From: Flavobacteriales bacterium
Lineage (GTDB): Bacteria; Bacteroidota; Bacteroidia; Flavobacteriales_E; Vicingaceae
DNA: 64,000 nucleotides
Direction: 5' to 3'
Assembly (NCBI GenBank): GCA_013359255.1
Contig: JABWCF010000003.1
Coordinates: forward strand, 239,246 to 303,245
Both the position numbers and the translations under genes were made by a program. The notes under the pieces were generated by a model. It ran no database searches, was not told where the DNA came from, and was given only the letters and a program-made list of their open reading frames with translations. Numbering within the stretch: position 1 is the first letter of the stretch; each line of letters starts with the position of its first letter. This document shows, piece after piece, positions 1 to 64,000 of the stretch.

Positions 1-1
1 T

Positions 2-2169
2 TTAGTTTTTATTCTTGTTGGTTCTTTAACCAATGTGGCACACAGCCAATGCACTGTTTTTATTGAAAATTTTAACAACTCCTTAGGCCAGTTTACTCCA
101 CAAAATGGAGTGAGCGGAAACTGGATTTTTACTAATTCGTGCGGGCAAAGCAATAGTCCAGGACATTCTGCTCCCGGTTCCGCTTTATTTGAAGGCTCCA
201 GCTGCCAGTTTGGCAATGGAGGTTCAACAGTATCCGGAGAAATGGTTTCACCATCCATTACTCTACAGGAGGTGCTCCTATAGCTTCATTTAAGTACTAC
301 ATCAGTAACGAATGTGGAATGGGTGGAAATACTTGTTGGTATGATGCATTGTACTTTGAGATTTCTAACAACGGTGGCATTTCTTACACCACTATTGCCA
401 GCTCTGAAAGCGGACCTTTGGTAAACGGAGGATGGCATTCTTTTCAATATAATTTATCATCTTATGCAGGACAAACTATAATTATAAAATTTCGTTTCAA
501 CTCTAAAGATGGATGGGGAAATGCTTATGACGGTATCTACGTAGATGATGTAATGGTAATTCAAGGATTTGCCCCAACACCCACTATTACAGCTCAAGGC
601 CCTGTGGTGTTTTGTCCTGGAGACAGTGTAATATTAAGTTCTACCTCGGCTTCTAAATACCAATGGTCTAATGGCGACACTACTCAATCCATTGTGGTAA
701 CAAATTCTGGCTCATACAGCGTTATGATATTTGATGGTAATGGCTGCCCCAGTGAATCTTCAAACATTATCAGTGTAAAAGTGCTTTCTGCAGCACCGGC
801 ACCCATTTTAGCAAACGATACCATTTGCTATGGGGACAGTTCTGCTTTAGTTATTGGAAATACGGGAATTTTTGAGTGGTTTGATACTCCCGGAGGAAAC
901 CTACTTTTTACAGGTGATAGCATGATGTTTAATGGTACCACCACTACTACCTATTATATACAAAATGCTGATACTGGTGGGTTTGGACCTGGTGTTTACT
1001 ATCTTACTTCTCAAAATAATGAGCCATGGTGGGATAACTCAAACATTGATGCCATGGATCAGGCATTTGGCCCGGGCAACTGGACGACATTATACTACCA
1101 AAATGTAAACATTAATTCCTACCTTAACAATTCTACTTGCTTTATATACGTGGAAGGAAGCGATTGTAATGATGTGTTGATGGAACAGTTTTTAATCAGT
1201 AATCTTTCTGCACTAGAAGCATGGGTGAACTCAGGAGGTCATTTATTTTTAAATTCTGCCCCAAACTGTTTATCGAGTAATATGAACTTCGGTTTTGGAA
1301 ATACCACCCTGAACTACCCATATTCTTGGCCAGGAGACGTTATAAGCCCTAACCCAAATCATCCTGTTTTTGTAGGGCCATTCAATACCATATTGCCTAT
1401 GAGTGGGGGAAGCTATGCCCATGCAACCGTTTCAGGTACCTCTTTAGATACTATTTTAGTTGACCAATGGAACCCTAATGATGTTGTTTTAGCCGAAAAA
1501 ACATGGGGAAATGGTAAAGTAATGTTTGGAGCAATGACCAATCATAATTTTCACAATCCTGCACCAGAAGTAGGAAATTTTAGAGCAAATGTGCTTACCT
1601 ATTTAAGTGAATGTGGTTTTGCTTGTGTAAGCCAACTTACTCCGGTTACAGTAGTAGTAAACCCTTTACCCGTTGTTTCTTATGAAGCCAATCCAAATTT
1701 AATTTGTATCTCTTCTAGTGTAGTTCAGCTTACCGGAGGAAGCCCTTCAGGCGGAGTATATACAGGGAACGGAGTGTTATATGGAGGAGGCAATTACTAC
1801 TTTGCCTCAAATATTGTGGGCTTTGGAACTCATCCCGTGGTGTACACTTATACCGATAACAACGGCTGTGTAAATTCTGATACATCTTACATTACAGTTT
1901 ATGACTGCGTAGGTATTAATGAGCTAAACACAGAAAACGTATCTGTTTTCCCTAACCCTGCAAACAATGAGTTAAATATCCAATTTGGATACATGGTTTC
2001 CAATACAAAGATTGAGATTCTTTCGTACAACGGGCAATTGGTATATTCCTCTTTTGCAGATAACACTAATACTGTTCAATTAGATTTAAGCCAGTACCAC
2101 AAAGGATTGTACCTACTTAGACTAACCTCTGACAACGGAGAAGTAAACATGAAAATAATGAAGCAATAA
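2..2169 (+). pseudogene. T9SS C-terminal domain secreted protein, 5' truncated by window edge and interrupted by a single-base frameshift near 255-270
   Basis: Frame 2 encodes a signal peptide (LVFILVGSLTNVAHSQC) and continues to a stop at 281-283. The +2 frame upstream of 319 reads TGGAPIASFKYYISNECGMGGNTCWYDALYFEIS, continuing the same domain. C-terminus VSVFPNPANNELNIQFG...LYLLRLTSDNGEVNMKIMKQ is a typical type IX sorting domain. Confidence 0.75.
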
Positions 2170-2187
2170 CATCAAAATCATTATTAT

Positions 2188-2230
2188 AAAAAAACAAAAA
2201 GAGCCGATAAATCGGCTCTTTTTGTTTTTT
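2188..2230. terminator. Rho-independent-type hairpin (aaaaagagccga taaa tcggctcttttt)
   Basis: Perfect inverted repeat with A/T flanks immediately after the stop at 2169. Confidence 0.85.
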
Positions 2231-2251
2231 TACATACCACTCTAAGTTTTG

Positions 2252-2259
2252 TACCTTTG
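2252..2259 (+). promoter_or_regulatory. Bacteroidota -7 promoter element TACCTTTG upstream of rmlB
   Basis: Exact TAnnTTTG match 20 nt before ATG at 2279. Confidence 0.55.
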
Positions 2260-2278
2260 CTCTCTTATAAAAAACAAA

Positions 2279-3328
2279 ATGAAAATTTTAATTACAGGGG
2301 GAGCCGGTTTTATTGGCTCTCATACCATAAGGCTTTTTGTAAATAAATATCCACAGTATCAAATTTTTAATTTAGACAGTTTAACCTATGCAGGAAATTT
2401 AGAAAACCTGCAAGACTTAGAAACGAAAACTAACTACACTTTTATTAAAGGCGATATTACCGACCAACCTTTTATTGAGAATCTTTTTAAGAAACACAGC
2501 TTTGATGGAATTATTCACCTTGCAGCCGAAAGCCATGTTGACCGTTCGATAGAAAACCCCATGCAATTTGTGCTTACCAATGTAATAGGAACAGTGAACC
2601 TTCTTAATGCAGCACAACAGCAATGGGCAAAAGATTCTGAAGGCAAAAGATTTTATCATATTTCTACCGATGAAGTATATGGCTCACTTGGAAAAGAAGG
2701 TTACTTTACTGAAGAAACATCGTATGATCCACGCAGCCCTTATTCGGCCTCAAAAGCATCGTCCGACCATTTTGTGCGAGCCTACTACCATACTTACAAA
2801 TTACCCGTAGTTCTTTCTAACTGCTCTAACAACTACGGTTCGCACCAGTTTCCGGAAAAACTGATTCCTCTTTGTATTCACAATATAAAAAATTCTCACC
2901 CTATTCCCGTATACGGAAAAGGCGAAAATATACGCGACTGGCTTTGGGTAGAAGACCACGCCCGTGCAATTGATACCATTTTTCATAATGGAAAAATTGG
3001 AGAAACCTACAATATTGGTGGACAAAACGAATGGACCAACATTGATTTGGTTAAATTGCTGTGTGGAATAATGGATCGAAAATTACATCGCAAATCAGGC
3101 ACTTCGGAAAAACTCATTACGTTTGTTACCGACCGCAAAGGACATGATTTACGTTACGCCATCGATTCCTCTAAATTACAAAACGAACTCCATTGGAAAC
3201 CCTCTCTTCAGTTCGAAGAAGGCTTAGAAAAGACCGTAGGCTGGTACTTGGAAAACGAGGATTGGTTAAATAAAGTTACCTCTGGCGAATATCGTACATA
3301 CTACGAAAAACAATATACCACAAGATGA
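2279..3328 (+). CDS. rmlB: dTDP-glucose 4,6-dehydratase
   Basis: MKILITGGAGFIGSHTIRLF Rossmann motif, STDEVYGSLG, YSASKASSDHFVRAYYHTY, SNNYGSHQFPEKLIPLCI; start reassigned from ORF start 2249 to ATG 2279. Confidence 0.92.
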   Translation: MKILITGGAGFIGSHTIRLFVNKYPQYQIFNLDSLTYAGNLENLQDLETKTNYTFIKGDITDQPFIENLFKKHSFDGIIHLAAESHVDRSIENPMQFVLTNVIGTVNLLNAAQQQWAKDSEGKRFYHISTDEVYGSLGKEGYFTEETSYDPRSPYSASKASSDHFVRAYYHTYKLPVVLSNCSNNYGSHQFPEKLIPLCIHNIKNSHPIPVYGKGENIRDWLWVEDHARAIDTIFHNGKIGETYNIGGQNEWTNIDLVKLLCGIMDRKLHRKSGTSEKLITFVTDRKGHDLRYAIDSSKLQNELHWKPSLQFEEGLEKTVGWYLENEDWLNKVTSGEYRTYYEKQYTTR

Positions 3329-4317
3329 ATTACTCAAAGGCTTTTCATACTGGAAGCTTAGCTGATTATACTTTTTTAGTTACCGGAGCTGCAGGATTCA
3401 TTGGCTCACACCTTGTAGAATACCTACTGCAACACAAAGCCGGAAAAGTTATTGGAATAGATAATTTAAGCAACGGCTACGAGAAAAATATAGCTGCATT
3501 TTTATGCTCAGAAAATTTTGAATTTCATAAAGCCGATATTACCGATTTTAGTGTTTGTCTTTCTTTTTGCAAACAGGTTAATTTTGTTTTGCATCAGGCT
3601 GCATTAGGTTCTGTACCTCGTTCCATCGCAAACCCTCTAGATACGCATGCCTCTAACTCAACCGGTTTTTTAAATCTGTTGGAAGCAACTCGTATTTCAG
3701 GTATAAAACGAATGGTTTATGCCAGTTCCTCCTCGGTTTATGGTAATAATACCGACCTTCCGAAAGTTGAACACAAAATAGGGCTTCCACTTTCGCCTTA
3801 TGCTGTTTCGAAAATTACAAACGAACTGTATGCCCACACCTACGCACAGATGCACAACATGCCTGTAATAGGTCTCCGATATTTCAATATTTTTGGCCCA
3901 CGGCAAAACACAAAAGGCCCTTATGCCGCAGCCATTCCTCTTTTTATTGAATCGTTGCTAAATAACCAACCCTGCTACATTAATGGCGATGGAGAACAAA
4001 GCCGAGATTTTACCTTTATAGAAAATGCGGTTCAGGCCAACATCAAAGCTCTTTTTACGAATAAAACCGAAGCATTTGGCAAAGTGGTGAATATTGCCTG
4101 CGGACAAAAAATTTCGGTAAATCAGATTTACCATAAAATTTCCAATGCCTTACAATTAAAAAAAGAGCCTATTTACCGAGAAGAAAGAATAGGTGATGTG
4201 CGTAATTCCCTAGCCGATATATCTAAAGCCAAAGAATGGCTAAATTATACCCCCGAAGTTTTATTTGAAAAAGGAGTTCAACAAACCGTAGAGTGGTTTC
4301 TCGAAAACAGAAAATAA
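3325..4317 (+). CDS. NAD-dependent epimerase/dehydratase (UDP-hexose 4-epimerase-like)
   Basis: TGAAGFIGSHLVEYLL, SSSSVYGN, YAVSKITNELYAHTY, RYFNIFGPRQ; ATGA overlap with rmlB. Confidence 0.88.
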   Translation: MNYSKAFHTGSLADYTFLVTGAAGFIGSHLVEYLLQHKAGKVIGIDNLSNGYEKNIAAFLCSENFEFHKADITDFSVCLSFCKQVNFVLHQAALGSVPRSIANPLDTHASNSTGFLNLLEATRISGIKRMVYASSSSVYGNNTDLPKVEHKIGLPLSPYAVSKITNELYAHTYAQMHNMPVIGLRYFNIFGPRQNTKGPYAAAIPLFIESLLNNQPCYINGDGEQSRDFTFIENAVQANIKALFTNKTEAFGKVVNIACGQKISVNQIYHKISNALQLKKEPIYREERIGDVRNSLADISKAKEWLNYTPEVLFEKGVQQTVEWFLENRK

Positions 4318-4318
4318 T

Positions 4319-5053
4319 ATGCATTGGTTAAAAAATATTTTTTCTAAAAAAGAGAAAGTAAACCTCGAACTACTTTGTTGCGATATGCACTCGCATCTTA
4401 TTCCCGGAATTGACGATGGAGCCAAAGATTTAGAACAAAGTATAGAAATGATTCGTGCGTTTAAAGAACTTGGATATAAAAAAATAATTACTACACCTCA
4501 TATAATGAGTGATTATTACAAAAACACTCCCGATATAATTTTAAACGGACTGGAAAAAGTAAAAAATGAGCTGACTAAAAACCATATTGAAATAGAAGTA
4601 GAAGCTGCTGCCGAATATTATTTAGATGAAAACTTTGAAGAAAAAATAAAAACCAAAAAACTACTTTCTTTCGGAAAAAACTATGTACTTTTTGAACTTT
4701 CTATGTTTTCGGAACCCCCCCATTTAGCCAATGTAATTTTCGAATTGCAAGTAGCCGGATATACCCCTGTTCTGGCTCATCCGGAACGCTACCCATACTG
4801 GCATAAAAATATTGACCAATACGATGAACTTCGTTCAAAAGGAGTTTTGTTACAATTAAACCTGCTTTCGTTAACCGGAGCATACTCCGCAGAAGTAAAA
4901 AAAACAGCACAAAAACTAATAGATTTCCAAAAAATTGATTTCTGTGGCAGCGATGCACACAGCAAATTTCACTTGCAATTACTGAGCGAAAATCTTCACT
5001 TACCTTATCTTCATAAATTAATGGCTTTAGAATTATTGAATAAAACACTTTAA
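4319..5053 (+). CDS. PHP-type tyrosine-protein phosphatase (CpsB/YwqE-like)
   Basis: DMHSHLIPGIDDGAKDLEQSIEMI, TTPHIMSDYYKNT, LAHPERYPYW, FCGSDAHS motifs. Confidence 0.88.
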   Translation: MHWLKNIFSKKEKVNLELLCCDMHSHLIPGIDDGAKDLEQSIEMIRAFKELGYKKIITTPHIMSDYYKNTPDIILNGLEKVKNELTKNHIEIEVEAAAEYYLDENFEEKIKTKKLLSFGKNYVLFELSMFSEPPHLANVIFELQVAGYTPVLAHPERYPYWHKNIDQYDELRSKGVLLQLNLLSLTGAYSAEVKKTAQKLIDFQKIDFCGSDAHSKFHLQLLSENLHLPYLHKLMALELLNKTL

Positions 5054-5172
5054 GATTTTTTAATATTTCATTGCCACCTTCTTGAACTTAATTGAATTTT
5101 TTTTTGTTGTGCTGTATACACAAATAATTAAAACATGTATCCCTATTTTCTTAAACTATAACAAAGCCTCTG

Positions 5173-5180
5173 TACATTTG
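5173..5180 (+). promoter_or_regulatory. Bacteroidota -7 promoter element TACATTTG upstream of crp1
   Basis: Exact TAnnTTTG match 28 nt before ATG at 5208. Confidence 0.5.
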
Positions 5181-5207
5181 CTTAGAAACCCATAATATTT
5201 AAAGAAA

Positions 5208-5837
5208 ATGAATACGGACTCACTAAACCAAATTTCAGAGTTTCAAACCTCTCCAAAAATCAAAGAAAAACTAATAGAATACGGGTTTACAAAAATATTT
5301 AAAACAGGAGAGATTATTTTAAACGAAAACGCATACATCAAAGCCATTCCCATTGTAATGAGAGGTAACATAAAAGTATTTAGAGTAGATGATGATGGAA
5401 GAGAAATTTTACTTTACTACATCAACACCGGTGAAAGTTGCATCATGTCGTTTTTGGGTGGAATACACCAAGATACCAGTAAAGTAAAAGCCATAGCCGA
5501 AGACGAAACAGAAATTTTATTTATTCCTATACAAAAAGTAACCGAACTTATAAAAGAATTTCCAGAATGGCTCGATTATATTTTTAAACTTTATCACAAA
5601 CGCTTCGAAGAACTCTTGGAAGTAGTAAATGCTGTAGCATTTAAAAAAATGGATGAAAGACTTTTGCATTTTCTGAAAAATAAGGCACTAATTACCCATA
5701 CAAAAACACTAAACATTACCCACGAACAGTTGGCGAATGAGTTGGGAACTGCACGGGTTGTTATCTCAAGACTGCTTAAACAAATGGAAACGGAAGGCTA
5801 TATTTTATTGGGACGAAATAAAATTACTCTTCTGTAA
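5208..5837 (+). CDS. Crp/Fnr family transcriptional regulator (crp1)
   Basis: Cyclic-nucleotide-binding-like domain plus HTH ...LNITHEQLANELGTARVVISRLLKQMETEGYI. Confidence 0.9.
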   Translation: MNTDSLNQISEFQTSPKIKEKLIEYGFTKIFKTGEIILNENAYIKAIPIVMRGNIKVFRVDDDGREILLYYINTGESCIMSFLGGIHQDTSKVKAIAEDETEILFIPIQKVTELIKEFPEWLDYIFKLYHKRFEELLEVVNAVAFKKMDERLLHFLKNKALITHTKTLNITHEQLANELGTARVVISRLLKQMETEGYILLGRNKITLL

Positions 5838-5907
5838 CAAAAGTAACCGTATAATAGCTTTCTGGCTACCGAACTTTGCTCTAATTATTCACCTTAAAAT
5901 TTAAAAA

Positions 5908-6111
5908 ATGAAAAAAAACATGGGAACTGCCGATAAAATAATACGTATTCTTATCGCAATCATCATAACGGCATTATATATTACTAGCACCATTTCCGGT
6001 ATACTGGCTATTGTACTTCTTATTCTTTCAGGAATTTTTATTGCTACAAGTTTTATCGGATTTTGCCCTTTATACACCTTGTTTAAAATAAACACTTGTA
6101 AAAGCAAATAA
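5908..6111 (+). CDS. DUF2892/YgaP-type inner membrane protein
   Basis: MKKNMGTADKIIRILIAIIITALY...GFCPLYTLFKINTCK, typical YgaP-like transmembrane protein. Confidence 0.8.
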   Translation: MKKNMGTADKIIRILIAIIITALYITSTISGILAIVLLILSGIFIATSFIGFCPLYTLFKINTCKSK

Positions 6112-6113
6112 CC

Positions 6114-6362
6114 ATGAATCAAGATTTTAAAACCATCTTAGACGTAAGAACCAAAGAAGAATTTATTTCCGGTAATGTATCGGGCAGTATTAATATTCCG
6201 TTACAGGATATTCCTAAACAATTAGAAAAAATAAAAAAATTAGCTCCACCTATATTGCTTTGTTGTGCCAGTGGAGCACGGAGTTATCAGGCAGAGCAGT
6301 TTTTGAAAAACAATGGTATTGATTGCATAAATGCAGGAAGTTGGTTAAACATAAAATGTTAA
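6114..6362 (+). CDS. Rhodanese-like domain protein
   Basis: DVRTKEEFISGNVSGSINIPL and active-site loop CCASGARS. Confidence 0.88.
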   Translation: MNQDFKTILDVRTKEEFISGNVSGSINIPLQDIPKQLEKIKKLAPPILLCCASGARSYQAEQFLKNNGIDCINAGSWLNIKC

Positions 6363-6365
6363 GAA

Positions 6366-6680
6366 ATGATTGAATTACTAAAAAATTTATTTGGAGTAAA
6401 AGAAAAAGTAAACCCCAAAGAGCTATTAAATAAAGGAGCCACTATTTTAGATGTAAGAACTAAAGCTGAATACCAAAGTGGGCATATTAAGGGCTCCGTT
6501 AATATTCCTTTAGATAAATTGGAAAGCAATATTTCCAAAATAAACAAAAATAAACCCATTATAACTTGTTGTGCTTCCGGTATGCGAAGTGCTTCGGCTA
6601 AAAATATTTTAAAAACATACGGTTTTACCGAAGTACATAATGGCGGGGGTTGGATTAGTTTAAAACATAAAATAAAATAA
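6366..6680 (+). CDS. Rhodanese-like domain protein
   Basis: DVRTKAEYQSGHIKGSVNIPL and CCASGMRSASA loop. Confidence 0.9.
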   Translation: MIELLKNLFGVKEKVNPKELLNKGATILDVRTKAEYQSGHIKGSVNIPLDKLESNISKINKNKPIITCCASGMRSASAKNILKTYGFTEVHNGGGWISLKHKIK

Positions 6681-6681
6681 G

Positions 6682-6978
6682 ATGTCGAAATTCGCAGAAT
6701 TAATTAATTCGGAAAAACCAGTATTAGTGGACTTTTTTGCCGAATGGTGTGGGCCTTGTAAAATGATGAAACCTATTTTAGAACAAGTAAAACAAGAGGT
6801 TGCGGATAAAGTGAATATCTTAAAAGTGGATGTGGACAAAAACCCTCATGCCGCCATGCAGTACAAAATACAAGGAGTTCCTACACTTTTATTATTTAAA
6901 AAAGGAAAAGTGCTTTGGAGACAGTCTGGAGTAGTAGACGCAAAAAACTTAAAAAAAATCATCACTCAATTTGTATAA
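6682..6978 (+). CDS. Thioredoxin
   Basis: VDFFAEWCGPCKMMKPILEQ (WCGPC), VPTLLLFKKGK. Confidence 0.93.
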   Translation: MSKFAELINSEKPVLVDFFAEWCGPCKMMKPILEQVKQEVADKVNILKVDVDKNPHAAMQYKIQGVPTLLLFKKGKVLWRQSGVVDAKNLKKIITQFV

Positions 6979-6983
6979 TCATT

Positions 6984-7703
6984 ATGAAAAGTAAAATCGT
7001 TTATCTCTACACTTTTTTTGCATTGTTACTTGTAGCATGCTCTAACGGACAAACACCTGGCACCAACAATACCAACCTTTCGGCATCTGAGTTTTCCGAA
7101 AAACTAAAACAAGAAAAAAACGCTCAGTTGATAGACGTAAGAACCCCGGAAGAGTTTAATGAGGGCTTTATTGCCGAAGCGTTAAACATAAACTGGAACA
7201 GTAATTCTTTTGACAACGACATTCAGATATTAGATAAATCAAAACCGGTATTTGTATATTGTTTTAGCGGAGCTCGAAGTGCTTCAGCAGCTTCCTACAT
7301 GAGAAAAAACGGATTTAAAGAAGTGTATGAATTAAACGGAGGCATATTAAAATGGAGAGCAGCCAAACTGCCTGAAACAACTGTTAAAACAGCTAACCAA
7401 AATGAAATGAGTTTAAAAGAATTTCAACAACTCATTGCCGATAATAAAGCCATTCTTATAAACTACTATGCCGAATGGTGTGTGCCCTGCAAAAAAATGA
7501 AACCTTTTATAGATGAGCTTTCCACCGAGTTAAAAGGAAAAATAGAAATTGTACGCATAGATGTAGATAAAAACAAAAAGTTAGCAAAAGAACTGAATGT
7601 AACTGAAGTACCTGTATTAGAGTTTTACAAAAACTCTAATAAAACATGGACTCATAGCGGATTTATAGAAAAAAAGGAAATCGAAAAGAATATACTTCGG
7701 TAA
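6984..7703 (+). CDS. Exported lipoprotein: rhodanese domain fused to thioredoxin domain
   Basis: Lipobox LLVACSNG; rhodanese DVRTPEEFNEGF...VYCFSGARSAS; thioredoxin YYAEWCVPCKKMKPF; start reassigned from 6915 to ATG 6984. Confidence 0.85.
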   Translation: MKSKIVYLYTFFALLLVACSNGQTPGTNNTNLSASEFSEKLKQEKNAQLIDVRTPEEFNEGFIAEALNINWNSNSFDNDIQILDKSKPVFVYCFSGARSASAASYMRKNGFKEVYELNGGILKWRAAKLPETTVKTANQNEMSLKEFQQLIADNKAILINYYAEWCVPCKKMKPFIDELSTELKGKIEIVRIDVDKNKKLAKELNVTEVPVLEFYKNSNKTWTHSGFIEKKEIEKNILR

Positions 7704-7747
7704 GTATATTTTAGAACTTAAAGATTAGCATTTTATGCTTTTTTAAC

Positions 7748-8191
7748 TTATTGATTGTTTTCGTTGCTAATCAATTCCCCTTCGTTGTCGTATACTTTCT
7801 GAAGGCCAAAGAGTTCGTCATCCACATAATTCGATTCGCGAATTAAAATTCCTTTTTCGTTGTATTGTTTGAAATATCCATTTAACTTGTCGTTTTTGTA
7901 CATTCCTTCGCTTCTTAAAATACCGGCTCTATCCCAAGTGTACCAAACTCCTTCTCGCTTTCCAAATTCAAAATGGCCTTGCATTTCTTTTTTTCCATTT
8001 TCGTACCACCAAGTCCAAAGTCCATGGTTTTGGTTATTCAGGGTAGCTCCGTCATATATCATTTGACCGTTTTGGTAAAATTTATTTTCGGCCGAATCGG
8101 AAAAATAATAAAAAATCCAAATAACTACCAAGATGATAAGAGCAGTAATTGGCTTATGATAACTTTGGTAACGATATTTGAAAATTCGCAT
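7748..8191 (-). CDS. MORN-like repeat (YwqK-type) protein with N-terminal transmembrane segment
   Basis: GLWTWWYENGKKEMQGHFEFGKREGVWYTWDRAGILRSEGMYKNDKLNGYF repeats. Confidence 0.75.
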   Translation of the reverse strand: MRIFKYRYQSYHKPITALIILVVIWIFYYFSDSAENKFYQNGQMIYDGATLNNQNHGLWTWWYENGKKEMQGHFEFGKREGVWYTWDRAGILRSEGMYKNDKLNGYFKQYNEKGILIRESNYVDDELFGLQKVYDNEGELISNENNQ

Positions 8192-8203
8192 AAAATTAAA
8201 GTG

Positions 8204-9100
8204 CTAAACCGGTAGTGTTTTAAACGCATGAAGCACAAAAGGAAATAAAGCGTCTATTGTTTCCGATGCCCCATTTCCGGAGCCCGGTATCGCTAAAACC
8301 AATGTATTGTTTTTAAGACCGGCAATACTTCTTGAAAGCATTGAAAAAGGTGTACGTTGTTGCCCATAACTTCTGGCGTATTCCATTATTCCGGGTATTT
8401 CTGAATCAATAATTTTTTTTACTGCTTTGGTGGTTACATCGCGTGCCGAAATACCCGTGCCACCAACTACCAAAACTAAATGATTGCTTGTGCACAAATC
8501 GGTTATTTTTTCAGAAATTACCATTTCATCATCTGGTATATTTACGTATTCAGAAATTTGTACATTATTTTCCAATAGCTTTTTTTCAACCAACTTACCA
8601 GCCTTATCTTCTTTTTTTCCGGCAATAATCATGTCAGAACATACTACTACAGCCGCTTTAATATCTTTTCTGAATTTATCTTTAAAATCTGACTTTCCTC
8701 CCTTTTTAGACAATAGTTTAATGGAAAGTATCTCTATATTTTTGTCTATGGGTTTTAACATATCGTAAAATGTAAGAGCTACTACTGCCACTCCATGCAT
8801 AGCCTCTACTTCCACTCCTGTTTTATAGATGGTTTTTACGTGCATCTCTATAGAAATTTCGTTTCCATCTATTTGGTATGAAACTTTTGCAAATTCAACA
8901 GGCAGTGGATGACAATCGGGTATTACATTAAACGTATTTTTTACGGCTAATAATCCGGCTGCTTTAGCCATTTCATAAACATCACCCTTTGGAACTCTAC
9001 GCTCATTTAGGGCGGTAATGGTATCAGGGTTTCCAACCTTTACTATGGCTCTGGCTACAGCTTCTCGGAGTGAATTTGATTTATGGGTAATATCTACCAT
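8204..9100 (-). CDS. moaCB: Bifunctional molybdenum cofactor biosynthesis protein MoaC-MoaB/MogA fusion
   Basis: MoaC part: MVDITHKSNSLREAVARAIV, KNTFNVIPDCHPLP, VEVEAMHGVAVVALTFYDMLK. MoaB/MogA part: VVVGGTGIS-type LVVGGTGISARDVTTKAV, LAIPGSGNGASETIDALFPFVLHAF. Confidence 0.92.
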   Translation of the reverse strand: MVDITHKSNSLREAVARAIVKVGNPDTITALNERRVPKGDVYEMAKAAGLLAVKNTFNVIPDCHPLPVEFAKVSYQIDGNEISIEMHVKTIYKTGVEVEAMHGVAVVALTFYDMLKPIDKNIEILSIKLLSKKGGKSDFKDKFRKDIKAAVVVCSDMIIAGKKEDKAGKLVEKKLLENNVQISEYVNIPDDEMVISEKITDLCTSNHLVLVVGGTGISARDVTTKAVKKIIDSEIPGIMEYARSYGQQRTPFSMLSRSIAGLKNNTLVLAIPGSGNGASETIDALFPFVLHAFKTLPV

Positions 9101-9538
9101 TTAAAATTTATTTATTTTCCATGTATGACTTTCATCTTCAAAAATTTCTTTACCAAAAACCGGCACCTGCTTTTTAATAGCTTCAACCACAAAACGAGAG
9201 GCTTCATAAGCCTCGTTGCGGTGAGCCGTTGCCACTAAAACAAATAAGCAAATCTCTCCGCATTTTACTTTTTGCAAACTGTGTTTAATAACCAATGCTT
9301 CGATATCAAACTTTTCATTTGCCTCCTCCATAATTTTAGTAAACGTAGCATAAGCCATTTCTTCGTAAGCCGAGTATTCTATGGCTATAACCTTTTTCTC
9401 TTCTATGGTATCGTTACGCACTTGACCTATAAAAATGGCATGTGCCCCTATCTTTTTTTTTTGCTGAACAGCCAATATCTCTTCTGCCACTAAACTGGCA
9501 CCTATCGCTCCTTTTACAAAAATGTTTTCTCTTTTCAT
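9101..9538 (-). CDS. moaE: Molybdopterin synthase catalytic subunit
   Basis: GAHAIFIGQVRND, IEYSAYEEMAY, LVATAHRNEAYEASRFVVEAIKKQVPVFGKEIF. Confidence 0.93.
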   Translation of the reverse strand: MKRENIFVKGAIGASLVAEEILAVQQKKKIGAHAIFIGQVRNDTIEEKKVIAIEYSAYEEMAYATFTKIMEEANEKFDIEALVIKHSLQKVKCGEICLFVLVATAHRNEAYEASRFVVEAIKKQVPVFGKEIFEDESHTWKINKF

Positions 9539-9557
9539 CTTTTATTTTTACCTAGCA

Positions 9558-9899
9558 TCAAAATGTTTGCAATTGTTTGGCAATGTATATTTCAGTATTT
9601 TTTACAATTCTAAGATAATTTTTTATTGCTTTTTTTCCCTCTAAGGTAAGAATGGCGCCTCCTCCACCTTTTCCTCCCGAGGTTTTAACAACCAATGGCT
9701 TTTCGGCCTCCATATTTATAGCCGCTACCGATTCCCATGCCTTTCGGTACGACATTCCCAATTTTTTTGCCGCTTTACTTATAGATCCCCATTTATCTAT
9801 TTCTTGCATCAGTTTTACCCTGCCTGCCCCTAAAAATGTACCTTTTTCACCAACAATCCATATTCGGCAATCGATGCGATATTTTTGTCTCTTTGTCAT
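9558..9899 (-). CDS. ModE-like LysR-type HTH (molybdate-type) regulator
   Basis: FLGAGRVKLMQEIDKWGSISKAAKKLGMSYRKAWESVAAIN; TSGGKGGGGAILT. Confidence 0.9.
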   Translation of the reverse strand: MTKRQKYRIDCRIWIVGEKGTFLGAGRVKLMQEIDKWGSISKAAKKLGMSYRKAWESVAAINMEAEKPLVVKTSGGKGGGGAILTLEGKKAIKNYLRIVKNTEIYIAKQLQTF

Positions 9900-9930
9900 T
9901 TATCGTTATTTTATATAAACAATAACGAAG

Positions 9931-9974
9931 TAAATCTATGCCCTGTAAATAAAGGAAAATATGACTCAAATCAT
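9931..9974 (-). promoter_or_regulatory. Putative Fnr-type promoter of modE-moaE-moaCB: palindrome 9961-9974 (minus strand ATGAT-TTGA-GTCAT) plus -7-like TAGATTTA (9931-9938)
   Basis: Palindrome centre to -7 element = 29.5 bp, identical to the two sites upstream of crp2 and crp3. Confidence 0.6.
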
Positions 9975-10099
9975 ATCGTATTTTAGGTAGAATATTTTTC
10001 AATAAAATATCTGTTTTACTAATTGATTTTAAATACATTATATATATTTAGGTATTTTCAGTTGCAGCATTTAAAATTTTCCTAAATCACAACAAATAT

Positions 10100-10143
10100 A
10101 TGATTTCAATCATGTTTAATTATGATAATACTCTTGAATTTTG
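10100..10143 (+). promoter_or_regulatory. Putative Fnr-type promoter of crp2: ATGATTTCAATCAT (10100-10113) plus GAATTTTG (10136-10143)
   Basis: Perfect 5-bp half-sites with N4 spacer, 29.5 bp from centre to -7-like element. Confidence 0.65.
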
Positions 10144-10174
10144 GTAGCGATTCAAAAAATCAACATTTGCGATT

Positions 10175-10888
10175 ATGATTTCCAAAAAAATAAGTCCTCC
10201 AAACTGTGATACCTGCGATAATAAAGATTCTATTATTCTTTGCAGCATGAACAAAAGCGAATTAGCTGAGTTTTCGAAAACAAAATCGTTTAATGTTTAC
10301 AAAAAAGGGCAAATCATTTTTTATGAAGGGAATCAGCCTCACGGTCTTTTTTGTATTAAAAGCGGAAAAGTAAAAGTACATAAAATGGGAGGAGAAGGCG
10401 ATGACCAAATTGTGCGTTTTGTAAAACCGGGGGGCTTGTTAGGTTATAGGGCTCTTTTGAGCAACGAACCTTATAAAGCATCGGCTACCGCTTTAGAAAA
10501 CACCCTAATTTGCTACATCCCTAAAAATGATTTTATAGAACAAATAAAAAAGAATGGTCAGCTTTCCATGCTTACCATACAAATGCTTACAAATGATTTA
10601 AAAGCAGCCGAAAAACGCATTTTAAATATGGCTCAAAAACCTGTGCGCGAAAGAATTGCTGAAGCACTTTTATTGATAAAAGAGTGTTACGGACTAGAAA
10701 ACGATGAGCAAACCATTGCCGCTATTCTTACACGTAGAGAAATTGGCGATGTGGCTGGAGTTACCACAGAAACCACCATACGCACCTTATCTGAATTTAA
10801 AGCAGAAAAAATAATAAAACTAGACGGCAAGAAAATAAAAATCCTAAATATGAGTCGACTAGTTAAATTAGCGAATATCATTGATTAG
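10175..10888 (+). CDS. Crp/Fnr family regulator (crp2)
   Basis: CDTCDNKDSIILCSMNKSELAEFSKTKSFNVYKKGQIIFYEGNQPHGLFCIKSGKVKVHKMG; HTH TRREIGDVAGVTTETTIRTLSEFKAEKII. Confidence 0.92.
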   Translation: MISKKISPPNCDTCDNKDSIILCSMNKSELAEFSKTKSFNVYKKGQIIFYEGNQPHGLFCIKSGKVKVHKMGGEGDDQIVRFVKPGGLLGYRALLSNEPYKASATALENTLICYIPKNDFIEQIKKNGQLSMLTIQMLTNDLKAAEKRILNMAQKPVRERIAEALLLIKECYGLENDEQTIAAILTRREIGDVAGVTTETTIRTLSEFKAEKIIKLDGKKIKILNMSRLVKLANIID

Positions 10889-10925
10889 CGTATTTTGCAT
10901 AGTATAGTGAATATCATATTCCGTT

Positions 10926-10969
10926 ATGATTCGTATCATATTTAACTGCTAACTACCACTTTACCTTTG
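10926..10969 (+). promoter_or_regulatory. Putative Fnr-type promoter of crp3: ATGATTCGTATCAT (10926-10939) plus TACCTTTG (10962-10969)
   Basis: Perfect palindromic half-sites and exact TAnnTTTG, 29.5 bp centre-to-element. Confidence 0.72.
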
Positions 10970-10997
10970 TTACACCCTATAAAAAGGATTCCGTAAT

Positions 10998-11690
10998 ATG
11001 TCCGAATTATTCCCATACATAACACACTTAAAACAAAACCCGTTATTTGATAAATGCCCTGAAGTAATTTTATCTAAGAATTTAAAGGGGGTAGAAAAAG
11101 TTTCTTTCCAAAAAAACGATTACATTATTAAACAATCCAGCCCTTACAATGGGGTATACTTCATAAACAAGGGCGTAGCAAAAATTATAAAAGGCGAAAA
11201 CGAAAACCATAGTTCTATTATTCGCTATGTTGTTCCGGGCGAATTGATTGGAGTAAGTTCTTATATTTTCGAGAACAATTACACTTTTTCTGCCATTGCT
11301 TTGGAAAAAACAGAAACGCTTTTTATGCCTGCCGACAATTTTCAACAAATGGTGAGTTCAAATTCCGAATCGGCTTTGGAATTAATGAAAATTTTATGTT
11401 ACAACATTTATTTAATAGAAAACCGAACAAACGGATTATTTTATAAAACCACCAAACAAAGAGTGATTGAATTACTCATTTCACTTTGCCAAATAAACGG
11501 AAGAGGGCAAAATCCTCACACCCTGTCTTATAATTTAGATGATATTGCCAGCTTAGCCGGAACCACAAAGAATTATTTGTACAAGGTTATTAATGAACTT
11601 TCAAAAAGCGATATATTAACGCTAACAAAACAAAGCATAAGAATAAATAATTTGCAGCGACTGAAATTTATAGGAGAGCATGAAAATTGA
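10998..11690 (+). CDS. Crp/Fnr family regulator (crp3)
   Basis: VYFINKGVAKIIKGENENHSSIIRYVVPGELIGVSSYIF; HTH YNLDDIASLAGTTKNYLYKVINELSKSDIL. Confidence 0.9.
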   Translation: MSELFPYITHLKQNPLFDKCPEVILSKNLKGVEKVSFQKNDYIIKQSSPYNGVYFINKGVAKIIKGENENHSSIIRYVVPGELIGVSSYIFENNYTFSAIALEKTETLFMPADNFQQMVSSNSESALELMKILCYNIYLIENRTNGLFYKTTKQRVIELLISLCQINGRGQNPHTLSYNLDDIASLAGTTKNYLYKVINELSKSDILTLTKQSIRINNLQRLKFIGEHEN

Positions 11691-12138
11691 ACCCGTTAAC
11701 ACGCAAATTATAAAGTATATTAAAGAAAACAAAGTTTTTACTTTAGCCACCTCTTTCCAAAACATACCATACTCGGCCATTTGCTTTTATGCATACCATA
11801 TGTCCGAAAATTATTTTGTTTTTACCTCTGATAAAAGAACAAAACACGTTTCCGATTTTTTAATTCAACCCTTTGTTGCCGGAAGCATTTATAAAAAACA
11901 AAATACTATTGCATCTGTTAAGGGATTGCAATTTACCGGTAAAATAATTTTAGATTTAAGTGCTGCCGAAAAAGAAAACATAGAGCAGTTATACCATTGC
12001 ACATTCCCATTTACAAAAAAAATGAAGCTAAGCCTTTGGATGTTAAAACCCCTCTATTTTAAATTAACCGATAACTCCCTTGGCTTTGGTAAAAAAATTA
12101 AATGGAAATCACTGAATTTAAATCAACACACCCATTAA
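11680..12138 (+). CDS. Pyridoxamine 5'-phosphate oxidase-related (split-barrel flavin/heme-binding) protein
   Basis: IIKYIKENKVFTLATSFQNIPYSAICFYAYH...FVFTSDKRTKHVSDFL...VAGSIY; overlaps crp3 stop. Confidence 0.7.
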   Translation: MKIEPVNTQIIKYIKENKVFTLATSFQNIPYSAICFYAYHMSENYFVFTSDKRTKHVSDFLIQPFVAGSIYKKQNTIASVKGLQFTGKIILDLSAAEKENIEQLYHCTFPFTKKMKLSLWMLKPLYFKLTDNSLGFGKKIKWKSLNLNQHTH

Positions 12139-12139
12139 A

Positions 12140-13474
12140 ATGAACACCCTTTTAATTAGTGAAAATTATCCTTTTGCCACCAGTTGGGACAAAAGAAAAC
12201 CAAATAAAACCAAATGGACAAGAGAAGTAAAAAATATTTTCAGCAGCTCATTTTCAGGAAAAAACATATCGCTTTATATTCACCTGCCATTTTGCGAAGC
12301 TCTTTGTACCTACTGCTGTTTTGAACCCATTATTAGTAAAAACCATACAGTAGAAAACCGCTACATAGAATATCTTATAAAAGAATGGAGAATGTACTTG
12401 AATTTATTTCAGGAAAAACCTACCATTAAACAATTGCATATTGGGGGAGGAACACCTACATTTTTTAGCTTGGAAAATATTGAAAAAATTTTGCTCGAAA
12501 TAAAATCCACTTCTTTTATAACCTCTAATGCAGAGCTTAGTTTTGAAATGCATATTAACCACACCAACAAGGAGCACTTAGAGCTTTTTAGAAAATACGG
12601 ATTTAATACCATTGTGATGGGTTTACAAGATTTCGATCCTCATGTTCAGGAAATTTTAAAACGTAGGCAAAAAATAGAAGATGTGCTGGAACTTACCAAA
12701 CAAGCCCGTTTTATGGGCTACGAAACCCTATGTGTTGATTTGCTTTACGGATTACCTCACCAAACAAGGTCTTCCATAATAGATACTATTTACAAAATAC
12801 GTCAAATTAAGCCCGAACGCATCAACTGGACCGAATACATACATATGCCCGAAGTAAATGCCGCACAGTTATCATTTCAAAATCTACTACCCTTCCCTTC
12901 CGAAAAAGAAATTTTTTACACATTGGGAAAAGAAATGATAATAGAATCGGGCTATACTGAAATAAGTAACAACCATTTTGTACTTAAAAACAGTAAAGTT
13001 TACAACGAATATAAAATAGGCCATTTGCACTATAATTACATAGGTTTTAATTTTTCTAATACTAAACTTTGCATAGGAATTGGAGCCAGAGCAGCCACCG
13101 ATACCTTTACCATGCTTTCCAGAAATTGCATGAAAACTGAAGATTATTATTATAGTATAGACAACGATGAGTTTCCTATAGAAAAAACTCATTACTTTAC
13201 TAAAGAAAGGTTACTGCTCCGAAAGCATTTGCTAAACTTAATGTGTAAAGGAAAAACAAAAATTGCAACCCAAAACGATGCAAAACTTTTTAACAAAAAT
13301 ATACTGCAAACCATAGAAAAAATGGAAGATGAAAAATGGTTAGATCTAAAAACCAACGAAATAAAAATACGAAAAAAAGGAATTAAAAACATTTCCAAAC
13401 TTTATTCAATTTTGCTGCAATCTTTTGAAAATAATAAAACCCTTTCGGAAAACACTACCCTTAAACTAGTATAA
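12140..13474 (+). CDS. hemN: HemN-like radical SAM oxygen-independent coproporphyrinogen III oxidase family
   Basis: SLYIHLPFCEALCTYCCF (CxxxCxxC), HIGGGTPTFFS, MGLQDFDPHVQEILKR, CVDLLYGLPHQT. Confidence 0.87.
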   Translation: MNTLLISENYPFATSWDKRKPNKTKWTREVKNIFSSSFSGKNISLYIHLPFCEALCTYCCFEPIISKNHTVENRYIEYLIKEWRMYLNLFQEKPTIKQLHIGGGTPTFFSLENIEKILLEIKSTSFITSNAELSFEMHINHTNKEHLELFRKYGFNTIVMGLQDFDPHVQEILKRRQKIEDVLELTKQARFMGYETLCVDLLYGLPHQTRSSIIDTIYKIRQIKPERINWTEYIHMPEVNAAQLSFQNLLPFPSEKEIFYTLGKEMIIESGYTEISNNHFVLKNSKVYNEYKIGHLHYNYIGFNFSNTKLCIGIGARAATDTFTMLSRNCMKTEDYYYSIDNDEFPIEKTHYFTKERLLLRKHLLNLMCKGKTKIATQNDAKLFNKNILQTIEKMEDEKWLDLKTNEIKIRKKGIKNISKLYSILLQSFENNKTLSENTTLKLV

Positions 13475-13481
13475 ACCTCAC

Positions 13482-14663
13482 ATGCCTATTAATTTTAATA
13501 ATACCGAGTTTGCTTATAAAAACCGCAGTAACAAAGAACTAAACAAGGCTTCGTTCATTTTTAAGGTAATGAACAATCCGAATACGGTTAAGCTATTAAC
13601 TAAACTAACACTGCTTGCATACAAACTGCACCTGCCTATAGACTGGATTGTGCGTTCAACCATTTTTCAACAATTCTGCGGAGGAGAAAATATGCAAGAA
13701 TGCGATACCACATTAAACAGAATGAGCAAATCAGGAATAGGGGCTATTTTAGATTATTCGGTTGAAGGAAACCACGATGAAGAAAGTTTTGAAAATGTAA
13801 AAAAAGAACTCATTAAAATTATTCTTAAAGCAAAAAACAACTTGTCTATTCCTTATTCTTGTCTTAAAATAACAGGAATAGCCCGCTTTGAACTGCTTGA
13901 AAAAATAAATGCCCACACTCCTTTAACTGCCGAAGAACAAACCGAATTCGAAAATTTGAAAAAAAGGTTTTACGAAATATGCGAAACAGCCTACGTTAAT
14001 AATGTTCCTATTTTTATTGATGCTGAAGAAAGTTGGATACAAAAAGCCATTGATGAATTAACAGAACATTTAATGGAACAGTTTAATAAAAATAGGGCTA
14101 TTATTTCTACTACCCTTCAAATGTACCGAAACGATAAAATTGAACACTTAAATAATTTAATTACAAGAGCAAGAGAAAATAAATTTTTCTTAGGCGTTAA
14201 ATTGGTTCGTGGAGCCTACTGGGAAAAAGAAAATGAGTATGCCAAACAAAAAAATATTCCTTCGGTAGTACATCAAACCAAAGAAGCGACTGATGCCTGT
14301 TTCAACCAAGCCGTAGAAATTTGTTTAAATAATATAGAAACGGTTGTGTTATGTGCAGGCACACACAACGAAGAAAGCACTCTCCATTTAATAAAACTAA
14401 TGTCCGATAAAAAAATTCCAAACAATCATCCGAATGTGTATTTCTCTCAGCTTTATGGCATGAGTGACCATATTAGCTACACACTTGCCGGTGAAGGTTA
14501 CAACGTAACCAAATATCTACCCTATGGTCCTATTAAATCTGTTATCCCTTACTTAATTCGAAGAGCCGAAGAAAATACCTCTATTAAAGGGCAGGCAAGT
14601 AGAGAGTTGCAACTCCTTATAAAAGAAAAACAACGTAGAAAAGAACAAAAATTATTAAAATAA
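13482..14663 (+). CDS. Proline dehydrogenase
   Basis: SVEGNHDEESF, IFIDAEESWIQKAIDEL, FLGVKLVRGAYWEKENEYA, QLYGMSDHISYTL, YGPIKSVIPYLIRRAEENTSI. Confidence 0.92.
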   Translation: MPINFNNTEFAYKNRSNKELNKASFIFKVMNNPNTVKLLTKLTLLAYKLHLPIDWIVRSTIFQQFCGGENMQECDTTLNRMSKSGIGAILDYSVEGNHDEESFENVKKELIKIILKAKNNLSIPYSCLKITGIARFELLEKINAHTPLTAEEQTEFENLKKRFYEICETAYVNNVPIFIDAEESWIQKAIDELTEHLMEQFNKNRAIISTTLQMYRNDKIEHLNNLITRARENKFFLGVKLVRGAYWEKENEYAKQKNIPSVVHQTKEATDACFNQAVEICLNNIETVVLCAGTHNEESTLHLIKLMSDKKIPNNHPNVYFSQLYGMSDHISYTLAGEGYNVTKYLPYGPIKSVIPYLIRRAEENTSIKGQASRELQLLIKEKQRRKEQKLLK

Positions 14664-14709
14664 TTAAATTTATATGCTTAACTTGGCTAACGCATCAAAT
14701 CTTTCTTTT

Positions 14710-15063
14710 ATGAAAAATAAAATATGCTCTTTTGTTTTATTGCTAACCGTTGCATGTACTTCTTGTACAAAAAAAACGCCCGAACCCGTTAAAATACCCG
14801 ATAACAATTCCAATTTCGAATTCCTTTCGTTAACTGCTGCAAAAGAGGTGTTGGTGGTTGGCGAACAAACCGATATTACTGCCACCGCAAATGGTTCCGG
14901 CTTAACCTACGAATGGACAGCCCCAATTGGTATTCTTAGTGGAGAAGGGAAAACAATACAGTTTACAGCCTGTTGCGAAGGCGACCATCCTGTTACATGT
15001 AAAGTAAAAGACAGTAAAGGAAACTCTTCCGAAAAAACGATAAATATTTTTGCTAATCCCTGA
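14710..15063 (+). CDS. Lipoprotein with Ig/PKD-like domain
   Basis: Lipobox MKNKICSFVLLLTVACTSC; YEWTAPIGILSGEGKTIQFTA...VTCKVKDSKGNSSEKTINIFA. Confidence 0.65.
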   Translation: MKNKICSFVLLLTVACTSCTKKTPEPVKIPDNNSNFEFLSLTAAKEVLVVGEQTDITATANGSGLTYEWTAPIGILSGEGKTIQFTACCEGDHPVTCKVKDSKGNSSEKTINIFANP

Positions 15064-15065
15064 TT

Positions 15066-15977
15066 ATGCTTTATCGTTTATTTTTCTTCTCTCTTTACTT
15101 TTTATTTGCCAATTTTTTGAATGCCCAGTGTTGCTCACAAGGAAGCCCAATAAATGGCACTACCAATGTGGGTACAGTTGATAAAAATAACGTGAGAATC
15201 ATCCTTGCTCACCGTTACAACTACGGTAACACGTACTACGACCACACAAATAAAACCGATTTTAAAATAGCCGAAGAATCTAATTTCAATTATACTAGTA
15301 CCATTATTTCGTACGGATTAATGAAGAAATTAACCCTTGAGGCAGAAGTAGGTTATTTCTTTAACAAAACATTAAAATACAGTTTCTCTACAAAAACCAA
15401 TTATGGTTTTAATAATGTAGTAGGAACCATTAAATATGCTCTGTACAAAAACACAGAGAAACGTATTGAAATTACGCCTGCCATAGGAGTTAAATTGCCT
15501 GTTGAAACAGAAAGAAGAGTAATAAATAATGTAACTTACCCTTACGATATACAAACCTCTACCCTTGCATACGGAGTCGTTTCCCAGTTGTTTTTTTTAA
15601 AACGTTTTTCGAACAATAAAACATCACTTGTTTTGTATAACCGTAATGAAAATAATTTTGATTGCATTGCGGAAGAATATCGTTACGGCAGCACCTATTC
15701 TTTATCTTCGTTTGTATCGCACTTGTTTACACCGCGAATTATTTTAACACTTCAAACACGTGCCGATTACAAGGAGGCGGATTTTCAGTTCGAAAAAAAC
15801 GTAAAGAACACAGGTGGTTTTGTTGGTTCCGTTTCTCCTCAGGTTAGTTATGAAATTGCTCCTAAATTTTTCTTTTACTCTTTAATAGATATTCCTATTT
15901 ACAGAAATTTTAACGGACGACAACTTTCTAGCAAGTACTCTTTTTCGGTTAGCTTAATAAAGAATTTCTGCTTATAA
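15066..15977 (+). CDS. Outer membrane beta-barrel protein of unknown function
   Basis: Signal peptide; alternating beta-strand-like sequence ending with aromatic-rich strand YSFSVSLIKNFCL. Confidence 0.6.
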   Translation: MLYRLFFFSLYFLFANFLNAQCCSQGSPINGTTNVGTVDKNNVRIILAHRYNYGNTYYDHTNKTDFKIAEESNFNYTSTIISYGLMKKLTLEAEVGYFFNKTLKYSFSTKTNYGFNNVVGTIKYALYKNTEKRIEITPAIGVKLPVETERRVINNVTYPYDIQTSTLAYGVVSQLFFLKRFSNNKTSLVLYNRNENNFDCIAEEYRYGSTYSLSSFVSHLFTPRIILTLQTRADYKEADFQFEKNVKNTGGFVGSVSPQVSYEIAPKFFFYSLIDIPIYRNFNGRQLSSKYSFSVSLIKNFCL

Positions 15978-15982
15978 ATCTA

Positions 15983-17365
15983 CTACATTATCCGTTCAAA
16001 CTTTGCGGTAAAGTGTCTTAAAAACAAAGGTTCTTCAATTATTCTTACTCCTTTTACTTTTTCTCTGTTATTCCACAAATCAGCAATTACCTCCACCACA
16101 TATTCTATATGGCTTTGGGTATAAACCCTGCGTGGAATTGCTAAACGTACCAATTCCATGGGCGAAGGAATAAGTTTTTTGTTTTCATTATATTTGCCAA
16201 ACATTACTGAGCCAATTTCTACGGCTCTTATTCCTCCTTTAAGATATAACTCACAAACTAATGCCTGCCCAGGATATTCATGAACAGGGATATTGGGATA
16301 AAAATCTTTTGCATCTAAATAAACGGCATGCCCCCCTATGGGCCAAATTAAGGGTACTCCTAATTCTTTTAATTTTTCGCCAAGATATTGGGTGCTTTTA
16401 ATTCTATATTCTAAGTAGGCGGGCTCAAATACTTCTTGCAATCCGATGGCTATAGCTTCCATATCTCGGCCAGAAAGACCTCCGTATGTGGCATAACCTT
16501 CAGTAATAATTAATTTATTTTTACATTCGGCAGCCAATATTTTATCCTTCAACACTAAAAAACCTCCCATATTTACAAGTGCATCTTTTTTTGCACTCAT
16601 AATAGCCCCATCTGTTAGAGCAAACATTTCTTGAGCTATTTCCCTGTATGTTTTTTTTTCAAAACCTTTTTCGCGATGCTTTATAAAATAAGCATTCTCA
16701 GCAATTCGGCAGCAATCGAGTATAAATAAAACACTATATTTTTTACATATTTCTTTTACTTTTTTGGCATTTTGCATACTCACAGGCTGGCCTCCTCCGC
16801 TGTTATTGGTAACGGTTAATATAACCGCACCTATATTTTCTTTTCCTTTTTCAAGAATAAGTTTTTCCAGTTTTTCAGTATCTATGTTTCCCTTAAAAGG
16901 GTGCTCAGTAGAGGGCTGCGTACCTTCAGGAATTACTATATCAATAGCTTCTGCTCCTGAATATTCTATATTTGCACGGGTAGTATCAAAATGCGTATTA
17001 CTAATAAATGTTTTTCCTTTTCCCCCTAAATATCCGTATAAAATTCGCTCTGCGGCTCTACCTTGGTGAGTAGGCAAAATATATTCAAAACCTGTTAATT
17101 CGTTTATTTCGTTCCTCATTCTGTGCCAACTGGTGGCTCCGGCATACGACTCGTCACCCCGCATCATTCCTGCCCATTGCTCAGAACTCATAGCAGAAGT
17201 TCCACTATCTGTTAAAAAATCAATCATTACATCTTTTGCCTCCAATAAAAAAGGATTATAGTATGCCTTTTTTAAATGGCTTTCTCTTTGCTCTGCAGTA
17301 GTAACCTGTATGGCTTCTACCATTTTAATTCTAAAAGGCTCTATGATGGTTTTATATGTTTGCAT
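15983..17365 (-). CDS. tnaA: Tryptophanase (beta-eliminating lyase family)
   Basis: EPFRIKMVEAIQVTTAEQRESHL, FLTDSGTSAMSSEQWAGMMRGDESYAG, PTHQGRAAERI, IMSAKKDALVNMGGFL, YATYGGLSGRDMEAIAIGL, RLAIPRRVYTQSHI; Met at 17365 preferred to 17401. Confidence 0.85.
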   Translation of the reverse strand: MQTYKTIIEPFRIKMVEAIQVTTAEQRESHLKKAYYNPFLLEAKDVMIDFLTDSGTSAMSSEQWAGMMRGDESYAGATSWHRMRNEINELTGFEYILPTHQGRAAERILYGYLGGKGKTFISNTHFDTTRANIEYSGAEAIDIVIPEGTQPSTEHPFKGNIDTEKLEKLILEKGKENIGAVILTVTNNSGGGQPVSMQNAKKVKEICKKYSVLFILDCCRIAENAYFIKHREKGFEKKTYREIAQEMFALTDGAIMSAKKDALVNMGGFLVLKDKILAAECKNKLIITEGYATYGGLSGRDMEAIAIGLQEVFEPAYLEYRIKSTQYLGEKLKELGVPLIWPIGGHAVYLDAKDFYPNIPVHEYPGQALVCELYLKGGIRAVEIGSVMFGKYNENKKLIPSPMELVRLAIPRRVYTQSHIEYVVEVIADLWNNREKVKGVRIIEEPLFLRHFTAKFERIM

Positions 17366-17443
17366 TATTTCATTTTTAGAATTGCAAAAAAACACATTCA
17401 TTTTAATATAATGAACAAGATAATTTTCTGCAAAAAACGGTAA

Positions 17444-18040
17444 CTAAGAAAATAAGTTTATAAAATCGTTTTGAATAGATTGGGTTTTATCTTGTGCATA
17501 CCAAGTATGCACATTTAACACAAACTCATCGTGCCCAATTTCCGGATTCGATGTTTTTAACGCTTTAACCTTTTCTTGAATTTTTTGTGGTCTTGGCCCC
17601 CATTGAGCTACCTCATTACCCGTTTGTTTATCGTAACAAACTAGCTTTGGAACCGATCTTCCGCCATTGGTTAAATATGAATCCATAAACTCGGGATTTT
17701 CGTCTCGTATTACCATTTTCAATTCAATGAAAGGGTTTACTTCCGAAATTTTTGCCACTACCGGTACTATTTGGGCACAGTCTCCACACCAGCCTTCTAC
17801 AATAAGATACCACACCTGAGGATTTTTTATTGATTTTATGGTTTGGGTTAGCTCTTCACTCAAAACAGTAGTTTTATATATTCTATCGAATCGCTGAATA
17901 TTAATTTTGGTTGCTTCCAGCTTGGTTTCACTTTGTTCTGAGCCTGTAACTTGTTTTTGGTCGAATAACTTTTTTACTTGTTGAATAAATTCATTGTAGG
18001 AATATGCGTTTCCCCTAATTTTTACATCATTAAGATTCAT
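17444..18040 (-). CDS. Thioredoxin family protein
   Basis: VWYLIVEGWCGDCAQIVPVVAKISE (WCGDC), GGRSVPKLVCYD. Confidence 0.82.
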   Translation of the reverse strand: MNLNDVKIRGNAYSYNEFIQQVKKLFDQKQVTGSEQSETKLEATKINIQRFDRIYKTTVLSEELTQTIKSIKNPQVWYLIVEGWCGDCAQIVPVVAKISEVNPFIELKMVIRDENPEFMDSYLTNGGRSVPKLVCYDKQTGNEVAQWGPRPQKIQEKVKALKTSNPEIGHDEFVLNVHTWYAQDKTQSIQNDFINLFS

Positions 18041-18128
18041 AGTGTTTTTTTATACAAAATTAAACGCAAACAAAAATTTTCAGTGCAACCATTGTTACAC
18101 ATGTACAAAAATAAAATACTTAGTAGGC

Positions 18129-19307
18129 TTAGCTGTGGTGGTGTACCGATTCTTCGATATAAGGATGATTTTTTATTTCGAGTGAAACCTTAGACATATT
18201 GTTAAACACAACGAAAAGAAATGCTCCTGCAAAAAAGAAGAAAGAACCAATTTCATGAATACCCACTGAAGCCTCGTTACCCATTATTCCTGGCATAACC
18301 AATAAGTACAAATCAACCCAGTGACCTACTAATAAAATAGCCCCCAAAATCATTAAGATTTTTGCATTTTGTTTGGCAGCCCTTGTCATTAAAATTAGTA
18401 CAGGCATTACAAAGTTAATAGCCAACATAATTAATAATGGTGTTTTAAAGTTTTGAAACCGTTCCTGATAATAGGTAATTTCTTCAGGAATATTGGCATA
18501 CCAATAAAGTAAGAATTGAGATACCCATAAGTAAGTCCAAAAAATACTGAATGCAAAAACAAATTTTCCTAAATCATGTATATGACTATCATTTACACTT
18601 GGCAAAGCTCCTTTGCTTTTTAAATACAATACAGTTAGTGTAATTACCACTAATGAACTAACAAACATTCCCGAAAATATATACCATCCAAAAAGAGTAC
18701 TGAACCAATGTGTATCAATAGACATAAGCCAATCCCAAGAGGAAGCCGAAGAAGTAACAGCAAAGAAAATAATAAAAATAGCAGATAATCTGAAATTTTT
18801 CTTGTAAAGAGTGTTGTCTCCAAGAGGTGCAAAATCAGCCGCTATAGAGTTTTTTCTAATTAAATAAAACAAACCCAACCAACCGGCCATATACACTACC
18901 ATTCTAATAATAAAAAAAGGAAGATTTAGGAAAGCTTGTTTCCCTGCAATAATAGGGTCATAATGCTCCGAATTAGGGTCGTACAAATCGTGATGACTCC
19001 AATGGTATATAGAATGCATACCCCCTAAAATAATAATAGCCATGAGAACAAGTGCCACAGGCAAATAGGTTCCTATTGCTTCGGGTACTCGTTGTATAAC
19101 AATAGACCAACCCGAATTTGAAACATATTGTACCGCTACAAAAAATGCAGCAGCTAAAGCAATTGCAAAAAAGAAGAAATTATTAAACAATAGCGAAGCC
19201 CATTCTCTTTGCACATCAGTAACAAATCCAATAATAATAGAAACTATTCCTATGGCCGCAAGAATGATTGATATGGTCTTTATTTTTTTTAAATCTATAG
19301 TATTCAT
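18129..19307 (-). CDS. actF: Alternative Complex III subunit ActF (quinol:cytochrome c oxidoreductase membrane subunit)
   Basis: Multi-TM protein with SASSWDWLMSIDTHWFSTLFGWYIFSGMFVSSL; last gene of the ordered act operon. Confidence 0.88.
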   Translation of the reverse strand: MNTIDLKKIKTISIILAAIGIVSIIIGFVTDVQREWASLLFNNFFFFAIALAAAFFVAVQYVSNSGWSIVIQRVPEAIGTYLPVALVLMAIIILGGMHSIYHWSHHDLYDPNSEHYDPIIAGKQAFLNLPFFIIRMVVYMAGWLGLFYLIRKNSIAADFAPLGDNTLYKKNFRLSAIFIIFFAVTSSASSWDWLMSIDTHWFSTLFGWYIFSGMFVSSLVVITLTVLYLKSKGALPSVNDSHIHDLGKFVFAFSIFWTYLWVSQFLLYWYANIPEEITYYQERFQNFKTPLLIMLAINFVMPVLILMTRAAKQNAKILMILGAILLVGHWVDLYLLVMPGIMGNEASVGIHEIGSFFFFAGAFLFVVFNNMSKVSLEIKNHPYIEESVHHHS

Positions 19308-19324
19308 AAAATCTATAATTTTTC

Positions 19325-19891
19325 CTATTTACCCTGTAATTTATTTAAGTGATGAATTATCTTCCATCTTTCTTCCGGACTCAGGATTAAACCATGAGGC
19401 CCCATTAAATTTTTTCCGTAAGTGATGCTGTGATACATTTTGCCATCGGACAATTCCTTTAGTTGATTTGAAAATGAAGGGGGAGGGGGGAATTTTCCAA
19501 GATCCACAATGGTTCCGTTGCCTTCTCCTTTTTCTCCGTGGCAATGAGAACAGAAATCATTGTACAACACTTTCCCTTCTTCTAAAACTATTTCTGATTT
19601 TTCAATTGGATTTTTCAACTCGGCACCTGCTGCCTCATATCCTTCAATGGTATTCGGATATAAATATACCTCATGATTCTGAGCAACAGTACCTTTTACA
19701 GGCTGCATATTTACCTGCCCGTTTTTAAAATTTTCGTTATAAGAATTTACTTCGTACGAAGGTGAACGATACATATCGGGCATAAATTCATACCCAGGAT
19801 GCCTTGGATCGTTGTTGCATGATGATAATGCCGCAAGAAGCAATGCCAACGAGGCTGTTTTTGTAATGGTTAATTGAAAATGTGTTTGCAT
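19325..19891 (-). CDS. actE: ActE monoheme cytochrome c lipoprotein
   Basis: Lipobox AALSSC; PDMYRSPSYEVNSYNENF...; FCSHCHGEKGEGNG heme motif. Confidence 0.88.
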   Translation of the reverse strand: MQTHFQLTITKTASLALLLAALSSCNNDPRHPGYEFMPDMYRSPSYEVNSYNENFKNGQVNMQPVKGTVAQNHEVYLYPNTIEGYEAAGAELKNPIEKSEIVLEEGKVLYNDFCSHCHGEKGEGNGTIVDLGKFPPPPSFSNQLKELSDGKMYHSITYGKNLMGPHGLILSPEERWKIIHHLNKLQGK

Positions 19892-19897
19892 ATTTCT

Positions 19898-20422
19898 TTA
19901 ATCTCTTTCTAATGTTTTTACTTCAATTGCTTTAGTGCTTAAAAGAATTTGATTTACTTCTTCAGCATTCGCATTGTTATCATCTAATTCAATGGCAAAT
20001 AAATGGCTGGTGGTTTCGGGAATTGGATTTGACTCTTTTGCCCCCGGAAACAAACCGCATACTATTAAAAAAGAAAGAACCATACCATGTGCTGCACAAA
20101 AAATGGTAAGTTCGAACAATACCGGAATGAAGCTGGTAAAGTTGTCGGCAAAGGTAAAGTTGGGTTTACCACCAATGTTTATGGGCCAATCTTGAATAAG
20201 CATGTACCATGTCATTAACATGCCTAATGACAAACCGGTTAAACCATATATAAAAGAGGCTGTAGATAAGCGGGTGTGTTTATACCCCAATGCATGCTCT
20301 AAACCATGAACAGGAAATGGAGTATAAACTTCTTTTATATTCCAATTTTTACTTTTAAGTTGCTTTACGGCACTTAAAAGTATTTCCTCATCATCATATA
20401 TTCCGTAATGTACTCGTTTCAT
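19898..20422 (-). CDS. actD: ActD (DUF3341) membrane subunit
   Basis: YGIYDDEEILLSAVKQLKSKNWNIKEVYTPFPVHGLEHALGYKHTRLS, two TM segments. Confidence 0.9.
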   Translation of the reverse strand: MKRVHYGIYDDEEILLSAVKQLKSKNWNIKEVYTPFPVHGLEHALGYKHTRLSTASFIYGLTGLSLGMLMTWYMLIQDWPINIGGKPNFTFADNFTSFIPVLFELTIFCAAHGMVLSFLIVCGLFPGAKESNPIPETTSHLFAIELDDNNANAEEVNQILLSTKAIEVKTLERD

Positions 20423-20424
20423 AA

Positions 20425-21798
20425 TTAGTGGTTACTTTTATGGTGATCAGCCGATGATTTTACAATTGTTTTTAATTCGCTTTGTGCTATTACAGGGAAA
20501 AACCTCGCAAATAACAAGAAGCAAGTAAAGAATAATCCTATGGAACCCACATAAATTCCTATATCTACAAAAGTGGGGTGAAACATAGACCAGTTTGCGG
20601 GAAGATAATCTCGGTGAATGGATGTTACAATAATCACAAACCTTTCAAACCACATACCGATGTTTACGAAAATAGAAATAATAAATGTGGCCGTTAAATT
20701 CGTTCTAATGGCTCTAAACCAAAACAACTGCGGAGTCACCACATTACAAGTCATCATAGACCAATAGGCCCACCAATAAGGTCCTGTTGCACGGTTAATG
20801 AATGCATACTGCTCGTACTCTACTCCTGAATACCAACTGATAAAAAGTTCTGTTAAATAAGCTACACCCACTATTGAACCGGTAACAATTATGATAATGT
20901 TCATGTACTCTATATGCTTGATGGTGATATAGCTTTCTAAACTCATTACCTTACGCATGATTATAAGCAGTGTAAGCACCATAGCAAAACCTGAGAATAT
21001 GGCACCCGCAACGAAATATGGAGGGAAAATGGTAGTATGCCAACCGGGTATCACGGAAGTAGCAAAGTCCATACTTACAATAGTGTGTACAGAAAGTACA
21101 AGCGGTGTTGCTAAACCTGCCAACACTAAAGAAACCTCTTCGAAACGAGCCCAGTCTTTTGCCTTTCCGCTCCAACCAAAACTTAACGCTCTGTATATTT
21201 TTTTTCGCATAGGAGTAATCGCCCTATCGCGAATAGTAGCAAAATCAGGTATTAGTCCCACATACCAAAAAACAAGAGAAACGGTAAAGTAGGTTGATAT
21301 GGCAAACACATCCCATAATAAAGGGGAGTTAAAGTTTACCCATAATGAACCGAACTGGTTTGGTAAGGGAAATACCCATAAAAACAACCAAGGCCTTCCC
21401 ATATGTATAATAGGGAACATGGCTGCACAAATTACTGCAAAAATGGTCATTGCTTCTGCCGATCGGTTTATGGATAAACGCCATTTTTGACGGAATAAAA
21501 GTAATATGGCTGAAATAAGTGTGCCTGCGTGACCTATACCCACCCACCAAACAAAGTTTGTAATATCCCAAGCCCAATCTACGGTTCTGTTTAAGCCCCA
21601 AGTTCCTATTCCTCTGCCAATAGTATAACTTACACATCCTATGTACCAAAGTAATCCTAAAAAGGATATAGTAAATGCGATGTACCAGTATTTATTGGGC
21701 TTTCCTTCTACCCCTTTGCATACATCATCTGTAATTTGTTTGTAATCCTTTCTTCCAATAATTAATGGTTCCCTGTATGAAGACTCTTGAATATGCAT
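20425..21798 (-). CDS. actC: ActC (NrfD/PsrC-like polysulfide reductase family) subunit
   Basis: [62 protein letters not shown]. Confidence 0.93.
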
Positions 21799-21826
21799 GA
21801 TTTATAAGGTTTCCTTTTAGTTATTA

Positions 21827-24800
21827 TTATGCTTTATGTTGTTTGTTTCTAACTTTCGTTTGATAGAATACGTTTGGTCTTATGCCTACTTCTTCTAAAA
21901 GTAAATAACTTCGTTCATCATCCTTTCGTTTTCTTACTTCTGTGTTCGGATTATTTACGTCACCAAAAACAATAGCATTTGTGGGGCAAGACTGAGAACA
22001 TGCCGTTTGAATTTCTCCATCGTTTAATTCTCTGTTTTCGAGTTTCGCATTTAATTTTCCCTCTTGAATGCGTTGTACACACATGCTGCATTTCTCAATT
22101 ACCCCTCTAGAGCGTACTACTACATCAGGATTTAATACCATTCTAGATAAATCGTCCATTGATGGATTAAATCCAACAAATTTTTCGTCTTTAAAATAAT
22201 TAAACCAGTTAAATCTTCTAACCTTGTAAGGGCAGTTGTTTGCGCAGTACCTTGTGCCTACACAACGATTATATGTCATTTGATTTAATCCCTCTGTACT
22301 ATGGCTGGTTGCAATAACCGGACAAACTGTTTCACAAGGGGCGTTATTACAGTGTTGACACATTACCGGCTGAAAAACTACTTCCGGATTTTCTGAAGCT
22401 ATTTCCATCTCACTTAAATTTCCTTCTTCTGCATCGCTAGAATAGTAACGATCTATTCTCATCCAAAACATATCCCGGGTTCTGCGTATTTCATCTTTTC
22501 CTACCACAGGCACATTATTTTCGGCATGGCAACTGATAGCACATGCTCCACAACCAATACATGCATTTAAATCAATTGATAAATTCCACAAGTGTCCAAG
22601 ACTTTCATAGCCCTGCCATAAACTTATTTTATCTACTTCTATCTTTTCTGTTTCTCTTCCTTTTTTTACGGTAACTGTGGCTTTCTCATTTCCCGCAGAA
22701 GGATCATTCACATAGTCGTGCAATGTGGTCTCTTTAACAATAGCTCTTCCCATCATGGTGTGATGGGTTTGTGTACTGGCAATTTGATATTTACCAACAC
22801 TTGAAGAAATGTTTACATTTTGAAGATTGTATTGTATTGTTCCGTTTTCGTAAACGGTAAGAGGAAACACATTAGCACCTAAATGATCGGCTGTTTTTCC
22901 TGCGTTTTTTCTTCCGTAACCTATTGCTATACCTATAGTATTCAATTTTTGACCCGGCTGAGCAACTACAGGCAATTCGATAGTTTCTCCGTTTACAGTT
23001 ACTTTTACCAAATCTGCCATTTGCTGTTCACCTTGTAAGACATTTAAGCCTAAACTTTTCATTTGTTGTGGTGACATGGTAACGTAATTATCCCAAGTTA
23101 CTTTAGATATCGGGTCGGGTAATTCCTGCAACCAAGGGTTATTGGCATGTTGACCGTTTCCAATAGATACTTTCTCGTACAACACTAAATCAAAATTTTC
23201 TTTATTTGCAGCATTGGCAAGGTCAATCAAAGAATCGTTAATAGAAAAAGGCACTTGTTCAACTCCAGTTGTTACTTGTGCTTGAGGTAATATATCATTA
23301 ACGGGCTCTGGTGCTGATAAATAAAAAACACCTTGCTGAAGAGAATTTACCCAAAAAGAATCGAATAAGGTGTATTCTGTTTGCTTAGTGAAAATGTTTT
23401 CCTGCCAATATCTGCGAATGTAATCATAATATGAAATTTCACTTCCTACCCATTTCAATAGGCTATCTTGAGCCTGACGTGTATTGAATAAGGGGTTGAT
23501 TACAGGTTGTGTTATGGCAAAATGGCCTGCTTTAGGTAAAGCATCATTCCATGATTCGAAAGGATGACTATCAGGACATACCACATCACAAAGTATGGCT
23601 GTTTCATCTAATCTATCGGCAAAAGAAATTTTATAATCTACATTCTTTAGATTATTCTCAAAATCAAAAGATTTTGGAAGAGTGTATGCCGGATTTGTAT
23701 TGTAAAAAAGAGCCACTCCTACATTTCCTGATTTCATTTCATCGATTAAAGAGGCGATATCGCTATCTTTTCCTTTTTTAAGATGTAAAGGAGTGCTGAG
23801 GTCTATTGTATTATTATAGTTTCCAAGCAATTTGTTTATTTCATTGCAAACTAACTGCATGTGTATATCATTGATTCCACAAACAATTAGTGATTTTCCT
23901 TTTGCTGAAATTAAGGCAGAGGCCATTTCTTTTATTTGCGCATCAAATTCTGTTTCTTTCACAGATACTCCTGAAACTCCATTTGCTTGTGCAATTGAAT
24001 TATATAAAGAAACTAAAGCAATTTTTAAATCGGTTGGTTTGAGAGAGAACCGCTTGTCAGCATTACTTCCTGTTAAAGATAAATTCGTTTCTAATTGTAC
24101 ATGTAATGACAAATCCTTTCTTTCTGAAACCTTACGAGCTTGTGCATATTGTGAGGCGTATTCGGTAGAAGAAAGCCAATTACCCAAAAAATCAGCAGCG
24201 AAACTAACTATTACATTTGCTTTGCTGAAATCGTATGACGGAATCACTCTATTTCCAAAAGTTCTTTCATTGGCATCTGCAATAGCCGAGTAAGAAATTG
24301 CATCGTAGGTAATATGTTTAGTGGTGGGATACTTGGTTGCAAAATCATTAATTGCCTTGTTAGTTGCAGGACTAACAACTGTAGATGAAATAATAGCTAT
24401 CTTTTTTCCTGCATTTGCAGCTGCATTTAGTTTTTGTATTACTGTGTTGTCTATAGAATCCCAATCGTAATCTTTTTTATTTGCCATAGGGCCTTTGATT
24501 CTTGCGGAGTCATATAGTGACAAAACTGAAGCATGAACTCTCGCATTCACTCCACCTTTAGTCAATTTTGATTTTTTATTTCCTTCGATTTTAATAGGTC
24601 TTCCTTCTCTTGTTTTAATAAGTACATCACAATAATCATGACCATCATAATACGCAGATGCATACCAGTTCGCTTTGCCCGGAGTAATTTCCTCTGGTTT
24701 AATTAAATAAGGCACAGACTTTACTATAGGGGCTTCACACGCAGCCAAAGTAGCAGCAGCCGTAGTAAATCCAAGAAATTTAAGAAAATCTCTTCTAGAC

Positions 24801-24943
24801 GCTGCGTTATCCTTTGCCGCATCTGTATTTAAAAATTCATCAATGGGTAGTTCCTGAGCAAACTCGTTTTCTTGTTGAATTAAAAACTCAGGTGTTTTTT
24901 CTACCTGTTCAATGCCTTTCCAGTATTTTTTCTGATTTGCCAT
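21827..24943 (-). CDS. actB: ActB: TAT-signal molybdopterin-oxidoreductase-like domain fused to 4Fe-4S ferredoxin domain
   Basis: SRRDFLKFLGFTTAAATLAAC; C-terminal CIGCGACAISCHAENN, CQHCNNAPCETVCPV, CVGTRYCANNCPYKVRRFNWF, CSMCVQRIQ. Confidence 0.93.
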   Translation of the reverse strand: MANQKKYWKGIEQVEKTPEFLIQQENEFAQELPIDEFLNTDAAKDNAASRRDFLKFLGFTTAAATLAACEAPIVKSVPYLIKPEEITPGKANWYASAYYDGHDYCDVLIKTREGRPIKIEGNKKSKLTKGGVNARVHASVLSLYDSARIKGPMANKKDYDWDSIDNTVIQKLNAAANAGKKIAIISSTVVSPATNKAINDFATKYPTTKHITYDAISYSAIADANERTFGNRVIPSYDFSKANVIVSFAADFLGNWLSSTEYASQYAQARKVSERKDLSLHVQLETNLSLTGSNADKRFSLKPTDLKIALVSLYNSIAQANGVSGVSVKETEFDAQIKEMASALISAKGKSLIVCGINDIHMQLVCNEINKLLGNYNNTIDLSTPLHLKKGKDSDIASLIDEMKSGNVGVALFYNTNPAYTLPKSFDFENNLKNVDYKISFADRLDETAILCDVVCPDSHPFESWNDALPKAGHFAITQPVINPLFNTRQAQDSLLKWVGSEISYYDYIRRYWQENIFTKQTEYTLFDSFWVNSLQQGVFYLSAPEPVNDILPQAQVTTGVEQVPFSINDSLIDLANAANKENFDLVLYEKVSIGNGQHANNPWLQELPDPISKVTWDNYVTMSPQQMKSLGLNVLQGEQQMADLVKVTVNGETIELPVVAQPGQKLNTIGIAIGYGRKNAGKTADHLGANVFPLTVYENGTIQYNLQNVNISSSVGKYQIASTQTHHTMMGRAIVKETTLHDYVNDPSAGNEKATVTVKKGRETEKIEVDKISLWQGYESLGHLWNLSIDLNACIGCGACAISCHAENNVPVVGKDEIRRTRDMFWMRIDRYYSSDAEEGNLSEMEIASENPEVVFQPVMCQHCNNAPCETVCPVIATSHSTEGLNQMTYNRCVGTRYCANNCPYKVRRFNWFNYFKDEKFVGFNPSMDDLSRMVLNPDVVVRSRGVIEKCSMCVQRIQEGKLNAKLENRELNDGEIQTACSQSCPTNAIVFGDVNNPNTEVRKRKDDERSYLLLEEVGIRPNVFYQTKVRNKQHKA

Positions 24944-24965
24944 ATCAACTTTTATCTAAGTAATT

Positions 24966-26246
24966 TTAGTAATGACATTTTGAACAATCTAAACCACCCA
25001 TTTTATCGACAGTTATAGGTTGTCCCTTGTATTTATTTCTAAGTTTATCGTGTAATTTCGTGTAATAACTGTTTCCTTCCATTTTCACTTCAGTAGTTCG
25101 ATGACACTCTACACACCAACCCATAGTTAAAGGAGAGAATTGTTTTGCCTCATCCATTTCTTGAATGGGTCCATGGCATGTTTGACATTCAACCTTTCCG
25201 ACCGATACATGTTGAGCATGGTTAAAATAGGCATGATCGGGAAGATTATGCACTCTAACCCACTCTATGGGTTGCGGGTTGTTTCCATAAGTTTGTGTTT
25301 CTGTATTGTAGTCAAGAGCCTTGTATATTTTTGCTATCTCAACTGTTCCGGTCAATGGTCCTTCTGAAACGTACTTATGACAGTTCATACATGTACTTGC
25401 TGGTGGTATACCTGCTACTTTGCCGTTTCTGGCACCTGTATGGCAATAGTTGCAACTGATTTTATTTTGAGCAACGTGTACTTTATGAGAGAATTTTATT
25501 GGTTGAACAGGCTGATATCCTTGTGCAACCCCAATATTAAACAGGGTGTCCCATAAACCTTTTAGACCAAACAGAGCTAAAACAATAAATAGAACTGCAA
25601 AGATTTTTTTATTGTTCGCTAAAATACCTCTAGAAGCAGCAACTCCTCCGGTTTGATGTTGTACAATTTTGTTTGCATTCGCTCTAACAATGAGAGCCAA
25701 TACTAACATCATTCCTACCACCACTAAAATTATAATTGATGTTAAATTCATGCTACCGGTAGTTTCTGGGGCTGGCTCATTTACTGCTGCAGTTACAGTA
25801 GCTGAAGCATTTCCTGTCTCTGCTTGTGCAGTTTTTTGATCAGGAGATTTAACGTAAGAAAAAATGGCTTTTATTTCATCATCTGAAAGAGCAAATGGAG
25901 GCATTGGGATTTTATTGAATTCTTCAAAAATTGCTTTCGCATCAGCATCCCCACTGGAAATAAGTTCTGCAGAATTTTTAGTCCATTTCAGTAGCCACTC
26001 TTCGGACCTCTTTTCTGATATTCCCTTTAATCCGGGGCCCACCATCTTCTTATCAGTTAGAGCATGGCAACTTGCACAATTTTGTTTGAAAAGTTTTTCG
26101 CCTTCTTGCGAAAATGTAACTGCGGAAATTAAACATAAAGCCAAGAATAAGGCAGGCTTAACTACATTTATTTTACCGTGCGATAGAAAACATTTAACTA
26201 ACTCCTTCATGTAATTGTTATCTTTTTTATTTTTATCGAGTATCAT
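24966..26246 (-). CDS. actA: ActA: N-terminal monoheme cytochrome c domain fused to pentaheme ActA (six CXXCH in total)
   Basis: CASCHA, CNYCHT, CMNCHK, CQTCHG, CVECHR, CSKCHY; alternative Met at 26210. Confidence 0.9.
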   Translation of the reverse strand: MILDKNKKDNNYMKELVKCFLSHGKINVVKPALFLALCLISAVTFSQEGEKLFKQNCASCHALTDKKMVGPGLKGISEKRSEEWLLKWTKNSAELISSGDADAKAIFEEFNKIPMPPFALSDDEIKAIFSYVKSPDQKTAQAETGNASATVTAAVNEPAPETTGSMNLTSIIILVVVGMMLVLALIVRANANKIVQHQTGGVAASRGILANNKKIFAVLFIVLALFGLKGLWDTLFNIGVAQGYQPVQPIKFSHKVHVAQNKISCNYCHTGARNGKVAGIPPASTCMNCHKYVSEGPLTGTVEIAKIYKALDYNTETQTYGNNPQPIEWVRVHNLPDHAYFNHAQHVSVGKVECQTCHGPIQEMDEAKQFSPLTMGWCVECHRTTEVKMEGNSYYTKLHDKLRNKYKGQPITVDKMGGLDCSKCHY

Positions 26247-26500
26247 TATTTTAATTTAAAAACCAATGCAACTTATTATTCAAACTATCATCTCACGAAT
26301 TTAAGATTTTTTAACTATATTTAAGAGCCTGAAAACGCGGCAATTACACTAAAAAGTATATTTTTTTCACCGAAATTAACGCGTCAAATATATGAAGTTT
26401 TCTTGTATTTGCTATGTTGGTTTAATTTCTTTTCTTAGTAAAAAAAAATCCACTTAAAAAACTCTTTCATTATTAGCATTATAGTGCACAAAAAGGCAAC

Positions 26501-26534
26501 AAAAAAAGTCTAATTTTCTAACTAGACTTTTTTT
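26501..26534. terminator. Hairpin terminator between narI and actA
   Basis: aaaaaaagtcta (26501-26512) / tagacttttttt (26523-26534) perfect 12-bp stem, 10-nt loop. Confidence 0.85.
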
Positions 26535-26555
26535 AAGTTTCAATGTTTTATTTGC

Positions 26556-27278
26556 TTAGTTATTTTTTGTTCTCTCTCCATACACGTGTTTTCTGGAAGC
26601 TCTTATATCTTTTCTATCCCAATTCCATATTACCTGTTGGTATCTTCTCCACAAATAATCTACCGGGTAAACTAAAAAGTGCACAAAACGGGTAAAAGGG
26701 ATAATGGCAATGATAGAAAATGCTGATACGATATGAATCTGAACAGAAAGAGGCATCATACTTACTGCATCTACCTGAGGATCGAAAGAAAAGATAGACC
26801 TAAGATAGGGGGTTAAAGTAGAAGCAAACCAAGAAGAACCCCATCTGTTAAAAAATGCCACCCATAAACCGGATGTAATTTGTACTAATAATACGATATA
26901 TACTACCACATCCATGTAATTGGTAACCATCTGAAGTCGTTTGTTTGTGAGTCTTCTAAAAATAAGCAGTAGAATACCCAAAAGTGCCGACAAACCAAAT
27001 GCAAAACCGGTAACTTCTAAAATTATCAAACGCAATGGGTCCCCGTTCCATGCAATAACGGCTCGAGGAATTAAAAATGCTGTTAAATGTCCGAAAAACA
27101 AAAAGAACATTCCCCAGTGAAAGGGCTGACTGCCCCAAAACAAATTTTTACCCTCTAAAAACTGGCTTGATAAAGAGGATACTTTGAATCCCATAAAACG
27201 ATAACGGAATATTGAACCTATAATAAATACAGCCAAGGCAGCGTATGGCAAAGCAATAAATAAAAGATAGTTTAGCAT
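26556..27278 (-). CDS. narI: Respiratory nitrate reductase gamma subunit (cytochrome b)
   Basis: FRYRFMGFKVSSLSSQFLEGKNLFWGSQPFHWGMFFLFFGHL; HIVSAFSIIAIIPFTRFVHFLVYPVDYLWRRYQ. Confidence 0.93.
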   Translation of the reverse strand: MLNYLLFIALPYAALAVFIIGSIFRYRFMGFKVSSLSSQFLEGKNLFWGSQPFHWGMFFLFFGHLTAFLIPRAVIAWNGDPLRLIILEVTGFAFGLSALLGILLLIFRRLTNKRLQMVTNYMDVVVYIVLLVQITSGLWVAFFNRWGSSWFASTLTPYLRSIFSFDPQVDAVSMMPLSVQIHIVSAFSIIAIIPFTRFVHFLVYPVDYLWRRYQQVIWNWDRKDIRASRKHVYGERTKNN

Positions 27279-27280
27279 GA

Positions 27281-28006
27281 TTATAAAGTTTTAATGGTTG
27301 ATGTTGTATTTGTGTTAGTTGTTGATGTATCTGAAGATGATGTAGAGCAACTTATTCCGCAACCCGATAAAAAATTACCGTAATACCCTTCGGGCACTTG
27401 AGTATAGGCTTTGAGCGTGGTAGATGAATACGCTGTTTTACACACTTCAAGCAAAGCAGATAATGCACTCTGAAATATGTTTCCAAAGGGTAATCCTTGC
27501 TGTATTACCACTTTTTGTACTTTCTTTAATACCTTCTCTCTTAAGTCCATTTTAGAAGACTTGAATTCCGCAAGCATTTTTTCAAGTGCAGGTATTAAAA
27601 TACGAACTATTAATTCCTCTTTAAATTCTTGGTCTTTAAGTTTTGGTAAAAGGGTAAGCACATTTACCAAATTGTCGGCTAAATCATTTCCGCAATCATT
27701 TTCGGCTAAATCTTGCTCGTGTTTCATATTAACCAAAAACTCTCCTCGCTTGTAGTCTTCCCCAAAAATAACGTATCCTAAATCCAAGTAACAAACAGCC
27801 TGTATATGAAAAGTTTTGGTATACACCTCCTCTATTTGTTCTGAGGGAGTAGAAGCTACATAATTAGAAAAAGGCTGAAAACATTTGGCTGCCAGTGGGT
27901 AATGCTCATTTAAAAATGCCTGTAAATTATCTACTTCGGTTTTATATGCCTCTGTAGGATAAGCAAAAATAGGTGCAAATAAACTATATGGCTGAATGTT
28001 GTTCAT
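27281..28006 (-). CDS. narJ: Nitrate reductase assembly chaperone
   Basis: Position between narH and narI; YTKTFHIQAVCYLDLGYVIFGEDYKRGEFLVNMKHEQ. Confidence 0.87.
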   Translation of the reverse strand: MNNIQPYSLFAPIFAYPTEAYKTEVDNLQAFLNEHYPLAAKCFQPFSNYVASTPSEQIEEVYTKTFHIQAVCYLDLGYVIFGEDYKRGEFLVNMKHEQDLAENDCGNDLADNLVNVLTLLPKLKDQEFKEELIVRILIPALEKMLAEFKSSKMDLREKVLKKVQKVVIQQGLPFGNIFQSALSALLEVCKTAYSSTTLKAYTQVPEGYYGNFLSGCGISCSTSSSDTSTTNTNTTSTIKTL

Positions 28007-28008
28007 TT

Positions 28009-29502
28009 TTATAGTCCTCTTTCGGGTTTCATTTTAAATCCGAAGCCTGTATTACCTTTCACATCACCTGTGTTTTCTAGCATTTCTATGGCTTCTTCAC
28101 GGTGAGCAGCAGGCACAACAAAGCGTTCTTCAAAAGTGGCTAATGATGTGAGTCTGAAAATCTCATTTGCTTCATGAATATCCATATTTGCTTCACTCAT
28201 TACTTTGTTTAGTTGTGTTTCGGTAACGTCTTTTACTGTTGTGTCTCTCCTCGATACACGTACTGCATGTAGTCGTTTAAATACTTCTATAATTTTATTA
28301 TCGTTTCCGGCAGCAAACAAAGAAGATAGGTAACGAATGGGTACTCTCAATTTTTCTACTCCTGAAAGTAAATTTTCGGAAAGAGAGTCGTACACTCCGT
28401 CTTCACTAACAGAAGCCATAGCGGGCAACAATGGTAGCACGTAAAATAAGTTAGGAATTGTGCGAAATTCTGGATGAAGAGGAAGGGCAATTCTCCATTT
28501 TTTCACAAACTTATATACCGGAGAATTTTGTGCTGCAACAATCGTAGAATCAGATATTCCGTTTTCTTTTGCCGCTTTGATTACTGCAGGGTCAAAAGGA
28601 TCTAAGTATATTTCCATTTGTCTATCAATCAATTCTGCCTCATCACAAGATGCTACGGCTTCAATCCTGTCTGCATCATACAACATTACTCCAAGGTAAC
28701 GAATTCTACCAACGCAAGAGTGCATACAAGCAGGTGCTTGTCCGGACTCTAAGCGAGGATAACACAGTACGCATTTTTCAGATTTGCCGGTGTTCCAGTT
28801 ATAATAGCTCTTTTTGTAAGGGCAGGCAGTAACACACATTCTCCAAGCTCTGCAACGTTCCTGATTAATTAAAACCACACCATCTTCTCCTCTTTTGTAT
28901 AACGCACCCGATGGGCAGGAACCCACACAAGCCGGATTTAAACAGTGATTACAAATTCTTGGAAGGTAATGAAAGGTCATTCTTTCTAATTGGAACATAG
29001 ATTCCTGCTCGGCCTTGCTTAAATGTTTAAAATTAACATCCTGACGAGCATAATCGGGAGTTCCCGACAAATCATCGTCCCAGTTTGGGCCGGCTTGTAT
29101 TTCGATAGGCTCTCCGGTAATCAGAGATACGGCTCTTCCAATAGGTTGATCATCTCCTTCCGGAGCCTCAAATAAATCTGTATAGCGGTATGCCCATGGT
29201 TCGTAGTAGTCTTCTAAAGAAGGCATATTCGGATTATGAAAGATGTTCTTTAAACCTTTCAGTTTTCCTGCTCCTTTAAGCGATACGGAATCTCCGTTTT
29301 TTTCCCATCCGCCTTTGTATATTTCTTGGTCTTCCCATTTAGTTGGGTAGCCCGTGCCTGGTTTGGTTTCTACGTTGTTCCACCACATATATTCGGCCCC
29401 TTTGCGGTCTGTCCAAATATTTTTACAAGCAATAGAACAGGTATGACAACCTATGCACTTGTCAAGGTGAAACACCATCGAAACTTGTGATCTGATATCC
29501 AT
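28009..29502 (-). CDS. narH: Respiratory nitrate reductase beta subunit (Fe-S)
   Basis: FHLDKCIGCHTCSIACKNIWTDRKGAEYMWWNNVETKPGTGYPTKWEDQ; CNHCLNPACVGSCPSGA; CRAWRMCVTACPYKK; CMHSCVGRIRYLGV. Confidence 0.97.
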   Translation of the reverse strand: MDIRSQVSMVFHLDKCIGCHTCSIACKNIWTDRKGAEYMWWNNVETKPGTGYPTKWEDQEIYKGGWEKNGDSVSLKGAGKLKGLKNIFHNPNMPSLEDYYEPWAYRYTDLFEAPEGDDQPIGRAVSLITGEPIEIQAGPNWDDDLSGTPDYARQDVNFKHLSKAEQESMFQLERMTFHYLPRICNHCLNPACVGSCPSGALYKRGEDGVVLINQERCRAWRMCVTACPYKKSYYNWNTGKSEKCVLCYPRLESGQAPACMHSCVGRIRYLGVMLYDADRIEAVASCDEAELIDRQMEIYLDPFDPAVIKAAKENGISDSTIVAAQNSPVYKFVKKWRIALPLHPEFRTIPNLFYVLPLLPAMASVSEDGVYDSLSENLLSGVEKLRVPIRYLSSLFAAGNDNKIIEVFKRLHAVRVSRRDTTVKDVTETQLNKVMSEANMDIHEANEIFRLTSLATFEERFVVPAAHREEAIEMLENTGDVKGNTGFGFKMKPERGL

Positions 29503-29527
29503 AAGTTATAGTTTAAATTCGTTTTTA

Positions 29528-32500
29528 TTAATACTCTACTTTTTCCATTTTTCTTACTAGTACGTGCGTATCGCGGTTTACGCCTACCGGCCCCCAATAG
29601 TTGAAGTGGTAAGTAAATTGTCCGTATCCACCGCACATTAAATTAGGTTTTAAGTGAACCCTAGTAAACGAGTTGTTCATTCCACCTCTTCTAGGCTCTC
29701 CATTTTTACCTCTTCTTTCTTGCGATTTTGGTATGTTATATGTTCTTTCTACAGCATGGTAAACAATACAAACACCTTTAGGAATACGTGCACTAACACA
29801 AGCACGGGTAACATAGGTTCCGTGGTCGTTATATACTTCTACATAATCGTTGTCTTTTATTCCTAATTCTTCTGCATCGGTTTCGCTCAACCAACAAGGC
29901 TCTCCGCCTCTTGAAAGAGTTAACATTCTTAATGTGTCACCGTATGTAGAGTGAATATGCCACTTTCCATGAGGAGTTAAACAATTTAATACTCTTGCTT
30001 TTCCATCGTTTACGGTTTTTCTTAAGTCGCCATAAGCTTCGGGGGTTGGAGAAGGTTTATAGGTGGATAAATGTTCTCCAAAAGCAATGTAAGCATCATG
30101 GTCGAGGTAAAAATGCTGTCTTCCTGTTAGCGTTCTCCATGGTACCATATAATCTACGTTATATGTATATGCGGCATACGTTCTACCTTCATGCATTAAT
30201 CCCGACCAAAGTGGTGAAGAATTGTAACGCTTTGGCTGAGCTTGTAAATCACGGTATTCCATCTCAATTTGCTCGTATCCGTCTCCTAATCTTTCTACTG
30301 CCTCCACCCCAATTTTTTTGCCCATTATTTCGTAAGCACGTTTTGTTAATTTTCCATTAGTGAGGGAGGATAATTTTAAAACTGCATTTACCGCTTCCAC
30401 ATCTTCTTTTAATGAAGGGTATTCTTTGCCTTCCCATTTTTGAACATGCTTTCTATCTGCTAACATTTCGGCATATACATCATCACAATGATAATGATTT
30501 CCGTGTGCACCTAAACCACTTTTAGCAACCCCTTCTCCTAGTGAAATGTATTTATTATAAATTTTCGTATAATCTCTTTCTACAAATGCAATTTTATGCA
30601 TGGTTTTACCGGGTATCGCTTCGCATTCTCCTTTGCTCCAATCTTGCAAACGTGGTTGGGTAATTTCATCTTTCGAATCGTGCGAAAGAGGAGAGTTAAC
30701 CACATCCTTCATCACTTCAGGAAGGTATTGTTTGGCCATTTCACTTATTCTTAAAGCCAACAACTCGAATATTTGCCAATCGGATTTTGATTCCCAAACA
30801 GGGTCTATTGCAGCCGATAATGGGTGGATAAAGGAGTGCATATCGGTTGAGTTGATATCGGCCTTTTCATACCATGATGCAGTAGGCAACACAATATCAG
30901 AATAAAGTGCAGAAGTGTCCATGCGGAAATTCACATCTATTACTAAATCCATTTTACCTCTGGCTCCTTCTTTTTTGAAAACGATATCTTCAACAATATC
31001 ACCTGCCACTTCATCGGCAATCTTATTCGTATGGGTTCCTAGATAATGGTCAAGAAAGTACTCATGCCCTTTTGCAGATGTTCCAATTGCGTTACCTTTC
31101 CAAATAAACCAAACGCGTGGAAAGTTAACTTCTTCATCGGGTTCAACCACTGCATGTTTCAGTTCCCCCGATTTTAGCTGATTTACGATATAATTTCTTA
31201 TTTCATCATCTGTCTTACACCCTGAGTTTTGAGCGTCTTTAACAATTTCGAAGTTATTTTTGTTGTATTGAGGATAGTAGGGCATCCAACCATTACGAAC
31301 TGCTTTTACTGCCCAATCAGCAGTATGTGTATGTGCTAGTTTATTTTCTGGAACTGAATTATAGAATTTTTGATTTCCATCGTATCTCCATTGAGAAGAG
31401 TTGATATAGTGCCAAATGGGGCCTTGTTGTAATCTAGGAATGGTTCCCCAATCTTTAGAACTCATTACGGTAGCCCAAGAATCCATAGGGGCTAATTTTT
31501 CCTGACCAACGTAGTGGTTCATACCGCCACCATTTTTACCGTTGCAACCAGTTAACATCTGAGCCATAATAGCTGCACGGTACATCAAATTTCCATGAAA
31601 CCAGTGGTTTATGGCAGCTCCCACAATTACCATACATTTGCCTTCTGTAACTTCGGCTGTATTTGCCCATTCCCGAGCTAATTGAATTACGGTATCTTTT
31701 CCAATTCCGGTAAAAATTTCTTGCCATGCAGGTGTATAGGCTTGGTTCTTTTCATCGTATGTTTTTGGATAGTCTCCTTCTAATCCTCTGCCTACCCCAT
31801 ACTGAGCCATTGTTAAATCGTAGATAGTAGCCACCGGAATTTTCTCTCCATTTGCAGCATTTATATATCTAACAGGAACACCTCTTAATGCTTTTTTATC
31901 TAAACCATACTCTACAAATTCTACTTGTAGTACTCCTTCATTCTTATTTAAAAATGTAAGTTCAGGATCGTATTCATTATTGGTTACACTATCTTCGTAT
32001 TTCAAATTCCAATTACCTTGTTTATCATCCCAACGGTGCCCCATGGTTCCTTTTGGTACAACTAAGTTTCCTGTTTTGGTGTCGAAATTCAAAAATTTCC
32101 AATCGCCATTCGAAATGTCTTTGTATTGTGCCATTTCATTCGCTCTTACCATTCTTCCGGGCACCAACTTGTCGCCTTCTTTATTTAGGCGTACTAAAAA
32201 CGGACAATCAGTATACCTTTTTACATAGTCAATAAAGTAGGGAACCTGTCTGTTTACATGATATTCTTGTAAAATGACATGTGTAACCGCCATCCAAAAT
32301 GCTCCATCAGAACCTGCATGAACTGGAATCCATTGGTCGGCATGCTTGGTAACCATGCTAAAGTCTGGCGACATAACAACAGTTTTAGTTCCATTATGAC
32401 GTGCCTCAGAGAAAAAGTGAATATCGGGTGTTCTAGTCATCCCTAAGTTAGCCCCCATAGAAACACAGAACTTAGAATGGTACCAGTCGGCACTTTCGCA

Positions 32501-33166
32501 CACATCTGTTTGTTCTCCCCAAATTTCGGGATATGCATTTGGCAAGTCACAGTACCAATCGTAGAAACTTAAATTTACACCACCCATTAGCTGAATATAG
32601 CGTGCTCCGGATGCATAACTTAACATACTTTTTGCAGGAATCGGAGCAAATCCGATAATTCTATCTGAGCCATATTTTTTAATAGTATATATATTTGCCG
32701 CAGTAATTAAATCTACTACCTCATTCCACTTTGCTCTTCTGAAACCTCCCTTTCCTCTCGCTCTTTGATAGCGTTTGCGTTTTTCGGGGTTTGATTGTAA
32801 GTTTTCCCAAGCCTTTACTATATCCCCGCCTACTGCTTCCTTCTCAGCATTAAATAAATCCATTAATGCTCCTCTTATAAGAGGGTACTTAACCCTTATC
32901 GGACTGTATAAGTACCAAGAATACGAAATACCTCTTTGGCAACCTCTAGGTTCGTAGGGTGGCACCTCTTTATTAAATTGTGGATAATCCACTTGTTGCA
33001 TTTCCCACACAACAATACCGTCTTTAACGTGTATTGCCCAAGAGCAGCCACCGGTACAGTTTACACCGTGTGTACTACGTACTACTTTATCGTATTGCCA
33101 ACGGTTACGATAAAACTCTTCCCATTTACGGGTTTTGGGTGATATAATATCTTCTATCCAGCTCAT
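29528..33166 (-). CDS. narG: Respiratory nitrate reductase alpha subunit (Mo-bisMGD)
   Basis: [94 protein letters not shown]; no TAT signal. Confidence 0.97.
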
Positions 33167-33186
33167 ATTATTTGGTTTTTAATTTC

Positions 33187-34083
33187 TTAATTAGATGACT
33201 TTATTTGACGATTATAGATATCGTATTTAACATTATTTTTTTTGCGGTTGTACCAAAGCAATGCAATTAGAATAAGGAGCACTACCAAGGCAATACCTCC
33301 ACCATAAATAAAGATGCCGTTTCCTGAATTGCTTACCTGATAAATATTGCTTTTGTCGGCATCGTATAAAAAAGCCGATACCAACCTAACTTCCTCATCG
33401 GTTAAAGGCCTGTTTTTATAGGAATGGGCCATGGCCGGGAACGGGAAAGATTTTAAGATGCCTTGGAGACCTGCATCTCCACCTAATCGGCTATAAACAG
33501 AGGTTAAATCTTTGGCCAATAAACCTCCGGCAGGCACTTGCTCATTTGAAACATTATGACAAGAAAGACATGATGGTCCTCCGTTTACAAAAGAGGTTTT
33601 ACCGCTAAATAACTCGGAACCTTTCTTGATATCTTCTTTTGAAGCAACTTCAGAACCAGGCATTGCAGGTTCATTTGATGTGGCTGTTTCAACTACTTCT
33701 ACAGTTGCTGCTTGCTCAGCTTCAGCAGGACTTTGACTGGCAATATGTGCTATTATAGCTTTAATATCAGCATCGGGCAAATTAAAGTCGGGCATTACTA
33801 CTTTGAATTCATCAAAAATAGCCTTGGCATCAGCATCTCCGCTATTTATTAAACTTTGAGAGGCTTTTATAAATTTACCAAGCCACTCTTCGCTGCGTTT
33901 ATTGGTTACGCCTTTTAAGTCGGGACCTACTAATCTGCCTTTACCTATGCTATGACAGGCACTGCAGTTTGTTTTAAATAAAGCGGCACCGTCTTGTGCC
34001 ATTAACAAACCAGCAGGGAAAAAAAGTGCACTCCACAAGAGTGCTGCCTTTAAATTCGTTTTGATTTTTCTTTCGTTGTTCAT
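33187..34083 (-). CDS. narC: Membrane-anchored diheme cytochrome c, narC-like
   Basis: Signal peptide; CSACHS and CLSCHN; C-terminal TM IFIYGGGIALVVLLILIALLWYNRKK; immediately upstream of and co-directional with narG. Confidence 0.78.
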   Translation of the reverse strand: MNNERKIKTNLKAALLWSALFFPAGLLMAQDGAALFKTNCSACHSIGKGRLVGPDLKGVTNKRSEEWLGKFIKASQSLINSGDADAKAIFDEFKVVMPDFNLPDADIKAIIAHIASQSPAEAEQAATVEVVETATSNEPAMPGSEVASKEDIKKGSELFSGKTSFVNGGPSCLSCHNVSNEQVPAGGLLAKDLTSVYSRLGGDAGLQGILKSFPFPAMAHSYKNRPLTDEEVRLVSAFLYDADKSNIYQVSNSGNGIFIYGGGIALVVLLILIALLWYNRKKNNVKYDIYNRQIKSSN

Positions 34084-34185
34084 GGAATTATACCTTTTTA
34101 ATTTTTATGTATTGTGGTTGCTCTTTCCGTTTGTAAAAGTGCTATTGACTGTTCGCAAGCAAAATGATTATTCTCAGTTCTATTT

Positions 34186-34199
34186 ATGATACTTATCAT
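34186..34199 (-). promoter_or_regulatory. Fnr-type palindrome ATGATACTTATCAT upstream of narC
   Basis: Perfect ATGAT-N4-ATCAT; 103 bp upstream of the narC start codon; no strong -7 element at the exact spacing. Confidence 0.6.
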
Positions 34200-34294
34200 A
34201 ATTAAATGCTTTGAAAAATGTCGCATACGTTTAATATTGAGCGAAAATATCTATCATTGGCGTACCCAAACAATGATTCGTGTTATGTTAATTT

Positions 34295-34308
34295 ATGAGA
34301 TAAATCAT
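34295..34308 (-). promoter_or_regulatory. Second Fnr-type palindrome ATGAGATAAATCAT upstream of narC
   Basis: One mismatch to ATGAT-N4-ATCAT; in the same intergenic region. Confidence 0.45.
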
Positions 34309-34449
34309 AAATAACATAGTGAGCTCTTTTTCAAATAGGTGTGCTTTTTATGAGGCTTTAAATGAAAAAAACTGTGCAAAATTTATTGAGCTTTCTACGA
34401 TATGACACCCGAAAATAAAAGAATTTGAAATGTAGAGAAATATATGGGT

Positions 34450-35364
34450 TTACTTTGGGTCAATATCTTCTTTTATTTTTTTACCTAAATAGTAGGAAAG
34501 TTGCTGTGCCGAATAAAAATGCAGATGGGAGCCGTCATAGGAATTATAATTAAATCGGTTTTCTATCTCAATCCATTTTCCGCCTGCCATTTCAATTTTT
34601 TTTATGAACTCTTTCTCGTTAAAACCGCTGATATTATTTTCTAAAGTTTCCATGTTGACTGTTGTTGGCGGACGAAAAGCATATACTTTTATGTTTTTAT
34701 TTTTCCATTCTTTTACTTTTTGCAGCAACACAGCAACTACAGTATCGCTTACTTGGTTATTTTCAAATTCTATTTTGTATGAGGTTAATGCTTCATTAGA
34801 GTTTGCTGGAACTTTGTACGATTCTACCCAACCGTCCTTATGGAATTTTTCGAAATATGTAACGGTATCCGGATGTAATAGTTTTTGAATATTAAAAGGT
34901 TCGAAATAAGATAAAAACGGGTAGAAATACATTCGTTCTATTGTTTCTCCTTTGTTTCGGTTTTGTTCTTCTAAAAAATGCTCGTTTAGTTGAGCCTTAG
35001 GGGTTAATGAAAAAGGGGTTATACCTAAGACCACTATGTTCAAAGAAGTGTGAAGGAGCTTGTTTTCTACTGCGTTATAAATGGTTTTATTGTGTCCGCC
35101 CGATGAAAATCCGAAATTAAGTGTGTGTAAATAGTTTATGTTTACTCCTTTATTAAAACTATTTACATCTATTCCTCTGTAAACTCTAGAGTCTCCCTCA
35201 AAAATTACATTGTATTTTTTGTTACTATGTACCTTGTACGCCCAAAAGTGTTTTCGGAAAATTTCCGATGAAGGCTCATTCTTTTTTACAATTCTCGCAA
35301 TACCTGCCAACGTTAGAAACAGGGTAATTGTAAGAGCCAGTTTTTTGTAATATCTGTTATTCAT
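34450..35364 (-). CDS. SGNH/DHHW-like exported protein paired with MBOAT
   Basis: N-terminal TM anchor; VIFEGDSRVYRGIDVNSF (GDS-like) and YDGSHLHFYSAQQL near C-terminus. Confidence 0.65.
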   Translation of the reverse strand: MNNRYYKKLALTITLFLTLAGIARIVKKNEPSSEIFRKHFWAYKVHSNKKYNVIFEGDSRVYRGIDVNSFNKGVNINYLHTLNFGFSSGGHNKTIYNAVENKLLHTSLNIVVLGITPFSLTPKAQLNEHFLEEQNRNKGETIERMYFYPFLSYFEPFNIQKLLHPDTVTYFEKFHKDGWVESYKVPANSNEALTSYKIEFENNQVSDTVVAVLLQKVKEWKNKNIKVYAFRPPTTVNMETLENNISGFNEKEFIKKIEMAGGKWIEIENRFNYNSYDGSHLHFYSAQQLSYYLGKKIKEDIDPK

Positions 35365-35376
35365 TTTGTATCTATG

Positions 35377-36795
35377 CTAAAACTGAAAATAAATAAATTC
35401 AGCCTCCGGCCCTCTGAAATAAATAGAGGAGAAGACACAAAAGCTCACTGTAAAAACTTCAACCCAATTTATTTTCGAAATATTTTTAACTCTTTCTGAT
35501 TTGCATTTTAAATAATACGTTAATTCGGATAAAATTCCCATGCATAAAAAAAGTATTGCGGCAGCATATACGCTAAATATACCCGATTCAGTTGTAAATA
35601 AAAAAAGTGTGCCTATTATGTGTATCGCCTGTTGTACATCGTTTGCTCTAAAAAAAACCCAAGCTAATAAAACTTGAAATAAAACGAATACAAACATTAA
35701 TAAGTCGCTTATCCGGTTTTTCGGAAATGTTTTTACCCCATTAAAAATTCTTTCTAAACTTAAAAAAAAGGCATGTACCATTCCCCAAATAATAAATGTA
35801 AAGGACGCTCCGTGCCATAAACCTGAAATTATCATTGTAATCCACATGTTTTTGTGGGCGTTTATTTTTCCATTTTTAGAACCTCCTAAAGGAATGTAAA
35901 CATAATCTCGAAACCATGTAGAGAGAGAAATATGCCAGCGACTCCAAAAATCTTTCATTGAGGAAGCTAAATAGGGATGATTGAAATTCATTTTGAAATG
36001 ATATCCCATCCATTTTGCTATTCCTCTTGCAATAAGACTGTATCCACTAAAGTCGAAATAAATTTGAAAGGCAAAACATAACATCGTTATCCACCAAAAT
36101 TCGGAAGAATCGAATGATGCTTTTCCTGAAAAAGCATCATTTACAATAGTAGATAAATTGTCGGCAATGGCAGTTTTTTGAAAAAATCCGTAGGCCACTA
36201 GTTTTGTTCCGTGCCAAATTTGTATTGCATTTGCTTTTCTTTCTTGTAACAACTGCCCCAGTATATCTTTTGCACGAATAATAGGGCCTGCTACTAATTG
36301 CGGAAACATAGAGAGATAAGCAAAGAAGTGAAAAATGTTTTTAACCGGAGAAAGTCGGTTTCTGTAAATATCTATGGTATAACTCATAGACTGGAATGTG
36401 TAGAAACTAATGCCCACCGGAACAATGAGGGCAAATTCAGGAATCTGTTCCTGCAGATTTGTGTGTATTCCTGCTGCAAAAAAACCACGGTCTACTATCG
36501 ATGCAAAAAAACTGCTGTATTTAAAAATAGCCAATGAGCCAATGTTTCCGAGTAATGAGAGTATAAAAAAATGTTTTCTATAGTTCGGAAAATTTACGAT
36601 GGCTTTTCCTGCAAAGAAATCTATCAGTCCACTGCCTATAATGAGAAAAAGGAAGCGCCAATCCCACCAACCATAAAATATAAATGAGGCAATCGTAATA
36701 TAAATCCACCTGCTTTTATCTTTTTTATTTGCGAGTTTCCAAAAAGAAAAAAATAAAAATATAAAGAGGAGAAAAACAAAAGAGTTAAATATCAT
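35377..36795 (-). CDS. MBOAT family O-acyltransferase (AlgI/DltB-like)
   Basis: YFDFSGYSLIARGIAKWMGYHFKMNFNHPYLASSMKDFWSRWHISLSTWFRDYVYIPLGGSKNGK; MIISGLWHGASFTFIIWGMVHA. Confidence 0.93.
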   Translation of the reverse strand: MIFNSFVFLLFIFLFFSFWKLANKKDKSRWIYITIASFIFYGWWDWRFLFLIIGSGLIDFFAGKAIVNFPNYRKHFFILSLLGNIGSLAIFKYSSFFASIVDRGFFAAGIHTNLQEQIPEFALIVPVGISFYTFQSMSYTIDIYRNRLSPVKNIFHFFAYLSMFPQLVAGPIIRAKDILGQLLQERKANAIQIWHGTKLVAYGFFQKTAIADNLSTIVNDAFSGKASFDSSEFWWITMLCFAFQIYFDFSGYSLIARGIAKWMGYHFKMNFNHPYLASSMKDFWSRWHISLSTWFRDYVYIPLGGSKNGKINAHKNMWITMIISGLWHGASFTFIIWGMVHAFFLSLERIFNGVKTFPKNRISDLLMFVFVLFQVLLAWVFFRANDVQQAIHIIGTLFLFTTESGIFSVYAAAILFLCMGILSELTYYLKCKSERVKNISKINWVEVFTVSFCVFSSIYFRGPEAEFIYFQF

Positions 36796-36822
36796 CTAGC
36801 GTGTAAACTCAGTACTTTAAAG

Positions 36823-36862
36823 AAAACCTCACTTATTTTGCATTTAAAATAAGTGAGGTTTT
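36823..36862 (-). terminator. Perfect 17-bp stem hairpin 3' of the ribonucleotide reductase gene
   Basis: aaaacctcacttatttt gcattt aaaataagtgaggtttt, 3 nt after the stop. Confidence 0.85.
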
Positions 36863-36865
36863 ATG

Positions 36866-39478
36866 CTAACCGCATTTAGAGTGGCCGCAACTTTTACAGT
36901 TTAAACAACCTTCTTCATACACTAAGGATTCGTCTCCGCAACTTGGACATACATTATCTGAGGGTATGGTGCCATTTGGAATAAATTTTTTAAGTGCTCT
37001 AACTACACCGTTTTTCCATGTGTTTAACAAGTCATCACTAAGCTGTAAGTCGGAAACCATATCAACTACATATTCTATGGGCATTCCGTGGCGTAATACA
37101 CCCGATATTAAGCGGGCATAGTTCCAGTATTCTTTGTTAAATGTTCTGGAAAGTCCTTCTATAGTGGTTTTGTATCCACTTTTATCGGTATATTGAAAAT
37201 CGTAGCGGGATTTACCATCGCCATTTTTACTTTTTATTACCCATCCTTTATCTACTTTAGAAAGTATGGCAAATGATTCTTCTGCTTTTCCGGTAAAAAT
37301 TTCGTAGGGCCTCTCGTTTAATAAACCCACAACAGCAATCCAGTCTTCTTCGTTATTTTTAAATTTTATAATCTCGGCATCTAAAACCTGCGGGCGTTTT
37401 GGTGCATTTGTTTCAGTAAATATATTTTGTTTTTCTTTCTTTTTATCGCTATCGGAAACTAATACTCCGGAGCGAGATCCATCTCTGTAAACGGTAATGC
37501 CTTTGCAACCGCTTTTCCAAGCAGTAAGGTAAATTTCGCTTATTAATTCTTCGGTTACATCGTTGGGCACATTTACGGTAACACTAATGGAATGGTCTAC
37601 CCATTTTTGTATGGCTCCCTGCATTTTTACTTTTGCTACCCAGTCTACGTCATTTGCTGTTGCTTTGTAGAAGGGCGATTTAGCAACAATTTTTTGCAGT
37701 TTGGCATCGTCCATCTTTTCAACTTCTTCTACATTGTATCCGTTAATTTTTAACCATTCGGTAAACTTGTGATGAAATACGTGGTATTCTTCCCACGAAT
37801 CTCCAATCTCATCAACAAAAGAAACTTTTGCATTTTTATCGTTCGGGTTTACTTTTTTTCTTCTTTTATAAGCGGGTAAAAACACAGGCTCTATTCCGGA
37901 GGTAGTCTGGGTCATAATACTTGTTGTGCCCGTGGGGGCAATGGTAAGCATGGCAATGTTTCTTCTGCCTACTTTTGTCATCTCTTTATAAAGGGCTTCG
38001 TCTTCTTTTTTAATGCGTTGAATAAATGGATTTTTTTCTTCGCGTATCGCATCATAAATACGAAATGTTCCTCTGTCTTTTGCCAGCTGTACCGAACTCC
38101 TAAAACATTCTATGGCCAATGTTTTATGTACTTGTACAGAGAAATCGAGAGCCTCATCGGTTCCATATCGCATTCCAAGTGCGGCAAACATATCGCCTTC
38201 GGCTGTTATTCCAACACCGGTTCTTCTTCCGTCAAGGCATTTTGTTTTTATTTTTTTCCACAATTCAGATTCTACTCTTTTGGTTTCCATCGATTCGGGA
38301 TCGGACTCTATTTTGTGGATAATCTTATCTATTTTTTCTATTTCTAAGTCTACAATATCGTCCATAATCCTTAATGCTAATCCGGAATGCTTTTTAAACA
38401 AATCGAAATTAAACTTCGCTTGCTTAGTAAAAGGATTTTCTACATAACTATATAAGTTTACTGCTAACAACCGACAGCTATCGTACGGGCAAAGTGGAAT
38501 TTCTCCGCAAGGGTTGGTAGATACTGTTCTGAAACCTAAGTCCGAATAACAATCGGGTATAGATTCGCGGATTACAGTATCCCAAAAAAGCACTCCGGGT
38601 TCTGCCGATTTCCACGCATTATGTATGATTTTATTCCAAATTTTTTGGGCATCGGCCTCTACTTCAATTTTTGGTTTTTCTGTATTAATGGGAAATTGTT
38701 GTTTATAGGGAGCATTTTGTACCACCGCATTCATAAACTCATCATCTATTTTTACCGAAACATTGGCCCCTGTTACTTTAGTGCCATCCATCTTAGCATC
38801 AATAAATCCTTCGGCATCGGGGTGTTTTATCGAGATGGAAAGCATTAGTGCTCCTCTTCTTCCATCTTGAGCTACCTCGCGGGTAGAATTGGAATAACGC
38901 TCCATAAAAGGCACCACTCCGGTTGACGTGAGAGCACTGTTTAGTACGGGAGTCCCTTTAGGACGAATGTGGGAAAGATCGTGCCCCACTCCTCCTCTTC
39001 TTTTCATCAGCTGTACTTGTTCTTCATCTATTTTCATTACGGCACCATACGAATCGGAAGGACCATCATTTCCTATTACGAAGCAATTCGATAGAGAGGC
39101 GATTTGATAATCGTTTCCTATACCTGTCATGGGGCCACCTTGTGGTACAATGTATTTAAAATCTTTTAGTACGTCATAAATTTCCTGCAGGGAAAGGGGG
39201 CTTTCGTATTTTTCTTCTATTCGTGCCACTTCTTTTGCAATTCTCCAATGCATTTCATCGGGATTTTTTTCGAAGAAATTTCCATAAGAATCTTTTAATG
39301 CATATTTGTTTAACCAAACATTTGCAGCTAGCTCATCACCCTTAAAATAAGCAATAGAACTTTCGAGTACCTCTTCGTAGGTGTAAGAGTTAGATTTCGT
39401 TTCAGAATTTTGCTTCTTTTTATTTGATTTCACTTCTTCTTGATTTGCTGTTTCTGCTTGATTAATAAGTTGTTCCAT
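36866..39478 (-). CDS. nrdJ: Adenosylcobalamin-dependent (class II) ribonucleoside-diphosphate reductase
   Basis: GGVGHDLSHIRPKGTPV, NPCGEIPLCPYDSCRL, IAPTGTTSIMTQTTSGIEPVF, C-terminal CPSCGDESLVYEEGCLNCKSCGHSKCG; Met at 39478 (MEQLINQ) preferred to 39586. Confidence 0.9.
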   Translation of the reverse strand: MEQLINQAETANQEEVKSNKKKQNSETKSNSYTYEEVLESSIAYFKGDELAANVWLNKYALKDSYGNFFEKNPDEMHWRIAKEVARIEEKYESPLSLQEIYDVLKDFKYIVPQGGPMTGIGNDYQIASLSNCFVIGNDGPSDSYGAVMKIDEEQVQLMKRRGGVGHDLSHIRPKGTPVLNSALTSTGVVPFMERYSNSTREVAQDGRRGALMLSISIKHPDAEGFIDAKMDGTKVTGANVSVKIDDEFMNAVVQNAPYKQQFPINTEKPKIEVEADAQKIWNKIIHNAWKSAEPGVLFWDTVIRESIPDCYSDLGFRTVSTNPCGEIPLCPYDSCRLLAVNLYSYVENPFTKQAKFNFDLFKKHSGLALRIMDDIVDLEIEKIDKIIHKIESDPESMETKRVESELWKKIKTKCLDGRRTGVGITAEGDMFAALGMRYGTDEALDFSVQVHKTLAIECFRSSVQLAKDRGTFRIYDAIREEKNPFIQRIKKEDEALYKEMTKVGRRNIAMLTIAPTGTTSIMTQTTSGIEPVFLPAYKRRKKVNPNDKNAKVSFVDEIGDSWEEYHVFHHKFTEWLKINGYNVEEVEKMDDAKLQKIVAKSPFYKATANDVDWVAKVKMQGAIQKWVDHSISVTVNVPNDVTEELISEIYLTAWKSGCKGITVYRDGSRSGVLVSDSDKKKEKQNIFTETNAPKRPQVLDAEIIKFKNNEEDWIAVVGLLNERPYEIFTGKAEESFAILSKVDKGWVIKSKNGDGKSRYDFQYTDKSGYKTTIEGLSRTFNKEYWNYARLISGVLRHGMPIEYVVDMVSDLQLSDDLLNTWKNGVVRALKKFIPNGTIPSDNVCPSCGDESLVYEEGCLNCKSCGHSKCG

Positions 39479-39733
39479 ATAGATCGTTGAATGTTTTGTA
39501 AAGTTTTTTGGAGTGCATTTTTGACCACCGCAAGATAGAAAGACTATACTTTTAGTTTTTTTCTTGCCGATATATTTTATCAACAAAATTTATCTTACAA
39601 ATTGATTTTGGTTTTATAAAAAAATTTTATAAAATAGGGCCGCACTTTTATTTAAATAAATTGTAAAAATTTATTTGTGCAGAAAGCCAAAAGTTTGAAA
39701 ATCTTATAAAAATAAGGATGTACAAGACATTAT

Positions 39734-40918
39734 TTACACCAAATGTACCTCCACAATTTCTCCTTTTTTTACTTCGTTTTTTCCGGCAGGTAAATAGATT
39801 AATGCATTAGATGTAGCAAAAGTTTGCAGCATATGTGAACCCTGTTTGCCTAATAAACAAACTCTACCCTTTTTTAAAAAAGCTTTTAAAAAGTGCCCAC
39901 GGCTATCTTTTACATGTATCGCTTCTTCGCTTGTTGCATATACAATCGGAAAAGGGCAATCATTTTGCCCCTCTATTTTTGCCAGCAAAGGAATTACGTA
40001 CTGGTACAAACAAACTAATGCGGCTGCAGGATTTCCGGGTAAGCCGAAAACAAAGGTATTTCCTCTTTTGCCAAAAAACACCGGTTTTCCTGGCTTTTGA
40101 TTTACCTTGTAAAATATTTCTTCTACCCCTAACTCTTTAAAAGCCCTTCCTGTAAAATCGTAATCGCCCACCGAGATACCTCCCGATACAATAACTATTT
40201 CATTACTTTCGAATAATGTTCTCAATGTTTTTACAAGTAGGGTATAGTTATCATCGGCTTTCAATACATTCTGTACATGATAAGAGAATTTTTTAAGTGC
40301 GTTTTCGATGGCGGCAGAATTCGATTCATAAATCTGTCCGTGCTTTAGTTCATCTCCTGGTTGCACCAATTCTGTTCCTGTTACCAATATTCCTATCGTT
40401 GGTTTTTCAGATACTTTTACAGAAAGTATCCCTTGCGAAAGAAGAACTGCTATACTTGCCGGATTTAATTTTAACCCTTTGGGTAAAAGAATTTCTCCTT
40501 TTTTTATTTCATCGCCAATGGGCCTTATGTTTTGCTCTTCTCTTAATGGAAACTCCCGAATAATAATACCCTCATCGGTAGTTTGTGTTTTTTCTTGCAT
40601 TACCACTGCATTGGCATTTTCGGGAATTGGAGCTCCCGTAAAAATACGAATACCGGTTCCTCTTTCGAGAGTGAGGTATTGAGTGTTTCCCGCAGCAGCC
40701 TCATTTCTTACCGGAAGAAATGTATTTACTTCTTTTACATCATCAAAACAAACCGCATATCCATCTACTGCTGATTGGGGAAAGGGAGGTAAATCCATAA
40801 CAGCATAAATGTTTTCGCTGAGTACATAATCTAATGCTTCTTTAACGGCAAGGGATTTCGATGTAATATTAACTTGCTGTTTTTGTATTAGTTCCTTGGC
40901 TTTTTCAATAGTTATCAT
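39734..40918 (-). CDS. moeA: Molybdopterin molybdenumtransferase
   Basis: LPPFPQSAVDGYAV, RIFTGAPIPENANAVVMQE, GTELVQPGDELKHGQIYESNS, SGGISVGDYDF, KPVFFGKRGNTFVFGLPGNPAAALVC. Confidence 0.96.
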   Translation of the reverse strand: MITIEKAKELIQKQQVNITSKSLAVKEALDYVLSENIYAVMDLPPFPQSAVDGYAVCFDDVKEVNTFLPVRNEAAAGNTQYLTLERGTGIRIFTGAPIPENANAVVMQEKTQTTDEGIIIREFPLREEQNIRPIGDEIKKGEILLPKGLKLNPASIAVLLSQGILSVKVSEKPTIGILVTGTELVQPGDELKHGQIYESNSAAIENALKKFSYHVQNVLKADDNYTLLVKTLRTLFESNEIVIVSGGISVGDYDFTGRAFKELGVEEIFYKVNQKPGKPVFFGKRGNTFVFGLPGNPAAALVCLYQYVIPLLAKIEGQNDCPFPIVYATSEEAIHVKDSRGHFLKAFLKKGRVCLLGKQGSHMLQTFATSNALIYLPAGKNEVKKGEIVEVHLV

Positions 40919-40993
40919 GGTACAAATGTTGGTAATTATTCTGAAACAAAAAATTTCACTCTTTGTGTAAAAATAATTTTGCGCTCAAATTTT

Positions 40994-42706
40994 ATGATAA
41001 AAAAATTATTCATATCCATTTTTTTAGTGGTTTTTTCTGCGGCTCTTTTTGCACAACAAGTAGAAACCTACTATTGGAAAAACGAAAAGAAAAAAGCCGA
41101 AGGTAAAATTGCTGACGGGCTAGAAGATGGTATATGGAAATTTTGGAACGAAAACGGAATACTTATTCAGCAAATAACCTACAAAGAAGGCTTATACAAT
41201 GGAGAGTATACTTATTTCTGGGAGAACGGAAAAATTCGGGAATATGGAAATTTTAGCAGAAACCGCAAACATGGTATGTTTATCGCTTATTATGAGAACG
41301 GAAACCCACAACAAAAAGGAAAATACAACATTGGGTATAGGGATAGTACTTGGGCCAGTTTTTTCGAAAACGGAAAACCTCAACTAGAAGTTGCTTATAA
41401 AAACGATACGCTGCAGGGAACCTCCACCGAATGGCACGAAAACGGAAATATTAAATCAATTTCTAAATACGAAAATGGAGTTTCTTTCCTAATCAGTTAT
41501 TTCGATGCACAAAACAATCCCTTGGTTGAAAATGGAAAAGGTCGTGTTATTGAAACGCATAAAAACGGGCTGAAAAAAATAGACGGTACCTACGAAAAAG
41601 GGAAAAAGGAAGGAAAATGGAAAACATGGTTCGAAAATGGAAAAACCGATTACGAAGGCTTTTACGAAAATGATGTAATGCATGGAAAATGGATTTACTA
41701 TTTTAATAATGGTCAAAAAAGATTAGAAGGGAGATTAGATAAAGGACAGAAAGAAGGTTTATGGACATACTGGAATGAAAACGGCAACATAATTAAAGAA
41801 TTACATTTTACAAACGGCAAAGAAAATGGTCCATGCAAAGAATGGTTCTCTAATGGAAAACCTAGTACGGAAGGCCATTATATTAATGGAAGTAAAAACG
41901 GACGATGGGTTTATTTTCTGCCTAATGGAAACAAAGATTTTGAAGGCGAATTTAAAGAAGGGTTACGCCACGGAAAATGGCTATTTTATTACCACGATAT
42001 AGGAAGCAAAGAATACGGAGGCTTTTACAAAGAAGAACTACGAGACAGCCTTTGGACATACTGGTACAAAAGCGGACTGAAATGGAAAGAAGGAATGTAC
42101 AAAAATGGAAAACGCGAGGGAGAATGGCTTACTTGGTCGGATAAAGGCATATTAGTAAAACAAGGAAGTTTTATAAATGGACAGGAAGAAGGCTTATGGA
42201 AAGCGTGGTACGATGACGGCAAACCTATGCAAGAAGGCTTTTACAAACAAGGGATTATGGATGGTGAATGGAAAGCATGGTACCCTAACGGCAATATCAA
42301 TTACATTGGCTTTTATATTAAAGGAGTAAAAGACGATTCGTGGAAATATTATTTCGAAAATGGATTGGATAAATTATTTGAAAACTATACCAATGGTACG
42401 TTAAACGGAGCATATATTTCATACTTCGAAAACGGAAAAAAAGATTCGGAAGGCACTTACCTTAACGGAAAACAGCACGCCTGGTGGATTTACTACTACG
42501 ATACAGGAAATAAATTACGAGAAGCCACCTATGTAAATGGAAGGCAAGACGGTAAAATTACCTCATGGTATCCTTGGGGAAGTATTCAAAGCGAATTAAA
42601 TTATAAAAATGGTGTGCCTCATGGCAAATGGATATACTTTGGGAAAAAACCAACCGACCCGGTTACAGAAATGTATTTTAAAAACGGAGTAAAAGTTGAA
42701 AAGTAA
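40994..42706 (+). CDS. Secreted MORN-like (YwqK-type) tandem repeat protein
   Basis: Signal peptide MIKKLFISIFLVVFSAALFAQ; whole protein is ~23-aa repeats of type G.W..Y.ENG....EG.Y.NG. Confidence 0.85.
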   Translation: MIKKLFISIFLVVFSAALFAQQVETYYWKNEKKKAEGKIADGLEDGIWKFWNENGILIQQITYKEGLYNGEYTYFWENGKIREYGNFSRNRKHGMFIAYYENGNPQQKGKYNIGYRDSTWASFFENGKPQLEVAYKNDTLQGTSTEWHENGNIKSISKYENGVSFLISYFDAQNNPLVENGKGRVIETHKNGLKKIDGTYEKGKKEGKWKTWFENGKTDYEGFYENDVMHGKWIYYFNNGQKRLEGRLDKGQKEGLWTYWNENGNIIKELHFTNGKENGPCKEWFSNGKPSTEGHYINGSKNGRWVYFLPNGNKDFEGEFKEGLRHGKWLFYYHDIGSKEYGGFYKEELRDSLWTYWYKSGLKWKEGMYKNGKREGEWLTWSDKGILVKQGSFINGQEEGLWKAWYDDGKPMQEGFYKQGIMDGEWKAWYPNGNINYIGFYIKGVKDDSWKYYFENGLDKLFENYTNGTLNGAYISYFENGKKDSEGTYLNGKQHAWWIYYYDTGNKLREATYVNGRQDGKITSWYPWGSIQSELNYKNGVPHGKWIYFGKKPTDPVTEMYFKNGVKVEK

Positions 42707-42784
42707 ATTTCCTAATAAATTTACCCTTTGATTCAGCAATATTACAGCAACTATATCCCCAAACTGTAACAAGCATTTTAAATA

Positions 42785-45073
42785 CTATTTTTCATTACCC
42801 GTTAACTGGACATTCGGCTTGTTTTTATGGTAGCCGAGATAGCTTATCTTATAAGCATAATCGGGAGCCAAAGCATAAAGAGTAATGGGTAATTTTAGTC
42901 GGCCTCTTCTATTCGTAGGCATAACCAGTGTATGGCTGAACATATTCTCTGGCAAAACCCCTTGTGTATGATAAAAATCGATCTGATACCAATGCTTAAG
43001 AGTTGAACTTGTTGTTTTTTTTAACCCTTCTATCAAGAATGTTTCATTCAGCACATCACTTACATCATTTTGGTAGTAGTCTATATATTCCGGTTTATTG
43101 TAATTAAATGTACCTGAAACCAGTAAATGTCCATCTTCACAAATACATGAATAATCTGAAGTATTTGCAACCATTTTTTGTATACAATTTGAAGTATTAA
43201 ATAAATTGCGCCATCGATAGGTTGCATTATGTACCCAGCCAAGAACACTCTCTTTTTGATTAGAAAGTAAATAATAGTTTTCTATTTTCATTTTATCAAT
43301 ACTGCCATCTTTCCACTTGTTAGGTTTATATGAATACCCTTCCAAATTTTCTGTTGAGAGAAAGTTTTTTAAATATTGAAAATACTGTTCATGCCCAGTT
43401 TTAAATATTCCCCTATCCCACCACCAATGCATACCACTGCTCATATTGCCCATCATAAAAGTAGCCCATACATTATTTTTAAATTCATAGGGTTCGCAGC
43501 AATAAATTAAATTGGTAGGATCATCGCTAAAACCTATTTCTTCGCAGATAACAGGTTTGTTAAAATATTTCCATAATTTATCGGTTTGTTCAAAACGGTC
43601 TTCATAATTGGTATATTTACGTTCATCGTGGTATTGGTGAAAACCTACTAAATCTACAACGTGGTTAAAATCATAACTAGTTTTTTTGGGTAATTCATAC
43701 AATTCTTTCAGTCTGCTTGGAGATTTTCCTTGTGTAAAAGTGATGGTAAAAAATAAATTAGGGTTATGCCTTTTTGTAGTAAATGCCATTTGGGCAAGCC
43801 AATCTCGTATTGAGGTTTGTTCTGTCGATTTTAATGGTTTATCAAATATATCTCCTCTCCCTTCGCTTTCCGGAATAAAAAGATCTAATTCCGAATATTC
43901 ATATACCGACATATTAGAGCTATATCCCCAACGAGCCATGATGTAACGCAGACAGTGTTTTTGCCATTTTATTACCTCCTGATGAGTAAAAAAATCTATT
44001 CTTTGTGTAAGATGAAATGCTTTTTTATAGGGGTTCTCCACCCAACTTACATGATCCCATTCAGGACCATCTTTAAGAACTTCTACATGATGCCTGAACA
44101 ACATAAAATAAATATCCTTTTCTTCAGCTAATTCAATCAGTTCATCAAACATCTGCATGTGTTTCATGCGTGGTGTATAGTTGTTGAACTCTATCCAATC
44201 GGGTAACGCATTTTGTGCTCCCAATTCCAGTCGCAAAAAATTACCTCCATTATTTGCAAAGTTTTGTATCCATGTTTTGTGTTGTGCCAACTCGGTGGAT
44301 GTCCAATTATCGTCATAGGTAGAATGGGTAATATTCATTCCTATTCCTTTAAACGTGGTTTTGTTTTCTTTGAAGTAAAGGTAGCGATCTCTTTCATCAC
44401 CATAGTTTCCTTTCACAAGGTAGCCGTTGTGATTAGAGGGCACGCAAACAAATGTAATTACATAATTCCCATTAATGGTTTCATTGGGCATTACCACACT
44501 TACGCTCAGTTTCCAAGTACCTAACTCATCGGGTGCAAATCTAAAGCGAAAGGAAAAATCGGTATTCTGTTTTGTGTATGTTCCGCCAAGATTTTCGTAA
44601 GGTTCATAGTAAAATGCCGGCTTTATGTATTGTTGGTTAGAGGGAGATTGTAATGTAATTCTTACGTCTAACAAATCGGGGTCATAAGGGTTTAGCTGAT
44701 TTTCCGGGTGAATTCCTTTTAAAAAATCATCTACTTTTTTCTGTATGAGTTCAGGTAATTTAAACCCTAATTCCATTTTTTGATATTTCCCAACCAAGCA
44801 GGGTGTGGCATTTGGCACAAACCAAGCTGCATCAATGGTAGGTTCATCAATATTCGCAGGAATATGTTTTACCGAGTCGGGCTGCATTTGTGAATTTAAA
44901 TTCGATTGTTTAATTAAATTCAAGCATGAAATAGGTTTCGGGGTTACCTGTTGTGCAGTAACTGAAAAATATGGAATCGCAAGGTATATCAGTAAAATAA
45001 ATGTATTACTCCTTATTCCTTTACCCTCACGAAATTCGGAATATTGTTTTTTATATTTTTTCGAATTTGGCAT
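42785..45073 (-). CDS. Secreted putative glycoside hydrolase with DUF5060-like N-terminal domain
   Basis: Signal peptide; FSFRFRFAPDELGTWKLSVSV, GNYGDERDRYLYFKENKTTFKGIGMNI; TIM-barrel-like YEYSELDLF and KPVICEEIGFSD. Confidence 0.7.
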   Translation of the reverse strand: MPNSKKYKKQYSEFREGKGIRSNTFILLIYLAIPYFSVTAQQVTPKPISCLNLIKQSNLNSQMQPDSVKHIPANIDEPTIDAAWFVPNATPCLVGKYQKMELGFKLPELIQKKVDDFLKGIHPENQLNPYDPDLLDVRITLQSPSNQQYIKPAFYYEPYENLGGTYTKQNTDFSFRFRFAPDELGTWKLSVSVVMPNETINGNYVITFVCVPSNHNGYLVKGNYGDERDRYLYFKENKTTFKGIGMNITHSTYDDNWTSTELAQHKTWIQNFANNGGNFLRLELGAQNALPDWIEFNNYTPRMKHMQMFDELIELAEEKDIYFMLFRHHVEVLKDGPEWDHVSWVENPYKKAFHLTQRIDFFTHQEVIKWQKHCLRYIMARWGYSSNMSVYEYSELDLFIPESEGRGDIFDKPLKSTEQTSIRDWLAQMAFTTKRHNPNLFFTITFTQGKSPSRLKELYELPKKTSYDFNHVVDLVGFHQYHDERKYTNYEDRFEQTDKLWKYFNKPVICEEIGFSDDPTNLIYCCEPYEFKNNVWATFMMGNMSSGMHWWWDRGIFKTGHEQYFQYLKNFLSTENLEGYSYKPNKWKDGSIDKMKIENYYLLSNQKESVLGWVHNATYRWRNLFNTSNCIQKMVANTSDYSCICEDGHLLVSGTFNYNKPEYIDYYQNDVSDVLNETFLIEGLKKTTSSTLKHWYQIDFYHTQGVLPENMFSHTLVMPTNRRGRLKLPITLYALAPDYAYKISYLGYHKNKPNVQLTGNEK

Positions 45074-45082
45074 AAAAACGAG

Positions 45083-45967
45083 TTATTTTTTAAAAGGCAT
45101 ACTTACCATAAAAACGCCTGTAAAGATAAGTAAAGCCGAAATAATTTTTATGTGATTAATACTGTCTTTTGCTAGTAACACCGCAATAAAAGCAGCAAAT
45201 AAAGGTTGCAGATAAATATACGTTGAAACCACTGAAGGACTTAATTTTTTTAGTCCGATTATATTAAACAGATAGGCTAAAAAAGTAGTAGCAAAAATAA
45301 CAAAAGCAAATTCGCTCCAAATAATGGGGCTAAACTCTTGCCATTTAATTTCGGTAAATTCATTCCAACCAAAAGGAATAACAAAAATAAAACCAAATAA
45401 AAACACCCATTTAATTACTGTAACCGGATGATAGCGGTACATCAAAGGTTTTACCCAAACCATATAAAAAGCGTAACTGGCTGCATTTAAAAAAATAAAC
45501 ACATCACCCGTTGAGGTATTATGACTAACGGCTGCTTGTCCGGAATTCAAAAGTAAAAATAAAGCACCGGCCATGCCACACAATACACCCAGTATTTTTC
45601 GATTGCTTAGCCTTTCGCCTATAAGAAGAGTAGCTGCAAGTAGAACCAATATGGGGTTGGTTGTCATTATAATAGCCGCATTAATAGGAGTGGTTATATT
45701 TAACCCTCCAAAAAACATAAGCTGATTTATGGCTACTCCGGAAATTCCGCAAATAACCAATCGTTTTATATCTTGTTTCTGAATTCTTTCTTTTACAAAA
45801 AAATAATGCATAACCCAAAATAGAAGTGTTGCGGTAGCTACCCGGCAAAAAATAAAACCATAAGGTTTTACGTAAGCCGGCATTACATCTTTTGCTATGG
45901 TAAAATTTAATCCATAAATCAGGTTCGCTGCAATAACAGCCAAATGGGCATAAACAATCTTTTTCAA
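45083..45967 (-). CDS. EamA/DMT family transporter
   Basis: Ten-TM pattern; IYGLNFTIAKDVMPAY, SPSVVSTYIYLQPLFAAFIAVLLAKD. Confidence 0.9.
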   Translation of the reverse strand: MKKIVYAHLAVIAANLIYGLNFTIAKDVMPAYVKPYGFIFCRVATATLLFWVMHYFFVKERIQKQDIKRLVICGISGVAINQLMFFGGLNITTPINAAIIMTTNPILVLLAATLLIGERLSNRKILGVLCGMAGALFLLLNSGQAAVSHNTSTGDVFIFLNAASYAFYMVWVKPLMYRYHPVTVIKWVFLFGFIFVIPFGWNEFTEIKWQEFSPIIWSEFAFVIFATTFLAYLFNIIGLKKLSPSVVSTYIYLQPLFAAFIAVLLAKDSINHIKIISALLIFTGVFMVSMPFKK

Positions 45968-46111
45968 ATTGAAAAACTCTTAATGTAAAAAGTAAAGGCA
46001 TCTATCAGAAAGCAAACCAGATTCATCGTAAGGAATAAAGGAATAGGCAAAAATAAAATTTGAAACCGATTTTAATGAAACAAAAGTAATAATTTAACAG
46101 CCGCATAATTT

Positions 46112-47167
46112 ATGAAAACACAAGACGCCCTAAAACTCTTTACACCTCGCAGAATAGCGATACCGGTAGTAATTGGTTTAGGTGCAGCGGGCTATATGCT
46201 CTATTCTAATTTCGATGCACAAGCATTTAAGAAAGTAGAAATTACCGGAACCTTTGTTTTTTTTATTTTTCTTGCATTCATCATGATGCTTATACGCGAT
46301 TTGGCTTATATGTATCGTATTCGAGTGTTAACCGACCAACAACTCTCCTGGCGAAAATCATTTGATGTCATTATGCTTTGGGAATTTGCATCTGCCATTA
46401 CCCCCTCCGTAGTAGGTGGATCGGGCGTGGCTCTTTTTATTTTAAATAAAGAAGGAATCAATTTAGGAAGAAGCACAGCGGTGGTTATGGTTACTGCTTT
46501 TTTAGATGAGCTATTTTACATTATTATGGTCCCTTTGGTATTGTTTGCAGTGGGAGTAAGCCATCTCTTTCCGGTTGATTTACAAAAAGAAATTTTTGGT
46601 ATTACACTAGGCACAAAAGAAATTTTTATTACAGGATATGTGTTTATTTTATTCCTTACCATAACCATTATTTATGCTATTTTTATAAGCCCTACACGTT
46701 TTAAAAAAGTACTTTTTTCCATTTTTAAAATGCGTATTCTAAAAAAATGGAGATTAGCGGCAGTGCGTACTTCAAACGATTTAATCATTACTTCGGCCGA
46801 ACTGAAAGGAAAACCATTTTCCTTTTGGACAAAGGCATTTGGTAGTACATTGTTTTCATGGACAGCCCGTTTTTGGGTAGTAAATTTTATTATTCTAGCC
46901 TTTGCTTCAGCCTCTTTTCAAGAACACATGTTAATTTACGCCCGCCAGTTGGTAATGTGGGTTATTATGCTCATAAGCCCTACCCCAGGCAGCAGCGGGG
47001 TTGCCGAGTTTGCCTTTTCAGGATTTTTAAGAGATTTTACTCCGGTCGGATTATCCGAAGCATTAGCTCTTTTATGGCGTTTCATCAGCTATTACCCGTA
47101 TTTATTTATTGGGGCTATAGTTCTTCCTCGTTGGATAAAAAGAGTTTTCCCTATGAATACCCATTAA
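46112..47167 (+). CDS. YbhN/lysylphosphatidylglycerol synthase-type TM (flippase-like) protein
   Basis: ALFILNKEGINLGRSTAVVMVTAFLDELFY; PTPGSSGVAEFAFSGFL; polytopic membrane protein. Confidence 0.83.
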   Translation: MKTQDALKLFTPRRIAIPVVIGLGAAGYMLYSNFDAQAFKKVEITGTFVFFIFLAFIMMLIRDLAYMYRIRVLTDQQLSWRKSFDVIMLWEFASAITPSVVGGSGVALFILNKEGINLGRSTAVVMVTAFLDELFYIIMVPLVLFAVGVSHLFPVDLQKEIFGITLGTKEIFITGYVFILFLTITIIYAIFISPTRFKKVLFSIFKMRILKKWRLAAVRTSNDLIITSAELKGKPFSFWTKAFGSTLFSWTARFWVVNFIILAFASASFQEHMLIYARQLVMWVIMLISPTPGSSGVAEFAFSGFLRDFTPVGLSEALALLWRFISYYPYLFIGAIVLPRWIKRVFPMNTH

Positions 47168-47237
47168 TTTTTCTTTGACATGACCACGAAACACGTAATT
47201 TTACCCTCACATAACTAATTTTTTTATACTACTAACA

Positions 47238-48374
47238 ATGAAATTCGGAACAAAAGCCATTCACGCTGGGGTAGAACCAGACCCCACCACAGGAGCGATT
47301 ATGACACCCATTTATCAAACCTCTACGTTTGTGCAAGAATATCCAGGAACACACAAAGGATATGCTTATGCCAGAGGAAAAAACCCAACACGCAACGTAC
47401 TTGAAAAAAATATTGCAGCCCTCGAAAACGCAAAACATGGTTTGTGTTTTTCAAGTGGCATGGGAGCTACCGATGCCGTTATAAAACTTTTAAAACCCGG
47501 TGATGAAGTAATTACCGGAAACGATTTATATGGCGGTTCCTACCGGATGTTTACAAAAATATTCGAGCCCATGGGAATCAAATTTCACTTTATTGATTTG
47601 AACAAAGCCGAAAATATAGAGCACTACATTAATGCAAACACCAAACTACTTTGGGTAGAAACACCCACCAATCCTACTATGCAAATTGTAGATATTGCAG
47701 CATGTGCCTCTATTGCCAAAAAGCACCAAATACTTTTTACGGTAGACAACACCTTTGCTTCGCCCTACCTACAAAACCCAATAGATTTAGGAGCCGATAT
47801 CGTAATGCACTCGGTAACCAAATATTTGGGAGGGCATTCTGATGTGGTAATGGGAGCCCTAGTAACCAACAGCGATGAAATTTACAATCAACTCGCTTTT
47901 ATTCATAATTCATGTGGAGCCACCCCAGGCCCAATGGATTCTTTTTTAGTAATACGAGGCATTAAAACCCTGCACCTACGTATGGAAAGACATTGCAGTA
48001 ACGGTGAAAAAATAGCCCACTTTTTACGCTCACACCCAAAAGTAGAAAAAGTATACTGGCCCGGATTTGAAGACCATTCCAACCATGCCATCGCTAAAAA
48101 ACAAATGAAAGGGTTTGGAGGAATGATTTCTTTTGTGATAAAAGGAAATATGGAAGAAACATTCAGAATAGCTTCTGCATTTAAGGTATTTTCCTTAGCC
48201 GAATCGTTAGGTGGAGTAGAATCTCTAGTCAATCACCCCGCCACTATGACACACGCATCGATTCCAAAACTCGAAAGAGAAAAAGCAGGAGTAGTAGATT
48301 CACTGCTACGTTTAAGCGTTGGAGTAGAAGATATCGAAGACTTATTAGAAGATTTAAAACAAGCATTATCTTAG
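47238..48374 (+). CDS. Cys/Met metabolism PLP-dependent enzyme (cystathionine gamma-synthase/lyase)
   Basis: TKAIHAGVEPDPTTGAIMTPIYQTSTF, YARGKNPTRNVLEKNIAALE, HSVTKYLGGHSDVVMGA, SLGGVESLVNHPATMTHASI. Confidence 0.94.
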   Translation: MKFGTKAIHAGVEPDPTTGAIMTPIYQTSTFVQEYPGTHKGYAYARGKNPTRNVLEKNIAALENAKHGLCFSSGMGATDAVIKLLKPGDEVITGNDLYGGSYRMFTKIFEPMGIKFHFIDLNKAENIEHYINANTKLLWVETPTNPTMQIVDIAACASIAKKHQILFTVDNTFASPYLQNPIDLGADIVMHSVTKYLGGHSDVVMGALVTNSDEIYNQLAFIHNSCGATPGPMDSFLVIRGIKTLHLRMERHCSNGEKIAHFLRSHPKVEKVYWPGFEDHSNHAIAKKQMKGFGGMISFVIKGNMEETFRIASAFKVFSLAESLGGVESLVNHPATMTHASIPKLEREKAGVVDSLLRLSVGVEDIEDLLEDLKQALS

Positions 48375-48392
48375 CATAAAAAATAAAAACCC

Positions 48393-49088
48393 ATGAAAGG
48401 AAGTCGTTTTGCTGTAATTGGTCTAGGGCAATTTGGTAGTGAAATAGCCCGTATTCTTGCTAAAAAAGGAGCCGAAGTAATGGCCATAGATAATAACGAA
48501 ACCCACATCGAAAACATTAAAGACGAAGTAGCTTACGCAGTTTGCCTCGATGCAGCCGATAAAAAAGCACTCAAATCTCAGGAAATAGAAAAGTTTGATG
48601 CTGTGGTAGTAGCCATTGGCGAGGACTTTGAAACTCTTTTGCTTTGCACGGTTTTTTTGCAGGAATTAAAAGCCAAACGTATTATAGCCCGCGGAAACGG
48701 AGCCCAACAACGCATGATTCTTGAAAAAATAGGCATTAAAGAAATTCTATCGCCCGAGCAGGAAGTAGGCCGAGTGGTGGCCGAAAAACTATTAAACCCC
48801 AATGTTGTTGGGCTTTTGCAATTACCCGATGATTACGAAATAGCAGAAATTAAAGCCCCAAAAGGAGTACACAACCGTACCCTTACAGACATTGCACTCC
48901 GCGATAAATACAAATTAAACTTAGTAACCATAAAACGAGATTACGAGGTAAAAAGTGGAAATGAAACTAAACTAACTTCACATATTATTGGAGTCCCATC
49001 ATCAGAAACCATTATCTATGATACTGATACTATTGTAGTTTTCGGAACTATCAAGGATATTCAGAAGTTTACCGAAATTAATCAATAG
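48393..49088 (+). CDS. TrkA/KtrA-type potassium channel regulatory subunit
   Basis: RFAVIGLGQFGSEIARILAKKGAEVMAIDNNETHIENI; RCK C-terminal domain. Confidence 0.92.
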   Translation: MKGSRFAVIGLGQFGSEIARILAKKGAEVMAIDNNETHIENIKDEVAYAVCLDAADKKALKSQEIEKFDAVVVAIGEDFETLLLCTVFLQELKAKRIIARGNGAQQRMILEKIGIKEILSPEQEVGRVVAEKLLNPNVVGLLQLPDDYEIAEIKAPKGVHNRTLTDIALRDKYKLNLVTIKRDYEVKSGNETKLTSHIIGVPSSETIIYDTDTIVVFGTIKDIQKFTEINQ

Positions 49089-49130
49089 CGGTTTCTGAAA
49101 AAAATTATTTAATTTTAGGCAAATTATAAA

Positions 49131-51263
49131 ATGAAGAAAATGAAAAAAGTTCTATTATCGTTTATCGGATTGTCTTTAAGCTTGGCTATTCAGGCTCAAA
49201 ATAATACAAATTGGTGCGGAAGTGATCAACACCTTCAACAACACCTAAATGAAAACCCATCAAATCAAGAGATGTGGGATATCCAAATGGAACAACTTAG
49301 GCAAAAACAAGCTTATTTTGAACAACTCGGCAATAACGGAAACGAAGCCCTTCGCATTGTACCCGTAGTAGTACATATTATACACGATAACTGGAGTGGT
49401 AATATCTCTGATGAACAAGTAGAAGATGCATTACGTGTAATGACAGAAGATTTTAAACGTTTAAATACGGACTCTAATGATACCAGAGCCCTCTTTAAAC
49501 CTTTTGCCGCCAATTGCGAGTTAGAATTCAGGCTTGCCAAAATAGACCCTAATGGAAATTGCACTAAAGGCATTGTACGCGTAAACTCTGTACTTACAAA
49601 CAGTGCCTACGAAAATGTAAAAGCATTAAGTTACTGGAACAGCAGTAAATACTTTAATATTTGGGTAGTAAAAACCATTGCTAATTTTACAGGTGGCGGA
49701 GGAACTATTTTGGGGTATGCTCAGTTTCCGGGCCAAGGCTCTTGGAACACCTACGGAGTAGTTTGCAGAAACGACCAATTTGGAACCATCGGTACAGCCA
49801 CAGGAGCAGATGGAAGGACCATGAGCCACGAAGCAGGACACTGCCTTGGTCTATTACACACCTTTCAGGGAAATTGCGGTAGCAATTGCAGTACCAGTGG
49901 CGATTATGTGTGCGATACCCCACCAACGTATGATGCAACATACGCTTGTAATCTATCTCAGAATACTTGTACCAATGATGCCAGCGGACCTAGTGCATAC
50001 AACACAAACGTAGTTGATCAGATAGAAAACTACATGAGCTACGATGCCTGCCAAAATATGTTTTCGCTTGGACAAAAAGCAAGAATCAATGCCGCCATTG
50101 CCCAGTTCAGTCAATTAACTTCTCTTGTTTCCAATTCGAACAATATTGCAACGGGAACCAACAACGGTTATGTAACGCAAACCTGCAAGCCTATAGCCGA
50201 TTTTAAACAAAGTATAAATATGATTTGTACCGGAGCTTCGGTAGTTTTCTCAGATATGTCGTACAATGCACCTGTTACTACCCGCAACTGGACATTTACA
50301 GCCGGGAATCCTGCTTCATCTACCGACTCTACTAAATCGGTAAGTTACAATACGGTCGGAAAACACAACGTATCTTTAACCGTTGCAAATGGCGTAGGGA
50401 ACAGCACTAAAACCGTAAACGGAGCAGTAATAGTTAGTTCTACCACCGCAAGCTATTCCGGCTGGGGCTATCAAGAAGGATTTGAAAATGCCGGAACTTT
50501 TAGCAACGACTGGATTGTAGTTGACCCTTCGGGAACTCGCAAATGGGAACGTATTACTACAACCGGATACAACAGTTCTTCTTCCATACGCATATTAAAC
50601 TTAACCGGAAATGGCGAAGGAGAATGGGACGAAATTATTTCACCCTCTTTTAATATTTCGCAAGTACCCAGCCCTGAACTTAAATTTAAAGTGGCTTATG
50701 CTCAGAAAAACTCTTCTTCTAATGATAATTTAAGAGTTTATTACTCTACTAACTGCGGACAATCTTGGGTATTAAAATACACCAAATCAGGTTCACAGTT
50801 TTCATCTGTTGGCCCAACCGCTACTAATTTTGTTCCGAATTCGCCAAGCCAGTGGAAAGAAGAAACAGTAAATCTTAGTGGAATATCGGGCAATAGCAAT
50901 CTCCGCATTAAATTTTATTTTAAAAATGGTGTAGGAAACAATATTTATATTGATGACATTAACATTGGTGGAGCAAACAGTATTAGTGAAACTTTATTAG
51001 AGCACAATACTTTACAAGTATATCCAAATCCTGCCACTACAGGAGCTACTGTTTCCTTTACTTTACTGAAAGAGGCAAGTTTTGCTCGTTTGCAAATTGT
51101 TGATGTTTTGGGCAAAGAGATAGGAACCGTATTTAAAGGTAGTATAAGCCAAGGAAAACACACCGTTGAAATAAACGATTTCAGCCATTTTACTTCGGGA
51201 GTTTACTTTATTAAACTGGAAGCCGATGGACAAGTGTTTACTCAAAAACTTATTATTGAATAA
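49131..51263 (+). CDS. Secreted M43 (pappalysin-like) zinc metalloprotease with PKD-like domain and T9SS C-terminal domain
   Basis: MSHEAGHCLGLLHTFQG zinc motif, YMSYDACQNMFSLGQKARI, LQVYPNPATTGATVSFTL...GVYFIKLEADGQVFTQKLIIE. Confidence 0.92.
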   Translation: MKKMKKVLLSFIGLSLSLAIQAQNNTNWCGSDQHLQQHLNENPSNQEMWDIQMEQLRQKQAYFEQLGNNGNEALRIVPVVVHIIHDNWSGNISDEQVEDALRVMTEDFKRLNTDSNDTRALFKPFAANCELEFRLAKIDPNGNCTKGIVRVNSVLTNSAYENVKALSYWNSSKYFNIWVVKTIANFTGGGGTILGYAQFPGQGSWNTYGVVCRNDQFGTIGTATGADGRTMSHEAGHCLGLLHTFQGNCGSNCSTSGDYVCDTPPTYDATYACNLSQNTCTNDASGPSAYNTNVVDQIENYMSYDACQNMFSLGQKARINAAIAQFSQLTSLVSNSNNIATGTNNGYVTQTCKPIADFKQSINMICTGASVVFSDMSYNAPVTTRNWTFTAGNPASSTDSTKSVSYNTVGKHNVSLTVANGVGNSTKTVNGAVIVSSTTASYSGWGYQEGFENAGTFSNDWIVVDPSGTRKWERITTTGYNSSSSIRILNLTGNGEGEWDEIISPSFNISQVPSPELKFKVAYAQKNSSSNDNLRVYYSTNCGQSWVLKYTKSGSQFSSVGPTATNFVPNSPSQWKEETVNLSGISGNSNLRIKFYFKNGVGNNIYIDDINIGGANSISETLLEHNTLQVYPNPATTGATVSFTLLKEASFARLQIVDVLGKEIGTVFKGSISQGKHTVEINDFSHFTSGVYFIKLEADGQVFTQKLIIE

Positions 51264-51269
51264 AACAAA

Positions 51270-51322
51270 AAAAGCGTATACAAAAAAGGGAGGCATTGCC
51301 TCCCTTTTTTGTATACGCTTTT
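51270..51322. terminator. Very long perfect bidirectional terminator hairpin (26-bp stem) between convergent genes
   Basis: aaaagcgtatacaaaaaagggaggca (51270-51295) / tgcctcccttttttgtatacgctttt (51297-51322). Confidence 0.9.
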
Positions 51323-52037
51323 AAAATAAATTATACTTTAGAATACACCAAATAGCTCTTAGCCCATCTTTCCAACCAATTTTTTTTCCCTCAGCATAGG
51401 TTCGGCCGTAGTAAGATATACCCACTTCATAAATCCTAATATCAGGTATGCGGGCTAACTTTGCCGTAACTTCAGGTTCAAAACCAAATCTTTTTTCTTT
51501 TAGCGTAAGGCTTTTTGCAATATCAGCACGTATTAATTTATAACATGTTTCCATATCGGTTAAATTTAAATTGGAAAACATATTGGAAAGAAAGGTAAGA
51601 AATTTATTTCCTATAGAATGCCAGAAAAATAAAATACGGTGTGGGTGATGCCCCATAAAACGGGAACCGAACACTACATCGGCAAAACCTTCAACAACAG
51701 GTTTTAAAAGTAAGTTAAACTCTCTGGGATCGTATTCTAAATCGGCATCTTGAACAATTAAAAAATCGCCTGTGGCTAGTTCGATGGCTTTGTGAATAGC
51801 TGCCCCTTTACCCATATTTACTCTTTGATTGAACAAAGTAATATGTTGGCTCGGGTGCTGTTGTATGTACTTTTCTACAACTTGTTGTGTATTATCTTTA
51901 GAACAATCGTTTACAATTACTATCTCTTTTTCGATAGAATTTATTAGCACCACTTCATCTATTTTTTTTAAAATAGATTCTATAGTCCTTTCTTCGTTAT
52001 AAGCGGGTACGAGTATAGAGAGCTTCTTAATGTTCAT
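51321..52037 (-). CDS. Glycosyltransferase family 2 (dolichol-phosphate mannosyltransferase-like)
   Basis: [58 protein letters not shown]. Confidence 0.92.
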
Positions 52038-53634
52038 TTATTTTATAGGGTTGTAAATCGAAAACAGAAATAGATTGATTGTAATCGCCTAGCGGGTATT
52101 TTAAAAATGGTTTTACATGTGGTAAGGAAAAAACAGAACTATCAGAAATAAATAAATATTTTGCACCCAAATGAATTCTTTGGATAATGGCGGTAGAATC
52201 GCTCAGTTTGTTTACAAAATTGTTATACCCCTTTTGGTTCATTAAATACAAAGATATGTTTATAGAATTATCCGGTAAAGATATTACCACATCATTTGGT
52301 TTTATACCTATACTACGGTTATAATCTTCAATAGTATAAAAGTTGGTATTTACTCCCCAACGTATATAATCCCAAAAATCAACTTCACTTTTAAATGCAA
52401 TGGGCAATAGTTTACTTTTTTCTAAACTAAATACATTCCAATGCCGCATCTTGAGGTTGTTCGATGCATATACAATATTAAAAACCAACAACAGAGAAAG
52501 TAATATTTTGAATGATAAAGAACGGAAAACATGTATGTATTTTTCTTTAAGAAAGAATAGAAACGAAGTAATTACAGCAAGTGGTAAAATAATAGGATTA
52601 ATTAAATAATAATCGTGATTATCGAGTGCATTAAACCATAATATTAAATACAACAGCACCCCAATAAAAAGAAACAAATTGAGTAACGCAAAAAACAAGT
52701 TGTGCTTTTTTAACAACAAAAGCAGTTGCATTAAAAACAGAATAATTAAAGTAGGAAAACTAAAAACCTGATGTATCATAAAATCTTTTGCAAAGCCCAA
52801 TACTCTGTTAATATTAGCGGAATCCATTTCCCAAACGGGCCAAAAACCGTTGAAGGTGTATTTGCCACCATGCAAACTATTGTAATGTTCGGCATATAAA
52901 TACCAAGCTGCAATCATTAAAAAAGAAAGAAAAAACAGTGAAAATTCATAAAGTTTATAGTGCAGTACTGTTGGTTTTCTAAATTTTAAAAGCACCAGTA
53001 AATATTCTATACAGTAAATTCCAAATAAAGCAATTAAACTCATTCCTGCTGAAATTTTTAGCAATGCCCCTAAAGCAAAAAATAAAACACTGATTAGAAA
53101 AAGATATTTTTTTCTGCGTTTAAAATATTGGTAGTAATAATACCAACCCAACAGCACCAAGTTAAAAGCAGGAACATCGGTTAAAAAATTAATAGAGTAG
53201 TAGGCAATAACGGGCGATGTGATTACCAGCAAAGAAATAATGTACGCATAGAATTTATTCTCTAACAATTCTTGTAGTAACTTGTAAAGTGCAAATAGAG
53301 AAATAAAACACAACAGATAAGTAAACATACGGTATAGAAACTCGCTTTGTCCGAATACTTGCCACATTTTAGCCATCGCATAATAGAGCAACGGAAACTC
53401 TCCGGCACTTTTTCCGGAAGTGTTTTCATCACTAAAATACTGATGAATGGCAGGTTCAAAAAAACCAGCCGTTCCATCGTAATAGTTGTACGTTAAAGAA
53501 AGGCAATCGGCTTGCCTCCACTGATGGTACGGCTGAGGGCGTAAAGGAAGTATTTTATGGTAAGAATAAAATAAGGAGATAGCGATGTAACTGATGATAA
53601 AAACAGCAACCTCTTTTTTAAAAAATTGTTTCAA
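52027..53634 (-). CDS. Polytopic GT-C-type glycosyltransferase family membrane protein
   Basis: [19 protein letters not shown] and multiple TM segments; 11-nt overlap with the GT2 gene. Confidence 0.7.
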
Positions 53635-53646
53635 CTTTTATTCAGA

Positions 53647-54303
53647 TTAAAAAATCATTTCCGGAACAGTTCCCTCTACTACCAAGCGTCCTTGCGTTTT
53701 ATTTTTAATTTCTTCTACACTCACACCGGGAGCTCTTTCCAATAAACGAAATCCATCGTTTTGGGTAACTTCCAATACGGCTAAATCCGATACAATTTTT
53801 TTTACGCACTTAATACCTGTTAAAGGCAGCGTACACTCTGTTAGTAATTTGCTTTGTCCGTCTTTACTACAATGTTGCATCGCTACAATAATGTTTTTTG
53901 CAGAAGCCACTAAATCCATAGCCCCACCCATGCCTTTTACCATTTTACCCGGAATTTTCCAGTTGGCAATATCGCCTGTATCGCTTACTTCCATAGCACC
54001 CAATACAGTAAGGTGTACTTTTCCGGCACGAATCATTCCGAAACTTAAAGCCGAATCGAAAAAGGCAGAACCCGAAATAGTAGTTATAGTTTGTTTTCCT
54101 GCATTTATTAAATCGGGGTCTTCTTCTCCCTCAAACGGAAATGGACCAATACCCAACAGCCCGTTTTCTGATTGCAACACTACATTTATTCCATTGGGAA
54201 TATAATTTGCAACAAGTGTAGGTATTCCTATGCCAAGGTTAACGTAATATCCATCTTTCAGTTCTTTTGCAATACGTTGTGCAATTTGTTCTTTAGTAAG
54301 CAT
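53647..54303 (-). CDS. scoB: 3-oxoacid CoA-transferase subunit B
   Basis: YYVNLGIGIPTLVANYI, LQSENGLLGIGPFPFEGEEDPDLINAGKQT, MGGAMDLVASAK. Confidence 0.93.
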   Translation of the reverse strand: MLTKEQIAQRIAKELKDGYYVNLGIGIPTLVANYIPNGINVVLQSENGLLGIGPFPFEGEEDPDLINAGKQTITTISGSAFFDSALSFGMIRAGKVHLTVLGAMEVSDTGDIANWKIPGKMVKGMGGAMDLVASAKNIIVAMQHCSKDGQSKLLTECTLPLTGIKCVKKIVSDLAVLEVTQNDGFRLLERAPGVSVEEIKNKTQGRLVVEGTVPEMIF

Positions 54304-54307
54304 GTGT

Positions 54308-56098
54308 TTATTTATTTTCTATGTAAAACAATTTTAGAGAATCTATATTTGCAGAAAACTGCTGTTTGTCTATGTTCCAAAGATAAATTTTTATAATTAC
54401 CTGTGAGTATTTATTTGAGGGAATAGTACGTACAAATTTTTTCTGTTCGCCCTTCCACTTAGATTTTATCCAATGCAGGGGAATGTAATCGTACAACAAC
54501 ACATTTCCATTGATATCTTTTGTCTCTAATACAAGTTGTGCGTGAAAAGGGTGCTTTTCAGTACTGAATATGCCACTAAACTGTACTTGCATATCCAAAT
54601 AATTGCTAGGCAATGTATCGGAAAAGATATCCAAAAACTCGTAATCGCCACTCATATTAGTACTTGTGTTGTAGGTAGGATAAAGCGTTTTTTCGGCAAA
54701 CTTTTTTCGTTTGTATAAAGTAAGAGCGTTAAGTTTTTGAGAAAAAATCTCTTCATACAAATCGGTTTTTAGAGTATCAAAATAATAGGAGGGCGTTACT
54801 AATAAATCGGCATTTAAGTCGGGTTTAGGTTGTATATGCATATTTTGCAGTTGTCCGCCATATTTTAAATTATAGTAAGCCCAGCTCATTTCGTAAAGAT
54901 GATAGGCATTCACAGTTAACACTGCATTTGTTTTGTTTTGTATTTTTTCAACTAGCTTGTAAACATCTTCTGTTAAATAAAGATTATTCCATAATTGAGT
55001 ACTTGTAAAGCTTGTATTTGCAATAGTGTAAAAAGGAAAGTATAAAGCAAGCAAGTTTGTATAAATAAACTTTTTATTCCAAGTAACAAGTTTATCGAAA
55101 GCAAAAAATAGAATACTCATTGAAAGAGGTATCAAATAAATTCCGGCACGATCTTCCGGATAGTTTACATGTAGTATTTTTTCTAATAAAATTACCGCTA
55201 TTACATTGCCTAATAATAACAGAGATGAAAATTTTTCGAAAGAAAAATATTTTTTTAAATCGAGAAAAATCGGTTTGTTATATAAATTAATAAACACCGA
55301 ACAAACCATAAGGATAGCGAGCAGAATAAGGAACCATGTTTCATTTTTTCCGAATTGATAAAGCGAAAGTGTTTTCATGGTAACTTCCATAAAACCATCG
55401 GTAGAACCTAAGTACAATAGTCCTTTTTCCTTCATCTGAAAAGCATAAACAGCAGCAGGAATATAAAACAGTAAACCGGGAATAAACAGCAATAAATAGT
55501 GTATAAACTGTTTGGAACGAGCCACAAAAACAAGATAAAAAAAATAGGCTGCAATAAAAATCAGGTAGTTGTTTAACAGCGACATGTTTGCCCATGCCGC
55601 CAAAGCCATAAATAACCAAGCTTTTAGTGCATGTCGGTTTTTATTGGTTTGAAAAAACAATACTAAATAAAACAAAGCACCCCACCAAAAAGCGATAGAC
55701 ATTCCGTAGCCTCTGCACAAAGTAAAAAAATCGAGTAAAAAAATAGGCGTAAGCATAGCCACCTGAAAAGCATAGCGGCTTACAAGATGTTTTAAAAAAT
55801 ACGAAGTGCGATAAATAAAGTATGCATACGTCAAAAAGGAAAGTACATTGGGCAAACGAATCCAGACTAAATCGTATCCGAAAAGTTTGTAGAAAATCCA
55901 AGCAAATGCCGAGTTTAAAATATGGTTATTGGCATCCCAGTGTGCCCGCCATGGCCAAAAATTTTCTTTGTGTATGTAATGAAAAAAAGTAGCCGCCTCA
56001 TCGTGCGAAAAAGCCTGTAGAGCGGCCTTACATACAAGAAAAACAAAAATAAATGCACTAAACAGCCAAAAGAAAGTACGATTTCGGGTATCCTTCAT
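54308..56098 (-). CDS. Polytopic GT-C-like membrane protein
   Basis: FSHDEAATFFHYIHKENFWPWRAHWDANNHILNSAFAWIFYKLFGYDLVWIRLPNVL (acidic loop-1 motif), many TM segments. Confidence 0.65.
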   Translation of the reverse strand: MKDTRNRTFFWLFSAFIFVFLVCKAALQAFSHDEAATFFHYIHKENFWPWRAHWDANNHILNSAFAWIFYKLFGYDLVWIRLPNVLSFLTYAYFIYRTSYFLKHLVSRYAFQVAMLTPIFLLDFFTLCRGYGMSIAFWWGALFYLVLFFQTNKNRHALKAWLFMALAAWANMSLLNNYLIFIAAYFFYLVFVARSKQFIHYLLLFIPGLLFYIPAAVYAFQMKEKGLLYLGSTDGFMEVTMKTLSLYQFGKNETWFLILLAILMVCSVFINLYNKPIFLDLKKYFSFEKFSSLLLLGNVIAVILLEKILHVNYPEDRAGIYLIPLSMSILFFAFDKLVTWNKKFIYTNLLALYFPFYTIANTSFTSTQLWNNLYLTEDVYKLVEKIQNKTNAVLTVNAYHLYEMSWAYYNLKYGGQLQNMHIQPKPDLNADLLVTPSYYFDTLKTDLYEEIFSQKLNALTLYKRKKFAEKTLYPTYNTSTNMSGDYEFLDIFSDTLPSNYLDMQVQFSGIFSTEKHPFHAQLVLETKDINGNVLLYDYIPLHWIKSKWKGEQKKFVRTIPSNKYSQVIIKIYLWNIDKQQFSANIDSLKLFYIENK

Positions 56099-56107
56099 AA
56101 GTGTGGG

Positions 56108-56818
56108 TTACACTTTTTTTCTGAGAGTGCGTTGTTCAATTCGCTTTTCGTAATTCCCTCCCTGAAAAATGCGGTGAACGTATATGCCCGGCAGGTGAAT
56201 ATGGTCGGGATCTAATTTGCCGGCAGGTACCAATTCTTCTACCTCGGCAATAGTAATTTTACCCGCCATGGCAATGAGCGGGTTGAAATTGCGGGAGGTT
56301 GCTTTAAAGATTAAATTGCCCATGGTGTCACCTTTCCATGCTTTTACTATAGAGTAGTCTATTTCAAAGGCATATTCCATAAGATATTCTTTTTCTTCTC
56401 CGTTAAAAACAAATGTTCTCGATTCTTTTCCGTTTGCGATTTCTGTGCCAACACCGGCAGGAGTGTAAATAGCAGGCATTCCGTATCCGGCTGCCATAAG
56501 ACGTGTAGCCAATGTGCCTTGCGGAATTAAATCTACCTCTAACTCACCGCTTAGAAGCTGACGTTCAAATTCGGCATTCTCTCCTACATAAGAGGAAATC
56601 ATTTTTTTAACTTGTTTTTTTTGGAGCATTAAACCTATTCCAAAATCATCTACCCCTGCGTTGTTAGAGATGCAGGTTAAATTTTTAATGCCTTTGTTTA
56701 CAATAGCGGAAATGCAATTTTCAGGAATACCGCAAAGGCCAAAGCCTCCGAGACCAAGTACCATATTGTCTGTTATTCCTTTAATGGCTTCTTCTGCGTT
56801 TGCTACGGTTTTATTCAT
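56108..56818 (-). CDS. scoA: 3-oxoacid CoA-transferase subunit A
   Basis: NMVLGLGGFGLCGIPENCISAIV, CISNNAGVDDFGIGLML, YTPAGVGTEIANGKESRTF. Confidence 0.93.
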   Translation of the reverse strand: MNKTVANAEEAIKGITDNMVLGLGGFGLCGIPENCISAIVNKGIKNLTCISNNAGVDDFGIGLMLQKKQVKKMISSYVGENAEFERQLLSGELEVDLIPQGTLATRLMAAGYGMPAIYTPAGVGTEIANGKESRTFVFNGEEKEYLMEYAFEIDYSIVKAWKGDTMGNLIFKATSRNFNPLIAMAGKITIAEVEELVPAGKLDPDHIHLPGIYVHRIFQGGNYEKRIEQRTLRKKV

Positions 56819-56826
56819 AGAAATAG

Positions 56827-59223
56827 TTATTTATTAAAATCTTCTTCGCCTGTGTTTTGTTGTTGATAAATGCTGCAATCGAGTTCTACTTTTAAAGGAG
56901 CTTCTGGTTTCTCAAAATCTCCCTGAGAATATTTAAGCTTGGTATCGGCAAAAACTTTTTGCATATAATAGCCCCAAATGGGTAAGCCCATATTAGCTCC
57001 TTGCCCATAATAGGTAGAGGAAAAACGCACACTGCGATCTTCGGCACCTACCCACACTCCTGTTACCAAATCCGGAGTTAAGCCCATAAACCATGCATCG
57101 GAGTTATTTTGTGTAGTACCAGTTTTGGCAGCAATAGGGCTTCTAAATCCAACATAGGGACGGTCTTTGGTTATGCTTCCCCTCAGCCGCATTCCGGTAC
57201 CTGTGGTTTTTCCTTTGGCTTTATTGTAAGCTCCATCAACAACACCTTTCATAAGTTGTACCATAACGTATGCCGATTGTTCATCGAGTGCCTCTTTACT
57301 TTTTGGAATAAATTCTTTGATAACATTGCCGTGTTTATCTTCTATTCTCATAAGATAGGTAGGCTGAATCCAAACTCCTTTGTTTGCAAAAGTGGAATTG
57401 GCTCCGGTAAGTTCATATACATTTAAATCGGCAACGCCTAAACACAATGAAGGAACGGGTTCCAGGTGACTTGTAATACCTAAATCGCGGGCCATATCTA
57501 CTACGGTTTGCGGACCAAAGCGTTTCATAATCCATGCGGTAACAGTGTTCAGAGAGTTAGCTAATGCATATTTAAGGGTTACATTGTATCCGTAATCTGG
57601 CTCAGAATTTTTGGGTGTCCAATCTTGCAATAAACCAAACTCTCCTTTTCTAAAAGTATATTGTACGTTGGGTAATTCGTAACAAGGCGAAAACCCATCA
57701 CGCATTGCCACCGAGTATACAATGGGTTTAAATGTAGAACCCACTTGGCGCTTTGCCTGGTATACATGGTCGAAAGCGAAGTGTTTAAAATTGATTCCAC
57801 CTACCCACGCACGAATATACCCGGTTTGGGGTTCCATACTCATTAATCCAGCTTGTAAAAAACTTTTGTAATAGCGTATAGAATCGATAGGGGCAAGAAG
57901 TGTGTCTTTATCGCCATTCCATGTAAACACCGTCATTTTTGCCTTTTTCCCAAAATAAGCATCGAGCGAATCGGAGGGTAAAGCTTGCCATTGGGTATTG
58001 CAATCACTGGAAGTACAATGGTAAAAATAACTTTTGCCTTCTTTCATTTTTTCAATAGATTTTCCTCTTCGGTTGCATTTTGGGCATTCATTACCTATAA
58101 AAATTCGGTAGCGTTGCGAGCGTTTTATGGCAATATCTAAAATTTGTTTTATTTCTCGTTGCGAAACACGCGAATCGAAAGGGGCATTTTTTTTCTTTTT
58201 TAAATCGTTGAAAAGGGCCGGTTGTAAATGTGTTTTCAGGTGTTCCTGCACCGCCCATTCGGCATATTCTTGCATTCGGGAATGTATGGTGGTATAAATT
58301 TTTAATCCGTCTTTGTAAATGTCGTAAGGAGTACCATCTTTCTTTGCCAATTTGTAATGGCCGTTTTCGTCTTTTTCTTTAAAGAGGGCATCTAGTTCTA
58401 TTCTTAATACTTCTCTGAAATACGGGGCAATTCCTTCTTTATGGTCTACTACTTTATAATTTAATTTTAAGGGAACCGCTTTTAGTGAATCAAATTCATT
58501 TTTTGAAAGAGTGTTATTTTTTACCATTTGTGCTAAAACCACATTTCTGCGAAACATAGTGGTATCAGGTCTTTTCACAGGATTAAAAAGGGATGGATTT
58601 TTTGCCATACCAACCAACATAGCTGCTTCTTCCAATAACAACTCGTTGGGTTCTTTGCTAAAATACACATTGGCAGCCGATTTTACTCCTACTGCATTGT
58701 TTACAAAATCGAGGCGATTGAAGTACATGGCTATAATTTCTTCTTTGGTATAATATCTTTCTAAGCGTACGGCAATAATCCATTCTTGTAATTTTTGCAT
58801 AATACGTTCTGCCATATTGCTGGCAGGTTCGTTAAAAAGCATTTTCGCCAATTGTTGTGTAATGGTGCTGGCTCCACCTGCTTTTCCGAGTTTTACCACA
58901 GCCCTTACCAAGCCCCTGAAATCGATTCCGGAATGATTATAAAAACGCTCGTCTTCGGTTGCTACCAAGGCGGTAATAAGATGCGGAGATAAATCGGAAT
59001 AACGGATATTAACGCGGTTTTCTTTAAAGTACCTTCCCAATGTTTTACCATCGGCCGAAATAATTTCGCTGGCTAAATTGCTTTTGGGGTTTTCCAAATC
59101 TTCGAATGAGGGGAGCGGTTGAAACCCCAGCCAACCATTTCCGGCACAAAGCATAACAAACAGGAACATTAAAAAACAGCCACCAAAAAGAATCCATAAA
59201 TATTTTACTTTATTTTTCAGCAT
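56827..59223 (-). CDS. Penicillin-binding protein 1A (transglycosylase/transpeptidase)
   Basis: ATEDERFYNHSGIDFRGLVRAV, GGASTITQQLAKMLF, RQVGSTFKPIVYSVAM (SxxK), AAKTGTTQNNSDAWFMG. Confidence 0.95.
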   Translation of the reverse strand: MLKNKVKYLWILFGGCFLMFLFVMLCAGNGWLGFQPLPSFEDLENPKSNLASEIISADGKTLGRYFKENRVNIRYSDLSPHLITALVATEDERFYNHSGIDFRGLVRAVVKLGKAGGASTITQQLAKMLFNEPASNMAERIMQKLQEWIIAVRLERYYTKEEIIAMYFNRLDFVNNAVGVKSAANVYFSKEPNELLLEEAAMLVGMAKNPSLFNPVKRPDTTMFRRNVVLAQMVKNNTLSKNEFDSLKAVPLKLNYKVVDHKEGIAPYFREVLRIELDALFKEKDENGHYKLAKKDGTPYDIYKDGLKIYTTIHSRMQEYAEWAVQEHLKTHLQPALFNDLKKKKNAPFDSRVSQREIKQILDIAIKRSQRYRIFIGNECPKCNRRGKSIEKMKEGKSYFYHCTSSDCNTQWQALPSDSLDAYFGKKAKMTVFTWNGDKDTLLAPIDSIRYYKSFLQAGLMSMEPQTGYIRAWVGGINFKHFAFDHVYQAKRQVGSTFKPIVYSVAMRDGFSPCYELPNVQYTFRKGEFGLLQDWTPKNSEPDYGYNVTLKYALANSLNTVTAWIMKRFGPQTVVDMARDLGITSHLEPVPSLCLGVADLNVYELTGANSTFANKGVWIQPTYLMRIEDKHGNVIKEFIPKSKEALDEQSAYVMVQLMKGVVDGAYNKAKGKTTGTGMRLRGSITKDRPYVGFRSPIAAKTGTTQNNSDAWFMGLTPDLVTGVWVGAEDRSVRFSSTYYGQGANMGLPIWGYYMQKVFADTKLKYSQGDFEKPEAPLKVELDCSIYQQQNTGEEDFNK

Positions 59224-59224
59224 A

Positions 59225-59698
59225 TTATTTACTGTTTTTTTCTATTCGCAATCCTACATCGGTTATAGCTTCCAGTTTTTCGTGTCGCATAGCTTGTATG
59301 TAATTTACTTTGTATTTACCTAGCATTGGAAACTTTACACCCCATTTGTATGGAATGCGATTGTCCCATAAATTGCCGGCACTTTTTCCAAGAAACCGGC
59401 CTTTTTCATCGGTAAGTAAACAGTTTAATGTATCGGTGGCTTTTTTTCCATCGGGTGCGGTAAGTTGTAAAAAAAGATAAATGTTGCTATAGGGATAATC
59501 ATTGCGATTGCGAATATTAATTAGAATGTTGTATTCGGCCAGGGTATCGGTTATTTCAAATTCAAATGTGGCCATGTTGTCCATTGCCCAAGAGCCTCCT
59601 TCTACCGTTATATTTTGTTCGAACACCCTGTTTTTATCGCAGGCCAAAAACATCAGACTTAGAACTGATAAAAAAATGTATAAGGCACTATTTTTCAC
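59225..59698 (-). CDS. gldH: Gliding motility lipoprotein GldH
   Basis: Lipobox LMFLAC; VEGGSWAMDNMATFEFEITDTLAEYNILINIRNRNDYPYSNIYLFLQL; neighbours pbp1A and ricT. Confidence 0.85.
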   Translation of the reverse strand: MKNSALYIFLSVLSLMFLACDKNRVFEQNITVEGGSWAMDNMATFEFEITDTLAEYNILINIRNRNDYPYSNIYLFLQLTAPDGKKATDTLNCLLTDEKGRFLGKSAGNLWDNRIPYKWGVKFPMLGKYKVNYIQAMRHEKLEAITDVGLRIEKNSK

Positions 59699-60870
59699 TT
59701 TGTGGGGCGGTTATTTTTAGATGGTTTATTTTTGTTATTGTTTCCCTGCTTGTTAAAATATTTTTTCTTTTTTCCTTTTTTCTTATCGAAACGAGTGAGA
59801 CTATCTTGCCCTACCACGTTTTCGAAGTCGGGAAGTTTACGTACCGGGGTCGAAATTTTTTCGAGGAGTTCATCGGGTTTGTTTCCTTTAGAATTCATTT
59901 CTATCAGTTCTTTTACACGAGGTAAGGGAAGCTCAACAAAATCGCCCGGATTTTCGAAATAGGAGTACCACATTTTTCTTTTAAACACATCTAGTTTTTG
60001 AAAAAAGGCAGCCCCTCTTTTGGTTTCTAATTTTATTTCGGTGTTGGGAAAATCGCGCATGGATTCTACATACGCATCGAGTTCGTAGTTTAAGCAGCAT
60101 TTTAATTTTCCGCACTGTCCGGCCAGTTTCATGGGGTTTAGAGAAAGTTGTTGGTAACGTGCCGCAGCCGTAGAAACCGAACGAAAATCGGTAAGCCAGG
60201 TAGAGCAACATAATTCTCTGCCACAGGAACCAATACCTCCCAAACGACTTGCTTCCTGACGCATGCCAATTTGTTTCATTTCAATGCGTACTTTAAATTC
60301 TTCGGCATATTTTTTTATCAATTCTCTGAAATCAACTCTTCCTTCGGCTGTGTAGTAGAATATTACTTTGGTTCCATCGCCCTGAAATTCTACATCGCTT
60401 ATTTTCATTTCCAAATTTAGCTGCAACGCTAACTGGCGAGAGCGTTCCATTACCTTTTGTTCTTTGTTTCTTGATTCCTGCCACTTGTCTATATCTTTTT
60501 GTCTTGCTATTCGGTATAATTTTTTAATATCGGCCGAATCGGGTTTTACATTTCTTTTACTCATTTGTAGTTTTACCAATTCACCGGTTAAAGAAACCAT
60601 TCCAATATCGTGCCCCGGAGAGCCTTCTACGGCAACAGCATCGCCTTCTTTCAGGTCTATTTCGTTTACATTACGAAAAAACTCTTTGCGACTGTTTTTA
60701 AAGCGTACTTCTACACAATCAAAGGGTTTCATTCCGTGCGGCAATTCCATGCCCGCAAGCCAGTTGAATACATTTAATTTATTGCAACCTCCACTGGCAC
60801 AAAGCCCATTGTTTTTGCAACCGGCAGGGGTTCCGCTCCCGTTGTTATTGGCACATGATAAACATTCCAT
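59695..60870 (-). CDS. PSP1 domain protein (RicT-like)
   Basis: VIFYYTAEGRVDFRELIKKYAEEFKVRIEMKQIGMRQEASRLGGIGSCGRELCCSTWL, GQCGKLKCCLNYE; Lys-rich C-terminus. Confidence 0.93.
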   Translation of the reverse strand: MECLSCANNNGSGTPAGCKNNGLCASGGCNKLNVFNWLAGMELPHGMKPFDCVEVRFKNSRKEFFRNVNEIDLKEGDAVAVEGSPGHDIGMVSLTGELVKLQMSKRNVKPDSADIKKLYRIARQKDIDKWQESRNKEQKVMERSRQLALQLNLEMKISDVEFQGDGTKVIFYYTAEGRVDFRELIKKYAEEFKVRIEMKQIGMRQEASRLGGIGSCGRELCCSTWLTDFRSVSTAAARYQQLSLNPMKLAGQCGKLKCCLNYELDAYVESMRDFPNTEIKLETKRGAAFFQKLDVFKRKMWYSYFENPGDFVELPLPRVKELIEMNSKGNKPDELLEKISTPVRKLPDFENVVGQDSLTRFDKKKGKKKKYFNKQGNNNKNKPSKNNRPTK

Positions 60871-60904
60871 ACTTGTTCCTGCGTTTAGTAAGCGGCAAAG
60901 TTAC

Positions 60905-62035
60905 TTAATTCGCTTTAAGTAATTTGGCTATCTTAAAACTCAAATCGAGCAGCAAAATTTTTGCATTGGCATTTCGTTCTAAATCCGCTATGGCCTTATT
61001 TATTTCGGTGGTTAGAGGAATAATATTTTTTTCGTTTACAAATTTCGAGAGTTTGGAAAGGCTTTCTTTTGTTTCTCCTTCTGTTTTTGCTAAGTCGTTT
61101 ATGTGGTAACGTATCACTATACACTCTCTAAGCATTCGGGTAGTGTATTGTAAAAAGTTTTTCATACTTTCTCGGGGCAAACCGGCAGTGCTTTCGCTCC
61201 ACCTAATCATTTCGGGGATTTTTCTCGCAAATGCGTACCGAAACCAGGTAATAAACAGGTTAAACTGAGAAGATATTTCTTCTTCTTTCTCTATTAATGT
61301 TAAGGCTTCTGCATAGTTGCCATCGGCCATAAGGGCTACCTGCATGGCTGTTTCATGGTTTAGCTGATATTCTTCTTTAAGTTTTTCTGCTATTTCTTTC
61401 TCTTTTAGAGAGGTAATTTTTACCAATTGAGTGCGAGAAACAATAGTGGGCAACAATTTATCGTAGTCTTCTACCACTAATAAAAAAACGGTTTTTTCGG
61501 GTGGCTCTTCCAATACTTTAAGGAGTTTGTTGGCGGCTGCAATGTTCATGCGTTCGGCCATCCAAATTACCAAAATGCGATACTCTGCTTCGTAGGGTTT
61601 CAGGTTTAATGCTTTTATCATTTCGGCACTCTCTTCTACCGAAATATTTCCTTGTTTATTTTCAGAACCAAGATTTTCTAGCCATTGAGCTAAACTCAAA
61701 TAGGGGTTTTTCAAAAAACTCTTTCTCCATTCAGCAATAAAAAAACTGCTTACGGGTTTTGTTTTTATTTTTTCGGTGGTAGTTACCGGAAAAAAGAGAT
61801 GTAAATCGGGGTGTACTAATTTTTGCATTTTGATACACGATGGACATATACCACAAGAATCGGTTTCGGTTTTTTGCGTGCAAAAAATATATTGGGCATA
61901 AGCTAATGCCAAAGGCAGTGACCCTGTTCCCTCTTTGCCATAAAACAATTGTGCATGGCTGATGCGGTTGTCTGTAATCGTATGAAGTAGTCTTTGTTTT
62001 ACTTCCTCCTGACCTATTATTTCGGAAAATTTCAT
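60905..62035 (-). CDS. holB: DNA polymerase III subunit delta'
   Basis: FSEIIGQEEVKQRLLHTITDNRISHAQLFYGKEGTGSLPLALAYAQYIFC, CGICPSCIKM, LLKVLEEPPEKTVFLL. Confidence 0.9.
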   Translation of the reverse strand: MKFSEIIGQEEVKQRLLHTITDNRISHAQLFYGKEGTGSLPLALAYAQYIFCTQKTETDSCGICPSCIKMQKLVHPDLHLFFPVTTTEKIKTKPVSSFFIAEWRKSFLKNPYLSLAQWLENLGSENKQGNISVEESAEMIKALNLKPYEAEYRILVIWMAERMNIAAANKLLKVLEEPPEKTVFLLVVEDYDKLLPTIVSRTQLVKITSLKEKEIAEKLKEEYQLNHETAMQVALMADGNYAEALTLIEKEEEISSQFNLFITWFRYAFARKIPEMIRWSESTAGLPRESMKNFLQYTTRMLRECIVIRYHINDLAKTEGETKESLSKLSKFVNEKNIIPLTTEINKAIADLERNANAKILLLDLSFKIAKLLKAN

Positions 62036-62189
62036 TCCTTTTTTCTTGCCTCAAACCTACTGAATTAATTTGTATTACTTGTTGTATAAACTTGTTGGGA
62101 ATACGAATTTTCTTTCAAGTACTTATTGGTCATTAATTAGCCCTTTCGTTATCTAATTAAACGTTTTGGAATTCTCAAAAATATTTCGT

Positions 62190-62197
62190 TAACTTTA
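62190..62197 (+). promoter_or_regulatory. Bacteroidota -7-like element TAACTTTA
   Basis: 5 of 6 defined positions of TAnnTTTG; ends 21 nt before ATG 62218. Confidence 0.45.
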
Positions 62198-62217
62198 CTT
62201 GCACAAAAATTTACACC

Positions 62218-63413
62218 ATGCACACACCACACAAAAACAACAAGGGTACATTTACCCCCCCCCTTCTAAGCTACTAAATATCAATTTGTTATGCTTGTTT
62301 ATGAGCATATTTCCCTTTTCGGCCATTAGCCAAAACCTGCCCAACACCTTGCCCGATACAGGTTTTGTAGGCGTAGGCACCAATAACCCCACCTGTAATT
62401 TTCAAGTAATAGGGCAAAGCCAAATAAGCGGTAATCTAACCGTAGACAGTAGCCTTACTATTTCCGATTCGGCACGCATAGACAATAATCTGCGAGTAAA
62501 CGGACATTTATTTGTAGGTAAAAACGCATATATTACCGATACCACTTTTTCTAATGTAATGCGAGTGCATCGAATCACTCCAAGTACAGGCGATAGCTTA
62601 GTTTATTTTGGCGATAGCTCCTTGGTGGTAAATACTATTTCACATTTAATTTACCCCGAAGCCGATTTTGATATTCCGAATCCTATTATCAAAGGCACAG
62701 GTGTGGGCAGTCCGAACATAAGCCCCAAAGGCGATTATTCCGTAGCCGTAGGAAATAGAATAAACATTGATGCCAATGCCAAAAACAGTGTGGCTATTGG
62801 CACAGGTGTTTTACCTAATGGCCCTTCCTTGCAACAATACATTCCTAATTCCATTATGCTGGGTGCTAACAGTAATTTACCTACCCTATTTATTTCGCCC
62901 GCAAATGGCATAAACACAAGGGGTAAAGTGGGTGTAGGCACCAGCAGTCCACAAGCCAAATTGCAAGTAAACCAAAGCGAAGAAAACGAAAAAGCTTTTT
63001 CTGTTTTTAACCCAAACCAATCGGAAAACGGATGCAACGGCATAGATGTATTTCGTGTGTGGGGCAATGGCAACGTAGAAGCCAACGATGTAAGAGTAAA
63101 AGTACTGGGCTGGTGCGATGATGTTTTTGCTTCAGAATACAAATTACAAAGCATACCCGAATTGGAAAAATACATAAAACAACACCAACATTTACCCAAC
63201 ATACCCAGCGAAAAAGAAGTAATGGAACAAGGCATAAGCCTATCTGATATGAACGCTCGTTTGCTTAAACAAATAGAAGAACAGGCTTTGCACATTATAG
63301 AATTAAACAAACGTTTAGAAAAGTTAGAAGAAAACGGCGGTAAAAGAAAGCTGAAATCAGAACAACACCCACACCGTCATTGCGAGGGAGGAACGAGCGA
63401 AGCAATCCTTTGA
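62218..63413 (+). CDS. Secreted protein with C-terminal tail-fibre/chaperone-of-endosialidase-like segment; reading frame broken by C9 tract if ATG 62218 is the start
   Basis: Signal peptide KLLNINLLCLFMSIFPFSAISQ in the long ORF (only a TTG start at 62199 in that frame); GVGTNNPTCNFQVIGQSQISGNLTV; YKLQSIPELEKYIKQHQHLPNIPSEKEVMEQGISLSDMNARLLKQIEEQALHIIELNKRLEKLE. Confidence 0.75.
62255..62263 (+). repeat. C9 homopolymer tract in 5' coding region
   Basis: tttaCCCCCCCCCttctaag. Confidence 0.95.
63375..63408. repeat. Dispersed palindromic element type 1 (cgtcattgcgagg...gaagcaatcc)
   Basis: GTCATTGCGAG...GAAGCAATC, a recognisable dispersed-repeat sequence type; overlaps the last codons of the preceding ORF. 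Confidence 0.7.
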
Positions 63414-63466
63414 TAAATGAAATTAGAAACTTGAAATATGGAGCACCATTTATTCCGAACCATAAA

Positions 63467-63492
63467 GATGCTGAAACAAGTTCAGCATGACG
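63467..63492 (-). repeat. Dispersed hairpin type 2 (minus strand cgtcatgctgaacttgtttcagcatc)
   Basis: Inverted repeat atgctgaa/ttcagcat; same core as the element at 63507-63533. Confidence 0.7.
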
Positions 63493-63506
63493 AAAAGAAA
63501 GGGCAA

Positions 63507-63533
63507 GTCATTCCGAACTTGTTTCGGAATCTG
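63507..63533 (+). repeat. Dispersed hairpin type 3 (gtcattccgaacttgtttcggaatctg)
   Basis: Inverted repeat attccgaa/ttcggaat around cttgt; shares GTCAT-nnn-GAACTTGTTTC-nnn-ATC with type 2. Confidence 0.7.
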
Positions 63534-63574
63534 TGAGTAAGAGAATTAAACAAGAAAACTGAAAAATATAAACC

Positions 63575-64000
63575 ATGAAAACGTATAAACTACTCTATCT
63601 ACTGATGGTGTTTGTATTGTTTGCCACCTGCAAGAAAGACCGCAAGCGATTGTTTAAAACCAAGGTGCATGGTACGGTTATAGATTACTTCGATTTAAAA
63701 CCTGTAGAAGGCGTTAAAGTAAGCGTAGTGTATACCTACGATTTTAAAGAATATTCCTGGCCTTTTAACTATCCGCCACCACCCGGAAAGACCCCCCCTT
63801 GTGTAGAACCCGATACCCTGGAGCAAACATACACCAATGCAAATGGAGAATTTGAGTTAAAATTTCCGGTACGAAAAGAGGTAGATATTTGCGGCATATC
63901 AGGCAATGTTGTAAACGAAGGCACAAACTACGGCTACCTGCTTATTTTCGAAAAACCCGGAACCGATTACTTTAAGCAATACCACTCCTTAGGCTTTGCC
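63575..64000 (+). CDS. Lipoprotein of unknown function (3' truncated by window end), carboxypeptidase-regulatory-like
   Basis: ATG at 63575; MKTYKLLYLLMVFVLFATCKKDRKRLFKTKVHGTVIDYFDLKPVEGVKVSVVYTYDF...TYTNANGEFELKF; open to the end of the window. Confidence 0.7.
   Translation, partial: MKTYKLLYLLMVFVLFATCKKDRKRLFKTKVHGTVIDYFDLKPVEGVKVSVVYTYDFKEYSWPFNYPPPPGKTPPCVEPDTLEQTYTNANGEFELKFPVRKEVDICGISGNVVNEGTNYGYLLIFEKPGTDYFKQYHSLGFA

Follow-up and report, generated by a model that had tools for sequence, protein, structure and literature searches.

The window, that is, the whole 64-kb stretch of DNA that was analysed, carries near its end a gene for a secreted protein with a run of nine cytosines (C9) directly in front of its signal-peptide segment. 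The positions of tract and gene were read directly from the window sequence, and the elements of the locus are as follows.

62165..62168, + strand: TTTG, -33-like element of a Bacteroidota promoter, as read in the sequence
62190..62197, + strand: -7-like box TAACTTTA
62199..62201, + strand: alternative TTG start, judged unused
62218..62277, + strand: ATG leader frame of 19 aa, OFF at C9
62244..62257, + strand: GGGTACATTTACCC, weak hairpin adjoining the tract, as read in the sequence
62255..62263, + strand: C9 tract, the proposed switch; paralogues have C8 to C15 here
62264..62330, + strand: signal-peptide segment ending in KLLNINLLCLFMSIFPFSAIS, from translation; the same segment in all copies
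62331..63413, + strand: secreted protein body with a conserved N-terminal module, a repetitive fibre-like middle and a C-terminal coiled coil

Between stops the long frame comprises 406 codons; counted from the TTG at 62199 it is 404 aa long, and it ends at 63413. Translation from the ATG at 62218-62220 yields at C9 the product MHTPHKNNKGTFTPPLLSY, terminated by TAA at 62275-62277, and in the window copy the signal-peptide frame lies one base off the frame of this ATG. The tract starts 37 nt after the A of the ATG, within the 5' coding region, and its repeat unit is not a multiple of three. The C9, the ATG with its early stop, the signal frame one base away and the position of the TTG had all been described in a first-pass annotation of this DNA and are exact on the sequence. 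Cleavage of the signal peptide is predicted, probably before Q. The hairpin adjoining the tract folds no more strongly than shuffled sequences (z -0.04); in some copies of a sister species its site is a perfect palindrome, GGGTAAATTTACCC.

The C9 at 62255-62263 is the sole one of the 64-kb window and by itself is at chance level, as at least one C9 occurred in 20 of 100 dinucleotide-preserving shuffles (mean 0.28). It stands above chance because it recurs: paralogues, and the sister species as well, have such a tract in the corresponding position. Searches of the window's own genome (G000; 2.92 Mb, 34 contigs) and of that sister species of the same genus (G001, CAJPFH01) demonstrated that -7 box, ATG 20-21 nt downstream, leader, poly-C tract and signal peptide make up a repeated 5' module, with nine leaders in the former genome and seven in the latter, besides one body whose contig ends directly past the tract position. 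The box, TAnnTTTA or TAnnTTCA, was found 20-21 nt upstream of the ATG in all 14 leaders checked and is kept in the syntenic orthologue of the window gene; most paralogues have TTG or TTTGG upstream of it at about the spacing of the window copy. The ATG occupies the same place in all paralogues compared, and the leader continues with AAGGGTA(A/C)AT, the C-rich tract and then (N)YLKISLLCFFMSIFTLSAISQ or a close variant. Whether paralogues sharing this 5' end also carry poly-C was a point raised by the first-pass annotation; the tract is present in 15 leaders of the two species, with the same ATG leader and differing lengths.

These lengths are C8, C9, C10, C11, C12, C14 and C15, some with one interrupting T, and copies with C16 and C13 are degenerate (CCTCCCCCTC); they are taken from draft assemblies, in which homopolymer lengths can be wrong and many copies lie at contig ends. 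In contrast to the hypervariable tract, the 70 bp on its 3' side align without a gap across 15 copies from both species. Read in the ATG frame, four of the 15 copies are ON (contigs C27, C24, C7 and C3 of the window's genome) and 11 are OFF, the latter including the window copy and 7/7 of G001; four of 15 is also the proportion expected of unselected frames. In several copies the tract is degenerate or the body broken, and part of the family is therefore decaying, with copies being lost.

All runs of at least eight C in both genomes were listed, and most were read in context. Among the listed runs of ten C or more, 13 of 19 lie in poly-C leaders, and the other long C runs of the two genomes mostly correspond to glycine or proline codons within reading frames. 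A second leader type has the form CTCATTATGAA(A/G)(C/T)A(C/T)TT followed by poly-C, with a TAnnTTTG box 27 nt upstream in most copies and a product starting MKHLPPP. It heads proteins of ~1390 aa that contain a PKD domain and a C-terminal sorting domain for type IX secretion, and also a glycine-rich secreted protein. These genes, together with the leaders with interrupted tracts and the internal C-rich tracts used as a control, were located as listed here.

L172 (G001:C31), L173 (G001:C28) and L171 (G000:C18:200300-206500): ~1390-aa PKD/type IX proteins with the MKHLPPP leader
L174 (G000:C4:230700-233500) and L175 (G001:C72): glycine-rich secreted protein with the second leader, OFF in both (C9, C12)
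L192 (G000:C14:71857-71997) and L187 (G000:C18:317-454): interrupted-tract leaders, CCCTCTCCC in frame and CCCCTCCC out of frame
L106, L114, L123 and L133: internal proline runs after a CC motif in large Ig-like surface proteins, frame kept

Among the second-leader copies of G001, one with C9 is ON over 1382 codons, and one with C8 is OFF (MKHLPPPFSGH, stop) before an intact frame of 1385 codons; in L171 the leader is ON and the frame is broken after ~270 codons. Two copies of the second leader carry the interrupted tracts CCCTCTCCC and CCCCTCCC, which may possibly represent alleles locked ON and OFF. The internal C-rich proline tracts of the other large surface proteins differ in composition and keep the frame in 4/4 cases, and the loss of frame is therefore special to the leaders. 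At a further locus, L130 (G001:C64:13900-16400), a small secreted protein (QQTAPPPPKTKN) has an in-frame C10 directly past its signal peptide. When 46 genomes of the family were searched for the pattern TTTG, ATG and C8 at leader spacing, the two genomes of this genus yielded many genuine leaders; elsewhere there were scattered single matches at about the level of a reversed-pattern control. Within the family, leaders in number are thus confined to these two genomes.

The syntenic orthologue of the window gene lies on contig 45 of G001 and has four upstream genes in common with it. Its tract is C10, against C9 in the window, and both genes are OFF from the ATG. Comparison over 337 codons gave a dN of 0.043 and a dS of 0.579, i.e. 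a dN/dS of 0.074, and the body of the OFF allele is under strong purifying selection. Both orthologues read OFF in their assemblies, and at this ratio their function has been maintained, in line with reversible silencing rather than decay.

The C run is very probably a random switch, because other secreted-protein genes share its start with C runs of different length: about two dozen of them in both species have the same kind of start. We accordingly regard the tract, which lies in the n-region of the signal peptide, as a simple-sequence contingency locus that switches ON and OFF by slipped-strand mispairing. Transcription would begin a few bases past TAACTTTA and translation at the ATG at 62218; a replication slip that gains or loses a C would bring the signal peptide and the body into the ATG frame or out of it, and C9 would leave the window gene OFF. 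The same switch would operate on the paralogue family and a second leader of like design on two other secreted-protein families, so that a clone would have a randomly drawn part of its repertoire on display. We infer that switching takes place within a population, that the ATG is used, that the products are exposed at the surface and that the variation is of benefit. Toggling by slipped strands, as proposed in the first-pass annotation, gains support from the ON and OFF paralogues, the range of C8-C15 and the purifying selection on the OFF body. Loss of mismatch repair was considered as a source of tract instability and rejected, as mutS is intact in both genomes.

Transcription can also slip on long homopolymers, and slippage of RNA polymerase or ribosome on the C run would produce a mixture of frames from a tract of any length, that is, constant low expression and no genetic switch. 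It would account for the intact bodies behind OFF leaders, including the 7/7 copies of G001. However, it offers no cause for the drift of the tract over three frames beside a downstream flank free of indels, and C runs are thought to be less slip-prone than A or T runs; this explanation is considered quite unlikely.

It is somewhat less probable still that the gene is simply ON from the TTG at 62199 and that the C tract merely encodes a harmless stretch of prolines. The TTG frame of the window copy is indeed open through the tract. Nevertheless, this codon, two bases beyond the -7 box, is found in 3 of the 14 leaders checked and leads into the signal frame in the window copy only; furthermore, a TAA interrupts the TTG frame of the syntenic orthologue, the body of which is conserved just as well, and therefore neither start yields protein there at C10. 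For these reasons a TTG start appears unlikely, and the first-pass annotation, which had taken it as improbable, is supported. Past the tract, the sequence as read offers no in-frame start codon (ATG, GTG or TTG) from which a signal peptide of normal form would result: with the first ATG, ~10 residues remain ahead of the presumed cleavage site, and the TTGs of the window copy lie solely within the hydrophobic stretch. Finally, that the leaders head a decaying repeat family, with frame errors due to pseudogene damage or homopolymer sequencing error, is scarcely credible. Tracts are degenerate or bodies broken in several copies, and the assemblies are drafts; however, the two OFF orthologues show a dN/dS of 0.074 at a dS of 0.58, there are intact bodies of 360-443 and of 1385 codons, and indels are concentrated in the leader tract.

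With regard to the protein under the control of the proposed switch, Pfam gave no confident domain for the window protein, the match to YadA_head (E 0.0037) being below the Pfam cut-off, and the AlphaFold monomer model, with a mean pLDDT of 32.5, is too poor for use. Its short beta repeats and C-terminal coiled coil look like those of a trimeric fibre. At the 3' end of the gene, window positions 63377-63412 hold GTCATTGCGAGGGAGGAACGAGCGAAGCAATCC, which resembles an interspersed repeat and looks to have lengthened the reading frame; it is missing from the C-terminus of the orthologue. Over the first 70 codons of its mature part the window gene shares 94% identity with a paralogue, as opposed to 46% for the whole body, and recombination therefore appears to spread the 5' module and the N-terminus among different bodies. 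Tentatively, and with some doubt, a portable cassette running from the promoter through start codon, poly-C tract and signal peptide to the N-terminal module might recombine onto different bodies; the genus would then shuffle its switch-controlled surface proteins and flip each of them randomly, and this would be the first simple-repeat phasome to be described in the order.

Similar switches that turn genes on and off at random occur in Neisseria and Helicobacter. In Bacteroidota, phase variation has been known chiefly as DNA inversion, and most simple-repeat switches have come from host-adapted pathogens. Slipped-strand mispairing is the mechanism behind pilC and opa of Neisseria (PMC5953494). 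Neisseria pilC contains a poly-C/G tract of 9-20 in its reading frame (PMC5953494) and resembles the present locus in its homopolymeric coding tract, its surface-associated secreted protein and its ON/OFF frameshift by a one-base slip; the proteins are unrelated, however, the phylum is another, and here one leader heads a multigene family. In the Neisseria opa family, CTTCT repeats are found at several loci (PMC5953494), and here too several paralogues each have a 5' coding repeat switch of their own and give random subsets, whereas the opa repeat is a pentamer and not a C run, the Opa proteins are outer-membrane barrels, and switching has been shown experimentally for opa. A review of Bacteroidota describes inversion-based systems, including the invertible promoters of Bacteroides (PMC11868660), which belong to the same phylum and likewise turn surface determinants ON and OFF. 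There, site-specific inversion is used; in contrast, no inverted repeats surround the window promoter, and an invertible promoter was rejected for the window gene with zero inverted repeats of at least 10 bases in 61950-62500.

Earlier reports of simple-repeat switches in Flavobacteriales, in Flavobacterium or for type IX-secreted proteins were not found in the open-access literature searched; the mechanism is already known, and it is its occurrence in Flavobacteriales for which the papers searched gave no report. The leaders are defined loci at which repeat-driven variation can be checked in existing metagenome reads. Some two dozen poly-C-headed genes in an uncultured genus of Flavobacteriales suggest that repeat-driven surface variation extends beyond animal-host bacteria, and in a genus with no known animal host its possible benefit may be, for example, defence against phages or predators.
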